A stretch of 48,686 nucleotides of DNA from contig NZ_MTAW01000018.1 in assembly GCF_002154725.1 (NCBI RefSeq), positions 1 to 48,686 on the forward strand, written 5' to 3'. Positions 1 to 48,686 of the stretch are shown here, one piece after another (positions within the stretch are counted from its first letter, which is position 1; every line of letters starts with the position of its first letter). The translations under genes were made by a program, and so were the position numbers. Origin of the DNA: Nostoc sp. 106C (GTDB lineage Bacteria; Cyanobacteriota; Cyanobacteriia; Cyanobacteriales; Nostocaceae). Below the pieces are notes generated by a model. That model saw nothing but the letters and a program-made list of their open reading frames with translations. It did no database searches and was not told the origin of the DNA.

Positions 1-92
1 TCGTTGATATTTATTCCTTCTTTATCTGTATCACAGTTTTAGTGAATTGGTATTACTGGGATGCGATCGCACTATGAGTAAGAAAATTTTTT

Positions 93-422
93 ATGCGACA
101 GGCAGAAATTAACGATATATCGGCACATATCTCTCTAGTTGCTTCTGAAAAAGACTTGCTAGGACACGCCAGCTTCGCTAAGTATCCATTTGCAAAATGA
201 CCTTTCTGAAGGTTTTGTGATTGCAGTTTACGGCTCGTGGAACTCTGGCAAATCCACACTATCGAACTTTTTAGTTCATTTCTAAAACAGCAAAAAAGTA
301 GATATGAGCTACATAAATCTAATTTGGTAGAGCGATGGCTAGTGAACCCAAAACACCTTAAAGAATTGGAAGAAACTATTGCCAAATTTGATGTAAAACA
401 CGATTTTCAGAATAAAGAATAG
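93..422 (+). pseudogene. KAP-family P-loop NTPase remnant (frameshifted)
   Basis: From the ATG at 93 one frame reads into a KAP-like N-terminus (SEKDLLGHASFAKY) and stops at 198. A second frame, open from about 190 to the stop at 283, carries LSEGFVIAVYGSWNSGKST, a Walker A motif typical of KAP NTPases. A third frame continues with a charged segment to 422. The pieces follow each other in order, so at least one frameshift and loss of the rest of the gene explain them best. KAP NTPases are often found in phage-defence or membrane-associated modules. The N-terminal part and P-loop are convincing; the segment after 285 may belong to something else. Confidence 0.55.
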
Positions 423-435
423 GAAGTAATTGATA

Positions 436-615
436 GTGGCACAGCAAGAATCTACCAATTCTCTGAATCAACTATTTAAAAGTATTAATGCTTGGATAAA
501 CTTATCTAAGGCTAGCTTTGACTATCAGTTAGTGCTAGCTGATATTTGGGTTAAAGCATTTGCACAAGTAATTCAGGAGTTGATATCTGAGCCAATTAAA
601 GGTGAGAAGTTATAA
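436..615 (+). pseudogene. Fragment resembling PHA synthase subunit PhaE
   Basis: A short open frame starts at GTG 436 (TTG 430 is also possible) and encodes about 59 residues. Its second half, FDYQLVLADIWVKAFAQVIQ, resembles from memory the middle of cyanobacterial class III polyhydroxyalkanoate synthase subunit PhaE. A full PhaE is several times longer. The frame ends where a different gene remnant begins, so I read it as a truncated leftover. The family assignment is tentative. Confidence 0.35.
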
Positions 616-836
616 CAAGTAAAGATCGCCTATTTCCTGAATTTCAAGGACAGGATCTCAAATCACGCGGGGCTGCTCGCCTTGAGCATCGTGCCCATTA
701 TGGCGCAACGGTTGAGGGTCTGCCATCTCAGGCGCAAGGATTGCGAGTGGAAGGAAGAGCGATTGCACTCATCACTATCGGTGGTAACGATCTACTAAGC
801 GGCTTAATTCGCGATTCAGGTGTAGGAATGGCTTGA
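615..836 (+). pseudogene. SGNH/GDSL hydrolase fragment
   Basis: The frame from 615 to the TGA at 834-836 encodes about 73 residues with no start codon. It contains RLFPEFQGQDL and RAIALITIGGNDLLSG, the second matching the block III region (GGND) of SGNH/GDSL esterases. The N-terminal GDSL serine block and the C-terminal Asp-His block are absent, so it cannot be active. It abuts the PhaE-like fragment, giving three unrelated gene remnants within 750 bases. Confidence 0.5.
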
Positions 837-857
837 ATATGCTTACAGGATGAGCAT

Positions 858-890
858 CTTGCCCGTCCGAAAAAATTACGGATGGGCAAG
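858..890. repeat. Hairpin downstream of the cytochrome operon
   Basis: Two 12-nt arms (CTTGCCCGTCCG and CGGATGGGCAAG) pair with one G-T mismatch around a short A-rich loop. The hairpin lies just past the end of the minus-strand gene at 909 and could act as its terminator, though there is no clear T-run. It may equally be a dispersed cyanobacterial palindrome. Confidence 0.4.
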
Positions 891-908
891 AAAGAGACCC
901 AAAGTTAA

Positions 909-1148
909 TTATTGGTGGGTTTTAATTTCCTGGAGTAACGCCTCATCAGAGTATTCTTTTTCCCAGTCGCCTTGTAACTTCAGCCGCACAGACTGTGCGC
1001 CGCCGCTAGGAGTGCAGACAACCCAGTAAGTATCTGGTTCTCCTTTAACTTGAGCTGCATCTTGAGCTTCCGAATTATCAGATAGTCCGGAAAATGCTTG
1101 CAGACAGCTCCATGTAATGCCATCGGTATCTTTAACTTCTCTTTCCAT
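909..1148 (-). CDS. Small conserved-type hypothetical protein
   Basis: Encodes 79 residues, acidic and soluble, with no signal peptide or membrane segment. I do not recognise a named domain. It starts at an ATG 11 bases after the cytochrome stop codon on the same strand, so it is probably cotranscribed with that gene. The composition looks like a genuine protein, with a compact segment around YWVVCTPSGGAQSVRLKLQG. Function unknown. Confidence 0.65.
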   Translation of the reverse strand: MEREVKDTDGITWSCLQAFSGLSDNSEAQDAAQVKGEPDTYWVVCTPSGGAQSVRLKLQGDWEKEYSDEALLQEIKTHQ

Positions 1149-1159
1149 GTCTGTTTGAT

Positions 1160-3223
1160 TTAACGTGAACTGGGTAAAACTTCTGGCTGATCGTCTAAAC
1201 TTAAGAGAAATTGAATTAAATCTGTCTGTTCTTCAGTGGTAAAGCCAGCTTTTGTATCTACCCAATAAGCGTGTCCACTACCGTCTACATTTGATTTTTT
1301 CAAATCTGGATGAGCTTGGTTTGCTGCAACTGTCGCTTCCCGAAGATTGCGGTCAACTAACACACGTAAGCTTGCTTCTGGATTGGGTAAAATATTTTGC
1401 ATTAATGTACCCGCCATACCAATCTGTTCAGGATTTGCTACTACAAAATGTCCGTCCTGTTCATCTTGCTTGAGTGCTGAGGCACTAGCAGCCACGCCAC
1501 CATCATGTAAATAAGGTGCAGTTAGATATAACCCAATCAAGCTTGGTACTTTATAACCACCTGCGGGATTGTTAATAGCAAAAGCTAACTGTTGTGCTTT
1601 TAGCGGCGTAATATCTGTAGGAACTTCTAACACCGGAGGGTTAGGTGGTAAGGGAACAGAGATGCTATTGGGGTAGGTTTGAGGTGTAGTGAAGTTATTT
1701 GCAAATGCTGCTAGTGTGGGAGCACGTGATGGTTGAGTCCCAATCTCGTTTTGAGCAATCACATCATGATTAGTAAAGTAGCGTCCACTATGACACTCAA
1801 TGCAGCCAGCGCGAGTAAATACAGCCGCACCTTTTTCTAAAGAAGTTACATCACTCACTTGAATGGGTGGTGGTGCTAGAGTATTCTGCCAAGCAGACAT
1901 TCCATTGAGTTGTTCGCCAACAGGTAAACCAGGAGAAGATGCCATTAATCCATCCAACATAAACGGCGAACCTTTGGGATATCCAGGCATCCGAATCACT
2001 TCATTAATTGCAGGTTCTCCAGGTGTGGGGTCGATTTTATCGAAAAATTCTGATGGTTTTGCACCTTCAGGCAACCTAAAATCTGGGTTTGCGGCATTTT
2101 GCAGAATTACACCTAAATAAGTTTCTTTATCAATTCCCAATAAAGCTTGACTCCCATCAGCGCCATTTGTCCCATCTGAATTAGTGGCGTGGACGTTGCT
2201 ATTTAAGGTAGTCAAACCATGAAACCAACCGATTGCTGAATGACCACTCCAACCATAAGGCCAAGCATCAAAAGTATAAGATGAAGGAATTTGTGAGGGA
2301 TTATTTACTAGAGTGCCAGTAGAATCAAAGTTTCCTGGCGGCCAAGTTAGTAATTTGGCATCAACAGCATCCTCCAAAGCTTTGGCATCTGGTAAGCGCG
2401 ACTCTGCACCATCAGCGTTGATATAACTATGTTCTCTCAATGGAAATTGGGTAGGATTAACATCTGTTTGGCGAAACATGGCTGCGGAATTAGTTGCAAA
2501 TGCCAGAACTAAACCTGTATTCACGTCATTGTTTGGTGCGCCTTCGAGGATGCGTCCGGTTTTATCATCAACTGTAGCGTGACATAAAGCGCAGGTAATC
2601 CCAAATCTCAGCTTACCTTTAGTGAAGCTGGCACGCATACCCAGTGGTACAACCGAATTGGCGGGTACGTCTAAGCCTGTATTTAACAATGTGCCAGCTT
2701 TAAAAGTGCGTCCACCAATGGTCACATCTTCATTGATGGGAATTTGGAGGTTAGTTGTATGCTTACCACCAAGTTTTGCGATCGCCTGACCCACGGTGAC
2801 CAGATTAATCGGGCCGTTCAATGCTCCCACAACATCAGTTTGAAAAATTTCATTACCAAAAGTGTCTGAGTAAAAAGCATCCCGTCCTAGCTTTAAAGTT
2901 TCCTCAGTCACAGCAAACGCCCCATTTTCTCTTGACAGTTGTTTGCGCCCTGCTTCTGTTTCTAGTAAGCGTGTTGCCTCTTCTTTGTTAATCGCGTATC
3001 CCAAAATATCATAATCACCAACTTCTTGAGGCGCCGCCTGTGTCACAGGTGTAAAAGTTTTATCTAGACTAGGAGTTTTACCTAAAACAATTTCTAGCCT
3101 GTAAGCGAAAAAACTCACAATAACCACTAAAAATAATAATATGCCAATAGTTCGCCATCTATTTTTTTGAGGTTCTATTTTAGGAATATTGACATCTTTA
3201 CTGATACCTGGGTCAGTTTTCAT
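1160..3223 (-). CDS. Membrane-anchored di-haem cytochrome c (RoxA/CcP-like)
   Basis: A 687-residue protein starting at ATG 3223 (MKTDPGISKD). The open frame extends further upstream, but that part reads as non-coding. One N-terminal membrane segment (about residues 20-45) anchors it, with the rest predicted on the periplasmic or lumenal side. Two haem c sites are visible: CALCH near residue 211 and CIECH near residue 474. The C-terminal half has VPSLIGLYLTAPYLHDGG, typical of the second haem domain of CcP/MauG-type and RoxA-type di-haem proteins. The length is also closer to RoxA-like enzymes than to classical cytochrome c peroxidase (about 330 aa). The substrate is unknown; an oxidase/peroxidase role is inference. 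It probably forms an operon with the small gene downstream. Confidence 0.8.
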   Translation of the reverse strand: MKTDPGISKDVNIPKIEPQKNRWRTIGILLFLVVIVSFFAYRLEIVLGKTPSLDKTFTPVTQAAPQEVGDYDILGYAINKEEATRLLETEAGRKQLSRENGAFAVTEETLKLGRDAFYSDTFGNEIFQTDVVGALNGPINLVTVGQAIAKLGGKHTTNLQIPINEDVTIGGRTFKAGTLLNTGLDVPANSVVPLGMRASFTKGKLRFGITCALCHATVDDKTGRILEGAPNNDVNTGLVLAFATNSAAMFRQTDVNPTQFPLREHSYINADGAESRLPDAKALEDAVDAKLLTWPPGNFDSTGTLVNNPSQIPSSYTFDAWPYGWSGHSAIGWFHGLTTLNSNVHATNSDGTNGADGSQALLGIDKETYLGVILQNAANPDFRLPEGAKPSEFFDKIDPTPGEPAINEVIRMPGYPKGSPFMLDGLMASSPGLPVGEQLNGMSAWQNTLAPPPIQVSDVTSLEKGAAVFTRAGCIECHSGRYFTNHDVIAQNEIGTQPSRAPTLAAFANNFTTPQTYPNSISVPLPPNPPVLEVPTDITPLKAQQLAFAINNPAGGYKVPSLIGLYLTAPYLHDGGVAASASALKQDEQDGHFVVANPEQIGMAGTLMQNILPNPEASLRVLVDRNLREATVAANQAHPDLKKSNVDGSGHAYWVDTKAGFTTEEQTDLIQFLLSLDDQPEVLPSSR

Positions 3224-3373
3224 AATTTCGATGTTACAGATGAAACACTTACCGAAGAAAGGCAGAGGGCAGAAGGAAGAAAATATAATTTTTGCTCTGT
3301 GCCAAAAGGGTTTAGAGCAAATAAATTTATTTATGAAAAAAGAAAAAATATATATTCCATCGAGTAGGCGCAA

Positions 3374-4005
3374 GAAATACTACGTCCCTATTGAATCTCG
3401 TAAATTTATTTATAAGGTTTCCCTTTTGCCTCCTGCCTCCTGCCTTCTCAACTTGATACAAGTCACATTTAAGCGGAGCATTAAATTAAAAACCTCATCC
3501 TTATAGCCGATTTCATCCTTAATCAGGGAATGATTTCGCTGAAAAAACATCTAATCTTAGTTCGATCGCCATTTATTACTACTTAATTCTGCACTCAGCT
3601 ACCTGAGCTTGCCCTTAGCTGTCTAATATCACTTTTGCTATTGCTATTGTTCAGGGGATGATCTGAAATCCTAAATTTATATAATTAACGGCTGAAACTA
3701 GTGAATTATTATTATCGTTGAGATTTAATTATACTTATACCTTTATTAAGCTGATATGTAATCTACACATCAAGCCTGCTTAATATAAAAGGTTTGTATT
3801 CTGCTGTAAATTTGAAATAGCAAACTCAAGAATAAGAAGATAAATGTATTTTTAGGGCTTGTTTTTGCCTAGTATTTAGGTAAATTATCAATATACTTAA
3901 AGAATCAGAATTAATATTGGTTTTCACGATTTCAAGGATTAAAAATATTCTTTTGAGGTGATGAAAAATGACACCTGTTTCGGATATTCAACTTTCCGAG
4001 TTTAT
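3374..4005. other. Intergenic region, no gene seen
   Basis: About 630 bases between the divergent cytochrome and sugar-transporter genes. It is AT-rich with stops in all frames and contains a short CCTCCTGCCTCCTGCCTT low-complexity patch near 3427, common in Nostocalean intergenic DNA. Promoters of both flanking genes must lie here, but I cannot place them with confidence. A GAGG element at 3954 precedes the transporter start region. Confidence 0.5.
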
Positions 4006-4962
4006 ATGTCAAGGTTTTTAGTATTTAGCGTCTATGTTGCGATTACCATAGCGGCTTTATCGCTAGTTGGCTGCGTACGTGAGAAAACGAAAAAGATTGT
4101 CGGATTTTCGCAAACCGAGAACATCGGCCCGTGGCGCGTTGCGGAAACGAATAGTATCAAGGCTGAAGCCGCCAAGCGTCAGGAAACTTACGACTTCTTG
4201 ATGACGGACGCGCAAGGGCAGACATCGAAGCAGTTTTCTGACATTGAGGATTTGATTGCACGACAAGTTGATGCCATATTCCTCGTACCACGGGAGTATG
4301 AAGGCCTCACACCAGCGTTGGAGGCTGCGAGAGCCGCAAAAATTCCGGTGTTTCTCATTGATCGTGAAGCTGCGGGAAAACCAGGCGAGGACTTCGTAAG
4401 TTTTCTGGGGTCGGATTTTATCGCCCAAGGCCGCCGTGTTGGCGAATGGCTCGCCAAGGCGACCGATGGTAAGGCAGCTATTGTGGAACTTACAGGAACG
4501 GCAGGTTCATCGGTTGCAATTGAGCGGGCTAAGGGGTTTCGTAATGCGATCGCCAATTATCCCAACATGAAGATTATCGCCTCGCAGACAGCAGATTTTT
4601 CCCGGGCTGCGGCCCAGCGTGTTATGGAAAACATCATTCAAGCTAAGGGTTCTGAGATTACCGCAGTGTATGCTCACAATGACGAAATGGCATTGGGTGC
4701 AATCCAAGCTATCAAGTCCGCAGGTATGAAGCCGGGTAAGGATGTCATCATCGGTTCAATTGACGGTCAGAAAACTGCGCTGGAAGCGATTATCCGGGGT
4801 GAGCTTGGTGTGAGCGTCGAGTCAAACCCGCGTTTTGGCCCGCTTGTTTTCGCTACGCTGGAGAAGTATGTTGCTGGTGAAAAAATTCCACCGCGAATCA
4901 TTCTCAAGGACAGACTTTTTGACGCAACAAATGCCAAGGATTTTGTGAATGAAGCATATTAA
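4006..4962 (+). CDS. ytfQ: Sugar ABC transporter substrate-binding lipoprotein (YtfQ-like)
   Basis: Periplasmic-binding-protein family 1, closest in pattern to YtfQ, the galactofuranose-binding protein of E. coli. Family-type blocks seen include GFSQTENIGPWRVAETNSIK, RQVDAIFLVP, PVFLIDREA, SFLGSDFIAQGRR and GTAGSSVAIERAKGF, then VYAHNDEMALGAIQAIK and IGSIDGQK. The start at 4006 gives a lipoprotein signal (MSRFLVFSVY..., lipobox LVGC) and 318 residues, which I recall as the E. coli YtfQ length; in-frame starts at 3958 (GTG) and 3961 (ATG) sit closer to a GAGG element and would add 15-16 residues. It is followed by its ATPase and two permeases. Base composition is more GC-rich than the neighbours, hinting at transfer. 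Confidence 0.85.
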   Translation: MSRFLVFSVYVAITIAALSLVGCVREKTKKIVGFSQTENIGPWRVAETNSIKAEAAKRQETYDFLMTDAQGQTSKQFSDIEDLIARQVDAIFLVPREYEGLTPALEAARAAKIPVFLIDREAAGKPGEDFVSFLGSDFIAQGRRVGEWLAKATDGKAAIVELTGTAGSSVAIERAKGFRNAIANYPNMKIIASQTADFSRAAAQRVMENIIQAKGSEITAVYAHNDEMALGAIQAIKSAGMKPGKDVIIGSIDGQKTALEAIIRGELGVSVESNPRFGPLVFATLEKYVAGEKIPPRIILKDRLFDATNAKDFVNEAY

Positions 4963-5165
4963 GTAGAGCGATGCAATTTAAAGATAGCTGGTGTTCGCGT
5001 AGCGTCTCCGATAGGAGAGGGCAGTCATTAGTCATTTGTCATTTGTAAGGGTTTCAAGCGTATTTACGTAAAGTACATTGTTGGATGCAATTAGTGAAGT
5101 CTTACAGAATCTAGGTTTTAGAGTTTGAATCTCTGGCGAAATTTTCAACAATTGGTATAAAGCCG
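4963..5165. repeat. Spacer with Nostocalean palindromic repeat
   Basis: The spacer between the binding-protein and ATPase genes contains TTCGCGTAGCGTCTCC followed by a GATAGGAGA arm near 4992-5020, a familiar dispersed palindrome of Nostocales. CATTAGTCATTTGTCATTTG follows at about 5026-5047. The 203-base gap with repeats may uncouple expression of the two genes. Confidence 0.5.
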
Positions 5166-6719
5166 ATGAATCAGGGTACTCGAACTGTCCTCCACATGAC
5201 GGACATTAAGAAAAGTTTTTCCGGTGTGCCAGCGCTCTGGGGCGTTGATTTTGAACTAAAGGCTGGGGAAATCCATGCGCTGGTTGGTGAAAACGGTGCT
5301 GGCAAATCAACGCTAATCAAGATTATGACGGGAGCTTATCGGCGGGACTCAGGCGTTATAGACTATGAAAATAATTCTGTTGCATTCCAGAACCCGACCG
5401 AAGCTCAGGCAGTAGGCATTGTAGCCGTTTACCAAGAGATTCAGCTTGTGGGTTTCCGCACCGTTGCCGAAAATATTTTTCTCGGTAGAGAGCCGCATCG
5501 CTTTGGCATCGTTGACAGACAGTGCATGAACGCTCTTGCGACCGAGATTTTAGAGCGCTTGGGGTTAGATATCGATCCGCGATCGCTTGTGAGTTCGCTT
5601 AATATTGCGCATCGGCAGATGGTGGCGATCGCCCGTGCTATATCTTTTGGGGCGCGGGTGCTGATTCTCGATGAACCGACGAGTTCGCTAACGGAAACTG
5701 AGGTTGCTGTTCTATTTAACGTTATGCGTCGTCTGAAGTTGGAAGGAACAGCCATCGTCTACGTCAGCCACCGTTTTGAAGAACTTTATGCCGTGTGCGA
5801 TCACGTGACGGTTTTGCGTGATGGACGCAACATCGTAACGCAGCCGCTAACCACCCTCAATCGTCTGGATCTCGTCTGTTATATGCTGGGTCGCCAGCCT
5901 GATGAGGTGAGCAAAGGAGTCACGGCGTTTGCAGAGCGATCGCAAAACGCCGCAGGTCAGCCAGTGCTACTCCAGGCGGAAGCCCTGAAATATCAAAACC
6001 GACTCGCTGGTGTCTCAATTGAAGTGCGACATGGTGAAATCGTTGGGCTGGCGGGTTTGCTCGGTTCTGGTCGCAGCGAAACGGCGCGTGCTGTATTTGG
6101 CGCTGAACCACTCGACGCTGGAACTGTAAAACTCGAAGGTAGCCTTCTAAAAGTGCATAGTCCCCATGATGCCATCAACGCAGGAATGGCTTTCCTTTCC
6201 GAAGACCGTAAGGCTGATGGTATCATTCCTGAACTTTCGGTGCGCGAAAACCTCACACTCGCTGCTCTACCATCCTTGACGCGATGGGGTATCGTTTCCA
6301 AAAAACGACAAGGCGAACTCGTCAACCGTTTTATGCAGCGTCTTGGTATCAAAGCTGCCAGCGCCGAGCAGAAGATTCACGAACTATCGGGGGGTAATCA
6401 GCAGAAGGTGCTTCTGGCGCGATGGCTGTGCAAGAATACGAAACTGCTTCTCCTCGATGAACCGACCCGCGGTATTGACGTTGGGGCAAAAAGCGAGATT
6501 CAGCGACTAATTGCTGAACTCGCAGAGCAAGGGCTGGGAGTGCTGATGATTTCCTCGGAAGTGGAAGAACTCGTTGAAGGCTCACAACGTGTCGTGGTTC
6601 TGCGTGATGGGCAGTCAGTTGCAGAACTCAGTGGCGAGCAGAAGAACATCAAAGCAATTCTGCACGCTATGGCGGAAGGTGCAGATGCCAAGGAAGAGCA
6701 AGACGCAAATGAATATTAA
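5166..6719 (+). CDS. ytfR: Sugar ABC transporter ATP-binding protein (YtfR-like)
   Basis: A 517-residue tandem ABC ATPase of the carbohydrate-uptake CUT2 type. NBD1 has Walker A GENGAGKST, a degenerate signature (LNIAHRQMVAIARA) and Walker B VLILDEPTSSL. NBD2 has a degenerate Walker A (GLLGSGRSETA), a good signature LSGGNQQKVLLARW and Walker B LLLLDEPTRGIDVGAK. One canonical and one degenerate site is normal for RbsA/MglA/YtfR proteins. It powers sugar import with the two permeases encoded directly downstream. The stop codon overlaps the start of the next gene by 11 bases, so translation is coupled. ATG 5196 (MTDIKKSF) is a possible alternative start. Confidence 0.88.
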   Translation: MNQGTRTVLHMTDIKKSFSGVPALWGVDFELKAGEIHALVGENGAGKSTLIKIMTGAYRRDSGVIDYENNSVAFQNPTEAQAVGIVAVYQEIQLVGFRTVAENIFLGREPHRFGIVDRQCMNALATEILERLGLDIDPRSLVSSLNIAHRQMVAIARAISFGARVLILDEPTSSLTETEVAVLFNVMRRLKLEGTAIVYVSHRFEELYAVCDHVTVLRDGRNIVTQPLTTLNRLDLVCYMLGRQPDEVSKGVTAFAERSQNAAGQPVLLQAEALKYQNRLAGVSIEVRHGEIVGLAGLLGSGRSETARAVFGAEPLDAGTVKLEGSLLKVHSPHDAINAGMAFLSEDRKADGIIPELSVRENLTLAALPSLTRWGIVSKKRQGELVNRFMQRLGIKAASAEQKIHELSGGNQQKVLLARWLCKNTKLLLLDEPTRGIDVGAKSEIQRLIAELAEQGLGVLMISSEVEELVEGSQRVVVLRDGQSVAELSGEQKNIKAILHAMAEGADAKEEQDANEY

Positions 6720-7656
6720 GAAGCTCGGTTTATCTTGGGGAACTCTGTGGAACCCAAACTTCGGCGCACCTGCGGCGCTCCTGATTCTTTATGTTGCGAA
6801 CGCCTTGTTTACTCCGCGTTTCGCTACCTTTAGCAACACCTTAAATATGTTGCTTCAGGTGTCTACGACAATGATCGTTGCCGTTGGGATGACGTTTGTC
6901 ATTGCTTCACGGGGTATTGACCTCACGGTTGGTTCCACTATGGCATTGGTTTCAATTATTGTGGCATTGCTGATTAAGTATGGCATGGCGATCGCTCTTA
7001 TAGCTGCTTTAGGAAGTGCCCTGTTAATTGGTATTCTCAACAGCTATCTGATCGCCCGACTGAAACTTGAGCCTTTAATTACCACCTTGGCGGCTTTGAT
7101 TGTGTGGCGAGGAATTGCTCAGGTAATCGGGGATGGCGAGATTGTTCCCTTTGCCCATCCCACCTTTGAAGCCTTGGGTAAGGGTTATATCGGCCCTATT
7201 CCCATTCAGGTTGCGATCGCCACAGTTGTAATTGCAGCCGCATTCTTCTGTATCCGCTCGACAATTTTTGGGCGTTATATCGTTGCAGTTGGTGGCAACG
7301 AACAGGCTGCACGGTTGGCGGGTATTCGTGCGGAGCGTGTGAAATCTATCGTCTATATCATTAGCGCTCTACTGGCTGGGTTAGCTGGACTGATCGAGAC
7401 AGCAAGGCTGGCGATGGGCGATCCGAGCAAAATTGGTGTCAACGCCGAATTCGATGCGATCGCGGCTGTGGTTGTTGGTGGTACACCCTTCTCTGGTGGT
7501 CGTGCAAATGTGCTGGGAACTGTTGTCGGAGCCTTAATTATGCAGGTAATTTCTACCAGTTTCAATATGCTGTTAATTCCCTTCACCTGGTCATTAGTTT
7601 TGAAATCTGTAATTATTCTTTTTGCTGTTGTTCTACAGCGCCCAAGGGAGGTCTAA
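6709..7656 (+). CDS. ytfT: Sugar ABC transporter permease (YtfT-like)
   Basis: A 315-residue hydrophobic inner-membrane protein of the BPD_transp_2 family (RbsC/YtfT/YjfF). The start MNIKKLGLSW at 6709 overlaps the end of the ATPase gene. Family motifs are VAVGMTFVIASRGIDLTVGS in the first half and EFDAIAAVVVGGTPFSGGRAN near the end, which contacts the ATPase. Multiple membrane segments span nearly the whole length. It forms the translocation channel together with the next permease. Confidence 0.87.
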   Translation: MNIKKLGLSWGTLWNPNFGAPAALLILYVANALFTPRFATFSNTLNMLLQVSTTMIVAVGMTFVIASRGIDLTVGSTMALVSIIVALLIKYGMAIALIAALGSALLIGILNSYLIARLKLEPLITTLAALIVWRGIAQVIGDGEIVPFAHPTFEALGKGYIGPIPIQVAIATVVIAAAFFCIRSTIFGRYIVAVGGNEQAARLAGIRAERVKSIVYIISALLAGLAGLIETARLAMGDPSKIGVNAEFDAIAAVVVGGTPFSGGRANVLGTVVGALIMQVISTSFNMLLIPFTWSLVLKSVIILFAVVLQRPREV

Positions 7657-7660
7657 CGGG

Positions 7661-8626
7661 ATGGCTGCCACCAGGATTGCCCTTATCGGTACGCGCGTGG
7701 CGAGAGTACTTACCTCCCAGGGCGCGCTACTGTTGCTTTTTTGTTTAGCTCTGTTTGCATCCTTGCGTTATGAAACCTTTCTGACACCGCTTAACCTGAT
7801 GAACATTATGCGGCAGAACAGTATGCTGGCGATCGTGGCGCTGGGCATGACGGTTGTGATTTTGAGTGGAGGAATCGATTTATCTGTAGGTGGGCTGGTG
7901 GCTTTAGGCGGTGTCGTTGCTGCCATGCTGGCGGGACAAGGAAGCATTATAGCAATCGTCGGCGGTATTGCCAGCACCACCTTACTCGGTGTCGTTAATG
8001 GTCTTCTCGTGTCCCGCGCCAGAATCCAGCCGTTTGTGGTGACGTTATTCACCGCAAGTGCGGCGCGGGGACTGGCATTGAGCATCACCGGGGAGAGGTC
8101 GATTGCAGTATCATCGACAGTATCAGGGCTGGTTTGGCTGGGTAGGGGGTTCATTGGCCCGGTTCCTGTCCCAGTGCTTTTAGTTGCGCTGTTATATTAT
8201 GCAACTTGGTTTATGCTGCACAAAAGTTTATTAGGCTTGCACATATTCGCTGTTGGTGACAACGAAGAGTCCTCCCGACTCATGGGCGTGAGTCCAGATC
8301 GGGTAAAACTTGCAGTCTACACAATTAGCGGTCTGCTTTCTGGGCTGGCTGGTGTGATTCTCGCAGGTCGTTTAGGGGCGGGTCAACCTGTGGCCGCCTT
8401 TGGCTGGGAAACCGATGCGATCGCTGCGGCTGTCATGGGAGGAACGTTTCTTGGTGGGGGACAGGGAAACGTGTTTCCGACGCTTGCTGGTGTGCTTTTG
8501 CTCGGAATGATGTACAACTTGCTGAATCTTGAGGGAACTATTACCCCGTGGTGGCAGCTTGTCCTTCGGGGCGGTTTCCTGCTTCTGGTTGTCATCTTCC
8601 AGCAGCGCATCGCACAGAGGGCTTAA
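7661..8626 (+). CDS. yjfF: Sugar ABC transporter permease (YjfF-like)
   Basis: A 321-residue second permease of the same family. The start at ATG 7661 has a good GGGAGG ribosome site 8-13 bases upstream, and the gene begins 4 bases after the previous stop. Motifs VALGMTVVILSGGIDLSVGG and AAVMGGTFLGGGQGN match the family. Gene order binding protein, ATPase, YtfT, YjfF is that of the E. coli galactofuranose importer, so furanose-form sugars are the likeliest substrates; this is inferred from family and order only. Confidence 0.87.
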   Translation: MAATRIALIGTRVARVLTSQGALLLLFCLALFASLRYETFLTPLNLMNIMRQNSMLAIVALGMTVVILSGGIDLSVGGLVALGGVVAAMLAGQGSIIAIVGGIASTTLLGVVNGLLVSRARIQPFVVTLFTASAARGLALSITGERSIAVSSTVSGLVWLGRGFIGPVPVPVLLVALLYYATWFMLHKSLLGLHIFAVGDNEESSRLMGVSPDRVKLAVYTISGLLSGLAGVILAGRLGAGQPVAAFGWETDAIAAAVMGGTFLGGGQGNVFPTLAGVLLLGMMYNLLNLEGTITPWWQLVLRGGFLLLVVIFQQRIAQRA

Positions 8627-8629
8627 GGG

Positions 8630-8910
8630 ATTTCTTCCCGGCTTAAAGCAACTGGCGTTGCGTGGTGAGGCAATGCGGTCTTGGGGGTTCGCCCCCAATC
8701 CCCAGAGGGGACCCCGAGTCCCCCATGAGCAATTGCCGAAAGGGTTTCCCGACTTGAGCAAACTTTTCAAGACAGATTTTGGAGCCACTGCGTTGCGCGG
8801 GTTCCCAAGGCACTCCGTTGGGCGGCTCCGCCGACTTGTAGACACCCGGAGGGTGGCTTCCCGCAGGGTAGGAAGTGCCGCCGCGTTGTAGCAAGTGGCG
8901 TGATTGTGAA
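8630..8910. repeat. GC-rich dispersed repeat block
   Basis: A GC-rich block containing GGGGGTTCGCCCCCAATCCC, GTTGCGCGGGTTCCC, GGCGGCTCCGCCGAC and an ACCCGGAGGGTGGCTTCCC segment. These short palindromes belong to the dispersed repeat families of Nostocalean genomes. Open frames across it on both strands are chance consequences of its composition. The rest of the gap to 8996 is AT-rich and should hold the promoter of the haemagglutinin gene. Confidence 0.65.
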
Positions 8911-8996
8911 ACATCTATTGGATAAGCGTTTTAGATTTCCATCTGTCGCTATTATTTTTCAAATTGGTATAATTGATATTAGGCGTAATTTCTCAA

Positions 8997-11591
8997 ATGG
9001 CTACAAGCGATCGCAGCTGCAAATGGAAATATTACTTAGCAAGTTGCTTGGCAATGGGTGGAGCGATCGCTTCATGTAATGCTGCACTAGCTCAGATTGT
9101 ACCCGATCGCACTTTGGGATCTGAAAGTTCTGTAGTTACGCCTCAAACTCCCGATCCTTCCGTTGATGTGATTTCGGGTGGCGCGACGCGAGGCGCAAAT
9201 TTATTTCATAGCTTTGAGCAATTTTCCGTCCAAACAGGACGTACAGCTTTCTTTAATAATGCGGCGGATATTCAGAACATCTTTAGCCGAGTTACAGGTT
9301 CATCTACCTCTAATATTGATGGATTGATTCGAGCCAACGGCGCAGCTAATCTGTTTTTCATCAATCCGAATGGAATTATTTTTGGGCAAAACGCCAGTTT
9401 AGATATTGGAGGTTCGTTTGTTGCCACTACTGCCAATGCCCTACAATTTGGAACCCAAGGTATTTTCAGTGCTGACAATTTAGAATCACCCTCGTCTTTG
9501 CTGACAATCAATCCTTCGGCTTTACTCTTCAACCAAATTGCTGCATCCATTCAAAATAACTCAACTTCTCCCGCCGGGCTAACTCCAGCAGGCGAAAATT
9601 CCTTTGGTCTGCGTGTTGTAGATGGTAACAGTTTGCTACTAGTAGGCAGGAATGTCAGCATGGATGGCGGTAAACTCAATGCTTATGGTGGTCGAGTCGA
9701 GTTAGGAGGATTGTCTGCCAGTGGAACTGTATCCCTAGAAGTGGATGGCGACAATTTAAGCTTGGACTTTCCTGAGAATGTTACGCCAGCAGATATATCT
9801 TTAACTAACGGTGCTGGTGTCAGCGTAGAAGCTGGTGATGCTGGTAGTATTACAGTCAATGCCCGAAATATAGAGATTACGGCAGGAAGTTTTCTCAGCG
9901 CTGGTATTGGCAAAGGTTTGGGATCTGTTAACTCTGTTGCCGGAGATATTACGCTCAATGCCACAAGAGAAATCAAAGTTGCAGGAGAAGGCAGCTTTGT
10001 CTTCAATAACGTGCAAGAACAAGCTCAAGGAAAGGGAGGGAATTTAATCGTCAATACCCCTCACTTCCTAATGGAGGATGGAACGCAAGTTGCTGTTAGT
10101 ACATTAGGTGCGGGTAGAGGTGGGAATTTAACGATTAATGCTGAAAATTCTGTGCAAGTGATTAGTAGCGATTTATTCACTACAGTTGAGTCAGGAAGTG
10201 GGAATGCAGGAAATTTGACAATTAATACTCAGCATTTACGCGTCTTAGAAAGTGGAGCAGAAATTACTACTGCAACTTTTGGTGAGGGGAAGGCAGGGAA
10301 CTTGACAGTAAACGCTACAGATTTTGTAGAAATTTCAGGTAACACTGGTTTGTTTAGTAGTGCAGCACGTGGCTCAACAGGGGATGCAGGCGACCTAACG
10401 ATTAATACTCCTGAGTTATTAATCCAGAAAGGGGCACGGATTAGCGCTTCCACACTTGGGCCGGGCAAGGCGGGTGATGTAACTATCAACACAGACAGAG
10501 TAATTATTCAAGATAGAGCAACGGTTACTACTGGTACACTGCTTACAGGTCAGGGCGGGAATTTGACTATTAGCACTGGTCAGTTGCTCATTCAAGGTGG
10601 GGCACAGGTCATTACCAGTACATTCGGTGCAGGTAAAGGGGGAAATTTAACCGTTAATGCTTTTGATGTGCAGCTGATTGGCAGAAGCACAGATGGTCAG
10701 TTTGCCAGTGGCTTGTATGCTACTGCACAGCCCAACTCAACAGGGAACGCGGGAGATTTAACTATTAAAACTAATACCTTACTAGTGCGAGATGGAGCTA
10801 GAGTATCTGTACAGAGTTCCGGCACAGGAACCGCAGGTAATATGACAGTAAATGCACGTTCTATCCGTTTAGACAAAAATGCCTTACTAACTGCTAATAC
10901 ACGCAGCGTCAAAATGGAACCCGACTCTGAGCAGGCGACAATTAACATTAACTCACCACTTGTAATAGTGAGTCGCAATAGCAATATCAGAACTAATGCT
11001 ACTGGAGAAAATGTTATCGGCGGCAATATCAATATTGACACTAATTTCCTGGTTGCTTTTGAAAATAGCGATATCAGCGCTAATTCTGCTAACTTCCGTG
11101 GCGGGAATGTGAGAATTAATGCCCAAGGAATTTTTGGAACTCAATTCCGCGATATGCTATCCGATCGCACAAGTGACATCACCGCTACAGGGGTAAGTCC
11201 GGAGTTTAGTGGCAATGTAGAACTTAATACACCCGATGTTGACCCAAGCAAAGGATTAGTGGAACTGCCGATCAATATAGTTGACGCTCAAGAGCAGATT
11301 GCTCAAGGCTGTACTCCCAGAGGCGAACAAATTAGTAGTTTTGTGGTGACAGGACGGGGCGGGTTATCAGAAAGTCCCAACGAGATGCTAAACGATGATG
11401 CCATTGAGGTAAATTTAGTTACTCTCGACCCGAAGGCAAATCACTCTAGTGCAACTGTTTCCGCGATCGCACCTGCTCCTATTGTAGAAGCGCAAGGATT
11501 GGTCATGAGTAAGAATGGTCAAGTGCTGCTCACTGCTACACCCAATCATTCGGGGTTAACTTCAGAATCATGCCATGTGTGGCATAAGTAG
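8997..11591 (+). CDS. Two-partner-secretion filamentous haemagglutinin exoprotein
   Basis: An 864-residue secreted protein. The signal peptide ends near AALAQIVPD. Residues about 35-160 form a TPS (haemagglutination activity) domain, with the diagnostic NLFHSFEQFSV, GLIRANGAANLFFINPNGII and FGQNASLDIGGSFVATTA blocks. The body is a beta-helix of roughly 20-residue repeats (GNLTINT, GDLTINTPELLI, GNLTVNA). The C-terminus has GCTPRGEQISSFVVTGRGG, common to cyanobacterial members. It should cross the outer membrane through a TpsB/ShlB porin, which is not in this window. ATG 8997 is preferred over TTG 8973 because it gives a compact signal peptide. Its role is unknown; surface adhesion is typical of the family. 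Confidence 0.85.
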   Translation: MATSDRSCKWKYYLASCLAMGGAIASCNAALAQIVPDRTLGSESSVVTPQTPDPSVDVISGGATRGANLFHSFEQFSVQTGRTAFFNNAADIQNIFSRVTGSSTSNIDGLIRANGAANLFFINPNGIIFGQNASLDIGGSFVATTANALQFGTQGIFSADNLESPSSLLTINPSALLFNQIAASIQNNSTSPAGLTPAGENSFGLRVVDGNSLLLVGRNVSMDGGKLNAYGGRVELGGLSASGTVSLEVDGDNLSLDFPENVTPADISLTNGAGVSVEAGDAGSITVNARNIEITAGSFLSAGIGKGLGSVNSVAGDITLNATREIKVAGEGSFVFNNVQEQAQGKGGNLIVNTPHFLMEDGTQVAVSTLGAGRGGNLTINAENSVQVISSDLFTTVESGSGNAGNLTINTQHLRVLESGAEITTATFGEGKAGNLTVNATDFVEISGNTGLFSSAARGSTGDAGDLTINTPELLIQKGARISASTLGPGKAGDVTINTDRVIIQDRATVTTGTLLTGQGGNLTISTGQLLIQGGAQVITSTFGAGKGGNLTVNAFDVQLIGRSTDGQFASGLYATAQPNSTGNAGDLTIKTNTLLVRDGARVSVQSSGTGTAGNMTVNARSIRLDKNALLTANTRSVKMEPDSEQATININSPLVIVSRNSNIRTNATGENVIGGNINIDTNFLVAFENSDISANSANFRGGNVRINAQGIFGTQFRDMLSDRTSDITATGVSPEFSGNVELNTPDVDPSKGLVELPINIVDAQEQIAQGCTPRGEQISSFVVTGRGGLSESPNEMLNDDAIEVNLVTLDPKANHSSATVSAIAPAPIVEAQGLVMSKNGQVLLTATPNHSGLTSESCHVWHK

Positions 11592-11594
11592 TTG

Positions 11595-11670
11595 CATGGT
11601 TGGTATAAAGCGATGTCTACGACAAGCCGCTTCTCTACGAGACGCTACGCGAACGCGTCTACGCATTGAG
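11595..11670. repeat. Dispersed palindromic repeat upstream of the CHAT gene
   Basis: The sequence around 11617-11665 (CGCTTCTCTACGAGACGCTA followed by a GCGAACGCG segment) is a common Nostocalean palindrome. It separates the haemagglutinin stop from the CHAT gene start. Confidence 0.5.
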
Positions 11671-11679
11671 GACAAGAAC

Positions 11680-14262
11680 ATGAAAAGAAAACGTTCGTGT
11701 TTCCGTAGAGTCCGCCGTTTACACGTAGAAGCGCATCGTTATGTAATACTGATACTTTTAGCTACGTTTTTAACCATAAGCTTATTACCGCCCAGCTTCG
11801 CCTTCATGACTGCGGAAAACTCTGCCCAAGAGTTATTGCAACAGGGCAGAAACTTATATGAAGCAGAACAGTTCGAGCGAGCATCTTTAGTTTTTGAACA
11901 AGCATTAATTGCTTTGAAAACTCAAGGAGATAAACTCAAGCAAGCCATAATCTTGAGCAATCTTTCCTTGACTTACCAGCAATTAGGACAGTGGACAAAA
12001 GCGAGTCAAGCGATCGCCCAAAGCCTAAACTTATTACAGACTGGAGAAAATTCCCAAACGCAAATCTTAGCCCAAGCTTTAGATATTCAAGGTCGGCTAG
12101 AGTTAGCACAGGGAAAAGCTGAATCAGCTTTCAATACCTGGCAACAGGCAGCTGCAATTTATGCAAAAATAGGCGATCGCACTGGGTCAATTCGCAGTCA
12201 AATTAACGCTGCTCAAGCTCTACAAAGTTTGGGAAATTATCGTCAAGCCCAGAAAACATTAACTGAAATTAATCAAACTCTGCAAAACCAACCAGACTCA
12301 ACGCTCAAAGCTACAGGATTGCGTAGTCTGGGTAATGTACTGCGAGTCGTGGGGGATTTAGAACAATCACGAAAGATTTTACACCAGAGTTTAGAAGTAG
12401 CAACGCGAATGCAATTGCAATCTTCTCAAGCTATCAGTGAAACTTGGCTGAGTTTAGGTAACACCGCCACAGCCCAGCAGGATATCCCCGCAGCGATCAA
12501 TTATTATCAACAAGCGGCTGCTAGGTCTACTTCGCCAACTACACGCATCCAAGCCGATTTAAATCAACTGCACCTGTTATTGGATGACAATCAACTCAAT
12601 GCTGCTCAAGCATTGGTGTCTAAAATCCAAGCTCAAATTCCTAATTTACCTGTCAGTCGCAAGGCGGTTTACGCTCGGATTAACTTTGCTCAGAGTTTAA
12701 TGAAACTCAAAACAGGGCAAGAAGTCACAGAGATAGCCCAGCTTTTAGCGACAGCAGTTCAACAAGCAAGAGATTTACAAGACCAACGCTCAATTGCTTA
12801 TGCTTTAGGAAATCTCGCAGCATTATATGAACAGACGCAACAATTTGATAGCGCCCAAGAACTTACCCAGCAAGCCTTAGCGATTTCTCAAGCCATCAAT
12901 GTGCCTGATATTACCTATCGTTGGCAATGGCAGTTAGGACGCTTGCTCAAAGCTAAGGGAGATTTTAAAGGTGCAATTGCCGCTTATAGCGAATCAGTTA
13001 AAATCCTGCAATCTCTCCGCAACGATTTAGTTGCAGTTAATCCAGAGGTACAGTTTTCTTTTCGAGATGAAGTAGAGCCTATCTATCGTCAGTTAGTCAA
13101 TTTGCTGTTACGATCGCCTGGCGACTCCCAACCGAGTCAAGATAACTTAGTTCAAGCCCGTGCTGTGATTGAATCCCTACAACTAGCGGAACTCGACAAC
13201 TTCTTTCGCGTAGCTTGCTTAGAGGGAAGACCCATACAAATTGACTCTGTTATCGATCGCCAAGATCCAACTGCGGCAGTTATCTATCCCATTATCTTGG
13301 ACGATAAACTAGAAGTTATTCTCAAGTTACCTCAACAACCGCTACGCCATTACAAAACCAACATCGCTGCGAGTGAAGTAGAAAAAATTCTAGAGCAATT
13401 GCGCCAACAACTGATCAAACCTTATACACTGCAAGAAACTCAGGCATTATCTAGGCAAGTATATAATTGGCTACTGCAACCTGCGGAAGAATACTTAGCT
13501 AAATCTCAAATCAAAACTTTGGTATTTGTTCTGGATGGTTCCTTGCGCAACATTCCGATGGCTGCGCTTTACGACGGTCAAAAGTATCTGATCGAGAAAT
13601 ATGCGATCGCTTTAACTCCAGGGTTACAGTTATTAACTCCCAAAGCTTTATCACAACAACAAATCAAAGCTTTGACTGCTGGAATTACCGAAGCCCGCCA
13701 AGGTTTTTCTGCCCTCAGCAATGTGGCGCAGGAGTTAAATCAAATTAAGTCTGAAGTGCCTACTAAAGTTCTGCTCAATCAAAAATTTACCAGCCAAACT
13801 TTTCAGCAAGAAATCAATTCTGTTCCGTTCCCTGTAGTACATTTGGCAACTCACGGTCAATTTAGTTCCAACGCTAACGATACTTTTATTCTCACCTGGG
13901 ATGGTCGAATTAACGTCAATCAACTCGATACTTTACTGCGGATTAGAGAGACAGAAAGACCAAATGCCATTGAATTACTCGTTCTTAGCGCCTGTCAAAC
14001 TGCTGCTGGAGATAAACGCGCTGCTTTGGGGCTGGCGGGGATAGCTGTACGTGCGGGCGCACGCAGTACCCTTGCTTCTTTATGGAATGTGGACGATAAA
14101 TCTACAGCAGAATTGATGAGTCAGTTCTACCGAGAATTAACTTCTACAAAGCTGACTAAAGCTGAAGCACTCCGCCAAGCCCAGCTTGCTTTGTTAAACA
14201 ACCCTAAGTACCAACATCCCTTATTTTGGGCAGCTTACGTCCTAGTGGGGAATTGGTTATAG
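11680..14262 (+). CDS. Secreted TPR-CHAT domain protein
   Basis: An 860-residue protein starting at ATG 11680, with a GAGG element 11 bases upstream. An N-terminal hydrophobic segment (VILILLATFLTISLLPPSFA) marks export. Residues about 45-470 hold many tetratricopeptide repeats (for example AIILSNLSLTYQQLGQWTKA). The C-terminal CHAT peptidase-like domain keeps its His-Cys dyad: THGQF near residue 723 and LSACQTAAG near residue 771, followed by GLAGIAVRAGARSTLASLWN. CHAT domains are caspase/separase-fold proteases. Cyanobacteria frequently place such genes beside TPS haemagglutinins, so it may process or regulate the upstream exoprotein; that partnership is inferred. Confidence 0.87.
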   Translation: MKRKRSCFRRVRRLHVEAHRYVILILLATFLTISLLPPSFAFMTAENSAQELLQQGRNLYEAEQFERASLVFEQALIALKTQGDKLKQAIILSNLSLTYQQLGQWTKASQAIAQSLNLLQTGENSQTQILAQALDIQGRLELAQGKAESAFNTWQQAAAIYAKIGDRTGSIRSQINAAQALQSLGNYRQAQKTLTEINQTLQNQPDSTLKATGLRSLGNVLRVVGDLEQSRKILHQSLEVATRMQLQSSQAISETWLSLGNTATAQQDIPAAINYYQQAAARSTSPTTRIQADLNQLHLLLDDNQLNAAQALVSKIQAQIPNLPVSRKAVYARINFAQSLMKLKTGQEVTEIAQLLATAVQQARDLQDQRSIAYALGNLAALYEQTQQFDSAQELTQQALAISQAINVPDITYRWQWQLGRLLKAKGDFKGAIAAYSESVKILQSLRNDLVAVNPEVQFSFRDEVEPIYRQLVNLLLRSPGDSQPSQDNLVQARAVIESLQLAELDNFFRVACLEGRPIQIDSVIDRQDPTAAVIYPIILDDKLEVILKLPQQPLRHYKTNIAASEVEKILEQLRQQLIKPYTLQETQALSRQVYNWLLQPAEEYLAKSQIKTLVFVLDGSLRNIPMAALYDGQKYLIEKYAIALTPGLQLLTPKALSQQQIKALTAGITEARQGFSALSNVAQELNQIKSEVPTKVLLNQKFTSQTFQQEINSVPFPVVHLATHGQFSSNANDTFILTWDGRINVNQLDTLLRIRETERPNAIELLVLSACQTAAGDKRAALGLAGIAVRAGARSTLASLWNVDDKSTAELMSQFYRELTSTKLTKAEALRQAQLALLNNPKYQHPLFWAAYVLVGNWL

Positions 14263-15177
14263 CTATCGGCAGCAATCTACTATCGGTTCTGAAGCAATGT
14301 CATTTAGACCAACAGATTGCAAGATGTTAGCCCAATCATTACGTTTCGGGTCGAGGCGATGCAGTTCGGCTGAAGCAGTCACTAAATCGTACCAAATACC
14401 ATGATTACCATAAAGAGTAACGCGCTGCTTTAATGTTGCTTTTTCTAACTGACTTTTCAAAGCAGTGTTGGGTTCGATTCTTGCGATCCAACCATCAACA
14501 AAAACAGGTGGTTGTTGTGGATTGCAGTAAATATTAAAGTACCAATGATAGCGATCGCCAATTTTTAACGCAGCAGCTGTTGATGGTAGAGAGAGGCTGA
14601 CAATCCCTGGTGTCCCAGACAAGGAAACAGGACTTTGGTATACAGTTTGCCCCACTTGATTCTGTAGTACGAACTCTGCGGTAGCTGTGGTTTGATAAGG
14701 AACGTAAAACCAGAAAGTTGGATGAGATATAGTTGTTAATCCAAAGATTAGTTCTGCATTGGGAGATTGATAAATAGGAACTAAGGCTGTCAGCAGCTTT
14801 TCTTGGGATTTAACTATACTCTCGCAGCCGCGCTTTCCTCCGGATGTGCGATTACCAGGTGCGTTAATATCAGGTGGCGGCGGCGGTGCGTTAAAAATCT
14901 CCGTTCCGGGAATCTGAGATTTTGCCATCTGTGTGGAGGAAAGCAATATGAAAGCAAACGCGCAGGCAAGTTTGATAGTAATATCATGTCCGGTTAAACA
15001 CTTGTCATTGCGTTCGCCCTTGGCGTTCCCGAAGGGTACGAAGTGAAGCAATCGCAGAGTCCTTGTGATTGCTACTCTGCGAGAACGCCTTCGGCGAACG
15101 CTCCACTGCGTTGCGCTCGCAATGACATATCGTAAGCAATTTGGCGGACATGATATAATTCGTGATTTGTAATTCAT
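14263..15177 (-). CDS. DUF928 domain protein
   Basis: The conserved part (from about 14920 down to the stop at 14263) is a DUF928 protein, with KLLTALVPIY, TTISHPTFWFYVPYQ, VSLSLPSTAAALKIGDRYHWYFNIYC-type blocks and a signal-like segment ITIKLACAFAFILLSS. DUF928 genes commonly accompany cyanobacterial CHAT/haemagglutinin loci, and here it converges on the CHAT gene with touching ends. The true start is unclear: no ATG lies just before the signal segment, only ATT 14982. The upstream frame to ATG 15177 reads through a palindromic repeat (15000-15130). Either the repeat has replaced the native start or a rare ATT start is used. Confidence 0.7.
   Translation of the reverse strand: MNYKSRIISCPPNCLRYVIASATQWSVRRRRSRRVAITRTLRLLHFVPFGNAKGERNDKCLTGHDITIKLACAFAFILLSSTQMAKSQIPGTEIFNAPPPPPDINAPGNRTSGGKRGCESIVKSQEKLLTALVPIYQSPNAELIFGLTTISHPTFWFYVPYQTTATAEFVLQNQVGQTVYQSPVSLSGTPGIVSLSLPSTAAALKIGDRYHWYFNIYCNPQQPPVFVDGWIARIEPNTALKSQLEKATLKQRVTLYGNHGIWYDLVTASAELHRLDPKRNDWANILQSVGLNDIASEPIVDCCR
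14998..15130. repeat. Palindromic dispersed repeat at the 5' end of the DUF928 gene
   Basis: Contains TTGCGTTCGCCCTTGGCGTT, GAAGCAATCGCAGAGTCC, CTACTCTGCGAGAACGCC and TTCGGCGAACGCTCCACTGC, which form nested inverted repeats flanked by CATTGCG and CGCAATG. This is a well-known style of Nostocalean intergenic repeat. It stays in frame with the DUF928 gene by chance or by recent insertion. Confidence 0.6.
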
Positions 15178-15418
15178 AATTAGTAAATTAATAAAGTCGT
15201 ATTTAATAACTCGTAGGGGCACGGCATCCAAAATCTTTTGGTATATTAAATTATCTTGTTGGTGTTCTCTACAAATAATTTATCTTCAATTTTTGACATC
15301 CTTATATTGGTAATTGTTCAATTTTATAGTTATTAGATCAATATAACCAGCGAACTCATGAAGGCTATTGTTCTCATCAAATACATGAAACTTATTGTCG
15401 GAATCTACACTTTCTTAA

Positions 15419-17782
15419 TTACGAATTACGAATCACTACTACACTAGTGCCTGTAACTAGTAACGTTATTACGGCAGGAATTAGCGGTATCCAAATGCCT
15501 TTCAGGAGGATAATAAAACTTATTGCACATATAACAACAATTACAGTAATTCCTACTAATACTAATAGCAAGAAATTACGAATGCGCCATGCTATTATCC
15601 CGCCAAAAATAGACCAGAAAAATATCCACAAAACCTCGCCCCAAACAGGCCAAACCCACAAGAGAGTTCGCCCATCTAAAACTGCACTGAGAATTTGACT
15701 TACCATTTGAGCATGAATAATAACTCCTGGTATTTCTTGCTTTCGATCGTTAGTGTAAGGCGTGGGAAAATAATCGCCAGCACTTTGGTTAGTAATGCCG
15801 ATGAGTACGATACGATTCTTTACTTTATTGGGAGCGATCGCACCTCTAAGCACATCCTTTAACGTAACTTGCTCTATAGCCTTTAAAGGTGAGCTAAAAG
15901 AACGGTAATTCAACAATACTTGATAGCCCCGATCATCTAATTGTTGATAACCACCCATGTGCGATTCTCCAAAGGAGACACTTCGTGAACGCAATCGCTT
16001 AAATACAACTTTGCCAATTTGTAACTCGTTGTTTTTGGTGTAATTGGCAGAGATACCCTGTTTTTCTAAGTAACGAAATGTTAATTGAGCACTGAAGGCG
16101 TAGGGTGTAGTACAAGGGGATGATTCGCCTGGTTTCATCGCAATCAGATGGCGGCGGAGAATACCATCGCTATCTTTGATAAAATCGCTAAAACCTTGAC
16201 GTGCTGTAGGGATTTCTGGAGGAGGAGAAACACCTGGTTCATTAATTTGAGGTTCGCTAACTTTGCAAATAGCAATGAAGTTGTCATTACGCCGCATCCA
16301 AGCAGCTAGAGGTGCTTCCTTGGGATCTACAGCGAAATCGCGGTAAATATCTAAACCAATGGCTCGTGGTTGAAATTTTTCGAGTTTCTGTACAAGTAAA
16401 GCGAGTGCGCGATCTGATAGCGAGCCTTTTCTATCTTGCTGTTCTGGTAGCTTAAAATCATCTTCTGCGATCGCAACTACTAAAAGCCTAGGATCTGGTT
16501 GTTCGCTAGGACGCAACCGCAGCATTTGGTCGAAAGCTTTTAACTCCGCAGCTTGTAATAATCCCAGATGTCGCACGCCCATGACTAAGGCTGTGACAAC
16601 CACAGCTAAAATTAGCACAGTTTGAAAACGGCGCTTCCTGGGTACAGGTGATATCTCGACTGATTGTAAGTCCGATAACGCTTTATCCAGCCAATTTTGA
16701 TTAAAAACAGCGGCATAAATGCGGTTATAAACTTTTAAGTAACTCTGTTGCTTAACTACTAATCCTGATAGCCGCAATTCCATTTGCTCAGGACTATTAT
16801 TTGCTGTTATTTGACCTATTTGTAAAATTTGCTGATAAAGCTTTAGTAACTTCTTGATGCGCTGTTCGTTTCTCAAAACGCCATTTGCATCAACGCATCG
16901 ACAAAAAAGGCGATCGCGAATTGTTCTCAGATGCTCCGGTTCATCTTGAGATTCCCAATTTTCAATTACTTGAGAACGTACCACTTTCTCAACATATTCT
17001 GCTTCATCATCTCGTGGAATGATAGAAGAAGATGCAATCGCTAACTGGCAAAGCTTCTGAGTCAAAAAAGGTTGACCGCCACTCCAAGCTAATATTTCTC
17101 GTAAAACTATCTGAGGGTTAACAAATTTACCCGCTAATCCCTCAGCTAATGGTTGAGCTTCATCGCATTGAAAACCGTTGAGTTCAATTGCTCGACCAAT
17201 GTTAAAAGGCGTCCGGTGTTTATCTTGAATTAAATCATAGGGAGTTGTTACCCCTAGCAATGCAAAAGTCAAGCGCTGGTAATCTGAATTATCAGCGCGT
17301 TTGTTATAGCAAGCCCGAATTAAAGCTAAAAAATCATCCTTGAAGTTTAATTTGAGAATGCTATCTATTTCGTCTACAAAAATCACAATATTTTCAGAAA
17401 CTTCTACCAGCAGCACTGACTCGATAAACTCACTCAAGCATTCTAGCGGTGAAAGTCCAGTGCGATCGCTCCACCAATTTAATATTTTAAATTTAGGAAT
17501 GAAGCTACGCGCCAGCCTCCGCAGCACTCCTAAATACCACTCAGATGAAGTGATATCCTGACTCCCAATCGCCGTAATATCAATTACACCACAGGCAATA
17601 CCTTCAGCTTGCAGTTTATGCATTGTTTGCACTCGCAGACTAGACTTACCCATCTGTCGCGAATTAAAAACATAACAAAATTCCCCAGCCTTGAGCGCCT
17701 CATAAAAATCGCGATCGGCTTGGCGCTGTACATAGCTAGGAGCATCAATTTGTAGACTTCCCCCAACTTGATATTTGTACAT
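15419..17782 (-). CDS. AAA-like ATPase fused to CHASE2 sensor domain
   Basis: A 787-residue membrane protein. Residues 1-360 are the cyanobacterial AAA-like domain, with Walker [13 protein letters not shown] and Walker [13 protein letters not shown]. One membrane segment lies near residues 388-408 ([16 protein letters not shown]). A CHASE2 extracytoplasmic sensor follows (about 410-670: [48 protein letters not shown]). The end has three close membrane segments, the usual CHASE2 C-terminal arrangement. No kinase, cyclase or other output domain follows, so the N-terminal ATPase is probably the output or partner-binding part. It lies 67 bases downstream of a second AAA-like gene on the same strand. 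ATG 17782 directly precedes the conserved YQVGGSL. Confidence 0.82.
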
Positions 17783-17849
17783 TCAATAGTCATTGGTCAT
17801 TTGTCATTTCTCCCCACACTCCCCACCCTCTCGCACCCTCCTATCCTCC

Positions 17850-19313
17850 CTAAGAACTCAGACGATTTTGAAAATATTGGCGGTACAAATCGCAGCGTGG
17901 CATTACTTTGTTTTCATTACAATATACAACTAGTCCCATGCTGTGTAATTTAAACGCTGATTCCGAGTCTATTTCTATCGGTGCTAAACTGTTCGCAACT
18001 TGGCTAAAAGCTGCTGCTAAATTGAGATGATTTTCGAGGCTACACAAATGTCCTCGCAGATGATCGCTGTAAATTCCCGCTTCTGTTGGGGCTGTTTGTA
18101 ACAATTGTTCAAGCGTGATGTCTTGGTGTTGGACGTGATAAAGAGCTAGCCTGACTAAATAAGGATGTCCCCCTACCATGTTCATCAGTTGTTTAACTTG
18201 AGTATTAGTCCAATTTAGCCCCTGATGACGCTCAACTAAAATTTCGACTTGTTCGGAACTAAATTCTTGTAATTCAACGCTCAACCCAACATTAAACGGA
18301 GATTGATTGATATTTAGCGGAATATAAACTTCTTTGGAATGTACCAAAACTAGGCGAAGTTTTTTCCAGAGTTCGCTACTGCGATCGCCATATTTGGCAT
18401 ACTCATACCAAGCGCGTAACAGGCTAAAAAAGTCTTCGGCAATGTCGCGATAGGGAAAAATGCGATCGACTCCATCTAAACTCACTACTAATGGAGTATC
18501 AATTTCTTCTAATAAACATTCTTCAAAGTAAGCGGTAGTTTTGTCCTTACTACCATAAATACTCCAATAATCATCTAACTGCTGAAGCCGCTTTAGCTTC
18601 CTACCAACACTTTCACAAAACCAGCGTAAAAATGTATCTAAGCTAGTGAAAACGGCTTTATCTGCTGAATGGAAGCTTAGGGATACTGTTTGACAACCAT
18701 GCTTTCTGGCTTCATCAAGGATTCTTGCCATCAGCGAAGTTTTACCCATCTGTCCGGGTGCTTTGATGCGAATTAAGGAACCTGGCTGCAAAATTTCTTG
18801 ATAACAGCGCTCTTCAATTGGAGGGCGTTCAACATAAAAGTTAGAAGCCAGAGGAACTTGTCCTACAGGAAATTCTGGTTCTGCATTTAGTTGGGTGAGT
18901 TCATTTGTGTTAACAGTTAGTAATACTTCTTCATTTGCTTGAGAAGCTGAGTTATTTGCTGTCATTTTCTCCATTTTTAATGGTGAAGTTGACATCAGCT
19001 TGTGTGAGTAAAAAATTGCTTCTAACTGCTTTGCCGAAGCCGCAGTACGCGAAAGCCGCTGACGCTCTAATGCTGCCTGAAAATTCTTTTTACTAACCTT
19101 TTCCCCAATGGCTTCTGACAACATCTGCCATAGCTTAGGGCCAACATCATGCTGTAGGTATTCAGTAGTGTAGCCATGAGTTTGGGCAATCTCATCATAC
19201 TTTTTCCCTTGCCAAGAACAGCGAAGTATTGCCACTTCAATATCTTTCAGATGTCTTTTTGTCTGGGCAACAACTGCTGCATCTAATATTTTGAATGCTG
19301 TTTCAAAGTCCAT
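17850..19313 (-). CDS. AAA-like ATPase with vMAP-type N-terminal HTH
   Basis: A 487-residue soluble protein. Residues 1-90 (MDFETAFKILDAAV to the EAIGEKVSKKNF region) match the N-terminal helix-turn-helix domain found on many cyanobacterial AAA/WD40/vMAP signalling proteins. After a linker, the AAA-like ATPase has Walker A KAPGQMGKTSLMARIL and Walker B PLVVSLDGVDRIF, then NVGLSVELQEFSSEQVE and a GGHPYLVRLALY block typical of this family. It lies upstream of the AAA-CHASE2 gene on the same strand and diverges from the RTX gene. The pair may form a sensor/effector set; function is otherwise unknown. Confidence 0.78.
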   Translation of the reverse strand: MDFETAFKILDAAVVAQTKRHLKDIEVAILRCSWQGKKYDEIAQTHGYTTEYLQHDVGPKLWQMLSEAIGEKVSKKNFQAALERQRLSRTAASAKQLEAIFYSHKLMSTSPLKMEKMTANNSASQANEEVLLTVNTNELTQLNAEPEFPVGQVPLASNFYVERPPIEERCYQEILQPGSLIRIKAPGQMGKTSLMARILDEARKHGCQTVSLSFHSADKAVFTSLDTFLRWFCESVGRKLKRLQQLDDYWSIYGSKDKTTAYFEECLLEEIDTPLVVSLDGVDRIFPYRDIAEDFFSLLRAWYEYAKYGDRSSELWKKLRLVLVHSKEVYIPLNINQSPFNVGLSVELQEFSSEQVEILVERHQGLNWTNTQVKQLMNMVGGHPYLVRLALYHVQHQDITLEQLLQTAPTEAGIYSDHLRGHLCSLENHLNLAAAFSQVANSLAPIEIDSESAFKLHSMGLVVYCNENKVMPRCDLYRQYFQNRLSS

Positions 19314-19442
19314 TGCTCAGGTCTGAATCACAACTATTTATGAATTGAGCTACAGTCTAAATTTTTTACTTTCCAGATTTTTTACCAAACAATATTCAAA
19401 TTGCTGAAATCTACACCTTGTATAGTTCGCTAAAGATGACTC

Positions 19443-19527
19443 TCCTTAAATTTTCTTACTTAACCTTACTTAATATCTTTTTTCGTTCAACTTTGTAGCT
19501 CAAACTCCTTAAATTATCCACATTTAC
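19443..19527 (+). promoter_or_regulatory. Putative regulatory element upstream of the RTX gene
   Basis: Contains two copies of CTCCTTAAATT (about 19443 and 19506) and direct repeats CTTACTTAA with 10-base period between 19455 and 19475. The core at 19502-19527, ending CTTAAATTATCCACATTTAC, recurs exactly at 21573-21598 upstream of the first lanthipeptide precursor. The core ends 122 bases before the RTX start. It is likely a binding site or promoter segment; the regulator is unknown. Confidence 0.5.
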
Positions 19528-19649
19528 CTTTGTGAGTGTAAAAGGCAACCTGGTAATAACAGCGATCGCTTGGGATTCGGCTTGGTCAAATTTAGCTTGA
19601 TTGAAAATAATACACAAACTCATAAGTAAATCACAGGAAACACAAAATT

Positions 19650-21173
19650 ATGGCAATTATTAGTGGAACTATCACCCCTGCTGACGACAAAATCTTAGCT
19701 GATGGGGCGAACGATACAATCGATGCTCTCGCAGGTAACGATACCGTTAATGGTGGCGCGGGAAACGACATCCTCATAGGCAATTTCGGCAACGATTCTC
19801 TATTAGGAGGACTTGGTAACGATTCCCTCGATGGTGGATTCAACAGAGACACCCTTGATGGTGGTGCGGGTAACGACACTCTTAACGGTGGCGATGACAA
19901 CGATACCCTTTCTGGTGGAACTGGAAACAATCTCGTTAATGGTGGTGCAGGTAACGATATTCTCATCGCTCAAAACGGAAACTTTCCAGGTGCAGGCGAT
20001 GTTGGCGATACCTTGATTGGCGGTGCAGGTAATGACGAGCTACGTGTTGAGGGAGCCTCAAATTATTTCTTGACTAATAATCAGCTGTTTGTGGGTAATT
20101 TAGCTCACAAGTTTTCTGAGATTGAGGATGTCAGGCTCACTGGTACTGCGGGTAATGACACGATTAATGCCTCTCAAGCTTTGTTGTCAGGGCGAACCTT
20201 TCTCTTTGGCGGTGATGGCAATGACACCATCACAGGTAGCCGTGGACTTGACCAGATTAACGGTGGTCGGGGTGATGACAGCATAGTAGGAGGTTCGGGA
20301 TTTAACTTTCTACGTGGTAATGATGGCAATGACACCCTAATCGGTGGAAATGACGGTAATAATTTCAATGGTGGCGCAGGGAATGACTTTGTCCAAGGCG
20401 GAACAGGAAACGATAGTTTTTCTGATAGTAACTTTGATGGAGCAGGGAATGACCAATACATCGGGGGAGCAGGCGATGATTTCTTGTTTATCCAAGGCGA
20501 TACTAACTTTGAGCTATTCTCATTTGTCAATGACCCAAACACAAGCACACTCAAAGGTGGTAAGTCTATAGGAGGCATACCAGATGGAACAGTCACAGGC
20601 ATTGATACCCTCAAAGGTATTGAAAGCGTCACAATTCAAGGAGGCGATAGCTTCAATATCATAGATGCTTCTAAAGCCAACCAAAACGTTACTCTGATTG
20701 CTGGCGGTGGTGGTGGCTCTATGAAAGGTGGTAGTGGTAACGATAGCCTATCAGGTTCATTTTCTGGCAATGACTCTCTCTCAGGAGGTGCAGGTAACGA
20801 TACCCTCACCGGAAATGGCGGCTTTAATACCGGAGAGGTGGATATTTTAATAGGAGGAAATGCCTCCGTAGGAGTTCAATCTGCTGATACGTTCCTCATA
20901 TTGGATGGCTATCGCCAAGCTGGTCATGCTGTTATCAGCGACTTTTCTATACAAGATGGGGACAAAATCCGTCTGCGTTTTCCTTTCCAAGGCTCTGCTA
21001 GCGATTTCACCTTCGTACAACAAAACTTCCCTAATACGAGTACGGGTACAAATTCCTCAGCTATCAAAGATACTGTTATCTTCTTTGGCTCGCCTGCTTC
21101 CAATGACATTATTGCGGTGGTTGAGGATGTTAGTCTCACTGCAACAAGTCCTGGTATCGAAATTTTTGGTTAA
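19650..21173 (+). CDS. RTX-type calcium-binding repeat protein
   Basis: A 507-residue acidic Gly/Asp/Asn-rich protein with many nonapeptide RTX repeats (GGAGNDTLNGGDDNDTL and similar) across most of its length. These form calcium-binding parallel beta-rolls after secretion. There is no N-terminal signal peptide, as expected for type I secretion. The last 100 residues (DTFLILDGYRQAGHAVISDF...) lack repeats and probably hold the secretion/folding region. ATG 19650 has an AGGAAA ribosome site. No enzymatic domain is seen, so a surface or matrix role is more likely than a toxin. Its upstream region shares an element with the adjacent lanthipeptide precursors. Confidence 0.8.
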   Translation: MAIISGTITPADDKILADGANDTIDALAGNDTVNGGAGNDILIGNFGNDSLLGGLGNDSLDGGFNRDTLDGGAGNDTLNGGDDNDTLSGGTGNNLVNGGAGNDILIAQNGNFPGAGDVGDTLIGGAGNDELRVEGASNYFLTNNQLFVGNLAHKFSEIEDVRLTGTAGNDTINASQALLSGRTFLFGGDGNDTITGSRGLDQINGGRGDDSIVGGSGFNFLRGNDGNDTLIGGNDGNNFNGGAGNDFVQGGTGNDSFSDSNFDGAGNDQYIGGAGDDFLFIQGDTNFELFSFVNDPNTSTLKGGKSIGGIPDGTVTGIDTLKGIESVTIQGGDSFNIIDASKANQNVTLIAGGGGGSMKGGSGNDSLSGSFSGNDSLSGGAGNDTLTGNGGFNTGEVDILIGGNASVGVQSADTFLILDGYRQAGHAVISDFSIQDGDKIRLRFPFQGSASDFTFVQQNFPNTSTGTNSSAIKDTVIFFGSPASNDIIAVVEDVSLTATSPGIEIFG

Positions 21174-21264
21174 CTTTGACTTGTCCCCTCAACGTTAATC
21201 TGCCACCTGATATTAGACATATTGCATAAGTCGATATGTTGAACAAATTCACACAGATACACAT

Positions 21265-21399
21265 TAGACTTCTTGCAAAAATGCTAATCAGCAAAAAAGG
21301 AACCACAGATGAACACCGATAAACACCGATATTTATCTGTGTTCATCTGTGTTTATCTGTGGTTTGATATTCAAAATTTTGACTTATGCAAGAGGTCTA
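21265..21399. mobile_element. MITE-like foldback element
   Basis: A 135-base element bounded by near-perfect inverted ends, TAGACTTCTTGCA and TGCAAGAGGTCTA. Inside, 21301-21363 forms a long palindrome built from ACAGATGAACACCGATAAAC and its complement (GTGTTCATCTGTGTTTATCT). It codes for nothing. A half copy lies beside the IS110 element at 31469-31516. Confidence 0.55.
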
Positions 21400-21572
21400 T
21401 TGATAAATATCAGTGTGTATCTGTTATTGTCTATAGCTAGTTACTATTTTTCATGCCTCAAGCAAATGAGAATTTCCATATTAAAAATAGCATTGTCTAA
21501 CAAAAACCACCCAACTTAAATTTACTTACTTAAACTTAATCGTGCTTTCTCTTTACTTAATTGGATTAAATA

Positions 21573-21598
21573 AAACTCCTTAAATTATCCACATTTAC
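21573..21598 (+). promoter_or_regulatory. Shared 26-bp element upstream of the lanthipeptide precursors
   Basis: Identical over 26 bases to 19502-19527 upstream of the RTX gene, again preceded by TACTTAA repeats (21521-21560). It ends 133 bases before the first precursor start, compared with 122 bases for the RTX gene. Conservation inside otherwise diverged non-coding DNA suggests a common regulatory site. Confidence 0.5.
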
Positions 21599-21731
21599 AT
21601 TTTTGAATTTACAAGAGATTCTAGTATTAACTACTTGAGCATGACTAACGGAAGGCGAAATACTTTAACTAACCGTTTATAAGTACTTAGTTCAAGTAAA
21701 TTTATCAGCATCATTTAATGAGGATACAATC

Positions 21732-21992
21732 ATGATTCAGAACATCAAAGAACTGCTGCAAAATACTCAACTACAACAGCAAATTAAAGAAGCTGCCAAC
21801 TTTGCAGAAGCTGTCAAACTGATTACAACCGCAGGGGCACAAAAGGGCTACTCTTTCAGCCAAGAAAATATAGCTCAGGCAGCAAGCGGGTTAATGTTAG
21901 AAGAGCGCGAAATCTCAGAAGCTGATTTACTCGCAGTTGCTGGTGGGTTGCGGGCTTCTTCTATAACTAGAAGCATTTTGAGTTGTTGTTAA
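21732..21992 (+). CDS. Nif11-leader lanthipeptide precursor 1
   Basis: An 86-residue precursor with a 72-residue Nif11-type leader (MIQNIKELLQ start, DLLAVAGG end) and a 14-residue core, LRASSITRSILSCC. The double-glycine site fits the C39 peptidase exporter encoded at 27787. The core has Ser/Thr at positions 4, 5, 7, 9 and 12 and two adjacent Cys at the end, so up to two (methyl)lanthionine rings are possible. AGGA lies about 10 bases before the ATG. It is the first of five tandem precursors sharing leader sequence but not core sequence. Confidence 0.9.
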   Translation: MIQNIKELLQNTQLQQQIKEAANFAEAVKLITTAGAQKGYSFSQENIAQAASGLMLEEREISEADLLAVAGGLRASSITRSILSCC

Positions 21993-22078
21993 TCGAACTG
22001 TGCCAAGCGGCGTGGCGAAGCTGTATGGTTTTTCTATGCTATTGTCACGCCTTGGAAATGTGCTTATCCTAGCTCGAA

Positions 22079-22124
22079 TTTTTGGGAAATAATTAGTGTA
22101 ATAACTGCTATCTTTCCCAAAATT
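22079..22124. terminator. Inverted repeat between precursors 1 and 2
   Basis: TTTTGGGAAA (22080-22089) and TTTCCCAAAA (22113-22122) can pair across a 23-base loop. A GC-rich inverted pair (CCAAGCGGCGTGGC near 22001 and GTCACGCCTTGG near 22044) precedes it. These may terminate or attenuate the precursor-1 transcript, letting precursor and enzyme levels differ. There is no strong T-run, so terminator activity is unproven. Confidence 0.35.
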
Positions 22125-22152
22125 AACTAATCTTAAAAACAGGAATAAACTA

Positions 22153-22410
22153 ATGATTCAGAATATTAAAGAACTGTTGCAAAATGCTCAACTGCAACAG
22201 CAAGTAAAAGAAGCTTCTAACTTGGTAGAAGCCATCAAATTAATTACAAACGCTGGCACAAAAAAGGGATACTCTTTTACACAAGAGAGTATAGCTCAGG
22301 TAGTAAGCAAGCTCATGTTAGAGGAGCGCGAACTTTCGGAAGCTGACTTACTTTCTGTTGCTGGAGGCAAGAATAGTTTCACGGGGTTTGAGAGCTTTAT
22401 GTGGTGCTAG
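22153..22410 (+). CDS. Nif11-leader lanthipeptide precursor 2
   Basis: An 85-residue precursor. The 72-residue leader is very similar to precursor 1 and ends LLSVAGG; the 13-residue core is KNSFTGFESFMWC. Ser3, Thr5 and Ser9 with one C-terminal Cys allow a single ring plus dehydrated residues. Start context CAGGAATAAACTA-ATG is nearly identical to that of precursor 3. Confidence 0.9.
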   Translation: MIQNIKELLQNAQLQQQVKEASNLVEAIKLITNAGTKKGYSFTQESIAQVVSKLMLEERELSEADLLSVAGGKNSFTGFESFMWC

Positions 22411-22484
22411 TAAGCTTTTGATGGAGTTAGCTTCAATGCCAATAGATTCAGAACTCAAATAATCTCAAAAATAGGAATAAACTA

Positions 22485-22751
22485 ATGATTCAGAACATCA
22501 AAGAACTGCTGCAAAATGCTCAAATGCAACAGCAAATTAAAGAAGCTGCTAACTTAGCAGAAGCCATCAAACTGATTACAACCGCAGGCGCACAAAAGGG
22601 CTACTCTTTTACCCAAGAGATTGTAGCTCAAGTTGTCAGCAAACTAATGTTAGAGGGTCACGAACTTACAGAATCTGACTTACTCTCAATTGCTGGAGCA
22701 TTACCTCCTCCTTGTAATACGAAAATGAGGAATACTTCGTGTTGGATTTAG
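22485..22751 (+). CDS. Nif11-leader lanthipeptide precursor 3
   Basis: An 88-residue precursor with the shared 72-residue leader, here ending SIAGA (Gly-Ala instead of Gly-Gly), and a 16-residue core LPPPCNTKMRNTSCWI. Cys5 precedes all dehydratable residues, while Cys14 follows Thr7, Thr12 and Ser13. One ring could therefore run in the reverse (Cys N-terminal) direction, as known for some prochlorosins. Gly-Ala is a normal cleavage site for this leader class. Confidence 0.9.
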   Translation: MIQNIKELLQNAQMQQQIKEAANLAEAIKLITTAGAQKGYSFTQEIVAQVVSKLMLEGHELTESDLLSIAGALPPPCNTKMRNTSCWI

Positions 22752-22871
22752 CAGGATTTACTTTTTTAAATCCTGAACATAAATGAGTGAACTTTCTGTG
22801 AATGCGTCTGAGTTTGGATATTTTAACTGTCTGCAATCGAGATACATTAGCTGATACTTCACTAAATACCT

Positions 22872-22905
22872 GAGCTACTTGAATAATGTTTGATTTGAGT
22901 AGCTA
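22872..22905. promoter_or_regulatory. AGCTACT inverted repeat upstream of precursor 4
   Basis: AGCTACT (22873-22879) and AGTAGCT (22898-22904) flank an 18-base AT-rich spacer. The same arms recur before precursor 5 (23370-23398). It lies about 50 bases before the precursor-4 start, so it could be an operator or transcript hairpin. Confidence 0.35.
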
Positions 22906-22954
22906 TCAATTTAAACAAGAGAAATTGTCTAACTTCAATCAGGAGAATAAATTC

Positions 22955-23215
22955 ATGATTCAAAACATCAAAGAACTATTGCAAAATACTCAATTGCAAC
23001 AGCAAATTAAAGAAGCTGCCAATTTAGTAGAAGCCATTAAACTAATTACAACCGCAGGCGCACAAAAGGGCTACGCGTTTAGCCAAGAGAGTGTAGCTCA
23101 GGTAGTTGGTGGATTAATGTTAGAAAGCCATGAACTTACGGAATCGGACTTACTTATGGTTGCTGGTGGATTAATGCCTGATTGTAAATGCGGCTTGATT
23201 TATTGCACAGAATAA
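22955..23215 (+). CDS. Nif11-leader lanthipeptide precursor 4
   Basis: An 86-residue precursor starting at ATG 22955, chosen over the in-frame ATG 22886 because it aligns with the other leaders and has CAGGAG upstream. The leader ends LLMVAGG; the 14-residue core is LMPDCKCGLIYCTE. It has three Cys but only one hydroxylated residue (Thr13), after all Cys. A classical lanthionine pattern is hardly possible, making this core the odd one out. Confidence 0.88.
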   Translation: MIQNIKELLQNTQLQQQIKEAANLVEAIKLITTAGAQKGYAFSQESVAQVVGGLMLESHELTESDLLMVAGGLMPDCKCGLIYCTE

Positions 23216-23369
23216 CCTAGAAATCTCCAATCTTTTTCTTGAATATTATCTCCAAAGTGGCAAAATAAAAAACTTCTTTAAGTGAAGAAATGCTATGAAT
23301 TTGCCAAAATTAGGTAATTTCAATATTTCTTATCAAGACAGATTGGATAATGTATTTGAATAAAACTCT

Positions 23370-23398
23370 GAGCTACTTAAATATTTTTAAAGTAGCTC
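23370..23398. promoter_or_regulatory. GAGCTACTT inverted repeat upstream of precursor 5
   Basis: GAGCTACTT (23370-23378) and AAGTAGCTC (23390-23398) form a perfect 9-base inverted repeat with an 11-base AT loop, 27 bases before the precursor-5 start. It matches the arms upstream of precursor 4. Confidence 0.4.
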
Positions 23399-23425
23399 TC
23401 TAACTTCAAAAAGGAGAGTAAACTC

Positions 23426-23674
23426 ATGATTAATAGTATTGAAGAACTATTGCAAAATATCGAACTACAACAGCAAGTCAAAGAAGCTACCAACTTAGCA
23501 GAAACCACTAAACTCATTACAACAGCAGGTACTGAAAAAGGTTACTATTTGACCGAACAACAGGTAGCGCAAATAGCTAGCGAACTAATGTTAGAGAAGC
23601 TAGAACTTCGCGAGACTGACTTACTTACAGTTGCTGGCGCTTTTGGTTACACAAATAATAGATATTGTTTTTAG
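23426..23674 (+). CDS. Nif11-leader lanthipeptide precursor 5
   Basis: An 82-residue precursor. The leader (72 residues, ends LLTVAGA) is the most diverged of the five, starting MINSIEELLQ. The 10-residue core is FGYTNNRYCF, one of the shortest expected for a lanthipeptide, with a single Thr4-Cys9 pair giving one possible methyllanthionine ring. AAGGAGAG precedes the start. The LanM gene follows 154 bases downstream. Confidence 0.87.
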   Translation: MINSIEELLQNIELQQQVKEATNLAETTKLITTAGTEKGYYLTEQQVAQIASELMLEKLELRETDLLTVAGAFGYTNNRYCF

Positions 23675-23828
23675 TTTCTGTTTGAGTTGGGTTATTTTTG
23701 GGAATCAAAGTGAAGAGTGATATTGCTTTTAAATCTGGGGGAAAGTGTCTTTCCCCTACTTTACAAAATATTGGCGATAGAAAACCCTTCAATTCATTTA
23801 GTACTCCTCTATCCCTCAGTTTTACATT

Positions 23829-26800
23829 ATGTCTCGGATTTCGATGCCTATAACGGACTACGCTTACGCACCTCCAGTTAATTATACCAATGCAGATTTA
23901 GCCTCAATTGTTGCTAATGCCAGTTTCCTTTGGGAACGTCTCGATTCAGAGGGTTTTACTGTGGATGGAGAACAGGCTGAATCAGAAATTGAGCGTCGCT
24001 GCGATCGCTGGTGTCAAGTTGCAGCACAGGGTAACTTAGATACATTCCAAAAACGCTTACAGTGGGAAGGTTTGAATCTTGATGCTGTGCGTCCGATGTT
24101 GGGAACTGTGCGAATTACAGACAATCAGCCGTTGCCAGAATGGGCGCAAACCCTGCAACAAATCATGCAGACGGCGACAGAATTTATATCTGTATCTGGA
24201 TCATTTTTGCCAACCGATCCAGACAATCCGCTTCCTTTCGAGGATATTCTTTTACCTGCGATCGCAGTTGCCAGACAACAACTTCTGATTCGTCTGGGTT
24301 CTGAGCAACTCACGGAAGATAGCCTGCCTCTTTCTATGCTCACAGAAACCGCTTATCAAGCTTTAGAGCGTACTTTACTGCAACGACTCGTAGAACTTTG
24401 CACCAAGACACTAGACTTTGAATTCTCCCAGGTTCGTCCCTTTGGTCAGAATTTGCTCAATTTGCTAGGGCTAGAAACAGAAGACAGCGATCGCAAAACT
24501 CACTACACCCAGTTCGTTGAGCGACTGCTGCAAAGTGGATTGCTGACTTTTTTCCAGAAGTATCCAGTCCTCGGTCGATTAGTGGCAACAGCAGTCAGTT
24601 TCTGGGTTGAGTTCACGGCTGAATTCCTGCAACGATTGGCTGAGGATAGAGCCGAGATTCAGCGAGTTTTTGGCTCAACGATTGATATAGACAAAGTTGC
24701 ACAAATCCAAACCTCTCTTTCTGACCCACATAAGCGCGGCAGAAGCGTGATTTTGCTCACCTTTGAGTCTGGACTCAAACTCGTCTATAAGCCCAAGGAT
24801 TTAGGATTAGAAGTTGCTTTTAACGAATTTTTATCTTGGTGTAACCAACACAGCCAGCTTTTAGATTTCAAAATAATTCAGGTGCTTAACCGCAAGAGTT
24901 ATGGTTGGGTGGAATATGTTGAGCAGCAATCTTGCATTGATGAAGCCGCTGTCAAACGCTTTTATCAACGTGCTGGAATGCTGTTGTGCGTACTTTATGC
25001 TTTCAGGGGAACCGATTGCCATTGCGAAAACTTAATTGCTAGTGGCGAACATTTAGTGTTAATCGATATGGAAACCCTGCTGCATCATGAAGCCAATCTC
25101 ATTGACAATTCACCCTTTATTCAAGAGTTTGAGACAGCCGCCGCACAACGCCTCTGGGATTCGGTACTCCGCACTGGGATGTTACCTCGGTGGGATTTTA
25201 GCAGCGATCGCCGCATTGCTTATGATATTAGCGGGTTAGGCAGTATCGATTCAGAGCAAGCTCCCCGGAAATTACGTCGCTGGCAGGCAATTAACACTGA
25301 CAATATGCACCAACGCTATGAGTCTGTGACATTCCCTCCAGAGAAAAATTTGCCGCGCTTGGGTGAAGTTGCTTTATCTGCCAACGATTATCAGGTAGAA
25401 ATTGCTACTGGATTTGAGCAGATGTATCGTTTCTTGATGGTAAATCAGGATAGGCTTCTAGCTCCGGACAGCCCACTTGCTGCGATGCAAAATCAACAAG
25501 TCCGCTTTATCTTCCGCGCCACCCAGATTTACGGTACTATTCTCCAAAATGCGTGGGCACCCGATTACCTCAAAAATGGAGTGGACTATAGCATTGAACT
25601 GGATCGCCTCAGTTATGCTTTTCTAGTTGCTCAGGAAAAACCCCATGCTTGGCCGATCCTGAGTGCGGAACTGCAAGCTATGCAGCAGTTAGATATTCCT
25701 TTCTTTACCGCTAGTGCCGCTAGCGATGAGTTGAGCGTAGCTAAGAATCAAACTATTCGGCAGTACTTTAAGCAACCTAGTTATCAACAAGTTCTAATGC
25801 AATTACAAGCCCTGGATGAAACTGACTTAGCCCGACAAGTTGCGATCGTTCAAGGCTCTTACTATGCCAAGGTAGCGCAAACCGCAAGTAAAGAAAGCGA
25901 ACAATGGAATGTTGAGTCCTTACCATTGCTGAACTCACAACAGTTGATTGCGGAAGCCAGAGCGATCGCGTCTGAACTCGAAGCCAGAGCCATTCCCGAC
26001 CCCGATGGTAGCGTTAACTGGATTGGCTTAGTTTATATACCGGAAGCAGAACGATTTCAACTACAGGTGTTAAACGACAGTCTGTATGACGGACGCAGTG
26101 GAATAGCGTTGTTTCTCGCCGCCCTCTATCAGGTATGCGGTGAACCGTGTTTCCGTAATCTGGCATTGCAGACATTACAATCGTTACGTAAACAGATTCA
26201 AACTCTCGATCCAGAATCTCAGCAGCGAAAAGCCCGTCTCAGTGGAATTGGGGGTACAACAGGTTTAGGTTCTACAATTTATACCTTCGTCAAGATTAGC
26301 CAATTTCTAGGCGATGAAACCCTCTTGCAAGATGCTCAAGTTTTGTGCGATTGGATGACACCGGAATTAATTGCAGCAGATAAATTTTTAGATATTATTA
26401 GCGGTGCGGCTGGAGCCATATTAGGGTTGTTGTCCCTTTATGGAGTCACAAAACAAGCAACCGTATTGGAAAAAGCGATCGCTTGCGGACAGCATTTACT
26501 TACTCACCGAGTCAGCCATGAAGGTCGGCCTAAAGCCTGGCTTACCATTGGTGAAACACCCTTTACTGGCTTCTCTCACGGAGCCGCTGGCATTTCCTAT
26601 GCCCTGCTACAACTCTACGCTGTCACCGAAGACCGCAACTATTTAGAAGCCGCCTTAGAAGGGATTGAGTATGAACGCAGCGTTTTTTCTGAATCCCATG
26701 CCAATTGGCCCGACTTTCGTGGATTAGCACAAACAGGACAGCCTGTGTTTCCCGTCCAGTGGTGTCATGGTGCAGCCGGAATTGGGTTAGCTCGCTTAGG

Positions 26801-27158
26801 TAGTTTCAAGATTGCGAACACACCTGACATGGAACGCGAGGTTGAAATCGCGCTGCAAACTACTCAGCGCTATGCATTGCAAGCCATCGATCATCTATGC
26901 TGTGGGAATATGGGTCGGGTTGAGGTGCTGTTAGTTGGTGGTCAACGCTACTCCCGTCCCGATTGGTATGAAAGTGCTTTCCAGAATGCGACGAATATTA
27001 TAGCTAAAGCCAAGCGTACCGGAGCTTATAAACTGTTCCCCAACTTACCTAATTCTGTATTTAATCCTGGCTTCTTCCCCGGTACAGCTGGAATTGGTTA
27101 TCAACTTCTTCGTCTAGCACAACCAGAACAATTACCTTCAGTTTTGCTGTGGGAGTGA
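23829..27158 (+). CDS. lanM: Class II lanthipeptide synthetase LanM, CCG type
   Basis: A 1109-residue bifunctional enzyme. The N-terminal dehydratase (DUF4135) domain has the kinase-like LVYKPKDL block near residue 317, TDCHCENLIA near 394 and LIDMETLLHH near 410, used to phosphorylate and eliminate Ser/Thr. The C-terminal LanC-like cyclase has GFSHGAAGIS (near 914), WCHGAAGIG (Cys near 978) and LCCGNMG (near 1023). The CCG motif, rather than the usual CHG, gives three Cys zinc ligands as in ProcM, a group known for substrate tolerance. This fits five divergent cores next door. ATG 23829 lacks a clear Shine-Dalgarno sequence. No second LanM is seen. Confidence 0.93.
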   Translation: MSRISMPITDYAYAPPVNYTNADLASIVANASFLWERLDSEGFTVDGEQAESEIERRCDRWCQVAAQGNLDTFQKRLQWEGLNLDAVRPMLGTVRITDNQPLPEWAQTLQQIMQTATEFISVSGSFLPTDPDNPLPFEDILLPAIAVARQQLLIRLGSEQLTEDSLPLSMLTETAYQALERTLLQRLVELCTKTLDFEFSQVRPFGQNLLNLLGLETEDSDRKTHYTQFVERLLQSGLLTFFQKYPVLGRLVATAVSFWVEFTAEFLQRLAEDRAEIQRVFGSTIDIDKVAQIQTSLSDPHKRGRSVILLTFESGLKLVYKPKDLGLEVAFNEFLSWCNQHSQLLDFKIIQVLNRKSYGWVEYVEQQSCIDEAAVKRFYQRAGMLLCVLYAFRGTDCHCENLIASGEHLVLIDMETLLHHEANLIDNSPFIQEFETAAAQRLWDSVLRTGMLPRWDFSSDRRIAYDISGLGSIDSEQAPRKLRRWQAINTDNMHQRYESVTFPPEKNLPRLGEVALSANDYQVEIATGFEQMYRFLMVNQDRLLAPDSPLAAMQNQQVRFIFRATQIYGTILQNAWAPDYLKNGVDYSIELDRLSYAFLVAQEKPHAWPILSAELQAMQQLDIPFFTASAASDELSVAKNQTIRQYFKQPSYQQVLMQLQALDETDLARQVAIVQGSYYAKVAQTASKESEQWNVESLPLLNSQQLIAEARAIASELEARAIPDPDGSVNWIGLVYIPEAERFQLQVLNDSLYDGRSGIALFLAALYQVCGEPCFRNLALQTLQSLRKQIQTLDPESQQRKARLSGIGGTTGLGSTIYTFVKISQFLGDETLLQDAQVLCDWMTPELIAADKFLDIISGAAGAILGLLSLYGVTKQATVLEKAIACGQHLLTHRVSHEGRPKAWLTIGETPFTGFSHGAAGISYALLQLYAVTEDRNYLEAALEGIEYERSVFSESHANWPDFRGLAQTGQPVFPVQWCHGAAGIGLARLGSFKIANTPDMEREVEIALQTTQRYALQAIDHLCCGNMGRVEVLLVGGQRYSRPDWYESAFQNATNIIAKAKRTGAYKLFPNLPNSVFNPGFFPGTAGIGYQLLRLAQPEQLPSVLLWE

Positions 27159-27194
27159 GGGCTGTTTGGGGGTGTGGGGAGTGTGGGGGGACAA

Positions 27195-27240
27195 GGAAGA
27201 CAAATGACAAATGACCAATGACAAATGACAAATGACAAAT
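27195..27240. repeat. AATGACA short tandem repeats
   Basis: Heptamers of the ACAAATG type (ACAAATGACAAATGACCAATG and on) run directly into the start codon of the next gene. Similar text (GTCATTGGTCATTTGTCATT) occurs near 17790 and 5030. It creates several overlapping ATGs in different frames before the mini-HlyD gene. Confidence 0.55.
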
Positions 27241-27783
27241 CCACCTCGCTCAATCTTTCGTAAAGATGCTGTTCGTCGTTATTTGGAAGGTAGGGAAAAG
27301 TCTATCTTGCCGCGACTGGTTTCTCCACGCACGTTTATTTATCTATGGTTTCTGTTGGGGTTGCTAGGGATGAGTAGTATCATCGCTTGGTTTACCAAGG
27401 TGCCAATGTATGCTTCTGGTAAAGCTATCATTGTTCGTTCGAGCAATCAAAGAATTGTAGTAGCCACCTTTTTTGAACCTCAACATCTTTCAAGCTTGCG
27501 AAAAACCAAAAAATTATTTTTAAATTTTGCTGATCGGGGCGCTCGCACTGCTGCCATCATTACTGTTCAACCAGAGATTTTTAGCCCCGACACTATCCAA
27601 AAACGATTTGCGATCGCACAAATTACGCGGCCCAGTGCAATAGCGATCGCACAATTAGAGCCGATAGACAAAAACTTGCCTGCTAGTGCATATCTGGGTA
27701 GTGTCGGTCATGCACAAGCGGAAGTTGGATCGCAACGCCTCATATCTTTATTACCACTAATTGGGCAATTCTTTGAGCAATAG
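27232..27783 (+). CDS. Mini HlyD-like membrane-fusion protein
   Basis: A 183-residue protein. The N-terminal cytoplasmic stretch (FRKDAVRRYLEGREKSILPR) and one membrane helix (YLWFLLGLLGMSSIIAWF) resemble the start of HlyD-type adaptors in bacteriocin export systems. The segment after it (YASGKAIIVRSSNQRIVVATF) resembles a barrel-sandwich half. The long coiled coil of normal HlyD proteins (about 400 aa) is missing. It sits between lanM and the exporter gene with only 3 bases to the latter, so it is very likely an exporter subunit. The start lies within heptamer repeats and lacks a ribosome site. Confidence 0.7.
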   Translation: MTNPPRSIFRKDAVRRYLEGREKSILPRLVSPRTFIYLWFLLGLLGMSSIIAWFTKVPMYASGKAIIVRSSNQRIVVATFFEPQHLSSLRKTKKLFLNFADRGARTAAIITVQPEIFSPDTIQKRFAIAQITRPSAIAIAQLEPIDKNLPASAYLGSVGHAQAEVGSQRLISLLPLIGQFFEQ

Positions 27784-27786
27784 ACC

Positions 27787-30042
27787 ATGAATGTTCTCAA
27801 GAAAGTACAACGAATAAATTTACAGCTAGAAGCGATCGCTTGGGGACTGAAATATCTCATCTCGCCTACTCGTTGGCTGAAGTTTTTGCAGCATTACCAA
27901 CGGCGAGTTCCGATTAGATTACAACTCAATGCTGTTGAATGTGGTGCAGCTTGTCTAGCAATGATTCTTAGTTACTATGGCAGGCAGACTCGCGTTAATG
28001 AATGTCGGGAGTTTATGGGCATTGGTCGAGATGGTGTGACTGCACAAACCATTGCCCAAGCTGCCCGTGCTTATGGATTGCGTGTCAAAGCATACTCTCT
28101 AGAAGAACTTGCGGATTTTAAATATATTCATTTACCAGCAATTGTTTATTGGAACTTCGAGCATTTTTTAGTTGTAGAACGCTGGTCAAAAAAGTATGTT
28201 GAAATTGTCGATCCCACTAGTGGACGATACCGATTAACTCTCGATCAATTTAATGAGGGCTTTACAGGGGTGGTATTGACTTTCGAGCCTGGAGTACAAT
28301 TCCAACGCCGCCGCAAAAAAGCTTCATTATCCTGGTCTGACTACTTGCTGCAATCCATAGGCCAGACCCCAGGCTTGCTGTTGCAAATCCTCAGCACTTC
28401 TGTGCTTTTACAAATTTTAGGGCTAGCGCTACCCATCTTGACCAAAGTAGTTGTAGATCGCATCTTGCCGCTTCAGATTGCTGATGTCATGCCAATTCTC
28501 GGATTGGGGATGCTGATTCTCGTTCTAGCGCAAATGGTGACAAGTTATTTACGCGCAGCACTGCTAATTTATTTGCAAGCACGCATTGATACCCGTTTAA
28601 TGCTGGGTTTCTTTGAGCATTTACTGACACTTCCGTTTCGCTTTTTTGAGCAACGTACAGTGGGCGACCTGCTGATGCGTCTTGGTAGTAATGCCATGAT
28701 TCGAGAAACGCTTACTAGTCAGACGCTATCAATCATCTTAGATGGTATGTTTGTGTTGGGATACCTAGTATTACTGTTCGTTCAAGAACCAACTTTTGGA
28801 AGCGCTGTTTTGCTTGTCGGACTGCTTCAGGTAATACTTTTGCTGGGCACGACCAGGCGAGTTCATGACTTAATGCAACGCGATTTGTTAGCACAAGCAG
28901 AATCTCAAAGTTACTTGGTTGAAGCATTAACTGGAATCCTGACTCTGAAGGCCTGTGGCAGTGAAGACCGTGCTTTTGATTACTGGTCTAATTTATTTTT
29001 TAAGCAATTGAATGTCTCGCTGCAACGCAATCATTTAGGGGCATTGGTTGATACAGTAATGGTTTCGCTGCGTACATTCTCTCCGTTGCTGCTGTTATGG
29101 GTAGGAGCGATGTATGTATTAAATGGAACTATGAGCTTAGGGACAATGTTGGCATTAAATGCGATCGCAGCGTCCTTTTTAATGCCTCTGTCCTCGCTAG
29201 TATCAAACGGTCAGCGCCTACAATTGGTAGGCGCACATCTTGAGCGACTAACTGATGTTCTCACAGCTGAGTCAGAGCAGAAGTTACAGAAAGTTCAAAC
29301 AGCACCACAAATCACAGGTCGAATAGAATTAAACCAGGTCAGTTTTCATTACGATTTAAATGCCCCACCAGTCTTACACGATATTTCACTCACAATCGAA
29401 CCCGGACAGAAAATAGCTTTAGTTGGTCGCTCCGGATCGGGAAAAAGTACACTAGCTAAACTTTTACTTGGACTTTACTTACCAACAGCAGGCGAAATTC
29501 TTTATGATGGAATACCCTTGTCAGCATTAAACTGGCGCACATTACGCAATCAATTTGGTGTAGTACTGCAAGAGCCTTTCCTGTTTAGCGGTTCAATTCG
29601 GCAAAATATTAGCGTTAACAATCCTAGCCTGGCTCTAGAGAAAATCATGGCAGCAGCAAAGCTGGCCGCTATCCACGATGATATTATGCAAATGCCTATG
29701 GGTTACGAAACTAGGCTGGCAGAAGGTGGTAGTGGTTTATCGGGAGGACAACGCCAACGTTTAGCACTGGCGCGTGCTTTAGCTCACCAACCTGCTATTC
29801 TCTTATTAGATGAAGCAACTAGCCATCTTGATGTTGTCACTGAGAGTTTGATTGAGCAGAATTTGCATCATCTTTCATGTACACGGATTGCGATCGCTCA
29901 TCGATTGAGTACTATCCGCAATGCAGATAAAATTTTAGTCCTCGATCAAGGGACAATTGTTGAACAAGGTTCCCATGAAGAACTTCTCAGCTTAGATGGA
30001 TATTATGCTTCACTAATAAACGGTCACAAACTTCGTTTTTGA
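27787..30042 (+). CDS. Peptidase-containing ABC transporter (C39) for lanthipeptides
   Basis: A 751-residue LanT/PCAT protein. The N-terminal C39 protease has Gln46, Cys52 (AVECGAACLAMIL), His126 (NFEHFLVVE) and Asp142 (VDPTSG), the full catalytic set. Six membrane segments span about residues 195-450. The ATPase has Walker A VGRSGSGKST, signature LSGGQRQRLALARA and Walker B ILLLDEATSHLD. It should cut after the Gly-Gly/Gly-Ala of the five leaders and export the modified cores. It is the last gene of the cluster; an inverted repeat (CTCAATT 30044, AATTGAG 30071) just after the stop may help termination. Confidence 0.92.
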   Translation: MNVLKKVQRINLQLEAIAWGLKYLISPTRWLKFLQHYQRRVPIRLQLNAVECGAACLAMILSYYGRQTRVNECREFMGIGRDGVTAQTIAQAARAYGLRVKAYSLEELADFKYIHLPAIVYWNFEHFLVVERWSKKYVEIVDPTSGRYRLTLDQFNEGFTGVVLTFEPGVQFQRRRKKASLSWSDYLLQSIGQTPGLLLQILSTSVLLQILGLALPILTKVVVDRILPLQIADVMPILGLGMLILVLAQMVTSYLRAALLIYLQARIDTRLMLGFFEHLLTLPFRFFEQRTVGDLLMRLGSNAMIRETLTSQTLSIILDGMFVLGYLVLLFVQEPTFGSAVLLVGLLQVILLLGTTRRVHDLMQRDLLAQAESQSYLVEALTGILTLKACGSEDRAFDYWSNLFFKQLNVSLQRNHLGALVDTVMVSLRTFSPLLLLWVGAMYVLNGTMSLGTMLALNAIAASFLMPLSSLVSNGQRLQLVGAHLERLTDVLTAESEQKLQKVQTAPQITGRIELNQVSFHYDLNAPPVLHDISLTIEPGQKIALVGRSGSGKSTLAKLLLGLYLPTAGEILYDGIPLSALNWRTLRNQFGVVLQEPFLFSGSIRQNISVNNPSLALEKIMAAAKLAAIHDDIMQMPMGYETRLAEGGSGLSGGQRQRLALARALAHQPAILLLDEATSHLDVVTESLIEQNLHHLSCTRIAIAHRLSTIRNADKILVLDQGTIVEQGSHEELLSLDGYYASLINGHKLRF

Positions 30043-30151
30043 CCTCAATTAACAGCTAGTTTTCTCATAAAATTGAGAGCTAAAAATTTCGGGGCGATGA
30101 GGGACACAACCCGGTAAGATGGCTCAATAGACCTCCTATGAAAATAAAGAC

Positions 30152-31397
30152 TTAGGCGGGAGTTGAGGGGGTGGGTTGTGGCTCAAGAGAAACCTGGTAA
30201 CCAAGTTGCTCTAAACGTTTAGTCAGTCGGCGAGAAATACGTTCCTTGTCTTGCTGATCAAAGTAATTAGCTGCCAATTCCTGATAAGTAGTTTTGTGTT
30301 TAAGTAAGTGATAGGCAATGACTAAAATGGTATGAGCAACAGCAACTGATGCCTTTTTGCTACCCTGACGTGCAACCAGCCGTCGGTAGTGCGTTCCCAA
30401 GTAAGTTGTACGTGTACGACCGGCAGCTTTGGCAGCTTCAACAAGTCCAGCACGTAACCAACAACTACCCTTACGAGTTTTACCAGAGTAAGGTTTGCCA
30501 GCACTTTCATGATTACCAGGACATAGTCCAGCCCAAGAAGCTAAATGTTTATGAGTAGGAAAGCGGCTCATATCCGCACCGATTTCTGCCCTGAGCAGTT
30601 GTGCCGTCTTACGCTTGATACCTGGGATGGTACATAATCGCTCCAAATCCTGCTCAAAAGGGTGCATTCGTACCTCAATTTCAGCACTGCATTGTTGGAG
30701 TGCTTCATCTAAAAAATCAATGTGGGCTAGCATCTGTGCCAACATGAAACGTTGCTGGGGTTGAACTCGACCAGCCAGTGCTTGCTGCAATTGTGAGAGT
30801 TTCAAGCGTAAGCGTCCTTTCGCCAACTCTGCCATTGCTTGTGGGTCAGAGTTACCATCAACGATTTGTGCGAGAATGGCTCGACCTGATACACCCATGA
30901 TATCAGTTGCTACTGAGGAAAGTTTGATGTTGGCTCCTTCTAAAACGGCGTTGCACTCGATTCACTTCAGCGGCACGCTGCTGAACCAGTGAAATGCGAT
31001 AACGCACTAACTCTCGTAATTCACGCATTGACCGAGAGGGAATAAAGCTGGAGCGCAACAAACCATGTCGGAGTAAATCAGCTATCCATTCAGCATCTTG
31101 TACATCAGTTTTACGACCAGGTACATTTTTGATATGGTGGGCATTGACTACCAAAAGCTCTAACCCTCCTTCCAATAAGTTATAGATTGGCTTCCAGTAT
31201 GAGCCTGTGCTTTCCATAGCTACATGAGTACATTGTGCTGTTACCAACCAATCCAGTAGTTGCAATAACTCTGGGGTAGTTGTACCAAAACTTCTTATCT
31301 GTTTATTAATTTTCCCAGCGTTACTGATGCTTAAACAAGCAGTGACGCTCTTTTTATGAACATCCAAACCACAACAGCGCTCATAAACAACCTGCAT
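30152..31397 (-). pseudogene. IS110-family transposase, frameshifted
   Basis: Two minus-strand frames, 31397-30903 (about 164 aa) and 30898-30152 (about 248 aa), together make one full-length IS110 DEDD transposase. The first has GLDVHKKSVTACL, MESTGSYWKPIYNLLE and GRKTDVQDAEWIADLL (RuvC-like catalytic part). The second has LCTIPGIKRKTAQLLRAEIG and LASWAGLCPGNHESAGK (Transposase_20 domain). Removing one base near 30947-30950 restores VNRVQRVLEGANIKLSSVAT-type sequence across the join, so a single-base insertion explains the split. Natural inactivation and sequencing error cannot be told apart. IS110 elements lack terminal inverted repeats and use a bridge RNA from their non-coding end; the ends were not defined here. 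Confidence 0.85.
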
Positions 31398-31919
31398 GAT
31401 TTTTCCTTGTTACAGCTGATTTTTATTATTCGACCAGTGAGCGCTCTGTGTTCTTAGATTCTCCTATCTACATCTGTGGTTTTTTTATTCTTATTCGGAT
31501 TTTTGCAAGAAGTCTAATGTCTGATTTTTATAAAAGATTCATCTATCTACTAAATATAGTAGTACTTGGCATTAGCCCGATGAATTAGCGGCGCATAAAA
31601 ACAACATCTGAATTACTCTACTTAGAATCAAAATTTGCATTTCTAATGTCCTAGGGACTGTTTAGCAAATTATTACAAGAATTACTACCAGTAGAAGGAG
31701 AAATAAACGCTAGACGCTAAACCCCTAATTTACCATCAAGTCGTTACTTAAAGATTATCCAAATGAGCTACAACCCTAAATAAAATCCTTATGTAGTAAG
31801 ACTTTTAAGCTTAACCTGGTTTTCTGTTCTAATGATTCTCATACCCCTGTTTAGTATAGTAAGTATCATCCATTCAGCCGCACAAGACCGCACAATCTCA
31901 ATGTACTAGTGCTATTTAG
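31398..31919. other. Gene-free region beside IS110
   Basis: About 520 bases without a credible gene. 31398-31468 is probably the transposase-proximal non-coding end of the IS. 31469-31516 is half of the foldback element seen at 21265. A perfect hairpin (CTACTA-AATA-TAGTAG) sits at 31547-31562. The rest is AT-rich with stops in all frames. Confidence 0.5.
31469..31516. repeat. Half copy of the foldback element
   Basis: CATCTGTGGTTTTTT followed by TTTTTGCAAGAAGTCTA matches, in inverse orientation, the first third of the element at 21265-21399 including its end TAGACTTCTTGCA. The other half is missing on this side; the IS110 element lies immediately next to the break. Confidence 0.45.
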
Positions 31920-32208
31920 TCAAGCCTCCCCCATGACAAGTCCCTCGATAGTATGTGCTTGTACGATAGGTTTTAGTTCGTCAACAATTCGGCAGGCAAA
32001 GTGTTTTTGGTACTCTTTTGGGATAGTCTCATAGTAAGCACGAGTAAACTGGAGATCGTGCCGCTCTGCGTTTTGGGCATCTGGAGCATCGACGCCGAGT
32101 ACTAGCACCAAGCGCGATTTTTGAGATTGGTTGGCAGTACCCCGATGAATGGTCAGTGCTGACCGCACAGATATGTCGCCACGCTTTGGCATCTTCCTCA
32201 ACGTAATC
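31920..32208 (-). pseudogene. PhyH-type dioxygenase C-terminal remnant
   Basis: The frame reads KRGDISVRSALTIHRGTANQ followed by SRLVLVLGVDAP, resembling the C-terminal iron-binding His (HRGT) and 2-oxoglutarate-binding Arg region of phytanoyl-CoA dioxygenase family proteins. The N-terminal two-thirds, including the HxD motif, are missing. Upstream the frame runs into the sigma-factor remnant. A short ORF of 139 residues spans both, but only this part has family character. Stop at 31920. Confidence 0.5.
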
Positions 32209-32347
32209 TTAAGGTTGAACTTCGCGCAGCCGACGCTCCAGAAAGCGGCGTTCGCTGTCATTAGTGACCAGCACGAGTGCAAGCGCATAGCTCTGCGCAG
32301 CTGATGCTGAGGCTCCGATGCGGCGCAGCAGATCGGCACGGGTGGCG
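32209..32347 (-). pseudogene. C-terminal remnant of an ECF sigma factor
   Basis: In the frame ending at TAA 32209-32211 the sequence reads ATRADLLRRIGASASAAQSY, then ALVLVTNDSERRFLERRLRE. This is the characteristic end of the large ECF sigma factors with a C-terminal TPR-like extension (DUF6596 group). Only about 45 residues remain. The other end is joined to the 3' part of the kinase gene near 32350. The composition is clearly GC-richer than its surroundings. Confidence 0.55.
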
Positions 32348-34396
32348 TGCTAAAGGTTTTTGACTCAGTAGGGAATTAAAATCTGCGATCGCGGCTTGAG
32401 ATTTTCCTAAATCAAGATACGCTCTACCTCTCTGAAAATAAGCATTTGCAAGATAATTCGGCTCAACAATAGAATGAACTTGAGGACGGAGCTGAATTAT
32501 CTTGGTAAAATCTTGAATCGCAGCTTGTTTTTGTCCCAAATAATTGAAACGGGTTTCACCACGCTCAGAATAAGCCTCGACGAAGTTGGGATTGACTTGA
32601 AGCGCTTGATTATAAACTTCAACTGCTTCTAAGGGTTTATTTAACTGTCGGAGAATTTCTCCTTTTTTAATGTATGGCTTTTCGAGCTTCGGGTCGTCAG
32701 TAATAGCTTTTCCATATGCGTATAGTGCATCCTGTTTCTTACCCTGACCAGCCAAAGCCAGTCCCTCATAGTAGTGAAACAAGCCTGTGGATTTGGAACC
32801 AGGGACGATCTCTTGGGCTTTACGAGCGTCCTGAAGCGCACCTGCATAATCTTTCTCTCTCCATCGAGTAAAGCTCCTTTGTCCGTAAATAACTGCTAAC
32901 TGCTGATTAGGAGCCATAACTCGTTTGAATGTTACCTCAAATTCGCTTGTTCCTTTGCGAGTAAGTCGTAAAGTTATGGGTGTATTAGCTTCACCATGTA
33001 ACAATTTCTGTAATTGAGTATCTGTTTTATTGACTGTCGGTTGACCGTCTATGGCTAAGATTTGATCGTTTTGCCTCACTCCTGCTTGAGCCGCAGGCAA
33101 TTGATAAGGAACATCAGTAATAATTGGCAGCTTGGTGTTAGAATCGACACTAAATTGGATACCAACTTGCGGTGTCACAGGTTTTAGGTAACGTAGAGCT
33201 TGCGTATAGTCAGCGATCGCTTTTTTGGTGGAATCTAGATCGAACGATTTACTATGACTATATGCCCGCCAAAAGTATGCTTCACCATTTTGGGGTTGAA
33301 TCCGCAGCAGCTGGTTCAAATCTGAGCTTGCCGCTCCATAGTCTTCTCTGTTAATTTTTTCTCTAGCTTGTTCTAGAAGGACTGAAGCCTGAGCGTTTTT
33401 CTGATAATTCTGCCAGGATGCAATTCCCAGCCCACTCAGTAAGACAACAGTCAGCCCAGAAGCAACTATCAACCAAACTCGCTTAGGCAATTGGCGCAAG
33501 CGTTGAGCCACATTCACCGACTGTTTAGCAGGTAAAGATGAAGGTTGACGGGTCGCTATCTTCACAGTATCTCGCAAAACTGTCAGCGCGTCTGCGGCTG
33601 TCTGATATCGCTGGCGGTAATCTACACGCACCATCCGATCGACAATAGCGGCAAACTCAGAACTTACCTGAGCGCGATTTTGCCAAATAATCTCACCAGC
33701 ACTAAGATTATCGGGGTCTTTCAGCTTTAATAAGTCATTAACTCCTAAACCTGTCACGGCTTGAATCCCCATAACCCCAGAAGCGTAAATATCGCTACTA
33801 TATTGAGGATAACCATTCAATTGTTCCAGCGGCATGTACCCTCTAGTGCCAATTGCCACTGTTGAAGTCACCTGTCCTTGAGAATTGACGGTTTGTGTAG
33901 CGATTTCTTTAACCGCTCCAAAATCAATTAATACGAGTTTGCCATCAGACTGGCGGCGGATTAAATTAGCCGGCTTGATATCCCGGTGAATCACCCTTTG
34001 CCCATGAACAAAGGTTAAAATTTCCAAAACTGCAATTAAGAGTTGACGGGCTTTTTCTTCAGTCCAAGGATGTCCAACTTGAATTTCTTCTGCCAAAGTA
34101 GAACCAGGAATGAATTCTTGAACTAAATAAAACTCTTGTTGTTGCTCAAAATAGGCAAATAATCTGGGGATTTGCGGGTATTGCCCCAATCTTTCTAAAG
34201 TTTCTGCTTCTTTAGCAAACAGGTCACGAGCAATTTTGATCGTATTTGGGTCTTGAGCCGGGGGATGGAGCTGTTTAACAACACAAATAGGATTACCAGG
34301 ACGCTTCGTATCTTCCGCTAGATACGTATGTCCAAATCCTCCCGCAGACAAAGAGCTAATAATTTTATAACGCCTGTCTAAAATTAGACCAATCAC
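32261..34396 (-). CDS. Ser/Thr protein kinase with PDZ-like and TPR domains, altered C-terminus
   Basis: A 711-residue Hanks-type kinase starting at GTG 34396. Residues 10-275 are the kinase, with AGGFGHTYLAED (P-loop), VVKQL (Lys), VIHRDIKPANL (catalytic loop), LIDFGAVKEI (DFG) and GTRGYMPLEQL. One membrane helix lies near 303-325 (WLIVASGLTVVLLSGLGIASW-like). TPRs follow, interrupted by a PDZ-like segment (about 430-500: AAQAGVRQNDQILAIDGQPT). The last native repeat ends near SLLSQKP; the final ~28 residues are read out of frame through the sigma-factor remnant. The kinase therefore lost its natural 3' end in a rearrangement but keeps all catalytic residues. Confidence 0.8.
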   Translation of the reverse strand: MIGLILDRRYKIISSLSAGGFGHTYLAEDTKRPGNPICVVKQLHPPAQDPNTIKIARDLFAKEAETLERLGQYPQIPRLFAYFEQQQEFYLVQEFIPGSTLAEEIQVGHPWTEEKARQLLIAVLEILTFVHGQRVIHRDIKPANLIRRQSDGKLVLIDFGAVKEIATQTVNSQGQVTSTVAIGTRGYMPLEQLNGYPQYSSDIYASGVMGIQAVTGLGVNDLLKLKDPDNLSAGEIIWQNRAQVSSEFAAIVDRMVRVDYRQRYQTAADALTVLRDTVKIATRQPSSLPAKQSVNVAQRLRQLPKRVWLIVASGLTVVLLSGLGIASWQNYQKNAQASVLLEQAREKINREDYGAASSDLNQLLRIQPQNGEAYFWRAYSHSKSFDLDSTKKAIADYTQALRYLKPVTPQVGIQFSVDSNTKLPIITDVPYQLPAAQAGVRQNDQILAIDGQPTVNKTDTQLQKLLHGEANTPITLRLTRKGTSEFEVTFKRVMAPNQQLAVIYGQRSFTRWREKDYAGALQDARKAQEIVPGSKSTGLFHYYEGLALAGQGKKQDALYAYGKAITDDPKLEKPYIKKGEILRQLNKPLEAVEVYNQALQVNPNFVEAYSERGETRFNYLGQKQAAIQDFTKIIQLRPQVHSIVEPNYLANAYFQRGRAYLDLGKSQAAIADFNSLLSQKPLARHPCRSAAPHRSLSISCAELCACTRAGH

Positions 34397-34399
34397 AAT

Positions 34400-34686
34400 C
34401 TTTGGATTTTATAAATTATCAGAATTACAGCCTGTATAATTTCAATTATTCTCACTAATATTGCTAATATAACTCATCGTTCGGACCATAACATTTAACT
34501 AAGCGTATGTTTGTCAAGTATCAAGCTTTCTTAAAATTTTCCTAATTCTTGCTAAAAAGCATCAGAAATGTTTAATTCGCTCAAGTAAATATTTTCTCAA
34601 TAGTACCAGCCAGAAATGTTAGGCAATTAGTAATCCCAATTTCCTACATCAATGAGTAAATTTCAGTAAAATAGCTAATTTTTAGC
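34400..34686. other. Gene-free region upstream of the kinase
   Basis: AT-rich intergenic DNA that should contain the promoter of the kinase gene. No repeat, RNA or ORF of note was seen. Confidence 0.4.
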
Positions 34687-34978
34687 TTATATCCCAGATT
34701 TCGCAGGTGCGATCGCTGCGCCAATTTGAGCAAATAAACTCAACACTTCTCGCCAATTTTAGTATAGTTCCGAGTGTCCTGGGTAGTGCAGCAGCCAACG
34801 CAATCTTTGAAACGCCTGCTGAGATTCACCATTCGCTAATGCTTGAGATGCCTCAAGATAAATTGCTGTATAGTCTTCCATTAGTTCCCAAGACTCTACC
34901 GAGTGTATTTTTGAAAAAACGCCTCATTAATCCGCAGAACCTTTTCCCGACTGATTTTTAGCTTGTACTGCTTAGTCT
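34687..34978 (-). pseudogene. Degenerate minus-strand coding remnant, unknown family
   Basis: One frame reads QYKLKISREKVLRINEAFFQ to a TAG; the adjacent frame continues with VESWELMEDYTAIYLEASQA and QQAFQRLRWLLHYPGH, is interrupted by one TAA, then resumes NWREVLSLFAQIGAAIA to a TAA at 34687-34689. The residue pattern is protein-like and helical across a frameshift and a stop, so it looks like a decayed gene. I do not recognise the family. The plus-strand frame over the same bases has no protein character. Confidence 0.4.
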
Positions 34979-35023
34979 AGCGATCATAAATTTTCGTCTG
35001 TACTTCTAAACAATTTCTATCAG

Positions 35024-36049
35024 CTACCGTATTTCATGCTCAATAGTAGCCTTATTTACATTCTGCGACCACTGAGAAGGTTCTAGTTGATTAACATATT
35101 CCATATATTTAGCTAATGGCGTATCAATACTCAGGAGTAAGTTTGGATTAAAGCGAATATTATCGTAAATCTTGCCATCTTCATCTCTGAGCATATAGTA
35201 AGCCAAGCGAGTACAAAATAACAAAAACTTACTCAGCAAATAACCGAAAATTTCTTTACGTTTTTCTGTTACGTAAATTGGTTGAATTCGCGTTCTACCT
35301 GGGGCAATTGGAGTATAAGCATATATCATGTGCAACGGCGGAAAAAGTCGCACTTTTTTCATCATTGTTAATAAGCCAATGCAACCATTAGCATACCGCA
35401 TGGAATACTCATATGTAGAACCCAGAAATCTTTGACCTAAACGTTCTCGCCACGTTGTTTGAGGAAATTTTCCTTGCATTGTAAAGTCAATTTGCGTACC
35501 TAATTCGCTGCGATGTAGCGACAAATCCATTTTGATATCTAAATGATGAATTGTTTTTAAATGTTGAGCATCAATACCATTCATCATACAAATATGGTGA
35601 TGACAACTTCTTTCAAATGCTCGATCGGGTTGTGCAATAATTTCTTTACCCTTTAATTCATCAAAATCAGCCACACCTTCAGGTGCTACAGCATCAGGAT
35701 AAATCCAGATAAATCCATACTTTTCTATAGTTGCATAAGCTTGTACTTTTGCTTTAGCCGGAATCTCTGATTGACAGGGAATATTTTGGCATAATCCTGT
35801 TTCATCAAATGCCCAATGATGAAATGCACAACGAATCCAATTACCATCAACTTGTCCAATTCCTAAATCTGTTCCCAAATGCGGACAGTAAGCATCTAAA
35901 GCACGTACTAGTCCATCTTCACCACGAAATATAGCAATTCTTTGACCGCATAATTCTACAGATTTTGCTTTGCTTTTAGGTAAGTCGTTACTAGAACAGG
36001 CAATATACCAACCCTTAGCAACTATATTCCAGTTATTAAATATTTGCAT
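35024..36049 (-). CDS. Rieske non-haem iron oxygenase
   Basis: A 341-residue ring-hydroxylating-type oxygenase. The Rieske 2Fe-2S site is complete: YCPHLGTDLG and CAFHHWAFD (C-x-H ... C-x2-H, about residues 53-80). The catalytic domain has MNGIDAQHLKTIHHLDIKMD near 155, giving the bridging Asp and iron-binding His pair. It needs electrons from a separate reductase not found nearby. The start overlaps the end of the Mpo1-like gene by 14 bases, so the two are translationally coupled. The substrate is unknown; the partner suggests a lipid or other hydrophobic compound. Confidence 0.82.
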   Translation of the reverse strand: MQIFNNWNIVAKGWYIACSSNDLPKSKAKSVELCGQRIAIFRGEDGLVRALDAYCPHLGTDLGIGQVDGNWIRCAFHHWAFDETGLCQNIPCQSEIPAKAKVQAYATIEKYGFIWIYPDAVAPEGVADFDELKGKEIIAQPDRAFERSCHHHICMMNGIDAQHLKTIHHLDIKMDLSLHRSELGTQIDFTMQGKFPQTTWRERLGQRFLGSTYEYSMRYANGCIGLLTMMKKVRLFPPLHMIYAYTPIAPGRTRIQPIYVTEKRKEIFGYLLSKFLLFCTRLAYYMLRDEDGKIYDNIRFNPNLLLSIDTPLAKYMEYVNQLEPSQWSQNVNKATIEHEIR

Positions 36050-36455
36050 ACTTACTTGACTGATAATTATTTAATATCTCTTGACGTTGTCGAATATCAT
36101 CTTGATATTTGCCCATTACAACCCTAAATAGCATTCTGCCTAAACAGTAAGAAGCCCGCAAAGAAAACACAGCATCTTGCAAATCGATATGGCTACGCTC
36201 AAATAAGAAATGTCCGGTTAATCCAATTAGTTGAGTTAATGGTAAGCCTAAGATTAACCAAAAGTTTTGCAACTGCAAAGTAGAAAAGAGCAATCCATAA
36301 AAAAATAATATCCCCACAATATGTAGAGCGATATTAACAGGATGCTGATGTTTAAGAACAAAAATATCCCAATAATCTGTAAAAGGATGCTCCAGTATTT
36401 GATTGTTTATCTTATTTCTTAAATTTTGCTGAGTATTAAAATTGAGTTGATCCAT
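36036..36455 (-). CDS. Mpo1-like (DUF962) membrane protein
   Basis: A 139-residue protein starting at ATG 36455 (TTG 36473 is also in frame). Two or more membrane segments are visible. It carries HQHPVNIALHIVG and GHFLFERSHID, which match the His-containing blocks of DUF962/Mpo1-like proteins. Yeast Mpo1 is an iron-dependent dioxygenase acting on 2-hydroxy fatty acids. Placed upstream of and overlapping the Rieske gene. The assignment rests on these motifs only. Confidence 0.65.
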   Translation of the reverse strand: MDQLNFNTQQNLRNKINNQILEHPFTDYWDIFVLKHQHPVNIALHIVGILFFYGLLFSTLQLQNFWLILGLPLTQLIGLTGHFLFERSHIDLQDAVFSLRASYCLGRMLFRVVMGKYQDDIRQRQEILNNYQSSKYANI

Positions 36456-36611
36456 AAAAGATTGTTTGTACAAATAAGGGATAAGTAATGAAACTAAATT
36501 TTACTATTGATGACTTGGTAATCATCGCGATCTGTCAGATAGTCGATACAAGTAAACACTAATTATATTGGTATTAATATACACTACAATAAAAGAACAT
36601 TGGCTAAGATT

Positions 36612-37313
36612 ATGAGTGCAGATCCAGTTTGGTGTTTGCTGAGAGTACAGCCATCTGATGTAATTAAGGTTAAAAAGGTATTTGATGAAGCTGTAGAGAA
36701 TTCACAAATCTTAAATAAACTACAAAATTATCTGCAAAGTCGGACAGAACATAAAAGTCAATTTCATCCGCAGGAGCAAGAGACGTTTAATAGTTATTTT
36801 CCTAAAGCTTTTGTTAATAAAGCAGAGAATGAAGATGTTTTTGATTGGGAAGATTTACATAACGTTTATCATCTTTTCTTCCCACGCAGTTTTATAGAAA
36901 TGTTTGATTATCTTTTTATGGGTGATGCTCCAATAATTTCTATGCCAATGAGTCAAGCTTTATTAGAGCTGATCGTAACTAATCGCGTGAGTGCAACTGA
37001 AATGTTATGGGGAGGTTTAGGTTGGAAAAGAGCAAGTAGACTTCCTGGATACTTGGGTAATATGTTTGTCTTACCAGAAGATATTGCTACTGTTTTAGCA
37101 ATTATTCAGGAAGTTTTTGCGGAAGTTAGTACTGATGAATTTGTTCAAGGAGCGCGTACAATTGGGGTAAGAGGGAACTGTAATGAAAGTTATGCAGAAA
37201 TGCTTCAATCTTTGATTCTGTCATGTTTTTCTACAGTTTTACAAGAAGGTAATGGATTGTTAGCTTTGAGCTATCCACATATGGGTTCTATGCCATTTCC
37301 TGAAAATTATTAA
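36612..37313 (+). CDS. Hypothetical protein
   Basis: A 233-residue soluble protein, starting at ATG 36612 (TTG 36600 is in frame). I do not recognise a domain. It is mostly alpha-helical by appearance, with FDWEDLHNVYHLFFPRSFIE, a GDAPIISMPMSQALLELI block and a C-terminal LLALSYPHMGSMPFPENY. It diverges from the Mpo1-like gene with a 156-base gap and stands alone. Codon use resembles the surrounding AT-rich genes. Confidence 0.65.
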   Translation: MSADPVWCLLRVQPSDVIKVKKVFDEAVENSQILNKLQNYLQSRTEHKSQFHPQEQETFNSYFPKAFVNKAENEDVFDWEDLHNVYHLFFPRSFIEMFDYLFMGDAPIISMPMSQALLELIVTNRVSATEMLWGGLGWKRASRLPGYLGNMFVLPEDIATVLAIIQEVFAEVSTDEFVQGARTIGVRGNCNESYAEMLQSLILSCFSTVLQEGNGLLALSYPHMGSMPFPENY

Positions 37314-37335
37314 CTTCCCTCTACTCTCTCTCTGT

Positions 37336-37410
37336 GCCTCTGCGTCTCTGCGTGAGTTCTGCTTAACACGGAGACAAGTTCCCAATCTTTCACGCCCCAA
37401 GCGATCGCTA
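37336..37410. repeat. Degraded duplicate of the amidohydrolase 3' end
   Basis: CCCAATCTTTCACGCCCCAA-GCGATCGCT and the preceding CTGCGTCTCTGCGTGA text match 38459-38548, the end of the amidohydrolase gene and its downstream flank. Read on the minus strand it still encodes SDRLGRERLG. About 1.1 kb separates the copies, with the DUF433 and toxin genes between. Confidence 0.5.
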
Positions 37411-37442
37411 ACTTATATCAAAGTTCTCATCAGCTAGCAACT

Positions 37443-37781
37443 TCAACATACTTCCCGTTGAGCTTTGCGAGCAAGTAATCTGTCACGCAATCCTTGTGGA
37501 TCAAACTTTGCTTCGTTCATTTTGCGAATTTCTTGGGCTTGCTGCTGTCGTTGCTGTAGGTATGCTTCGACTTCTTGCTGATGATTGAGATAGAAGGCAA
37601 TAGTAGCGTATACATCAGCAAGCTGAAGCGATGGATAGCGGAAAACAATTTCTTCTGCGGTTGCTCCTTGTTTGAAGGCTGCAACTACGGTGTTTAATGT
37701 TACACGAGTTTTGCCTACCCGAACTACACCTTCAGCAGTAATTTACAGTGGTGCAGGTTCAGCTACAATTGCTAATGCCAT
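37443..37781 (-). pseudogene. DUF433 antitoxin-like gene with in-frame stop
   Basis: The 113-codon frame from ATG 37781 to TGA 37443 encodes a DUF433 protein: MALAIVAEPAPL, then TAA (37743-37745), then ITAEGVVRVGKTRVTLNTVV and ATAEEIVFRYPSLQLADVYA. Except for the single nonsense codon after residue 12 the gene is intact and full length. DUF433 proteins usually act as antitoxins beside a DUF5615/PIN-type toxin; none is present downstream. No good in-frame ATG/GTG follows the stop, so it is probably dead unless the base is a sequencing error. Confidence 0.7.
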
Positions 37782-37829
37782 AAGCAATACCAAGATATTC
37801 GCTTTTAATATTAGCAAACGTTAGCCTGT

Positions 37830-38093
37830 TCACGGCTCATACGCCTCACTGCGATGGGCGATCGCTACAACAAATACCTGCATCAGTTCATCGTCTATCG
37901 AATAGATTACCCTGTAGTCCCCGATTCGGTAGCGATAGTACCCTGCATAATCTCCTTTGAGGGCTTTGATGTTGGGGAGCAACTGGGGAGTTTGCTCTAG
38001 CTGCTGCAAACATCGGTCAATTTTCTTCGCTAGGGCTTTGTCAGCATTGATATAAACCTTTTGAGCATCTGGGTGCAGAAGAACTTCATACAT
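37830..38093 (-). CDS. RelE/ParE-family toxin
   Basis: An 87-residue type II toxin-like protein: YEVLLHPDAQKVYINADKAL, KALKGDYAGYYRYRIGDYRV and IYSIDDELMQVFVVAIAHRS are standard RelE/ParE blocks. RelE toxins cut mRNA at the ribosome, ParE toxins poison gyrase; the sequence does not decide which. It overlaps the upstream antitoxin gene by 8 bases, the usual coupling in such modules. Confidence 0.8.
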   Translation of the reverse strand: MYEVLLHPDAQKVYINADKALAKKIDRCLQQLEQTPQLLPNIKALKGDYAGYYRYRIGDYRVIYSIDDELMQVFVVAIAHRSEAYEP

Positions 38094-38364
38094 CAGAGCG
38101 AAGAGTTCTCCAGTTTGTGTAATCAGTTTTAGGAGTTGCTTGATTTTGCTGAATTCGCTCTAGCAAGCCTGGAATTGCCAATAGTTCTTGGGTTGCAGCT
38201 TCGCTTTCAGCATTTGCTAAGTAAGCTGCAAAATCAGTAAGCACCCGTAATCGCTCTGGTGATAATTGCTTAAGTAATTCATTAAGCTGGCGCTGTAACT
38301 CTGTCACAGATACCAAATCTTCTGACGACCTATCATCGATTGGGGAATTGTCGGTACTATTCAT
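38086..38364 (-). CDS. Probable antitoxin of the RelE/ParE module
   Basis: A 92-residue helical, acidic protein without a named domain that I recognise. It lies directly upstream of, and overlaps, the toxin gene. A leucine-rich helix (TELQRQLNELLKQLSPERLR) may dimerise, and the C-terminal tail (TPKTDYTNWRTLRSDV) may bind the toxin. The antitoxin role comes from position only. Confidence 0.6.
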   Translation of the reverse strand: MNSTDNSPIDDRSSEDLVSVTELQRQLNELLKQLSPERLRVLTDFAAYLANAESEAATQELLAIPGLLERIQQNQATPKTDYTNWRTLRSDV

Positions 38365-38495
38365 CGCCTGCTTTGCAACTTCAAGTGTTTAGAGTCCATT
38401 GTAAGGCAACCAATCCGAGGAAAATCTGAGTTACTTGCCCAAAAGTTTAGGCAATTCTCTGCGTCTTTGCGTCTCTGCGTGAATAAATACCCTCC

Positions 38496-40199
38496 CTAAC
38501 AAGGAGACAAAACGCTTCCCAATCTTTCACGTCCCAAGCGATCGCTCACCTTACCCTTACAAATAACCCTCACTCCATTAATATAAACTGCTTGCACAAT
38601 CTCATCCGAACCACGCTTCACCATTCGCGGTTCGCCATCCAAAACTGGATCTGATATTTCCACTTGCGTGCTAATTGGCTGATTTAAAGCAAGGGGATCG
38701 AGTAAAACTATATCTGCTTTCGCGCCAACTTTTAGCACTCCTGTATCCAGGCGAAACCAACGCGCTGGTTCTCCTGTAACGCGAGAAATCGCAACTTCCG
38801 GTGAAAGGAAATTTGTTGCAACTGCTTGTTTGAGCAACGATAAAGCGCCATCATAGTAGCCAAGGTTATGCACATGAGCGCCAGCATCAGTAAATCCAGG
38901 GAAAATATCAGGATGTCGCATCATCGCCAAACGGGGTTTTAAGCGATCGTTTGCTCCTGTGGCTACCCAGCGCAAATCTGTGTCGTAAGTCTGCAACGCC
39001 TGCATAAACAAATCTACTGGTTCTTGTTGCTTTCGATGGGCAATTTCCGCAAAACTCAACCCTTGCCAACTTGCTTCAGGACAGTCAACAACTTCCATCA
39101 AATCTAATTGACGATGGAACGATTTGCGCCATTTACTGTTCCATTCTTGGCGAAATTGACGACGAAAAACTTCAGATTGCCACAGTTGTTGCCGTTCCTG
39201 TCGTGATTTGCAACCATTAAGTTGTGCGCCTGTGGAGAATTCTTCAAATAAGGGGGTGACGGGGCCATCAGAGTAAATTGTGAAAGGTTCGGTTAATGTT
39301 TGAAAGCGCACATTCCCATTGAGAATGCGGTTCCAAATAAACAAGAGGGGAGAAAATATTCGCCATAGTTTGCGATCGTGGACAGCATCTAAAGCTGAGA
39401 GGACAGTTAGCCGCAGTGGTTTGCCAATCCCCGAACCCATCCGCAGAATATCTACAAAGGAAGCCAGCTTTTGTAAATTGGGAGTGACTTGAAAAACGCG
39501 ATCGCGTTTTCGACAAAGTTTGGCTAGCATCGCATACTCTTTATACTTGGCGTGTTGCGAAGGAATTGTGTAACCTTGCCATTCCCCACTCATCCGATGC
39601 CAAGGAAACATATCAATAGAAACGCCAACAAATCCAGCATCTAAAGCATCCGCCGTGATTCGCTGCATGATGTTTAGCTCAAATTTGCTGGGCTGAACAG
39701 TTAAACTGCGTTCCAATCCCATTACATAAGCGCGTAAAGCACTATGACCAAACAAAGGCGCAACATTCGGGCCAAGGGGTAACTGTTGTAAATGCTGTAA
39801 ATATTCTGCTGGTGTTTGCCAAGAAAGCGACTTTAAGAGCCATTTAGCAATTAGGCGATGGGAAAGCGTTTCCACTCTTTGAAAAATATCTGCCAGCATT
39901 TGAGCTTCACCGATCGCGATCGACAAACTACAATTGCCAATGACAACGCTGGTAACACCATGACGCACAGATTCACTCAGTCCTGGTGCAATTTCCAACT
40001 CTAAATCATAGTGAGTATGAATATCGATGAATCCTGGCGTCACCCACAACCCAGAAGCATCAACTACTTCACGGGCTGCAACGGGTAAGGAAAGAGCAAT
40101 TTCCACAATTCGTCCATTTTGAATGCCAATATCCCCACGAACAGGTGCAGATCCTAAACCATCGAAAATTAACCCGTTTTGAATCAGCAAATCTAGCAT
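38496..40199 (-). CDS. D-aminoacylase-like amidohydrolase
   Basis: A 567-residue metal-dependent amidohydrolase of the N-acyl-D-amino-acid deacylase type. N-terminal LIQNGLIFDGLGSAPVRGDI is the beta-sandwich start; GLWVTPGFIDIHTHYDLE gives the first metal-binding His pair (about residues 60-64); VTSVVIGNCSLSIA has the Cys found in D-aminoacylases; GFTDAGAHVHNLGYYDGALS holds the late Asp/His, and LDTGVLKVGAKADIVLLDP is the family end. It probably removes acyl groups from D-amino acids or related amides; the substrate is not certain. A short copy of its 3' end lies at 37336. Confidence 0.8.
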   Translation of the reverse strand: MLDLLIQNGLIFDGLGSAPVRGDIGIQNGRIVEIALSLPVAAREVVDASGLWVTPGFIDIHTHYDLELEIAPGLSESVRHGVTSVVIGNCSLSIAIGEAQMLADIFQRVETLSHRLIAKWLLKSLSWQTPAEYLQHLQQLPLGPNVAPLFGHSALRAYVMGLERSLTVQPSKFELNIMQRITADALDAGFVGVSIDMFPWHRMSGEWQGYTIPSQHAKYKEYAMLAKLCRKRDRVFQVTPNLQKLASFVDILRMGSGIGKPLRLTVLSALDAVHDRKLWRIFSPLLFIWNRILNGNVRFQTLTEPFTIYSDGPVTPLFEEFSTGAQLNGCKSRQERQQLWQSEVFRRQFRQEWNSKWRKSFHRQLDLMEVVDCPEASWQGLSFAEIAHRKQQEPVDLFMQALQTYDTDLRWVATGANDRLKPRLAMMRHPDIFPGFTDAGAHVHNLGYYDGALSLLKQAVATNFLSPEVAISRVTGEPARWFRLDTGVLKVGAKADIVLLDPLALNQPISTQVEISDPVLDGEPRMVKRGSDEIVQAVYINGVRVICKGKVSDRLGRERLGSVLSPC

Positions 40200-40222
40200 G
40201 ATTCTTTGTTTCCTTCTAGTCG

Positions 40223-40642
40223 CTATTTTCTTCTTGGACGTACCTCAAAAGCTAAATCAAAGCGGTAAAAACACACATCAAACTCTGCAAAAAAATTCAT
40301 ATGTCATAGTATCACTGGTGCTTCCCTGGATGCTGTCCAAGCAAATGCAAGAAGAACGGGTGAAAATTCGGCAACTCTAGCTGATAACACCAAACCGCGT
40401 GCTTCCATCCGAGCTAAATTACCGCTTAATTGAACTGGAACTTTTTGTTCCGCCCAAACTGCTCCCAGTTGCAAACCCACTTCATAGGGCAACACATTAA
40501 TGCTTGCACCTGTATCTAGTAAAGCCATAACTTCCAAAGAACAATTTCTGTAGACCAGTGTAATTGGCAAATATTGCATTGTACTAGATATACCGAGACT
40601 GTTGCTCCGTTCAATGAAAGGAAATCTCTTGCCATCAAGCAT
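40223..40642 (-). pseudogene. Retropepsin-like aspartic protease with in-frame stop
   Basis: Starts at ATG 40642 (MLDGKRFPF). Contains the retroviral-type aspartic protease motif MALLDTGASINVLPYEVG, with active Asp at residue 43; such single-domain proteases act as dimers. The frame reads APVIL, then TGA (40304-40306), then HMNFFAEFDVCFYRFDLAFE to a stop at 40223. The C-terminal part is typical of the cyanobacterial family (APVILG-x-x-NFF), so TGA probably replaced GGA. The truncated product lacks the last ~26 residues. The start overlaps the end of the upstream 86-aa gene by 8 bases. Confidence 0.7.
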
Positions 40643-40895
40643 CGTTTTCCTGCTTTGCTGCCTCCAGAAGTTCAGATAATGTTTGAGCAGCTTCATCAGC
40701 CTCATAAGGAGACCAGACAACTGCTTCTGTGGATTCTAGTTGCTTTAGTAGTGCGTTTTCTTGCTCTTGTACTTCAGTTGGTTCTAAATCGCAACCTTCT
40801 TCTCTAGCGACCTCTAGCAACAGAAAATGAATGAGGCGTAGCTTGTCTTGGTGTGACAGCTGACTAACGGCAGGAAGCAGTTCATTTAGCAGCAT
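40635..40895 (-). CDS. Small acidic protein upstream of the retropepsin gene
   Basis: An 86-residue acidic helical protein (MLLNELLPAVSQLSHQDKLR). I do not recognise a domain by name. It is coupled to the retropepsin-like gene by an 8-base overlap, an arrangement resembling toxin-antitoxin pairs. It looks like a partner or substrate adaptor for the protease; this is inference from position. Confidence 0.6.
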   Translation of the reverse strand: MLLNELLPAVSQLSHQDKLRLIHFLLLEVAREEGCDLEPTEVQEQENALLKQLESTEAVVWSPYEADEAAQTLSELLEAAKQENDA

Positions 40896-41097
40896 ACTGC
40901 TACTCTTAAATAAAATTTAGTGCCATTATAGGTTGAAATTTTATTGAAAAGAGCGATCGCCTGCGAAATCTAGTGAATCGGCTCTGGTTAATTGGCAATT
41001 ACTCCCGTCTTGGAGTTTAGTAAGCTAATCATCATTCAAATTGCATCTTCATGTCTCCCCTTCTCCGCGTCCCCGCGTCTTTCCGAGGCTAAGCATT

Positions 41098-41337
41098 ATG
41101 CAACTGAAAGGCGGATTAGCTTATTTGCATCCCGGTCTTAATATTAACGCAACCGCCTGCAATGTTAATATATCGGGCTGTTATGCCAATACGTTGGGCT
41201 GTTATGTTAATACGTCGGCTTGTTATGCCAATACGTCGCTCTGTTATGTTAATACGTCGGCTTGTTATGCCAATACATCGGTCTGTTATGTTAATACGTC
41301 GGTCTGTTATGCCATTGCATCGACCTGTAACGGTTAA
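41098..41337 (+). CDS. Cys-rich heptapeptide-repeat protein
   Basis: A 79-residue frame starting at ATG 41098 (GAGG 11 bases upstream). After 13-15 residues it consists of heptapeptides with consensus C-Y-(A/V)-N-T-S-x, for example CYVNTSACYANTSLCYVNTS. The repeat unit is 21 bases, so all plus frames stay open and the coding status is not proven by ORF length. No signal peptide is seen. If translated it would be a highly Cys/Asn-rich peptide of unknown role. Confidence 0.35.
   Translation: MQLKGGLAYLHPGLNINATACNVNISGCYANTLGCYVNTSACYANTSLCYVNTSACYANTSVCYVNTSVCYAIASTCNG
41137..41337. repeat. 21-bp tandem repeat array
   Basis: Eight clear 21-base units start at 41158, preceded by one diverged unit from 41137 and followed by a partial unit. 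The core is TGTTATGNNAATACGTCGGC. Units alternate GCC and GTT at codon 3, giving a 42-base higher-order period that suggests growth by doubling. Edge units are more diverged than central ones. Confidence 0.8.
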
Positions 41338-41524
41338 CCTATTCTTGTTTTAACCTTGCCTAGTGCAATTGAAGGCAGAGATTGGGAGCGATCTCGCTTG
41401 TTTAGTCATCGGTTTCACTATTTTTTTATTTGCAAGTTTTTAATAGGATGATATGAGGCTGATGAGTTAGGCTGTTAAGTAAGATGAGTATTTGTATGAT
41501 GATATTTAGCTAAAAGACTGGAAC

Positions 41525-42391
41525 ATGACCAATATTGATAACTTGGAGAAACAACCACAAGTTTTCGTCAGTTATGCAATTGCCGATCGAGAAGCTGCTA
41601 GAGCAATTGTGCGGGGTCTGCGATCGCACAATCTAAATGTATGGTTAGATGACAATCAACTCTATCCTAGAAGCAATTGGGCTGAATCTATGCGCTCTGC
41701 AGTTTCAGCAAGTGCCTATTTTCTGCTTTTAGTTTCCAAACATTTGGTCAACTCCCATTGGGTAAGCAAAGAAACTGAAGATGTATTAAAAGAACTGCAA
41801 AACCGAGATATTACATTCTTGCCTATCCTTTTGGAAGATTGTGATATTCCGCCATCACTTGCTACGTATCAGTGTTTTGATATGAGAAGCGGAATAGAGG
41901 ACAACTTAGAAAAGCTTGCTAATGCACTTAGATTTACTGCGGAGATTGATTTTGAAAAATTGTCTCCACAAACCTTTGAACAACTGGTTACAGATCTTCT
42001 TCAGAAACTAGGTTTTATCAATCTGCAATCAGAGAGTCAGCAAAGTGATTCAGGTATTGATGCTATTGTTGAATTCCGACACAAAGATCCATTTGGGGCT
42101 GAAAATCGGGAAGTATATGCAGTTGAAACAAAATTTTACCGTGATTCGCGTGCTGACTTGAGAACACTCCAGCAATTGATTGGCTATGTCAAGAAAAATC
42201 CAAAGATTGATAAAGCACTGCTTGTTACAAATGGAAATCTCACATCTGTTGCTCTCGATTGGGTAAGCGATGCTCCTAAATCAACTGGTATCCCAATCCG
42301 TGTCGTTGATGGAACAGAGTTAAAGCGGCTTCTTCTTCATAACACCGAGCTAGTTTCCAAGTACTTTGCTACCAGTTTAGGTCACGCTTAA
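41525..42391 (+). CDS. TIR domain-Mrr-like nuclease fusion, candidate defence protein
   Basis: A 288-residue fusion. Residues 10-135 form a TIR domain: QVFVSYAIADREAARAIVRG, NVWLDDNQLYPRSNWAESMR, YFLLLVSKHLVNSHWVSKET with the expected catalytic Glu near residue 83. Residues 140-275 form an Mrr-like restriction-endonuclease domain: LSPQTFEQLVTDLLQKLGF, then GIDAI (Asp179) and VETKFY (Glu201, Lys203), followed by TLQQLIGYVKK. TIR domains degrade NAD or make signal nucleotides in bacterial immunity; Mrr domains cut DNA. The next gene starts within its stop codon, so both proteins are made together. Defence is inferred from domains. Confidence 0.82.
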   Translation: MTNIDNLEKQPQVFVSYAIADREAARAIVRGLRSHNLNVWLDDNQLYPRSNWAESMRSAVSASAYFLLLVSKHLVNSHWVSKETEDVLKELQNRDITFLPILLEDCDIPPSLATYQCFDMRSGIEDNLEKLANALRFTAEIDFEKLSPQTFEQLVTDLLQKLGFINLQSESQQSDSGIDAIVEFRHKDPFGAENREVYAVETKFYRDSRADLRTLQQLIGYVKKNPKIDKALLVTNGNLTSVALDWVSDAPKSTGIPIRVVDGTELKRLLLHNTELVSKYFATSLGHA

Positions 42392-42930
42392 TGAGCCGAA
42401 TTACTGATTTTATTAATCGGCTTGATAACTGTCCTGCTGGTCAGAAAGGTTGGCGAGAGTTTGAAGATCTGTGTGTAGAAATTCTGGAATTTTTATTTGT
42501 CCCGCCATTGGTAAGACCAATTATTCAGCCGCGAACGTACTCTGGTACAAATCGACGCGATGCAGTATTTCCAAATCGAAATTTTGACGAAAAGCATGGT
42601 TGGGGCTTGCTTCTTCGTGAACTTGAAGCAAGATTGGTGCTATTTGAATTCAAAAATTATGATGTAACAGATATTGGGCATGAGGAAGTAATTCAAACTG
42701 ATAATTACTTGACAGAGCCTATGGGTAAGCTTGCAATAATAGTGTGCAACAAGCTTCCTAATAATGGTGCTCATATCCAAAGAAATAATATTTACAGTCG
42801 GCGTCGCAGAGTTATTCTGTTTATGACGAAGGAGCATCTGAAGGAAATGCTCTTCATTAAAGAACGCGGGGAAGATCCTTGTGATTTAATTGTCGACCTT
42901 GTTGAACGGTTTTATCTGCAACATGAGTAA
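42391..42930 (+). CDS. PD-(D/E)xK nuclease-like partner of the TIR-Mrr protein
   Basis: A 179-residue protein whose ATG overlaps the upstream TAA by one base. It shows a restriction-endonuclease-like core: GWREFEDLCVEILEFLF (N-terminal helix with Glu), NRRDAVFPN (Asp57), then LVLFEFKNYD (Glu86-x-Lys88). A Lys/Tyr-rich middle and RRRVILFMTKEHLKEML complete an alpha/beta fold. I know of no named family that it clearly belongs to. The strict coupling to the TIR-Mrr gene suggests one two-protein complex. Confidence 0.65.
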   Translation: MSRITDFINRLDNCPAGQKGWREFEDLCVEILEFLFVPPLVRPIIQPRTYSGTNRRDAVFPNRNFDEKHGWGLLLRELEARLVLFEFKNYDVTDIGHEEVIQTDNYLTEPMGKLAIIVCNKLPNNGAHIQRNNIYSRRRRVILFMTKEHLKEMLFIKERGEDPCDLIVDLVERFYLQHE

Positions 42931-43069
42931 AAGCAGCAAATAACAGTATTACTAGATAATCACCGTAATAGTTATACTGCAATACTCAGTTTTAACCCAA
43001 CCCGATCGCTTGTGATTGAATAGTGTTAACCACGCGATCGCACTCTTTGCAAAGATAACTGTACATCTT

Positions 43070-43471
43070 CTAACTTATAACTTTGGGAACGCAACGTAAT
43101 TTCAGATTCTCAGTTTCCATTAAAAGAGTACCAATTGGTTCCTCAAACAAAGTAATAAATATACTATCACGTATTGCTAAATATAATGTTCTTTCTGGTT
43201 CTAAACGATTGATAACAGCACGATACATGATCAATCCTCCAATAGCATCTTTGAGGTCTGCCATTTCTGAAGGACTCACAAAACTTTTAATTTCTACAGC
43301 TATTTTTCTAGTGCATTGTTCTCCTGCTAAGAGTCGTTTGGCTCCTAAATCTACATACATATCTTTTTGACCCTACTTTAAATGTAAAGGGTCATCTGTA
43401 ATTGTAATTATCCAGCCGTCTTGAATTAAAGCATTCTTAACCCCATAGTGATAAATATCTTTTGCAGGTAT
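43070..43471 (-). pseudogene. xisH: xisH with in-frame stop and lost start
   Basis: The 134-codon frame reads PAKDIYHYGVKNALIQDGWI, then DDPLHLK, TAG (43373-43375), then GQKDMYVDLGAKRLLAGEQC and RKIAVEIKSFVSPSEMADLK. This is the XisH family (usually about 138 residues, named for a heterocyst excision-control factor) interrupted by one nonsense codon. The usual MPAKD start is ATA here. The normal partner xisI, which follows xisH, is not in the 140 bases downstream. The locus is therefore a dead, orphan xisH. Confidence 0.72.
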
Positions 43472-43484
43472 ATAAAGCGTTACC

Positions 43485-44795
43485 TTATTTACTGCCGGAA
43501 TCACTGTAAATAGTTTTACCGCGATGTTCTGTTTTAATCCAGCGCGATCGCTGTTTTTGCACACACATCTTTAAAGTTACTACCATCATCACAGGAATCC
43601 AATGCGCCATGTAGAAGGAGCCTTGAATTGTTGCCCACAGCAAAGACAATCCTCGTAGACTTTGAAATTGGTAAAGTCCAGCGATGAAAGCAACTGTCAG
43701 AATGATGCTGAGTAGTGTTTGCAGCGGCCACAAAACCGGGCGATCACTGTAAAATATTGCCCAAAGTAAATCCGGAATTAGTGCAATTGGAAGTAGAAAT
43801 TGCAGCAGAAAAAACAATAATAAATCGATTTCTTTTTGCCAACCCAAAGTCAAGATTTGGGGAAAATAGTCTAAAAAACGCTGATAGCCGCCTTCAGCCC
43901 AACGATAATGTTGATGCCAAAGCTGTCTCCAGGTTGTCACGCCTTCTTCTTGAATCGATGGAACTGTGACAAACTCAATTTCAACGCCTACTAAATAAAG
44001 CTTAAAGCAGAGATCCAAATCATCAGTAACTGTGTCCTCATTCCAACCCTTGCATTTTTCCATCAGTTCCCGCCGAACTAACATTCCATTACCCCGCAAC
44101 TCAGTCATTCCGCCAACAGCAATGCGATGGGTTTGTAGAAAGCTATCACAGATCATTTCCATCTGCTGACAACGAGTTAAAAAATTGGTGTCTGCATTGA
44201 CGATCGCTTTTCGTACTTGTACCGCACCGATAGCTTTCTTCTGGAATAGAGGTAATGTTTGCCGCAGAAAATTAGCAGTAAGCAAAGCATCAGCATCGCA
44301 GATTAGGAGAATTTCTCCTTGGGTGAAGGGAAAAACGGTATTCAATGCTCCTGATTTACCACCTTGTGATTCCCGTCGATGAACTTGTAACGCCGGAAAT
44401 TGAGTTTGTAATTTCCTCAATATCTGCGGAGTTTCATCTGTACTACCGTCATCAACGATCCAAATATCTAGGCGATCGCTTGGATAGTTCAAATGAAATA
44501 AGCTGTGGACTAAATCAGCTAAGACTGCACTTTCATTTTTAGCAGGAACTAAAATCGAGACTAGCGGTAAATAAGCGTCATTCTCAATTACCAAACTGGC
44601 TGGTTTTGCCATCAGCATTCGCAGCATTTGCAGAGTCAGCACAAACGTTAATCCGACGATGAACCACTGTGTCTGTGGTAGCAAGTGCAGCAAACTTACA
44701 AAACCCCAAGTTAGTAGAACTACTAAGGTTGCCTTGAGACGGCGATCGCGATGAATGCTGATATTATTGCTGGGCTGATAAGTACTTCTTCCCAC
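43485..44795 (-). CDS. Membrane glycosyltransferase, GT2 family
   Basis: A 436-residue processive-type GT2 enzyme. Two N-terminal membrane helices precede the catalytic domain: PLVSILVPAKNESAVLADLV, IVDDGSTDET, ICDADALL (metal-binding DxD-like), VTDDLDLCFKL (catalytic base region) and HQHYRWAEGG, the QxxRW-type acceptor motif. C-terminal membrane helices follow. It adds sugars to a polysaccharide or lipid acceptor at the inner membrane; the product is unknown. The NTF2-like gene lies 8 bases upstream on the same strand, suggesting an operon. Confidence 0.85.
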   Translation of the reverse strand: MGRSTYQPSNNISIHRDRRLKATLVVLLTWGFVSLLHLLPQTQWFIVGLTFVLTLQMLRMLMAKPASLVIENDAYLPLVSILVPAKNESAVLADLVHSLFHLNYPSDRLDIWIVDDGSTDETPQILRKLQTQFPALQVHRRESQGGKSGALNTVFPFTQGEILLICDADALLTANFLRQTLPLFQKKAIGAVQVRKAIVNADTNFLTRCQQMEMICDSFLQTHRIAVGGMTELRGNGMLVRRELMEKCKGWNEDTVTDDLDLCFKLYLVGVEIEFVTVPSIQEEGVTTWRQLWHQHYRWAEGGYQRFLDYFPQILTLGWQKEIDLLLFFLLQFLLPIALIPDLLWAIFYSDRPVLWPLQTLLSIILTVAFIAGLYQFQSLRGLSLLWATIQGSFYMAHWIPVMMVVTLKMCVQKQRSRWIKTEHRGKTIYSDSGSK

Positions 44796-44803
44796 TTTAT
44801 TTA

Positions 44804-45442
44804 CTATACCTTCTCGGTTTTTTGCTTAGACTGACGACGTAATAGCAGCATCGTGACTGCTCCCAATAAAAAGCCGCCCACGCCTGCGGCAATTGCCATA
44901 ATCCATCTCAGTCGTTGCGCAGCATTTAATACCGGATTATCCAAGAGGTTAGACGAGAAATGCAGCGATTGAATCGTCCATTTGTCTTGGAGTTTTTGTA
45001 GTACTGCTGTCCACCGCATTCCCATATCAGCAGCGTTACCATCTTTAAAAGCGAAAGTTGCGATCGCATCTCCAGAAGAAACTACTGTTTCTGGCGAGAG
45101 AAATGTCCTCACAGGCTCTCCCTTGAGATTCATTTTGATATCTTTGATCGTAGTGGCGAACTGCTGATTCCAGTACTTCTCAAATTCAGGTATTTTGTGA
45201 AAAACCTGGTTATCAACTGTTGTAATCGTAAAGCTGGGATGCAAGTAAGGTTCAATTTTGGAAAAATCTCGATTGTTTAGCGCTTGCAGAGCAATTTCCC
45301 GCGTGCGAATAATCGCGTTGATTTCCTGTTGATTAGTATCTGCTAGAGCATATTGCGGTATGTTCCAAATTGCCAGCATCAACAAAATACTGCAAAGTAT
45401 CTGAGTGTATTTGTATTGGCTTGCCCATCTCTGTTTCAACAT
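44804..45442 (-). CDS. NTF2-like secreted/membrane-anchored protein
   Basis: A 212-residue protein with an N-terminal signal (ILCSILLMLAIWNIPQYALA), a DUF4440/SnoaL-type NTF2-like domain (INAIIRTREIALQALNNRDF to the KWTIQSLHFSS strand) and a C-terminal membrane helix (IMAIAAGVGGFLLGAVTMLL) with a basic tail. The topology is thus a periplasmic domain anchored at its C-terminus. It lies directly upstream of the glycosyltransferase; an accessory role in glycan synthesis is plausible but unproven. Confidence 0.7.
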   Translation of the reverse strand: MLKQRWASQYKYTQILCSILLMLAIWNIPQYALADTNQQEINAIIRTREIALQALNNRDFSKIEPYLHPSFTITTVDNQVFHKIPEFEKYWNQQFATTIKDIKMNLKGEPVRTFLSPETVVSSGDAIATFAFKDGNAADMGMRWTAVLQKLQDKWTIQSLHFSSNLLDNPVLNAAQRLRWIMAIAAGVGGFLLGAVTMLLLRRQSKQKTEKV

Positions 45443-45619
45443 ATAAAAAACCTGTACATTTGGTTAGATTTACGGTTGATTTTTTTAATGCTAATAACAG
45501 GATGGATTTTAAGGTGTTATTTAGTCAACTAAGCACTAAGTTCTGTCAAAATGTTGAGCACTAATAATTCGCTAATTTTGCAAGCCTATTTCCAATTCAA
45601 GACCACGAAATAAAAAAGT

Positions 45620-47005
45620 CTAATTTGCCATCCAGCAAGGCTGCATTGGTTCTTCTGGCATTTCGGTGATTTGCAACGTGACCAATTCTTCTGCTGAAGT
45701 TGGATGAAGTGGCATTGTGGCGTCGAAGTCTTTCTTCGTCAGACCTGCGGTGAGTGCGATCGCGGCGGCTTGAATGATTTCGGCGGCAGATTCGCCAACC
45801 ATGTGCGCTCCCAGTACGCGATCGCTATTTTTGTCTACTACCAATTTCATCGCTGTTTCTTCTTCTCTATCTGTAAGACTATGAAACAATGGCTGGAACT
45901 TGGTGCAATAAATGGTGATGTTATCAGCTCCCAACTGTTCCCTAGCTTCAAGTTCTGTTAGTCCCACAAACGCTGCTTGGGGTTTGCCAAATACCGATGA
46001 AGGAATGTTACTATAGCGGACTGTGTGCGGTTGATTACCAAAGACAGTATCAGCAAAGCTTTTTCCTTCAGCGATCGCCACGGGGGTGAGTTGTTTACGA
46101 TTGATGCAATCACCCACTGCATAGATATGAGGTTGGCTGGTTTGACTATATTCATTCACGGCGATCGCCTTACGGTCAATTTCTACATCCGCGTTTTCCA
46201 ACTGCAACTCATTGATATTGGGTGTTCTACCCGTAGCAATCAACAAAGCATCGACTGTTTCTAGAGAACCGTTCGAGAGTGACAATCGCAATTGCTCGGA
46301 CGTTTTTTCAATGGACTTTACTTCTGTATTCATTAAAAAGCGAACACCATACTGGGTCATACCTTGGTGAACACCAGTACGGATGATTTCATCAAACTTA
46401 TCTAGAATTGTTTCTTCTCGAACGATCTGAGTCACCTGAGTTCCTAAACCTTGCATGATGGCTGCAAATTCTACTCCGATATAGCCGCCACCTACAATTG
46501 CCAGATGCTGAGGCTGTTGCGGTAACTGAAACATTTGATCTGAGATTAGTGCATATTCGTTGCCGGGAATGTCTGGTTTAATTGCTTTTCCACCGACTGC
46601 AATCAGAATTTTGTCGGCGGTAATTTTGCAATCGCCAACTTCTACCGTATGAGAATCGATAAAAGTTGCTTTAGCATGAAGTACAGTAACGCCAGCACAT
46701 TCCAGAGCGTGAGCGTGAAGTTTGTCTAATTGCTGGATTTTGTTGTTGATGGCAGCGATCAGCCGTTGCCAATTGAATTGTGATTCTGATTTACTCCAAC
46801 CATAACCTACAGCATCTTCAAATAGCTGGGAGAAGCCTGACGCATAAACCATTAACTTCTTTGGAATACAACCACGCGCTGCACAAGTACCGCCTAAAAA
46901 AGACGGTTCTGCGATCGCCACTCGCGCGCCGTAGTGAGCTGCTCGCTTGGCTGCTGCTAGTCCTCCAGAACCTCCACCAATCACAAACAAATCGTAGTCA
47001 ACCAC
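45620..47005 (-). CDS. gor: Glutathione-disulfide reductase
   Basis: A 461-residue FAD/NADPH flavoprotein starting at GTG 47005. FAD site VIGGGSGGLAAAKRAA, redox disulfide GGTCAARGCIPKK (Cys42/Cys47 region), NADPH-binding AIVGGGYIGVEFAAIM, second FAD site IYAVGDCINRKQLTPVAIAE and C-terminal LHPTSAEELVTL with the active-site His-Glu are all present. The RGCIPKK form is that of cyanobacterial and plant-type glutathione reductases. It keeps glutathione reduced in the cytoplasm. It stands alone in its operon. Confidence 0.92.
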   Translation of the reverse strand: MVDYDLFVIGGGSGGLAAAKRAAHYGARVAIAEPSFLGGTCAARGCIPKKLMVYASGFSQLFEDAVGYGWSKSESQFNWQRLIAAINNKIQQLDKLHAHALECAGVTVLHAKATFIDSHTVEVGDCKITADKILIAVGGKAIKPDIPGNEYALISDQMFQLPQQPQHLAIVGGGYIGVEFAAIMQGLGTQVTQIVREETILDKFDEIIRTGVHQGMTQYGVRFLMNTEVKSIEKTSEQLRLSLSNGSLETVDALLIATGRTPNINELQLENADVEIDRKAIAVNEYSQTSQPHIYAVGDCINRKQLTPVAIAEGKSFADTVFGNQPHTVRYSNIPSSVFGKPQAAFVGLTELEAREQLGADNITIYCTKFQPLFHSLTDREEETAMKLVVDKNSDRVLGAHMVGESAAEIIQAAAIALTAGLTKKDFDATMPLHPTSAEELVTLQITEMPEEPMQPCWMAN

Positions 47006-47302
47006 AGACCTGCTCCCATGTTTAGCACTTTGTCAACTTTGAGCAATGGAGACCAATCGAGAAACTTCTGACTCTCTGCGTCAATCCTCGGTCTACATCC
47101 GTCAATACAAACTCAACAAAAACTAATATCCTTCAACTTCAATGAATTTTCCTGCTCCTTTAGGAATGAGCTAATGTCTTTCTTGCGAACGGTTTACGAC
47201 TTTTGACAGGTTGTAATCAACAATATGTCAGATGTTAGATACGCAAAGCTAATTAAGTTAAGACAATGTATAAATACATGCACCAGAACGGCAAGTAAGA
47301 AG

Positions 47303-48319
47303 ATGACACTTGGCATTCAGACGACAGCAGAAATCCTTGAACAAATTCAGCAATCAGAAACCACACTGGGACTGAGGAACGAAGCTTGTCGTTCCAAATT
47401 CTTTGTTTATCCTCACACTACATCAAAAGTTTGTCTGTTCTTGCATGGCTTCACAGCAGGCCCTTACCAGTTTGAGCCGATTGGCAAAGCCTTCTTCAAC
47501 AAAGGATACAACGTTTTAATTCCCCTACAACCCGGTCATGGGATCTCAGGTGAGTGGAAGCGCCAAAATCCACCACCACTTCCAACAGACATTCAGACTT
47601 ATCAGGAATTTGTTTTGAAGTGGTTGCAGATTGCCGAAAGTTTAGGTCAACAAGTCGTAGTTGGTGGATTGTCAACTGGTGGAACTTTAGCTGCTTGGTT
47701 AGCTTTAGAATATCCACAACTAATCGATCGCGCTTTATTGTTCACGCCTTATTTGGGGAGTCATCATTCATTTTTTGATCGACTGATCAAAATCTTGCCA
47801 ATTTACTTTGAGTGGTTCAACAAAGACGCATCCGGTAATTTTGGTTATAAAGGTTTTCAGATTCCGGCATTACGCATATTTCTCGAATTGGGAGAGAAGG
47901 TTTTAAAACAGGCTAAAACTCGTGTTTCTGCTCCTATATTAATGGTGTCTAGTGAAAGCGATCGCGCTGTTAGTCTATCTAAACAGCAGGATCTTTTTAG
48001 AATGGTACTCAAGCAACAAACAAAATCTTGGTATTACTGCTTTGATGATTCGCTGCACATTGAACACCGAATGATGACCAAACTAGAAGATAATGATTAT
48101 GAAGAACTAGTGATTACCCTTGCCAAAGCATTTGTTGAAAGTGATTTAACCTGGGCACAGTTTCAGCAAATAGCAAAGCAGATAACGCAGGGACAGACTT
48201 ATGACCAGATTCAGCAAGAATTAAATCTTGATAGCCAAGCTTCTCAACAGCTATCTGCAATGATGACTCAACGTTTTGGTTGCGATCATCTCAAGTGTAT
48301 TAATCCATCTCAAACATAA
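47303..48319 (+). CDS. Alpha/beta hydrolase (carboxylesterase-like)
   Basis: Starts at ATG 47303 (MTLGIQTTAE) or possibly ATG 47225, which adds 26 basic residues that look non-conserved; 338 or 364 residues. Alpha/beta-hydrolase features: VCLFLHGFTAGPYQF (oxyanion region), VVGGLSTGGTLAAWLA (nucleophile Ser), SSESDRAVS (acid Asp) and DSLHIEHRM (His). About 50 C-terminal residues (TWAQFQQIAKQITQGQTYDQ...) extend past the fold. Cytoplasmic esterase/lipase of unknown substrate. Confidence 0.8.
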   Translation: MTLGIQTTAEILEQIQQSETTLGLRNEACRSKFFVYPHTTSKVCLFLHGFTAGPYQFEPIGKAFFNKGYNVLIPLQPGHGISGEWKRQNPPPLPTDIQTYQEFVLKWLQIAESLGQQVVVGGLSTGGTLAAWLALEYPQLIDRALLFTPYLGSHHSFFDRLIKILPIYFEWFNKDASGNFGYKGFQIPALRIFLELGEKVLKQAKTRVSAPILMVSSESDRAVSLSKQQDLFRMVLKQQTKSWYYCFDDSLHIEHRMMTKLEDNDYEELVITLAKAFVESDLTWAQFQQIAKQITQGQTYDQIQQELNLDSQASQQLSAMMTQRFGCDHLKCINPSQT

Positions 48320-48384
48320 AAACAATTGAGAATACAGAATCATCCACGAATGAATTAGCAATCTGGATATTGTGCAATACCGTT

Positions 48385-48575
48385 CAAATACAAATTGTAT
48401 GGGCACTGCCATGCCCATTGGTGTCAACTTAACGCGAAACCCTTTTACCGCAAGGAACTGAAGTTCCTTGCTAATAGCAAAAGTCATCTTTAGATGACTA
48501 ATACCAATTTGAAAAAAGAATGCGACAGATTGTAGGGGCACGGCAGTGCCCATACGTGTCAACTTAAGCTAAAAG
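48385..48575. repeat. Pair of direct repeats with hairpins
   Basis: TGGGCACTGCCATGCCCAT followed by GTGTCAACTTAA (about 48399-48432) recurs as GGGCACGGCAGTGCCCAT and GTGTCAACTTAA (about 48536-48567). Each has an internal GGGCA/TGCCC palindrome. Between them AAGGAACTGAAGTTCCTT and a TCATCTTTAGATGA hairpin occur. A related GTAGGGGCACGGCAT piece is at 15214. These are dispersed intergenic repeats; nothing coding is seen from 48320 to the window end. Confidence 0.6.
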
Positions 48576-48686
48576 CTATATACGGCGGGCGTTGTACAAA
48601 TACCTCGCGCCCTCATCCCCTAACCCCTTCTCCCTGACAGGTGTAGGTTTATTACATAGGTGTGAGTGTTCATCAGCAACAAGAAG

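Follow-up and report, generated by a model that had tools for sequence, protein, structure and literature searches.

A putative class II lanthipeptide cluster of Nostoc sp. 106C with five dissimilar precursor cores, some of which recur by position in other genomes

The window analysed here, a stretch of 48,686 nucleotides from Nostoc sp. 106C, carries on its forward strand, across positions 21732–30042, five precursor genes, a class II lanthionine synthetase (LanM), a short adaptor and a C39 peptidase-containing ABC exporter (C39-ABC), and all of these parts are intact. The precursors P1 (21732..21992), P2 (22153..22410), P3 (22485..22751), P4 (22955..23215) and P5 (23426..23674) start with ATG codons at 21732, 22153, 22485, 22955 and 23426, each behind an AGGA/GAGG-type ribosome site; the start of P4 was set at 22955, behind AGGAG, in a listed frame that begins at 22886. 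Every precursor ORF encodes a 72-residue leader, and a double-Gly type site closes the conserved part after residue 72 (GG in P1, P2 and P4; GA in P3 and P5). The cores that follow are LRASSITRSILSCC (P1, 14 aa), KNSFTGFESFMWC (P2, 13 aa), LPPPCNTKMRNTSCWI (P3, 16 aa), LMPDCKCGLIYCTE (P4, 14 aa) and FGYTNNRYCF (P5, 10 aa); the ORFs confirm both the coordinates and the core lengths given in the initial annotation. Further along the same strand lie the LanM (1109 aa; 23829..27158), the adaptor (183 aa; 27232..27783) and the exporter (751 aa; 27787..30042). An assembly artefact is ruled out by Nostoc sp. T09, in which this five-gene array is also present. Frames for IS110-type transposases are found immediately downstream of the cluster. 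At the level of sequence, assignment of the locus to the class II lanthipeptide clusters is supported: its leaders are Nif11-like, its LanM is of the CCG type, its adaptor is short and its C39 exporter is intact.

The five leaders are 61–83% identical to one another (mean 72%), so the length of 72 residues first reported holds for all five, but the description of the leader as almost unchanged does not. Against the TIGR03798 cut-off of 32.3 bits, P1 scores 32.3, exactly at the cut-off, and P2, P3, P4 and P5 fall below it with 31.4, 21.6, 21.8 and 18.9 bits. The corresponding E-values of 8.6e-8 (P1), 1.7e-7 (P2), 2e-4 (P3), 1.7e-4 (P4, queried without its first Met) and 1.3e-3 (P5) bear out the proposed Nif11 type as a remote match. 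All five precursors lie under the Pfam Nif11 cut-off, and a PF07862 search of the genome did not return them; the same search revealed five more, distant Nif11 frames elsewhere in the genome, which could be extra substrates. A profile built from the five precursors, run against the 8.66 Mb genome, detected no others that bear this leader (next match, E 0.023).

Identity between the cores is only 7–31% (mean 19%, 10 pairs). P1–P2 is the sole pair that exceeds shuffling at 0.05 (p = 0.007, uncorrected), which makes the earlier statement that the cores share no sequence nearly right. The locus thereby combines several precursors with similar leaders (61–83%) and dissimilar cores (7–31%) with one LanM, as in prochlorosin-type systems. 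The P4 core contains three Cys and one Thr, which permits one thioether ring at most. Calculated [M+H]+ values for the cores before modification are 1509.788 (P1), 1583.666 (P2), 1860.892 (P3), 1588.688 (P4) and 1284.547 (P5); the single dehydration (18.011) predicted for P4 and P5 would give 1570.677 and 1266.536. Three of the core strings and one core fragment were searched for in the open-licence literature, where no mention of them was found.

The LanM matches TIGR03897 with 1057.1 bits (cut-off 304) and contains both the DUF4135 dehydratase and the LANC_like cyclase domains. Its D.H, YKPK, D.H.EN and IDxET motifs, which we take to be those of the dehydratase, align with CylM and LicM2, and its zinc ligands are C979, C1024 and C1025. 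In a FastTree phylogeny of 58 sequences rooted on a CHG enzyme, which included 40 CCG LanMs of filamentous cyanobacteria and three with altered motifs, 47 CCG enzymes and the three altered ones form one group (support 0.998; 0.977 for the cyclase part alone) that contains none of the seven CHG enzymes. This tree places the LanM with picocyanobacterial CCG LanMs and apart from the CHG enzymes, in agreement with the ProcM-type assignment made from the three Cys ligands; a position beyond the CCG clade, which would have spoken against that assignment, was not observed. The zinc-site letters of the LanMs L139, L142, L143 and L145 deviate from both CCG and CHG, which could reflect lost sites or misalignment.

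The three Cys had also been read as the mark of a substrate-tolerant LanM, and this part could not be upheld. NpuM of Nostoc punctiforme is described as a three-Cys LanM with a single substrate (PMC13060382, from the accessible part of that report). Moreover, of 26 tabulated loci where precursors like those of the window occur, 24 have a CCG LanM frame (all but L129 and L130), and 10 of these 24 contain a single precursor and 14 several; the table covers CCG LanM loci with precursors found by profile, excludes L089 (overlapped by L092), and contig ends may hide copies, as in L048, where a second copy is cut off. The general rule that CCG means many substrates was rejected on these counts. Among the 14 multi-precursor loci, the cores are near-copies in eight (0.57–1.00) and unlike in six (<=0.38).

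Comparison between genomes revealed that the core set is not private to the window. All five precursors recur in T09 without a change of order, and four recur in G235, a genome from a different family, counterparts of P1 and P2 being present in both; these are the two genomes besides the window from which the shared set is known. Cores at the same position are on average 62% identical (13 pairs) and the remaining 78 pairs 20%, a same-position similarity equalled by 2 of 20,000 random position assignments. The P5 core is identical in T09 and P5 is absent from G235; the P4 core is 93% identical in T09 and 79% in G235, ranging over 71–93% across the three genomes and two families. For P3 the values are 81% (T09) and 33% (third core of G235), and the window's cores at P1 and P2 are only 50% and 47% identical to those of T09. 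Relative to T09, dN/dS is 0.31 for the pooled cores, 0.17 for those of P3–P5 and 0.42 for those of P1–P2, values that derive from few core changes, and 0.18 for the leaders, 0.12 for LanM, 0.09 for the exporter and 0.29 for the adaptor. At greater distances the cores turn over: there are three different ones in G591, where the architecture is as in the window and the LanM is 74% identical, and two different ones each in G278 and in one G217 locus. Because same-position cores are alike in T09 and partly in G235, a maintained set fits these three genomes better than a hypervariable library, and a fixed blend seems to describe the cluster better than a random library does. The combinatorial, prochlorosin-like logic proposed at the outset is correct in that several unlike cores share one LanM, but it is weakened by the cores shared with T09 and partly with G235, and no precursors with this leader were found elsewhere in the genome.

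The exporter matches the bacteriocin ABC transporters 4ry2 and 8vp3 over its whole length (E 1e-118) and contains Peptidase_C39, ABC_membrane and ABC_tran domains. Its C39 domain (Pfam E = 1.1e-35) retains Q46, C52, H126 and D142, presumably the active site, as expected from the intact Gln-Cys-His-Asp site noted before. The score against TIGR03796 (681.7 bits) is under the cut-off of 853.3, and no second ABC-sized frame occurs beside the exporter among the window ORFs; the TIGR03796 plus TIGR03797 pair of the NHLP export system was not found at this locus.

The adaptor is more unusual than the earlier label "mini adaptor", itself accurate, had implied. Pfam and NCBIfam searches with it gave nothing at E <= 1, and neither the protein nor its T09 counterpart matches TIGR03794 directly at that threshold; homology to HlyD-type adaptors was supported via intermediates. 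When six short adaptors were aligned with full-length HlyDs using hhalign, the N-terminus matched with E 2e-10, but the C-terminal half gained no support (E 0.07). With 20 short adaptors added, the C-terminal half ranked first (E 1e-39) and the N-terminus gave the second alignment (E 0.1), the strength of the C-terminal half being due to the pooled short relatives (25) and not to the window adaptor alone. TIGR03794 was matched by six of eight short adaptors scanned, three of them over positions 291–420. The protein looks like an HlyD-type adaptor that has lost its middle part, that is, the lipoyl domain and coiled-coil hairpin. AlphaFold2 modelling from the window and T09 sequences gave a low-confidence model (pLDDT 39.8) with one hydrophobic helix near residues 32–56. 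Of 242 genomes from across the class, 21 have open frames of 184–260 aa that match a profile of six such adaptors, and a C39-ABC-like gene was present in 16 of the 20 short-adaptor neighbourhoods examined. Short adaptors with the C-terminal half occur in six genomes; G235, G076 and G127 have frames of 88–90 aa with the N-terminal part alone. The open-licence literature, covered mostly at the level of titles and openings of abstracts, yielded no description of C39-ABC exporters with a hairpin-less adaptor.

We consider it likely that the locus is a class II lanthipeptide operon whose output is a set of some five distinct short peptides, the majority of them kept by selection as individual products. 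The five small genes would probably yield five different ring-bearing peptides via one shared enzyme. In the proposed mechanism, the CCG-type LanM would bind to the Nif11-like leader common to all precursors, dehydrate Ser and Thr in every one of the unrelated cores and then form thioether rings; the exporter's C39 domain would cleave behind GG or GA, and the exporter, together with the shortened adaptor that lacks the coiled-coil hairpin, would carry the cores over the inner membrane. The P3, P4 and P5 cores appear to be held, and those of P1 and P2 to change faster in this lineage. The intact parts, the recurrence of cores by position in other genomes, the clade of the LanM and the missing middle of the adaptor are read directly from sequence; we infer that each core is modified, cleaved and exported, and that the products are used jointly. 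More tentatively, the C39-ABC lineage with adaptors lacking lipoyl domain and hairpin, the parts by which such adaptors normally reach the outer-membrane channel, could release mature lanthipeptides into the periplasm or employ an undescribed outer-membrane coupling, and the five cores could form a maintained multi-component blend of signals or antibiotics with a separate task for each slot.

A natural library of the prochlorosin kind, in which a promiscuous enzyme is accompanied by selection for core diversity rather than for single products, would account for cores of 7–31% identity behind leaders of 61–83%, for the CCG clade of the LanM, for the different cores of G591, G278 and G217 within the same LanM clade and for the fast change of P1 and P2 in the window. 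We regard it as rather unlikely, since the P3–P5 cores are 81–100% identical to those of T09 with a pooled dN/dS of 0.17, P4 is kept at 71–93% in three genomes of two families, and the genome has no other precursor bearing this leader. The adjacency of the P1 and P2 genes and the slight likeness of their cores, which no other window pair shows against shuffles (p 0.007) and which recurs in T09 (p 0.0035, both uncorrected), could instead point to a two-component lantibiotic to which the other peptides are accessory. This is very improbable: P3–P4 of T09 also falls below 0.05 (p 0.026, uncorrected), P1–P2 of G235 does not (p 0.26), a single LanM serves all precursors, and the most conserved cores are those of P4 and P5, not P1 and P2.

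Decay of the cluster, with the truncated adaptor and surplus precursors as remnants, could be suggested by the shortness of the adaptor, whose dN/dS (0.29) exceeds those of the LanM and the exporter, by the 88–90 aa frames with the N-terminal part in G235, G076 and G127, and by the IS110-type transposase frames just downstream. The frames are intact, dN/dS is below 1, the form with the C-terminal half recurs in six genomes and 21 of the 242 genomes searched have profile-matching frames of 184–260 aa, all of which makes decay barely credible. An operon with individually maintained products remains our preferred reading, and cores that are constant across species beside changing slots single out P4 and P5, then P3, as the first products to purify, a priority that a hypervariable library could not give. 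A hairpin-less adaptor beside other C39-type exporters is relevant to how double-Gly peptides exit a two-membrane cell.

The closest precedents, each considered from the accessible part of its source, share much with this locus. The NHLP export system (TIGR03794/03796/03797), linked to NHLP/Nif11 precursors (Haft et al. 2010, PMC2887384), likewise pairs a C39-ABC with an HlyD-type adaptor, whereas in the window TIGR03796 is below cut-off, a second ABC gene does not adjoin and the adaptor lacks the profile middle. BesA of a Borrelia RND pump (PMC4446572) is, by description, also a hairpin-less adaptor, but it serves an RND and not an ABC transporter. The nostolysamide genes NpuA/NpuM/NpuT of Nostoc punctiforme (PMC13060382) resemble the window in their filamentous cyanobacterial host, Nif11-family leader, ProcM-clade three-Cys LanM and C39 exporter; they differ in encoding an acyltransferase and a single precursor, whose core has 25 aa, whereas the window has five cores of 10–16 aa, and no acyltransferase was detected among the nine window neighbours scanned. 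The prochlorosins and ProcM, whose role is described as not known (PMC10783134, PMC11251773), also combine a Nif11-type leader, GG cleavage, a CCG LanM and unrelated cores. By description, the window is set apart from them by having only five, clustered precursors and same-position cores that are alike between genomes; its LanM is 30% identical to the L132 enzyme, which is probably from MIT9313. Nif11-type cyanobacterial class II families, for example family II 26, are reported to have conserved leaders and non-conserved cores (PMC7268733), and share with the window the Nif11 leader, the cyanobacterial host and the adjoining LanM. Similar kinds of genes make up the cyanobacterial group IV bacteriocin clusters, which have a LanM, N11P/NHLP precursors (mean 3.81, with diverse cores) and, in some, HlyD and C39-ABC (Wang et al. 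2011, PMC3140520); there, as far as the accessible text goes, HlyD is named without a length and core diversity is stressed, whereas the window features a middle-less adaptor and cores common to several genomes. As cyanobacteria are already known to carry LanM clusters with multiple Nif11 precursors, the locus is best described as a variant of a known cluster type.

The genome of Nostoc sp. 106C comprises 8.66 Mb in 240 contigs, of which C214 carries five codirectional precursor genes, P1 to P5 (21732-23674, forward strand; starts at 21732, 22153, 22485, 22955 and 23426), each preceded by its own ribosome site and followed, in order, by genes for the lanthionine synthetase LanM (23829..27158; 1109 aa), a short HlyD-type adaptor (27232..27783; 183 aa) and a C39-ABC exporter (27787..30042; 751 aa). 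A 507-aa RTX calcium-repeat protein is encoded upstream on the same strand (19650-21173), as also in Nostoc sp. T09 (L005 2401-3924), and an inverted repeat (21301-21364; two 31-base arms, 87% complementary, 2-base gap) lies between this gene and the precursors. An IS110-type transposase in two frames (30152-31397, reverse strand) sits directly 3' of the exporter; by eye, it is absent from the frames listed after the T09 exporter.

All five leaders are 72 aa long, end in GG (P1, P2, P4) or GA (P3, P5) and share 61-83% identity, with P5 as the outlier. They match the Nif11-type leader model TIGR03798 (E 8.6e-8 to 1.3e-3; one at the cut-off, four under it), and none of the five precursors reaches the Pfam Nif11 cut-off. 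A profile of the five revealed no sixth precursor in the genome; its next match (E 0.023) is a frame on contig C210 adjoining the second LanM with the three-Cys (CCG) zinc site, in whose cluster a ~360-aa protein with no Pfam match (L057 13711-14868) lies between LanM and a full-length HlyD. Five further frames in the genome exceed the Pfam Nif11 cut-off and have a different leader type.

Comparison with two other genomes revealed cores that are retained position by position. T09 has the same five precursors in identical order, with identities of 88% for LanM, 78% for the adaptor and 92% for the exporter, and G235, of the same order but a different family, has four upstream of a LanM that is 76% identical. 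In the window, T09 and G235, respectively, the cores are LRASSITRSILSCC, LRNSAITGLSFYNCCW and LRGSAITGLSFYDCCW for P1; KNSFTGFESFMWC, RQSFTSWESFINLCY and LRNSCTIFTSWDSIFSVLC for P2; LPPPCNTKMRNTSCWI, LPPPCNTRMRNTVCEI and LQPISGGLCKTINSGTRC for P3; and LMPDCKCGLIYCTE, LMPDCKCGLIYCTV and RMPDCKCGLVYCSE for P4, while the P5 core is FGYTNNRYCF in both Nostoc genomes and none was seen in G235. Mean identity is 62% for cores and 75% for leaders in the 13 same-position pairs, versus 20% and 70% in the 78 other pairs, and only 2 of 20,000 random position assignments reached the observed same-position sum. In two of the three genome pairs for P4, and in the single P5 pair (window and T09), core conservation equals or exceeds that of the leader; in most of the remaining pairs the leader is the better conserved of the two. 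Between the window and T09, dN/dS is 0.18 for leaders, 0.12 for LanM, 0.29 for the adaptor and 0.09 for the exporter; the core values, which derive from small counts, are 0.31 overall, 0.17 for P3-P5 (6 non-synonymous changes) and 0.42 for P1-P2. The P1 core is 50% identical between the window and T09 but 88% between T09 and G235, thus indicating that this slot changed in the window's lineage or was exchanged.

The reading of the array as a fixed set of about five products, most of them maintained by selection, as opposed to a hypervariable library of the prochlorosin type, has its limits. Of 388 genomes searched in the order, 10 match the precursor profile at E <= 1e-20, and of 388 searched in the class, 4 match at E <= 1e-12, own genome counted in both; among the cores read from matched genomes only those of T09 and G235 are in common with the window. 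Within the clade of the window's LanM, loci at a greater distance carry other cores (three in G591, two in G278, and two at one locus in G217). Of 24 loci with this precursor type beside a CCG LanM, 10 have one precursor and 14 several; cores are near-copies (0.57-1.00) in eight of the latter and unlike (<=0.38) in six, all six of these belonging to a single seven-member LanM group (support 0.999; 0.803 for the cyclase part). The contrast with prochlorosins, for which one report notes "striking core sequence diversity" (PMC11251773), is drawn from papers.

The window's LanM matches TIGR03897 (1057.1 bits), with zinc ligands C979, C1024 and C1025; three of the four LanM genes in this genome encode the CCG site and one the CHG type. 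A FastTree phylogeny rooted on a CHG enzyme covered 58 LanMs taken from fetched loci; in it, 47 CCG enzymes (40 filamentous or other, 7 picocyanobacterial) group with three altered-motif ones (support 0.998; cyclase part alone 0.977), to the exclusion of all seven CHG enzymes and a fourth altered-motif LanM. In L139, L142, L143 and L145 the aligned zinc-site letters differ from both CCG and CHG, which could reflect lost cyclase activity or misalignment. The dehydratase motifs align with those of CylM and LicM2. A three-Cys site alone does not imply many substrates, because NpuM has this site yet one substrate (PMC13060382).

In the window and T09 the CCG set lies directly upstream of adaptor and exporter. 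In G235 (L089 and L092; C2, about 64,000-78,000), a CCG LanM with Nif11-like precursors adjoins a CHG-type LanM with mersacidin/lichenicidin-type precursors (TIGR03898 match in three of four candidates scanned, E 2e-19 to 1e-18), and a single adaptor frame and a single exporter come next; a comparable LanM pair occurs in G278 (L086). The two LanM sets at these loci apparently share a single short adaptor and a single C39 exporter.

The window's adaptor has no match in Pfam or NCBIfam at E <= 1. Relatives with the C-terminal half occur in T09, G278, G294, G217 and G591, while frames of 88-90 aa in G235, G076 and G127 (L089 8131-8400, L090 7226-7489 and L091 12362-12625; the last two of equal length in two genomes) retain just the N-terminal region with the membrane part. 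Searched against 388 genomes of the order, a profile built from the window and T09 adaptors gave matches in 12: the longer short form in five, the N-terminal part alone in two (G235, G076), full-length HlyD frames (482-499 aa) in four and a broken frame in one. When six short adaptors were aligned with full-length HlyDs, the first 72 residues matched at E 2e-10 and the remainder weakly (E 0.07); with 20 more, the C-terminal half aligned to the last 130 HlyD residues (E 1e-39) and the N-terminus gave a second alignment (E 0.1). TIGR03794 matches six of eight short adaptors scanned (not L158 or L128), at positions 291-420 plus one other stretch in L154, L157 and L167 (E 8e-45 to 1e-46) and best at the N-terminus in L160, L163 and L169. 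The middle part is therefore missing. In HlyD-type adaptors the middle is occupied by the lipoyl and coiled-coil parts. Adaptor domains are described in PMC4446572, which also covers BesA, an adaptor that likewise lacks the hairpin but serves an RND pump rather than a C39-ABC exporter.

The hairpin-less form seems not to be special to lanthipeptides. A profile of six short adaptors matches 28 of 242 class-wide genomes (own counted; several matches are weak, up to E 2.5e-4, and L158 matches by its N-terminal part only), with best open frames, measured stop to stop, of 184-260 aa in 21 and 482-523 aa in seven. Among twenty neighborhoods from 19 of the 21 genomes with the shorter frames, some stopping at contig ends, 16 contain a C39-ABC-like gene, 14 a second ABC gene and one a LanM, and four have neither ABC nor LanM; the L154 exporter pair, the only one scanned with models, exceeds the cut-offs of TIGR03796 and TIGR03797. 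The short adaptor thus seems to be a more widespread adaptor type for such cyanobacterial exporters, and the window's lineage pairs it with a single, diverged C39-ABC. Short HlyD-type frames adjoin C39-ABC exporters in other cyanobacteria (L153-L172). Elsewhere, the genome encodes two full-length TIGR03794 adaptors as well as two frames with outer-membrane channel (OEP) domains, so the window's system could possibly borrow export parts from there.

A working model is proposed where the shared leader would direct five precursors to one LanM, giving five products, and the cores would be cut at GG/GA during export. The P4 core has three Cys and a single Thr after all of them (Thr, Thr and Ser in the window, T09 and G235), so its ring would need an upstream Cys; both ring directions are reported for NpuM (PMC13060382). 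In its working the system resembles further cyanobacterial LanM clusters with several precursors, which have been known since 2010-2011 (PMC2887384 and PMC3140520), and it adds to them cores kept position by position and a hairpin-less adaptor.
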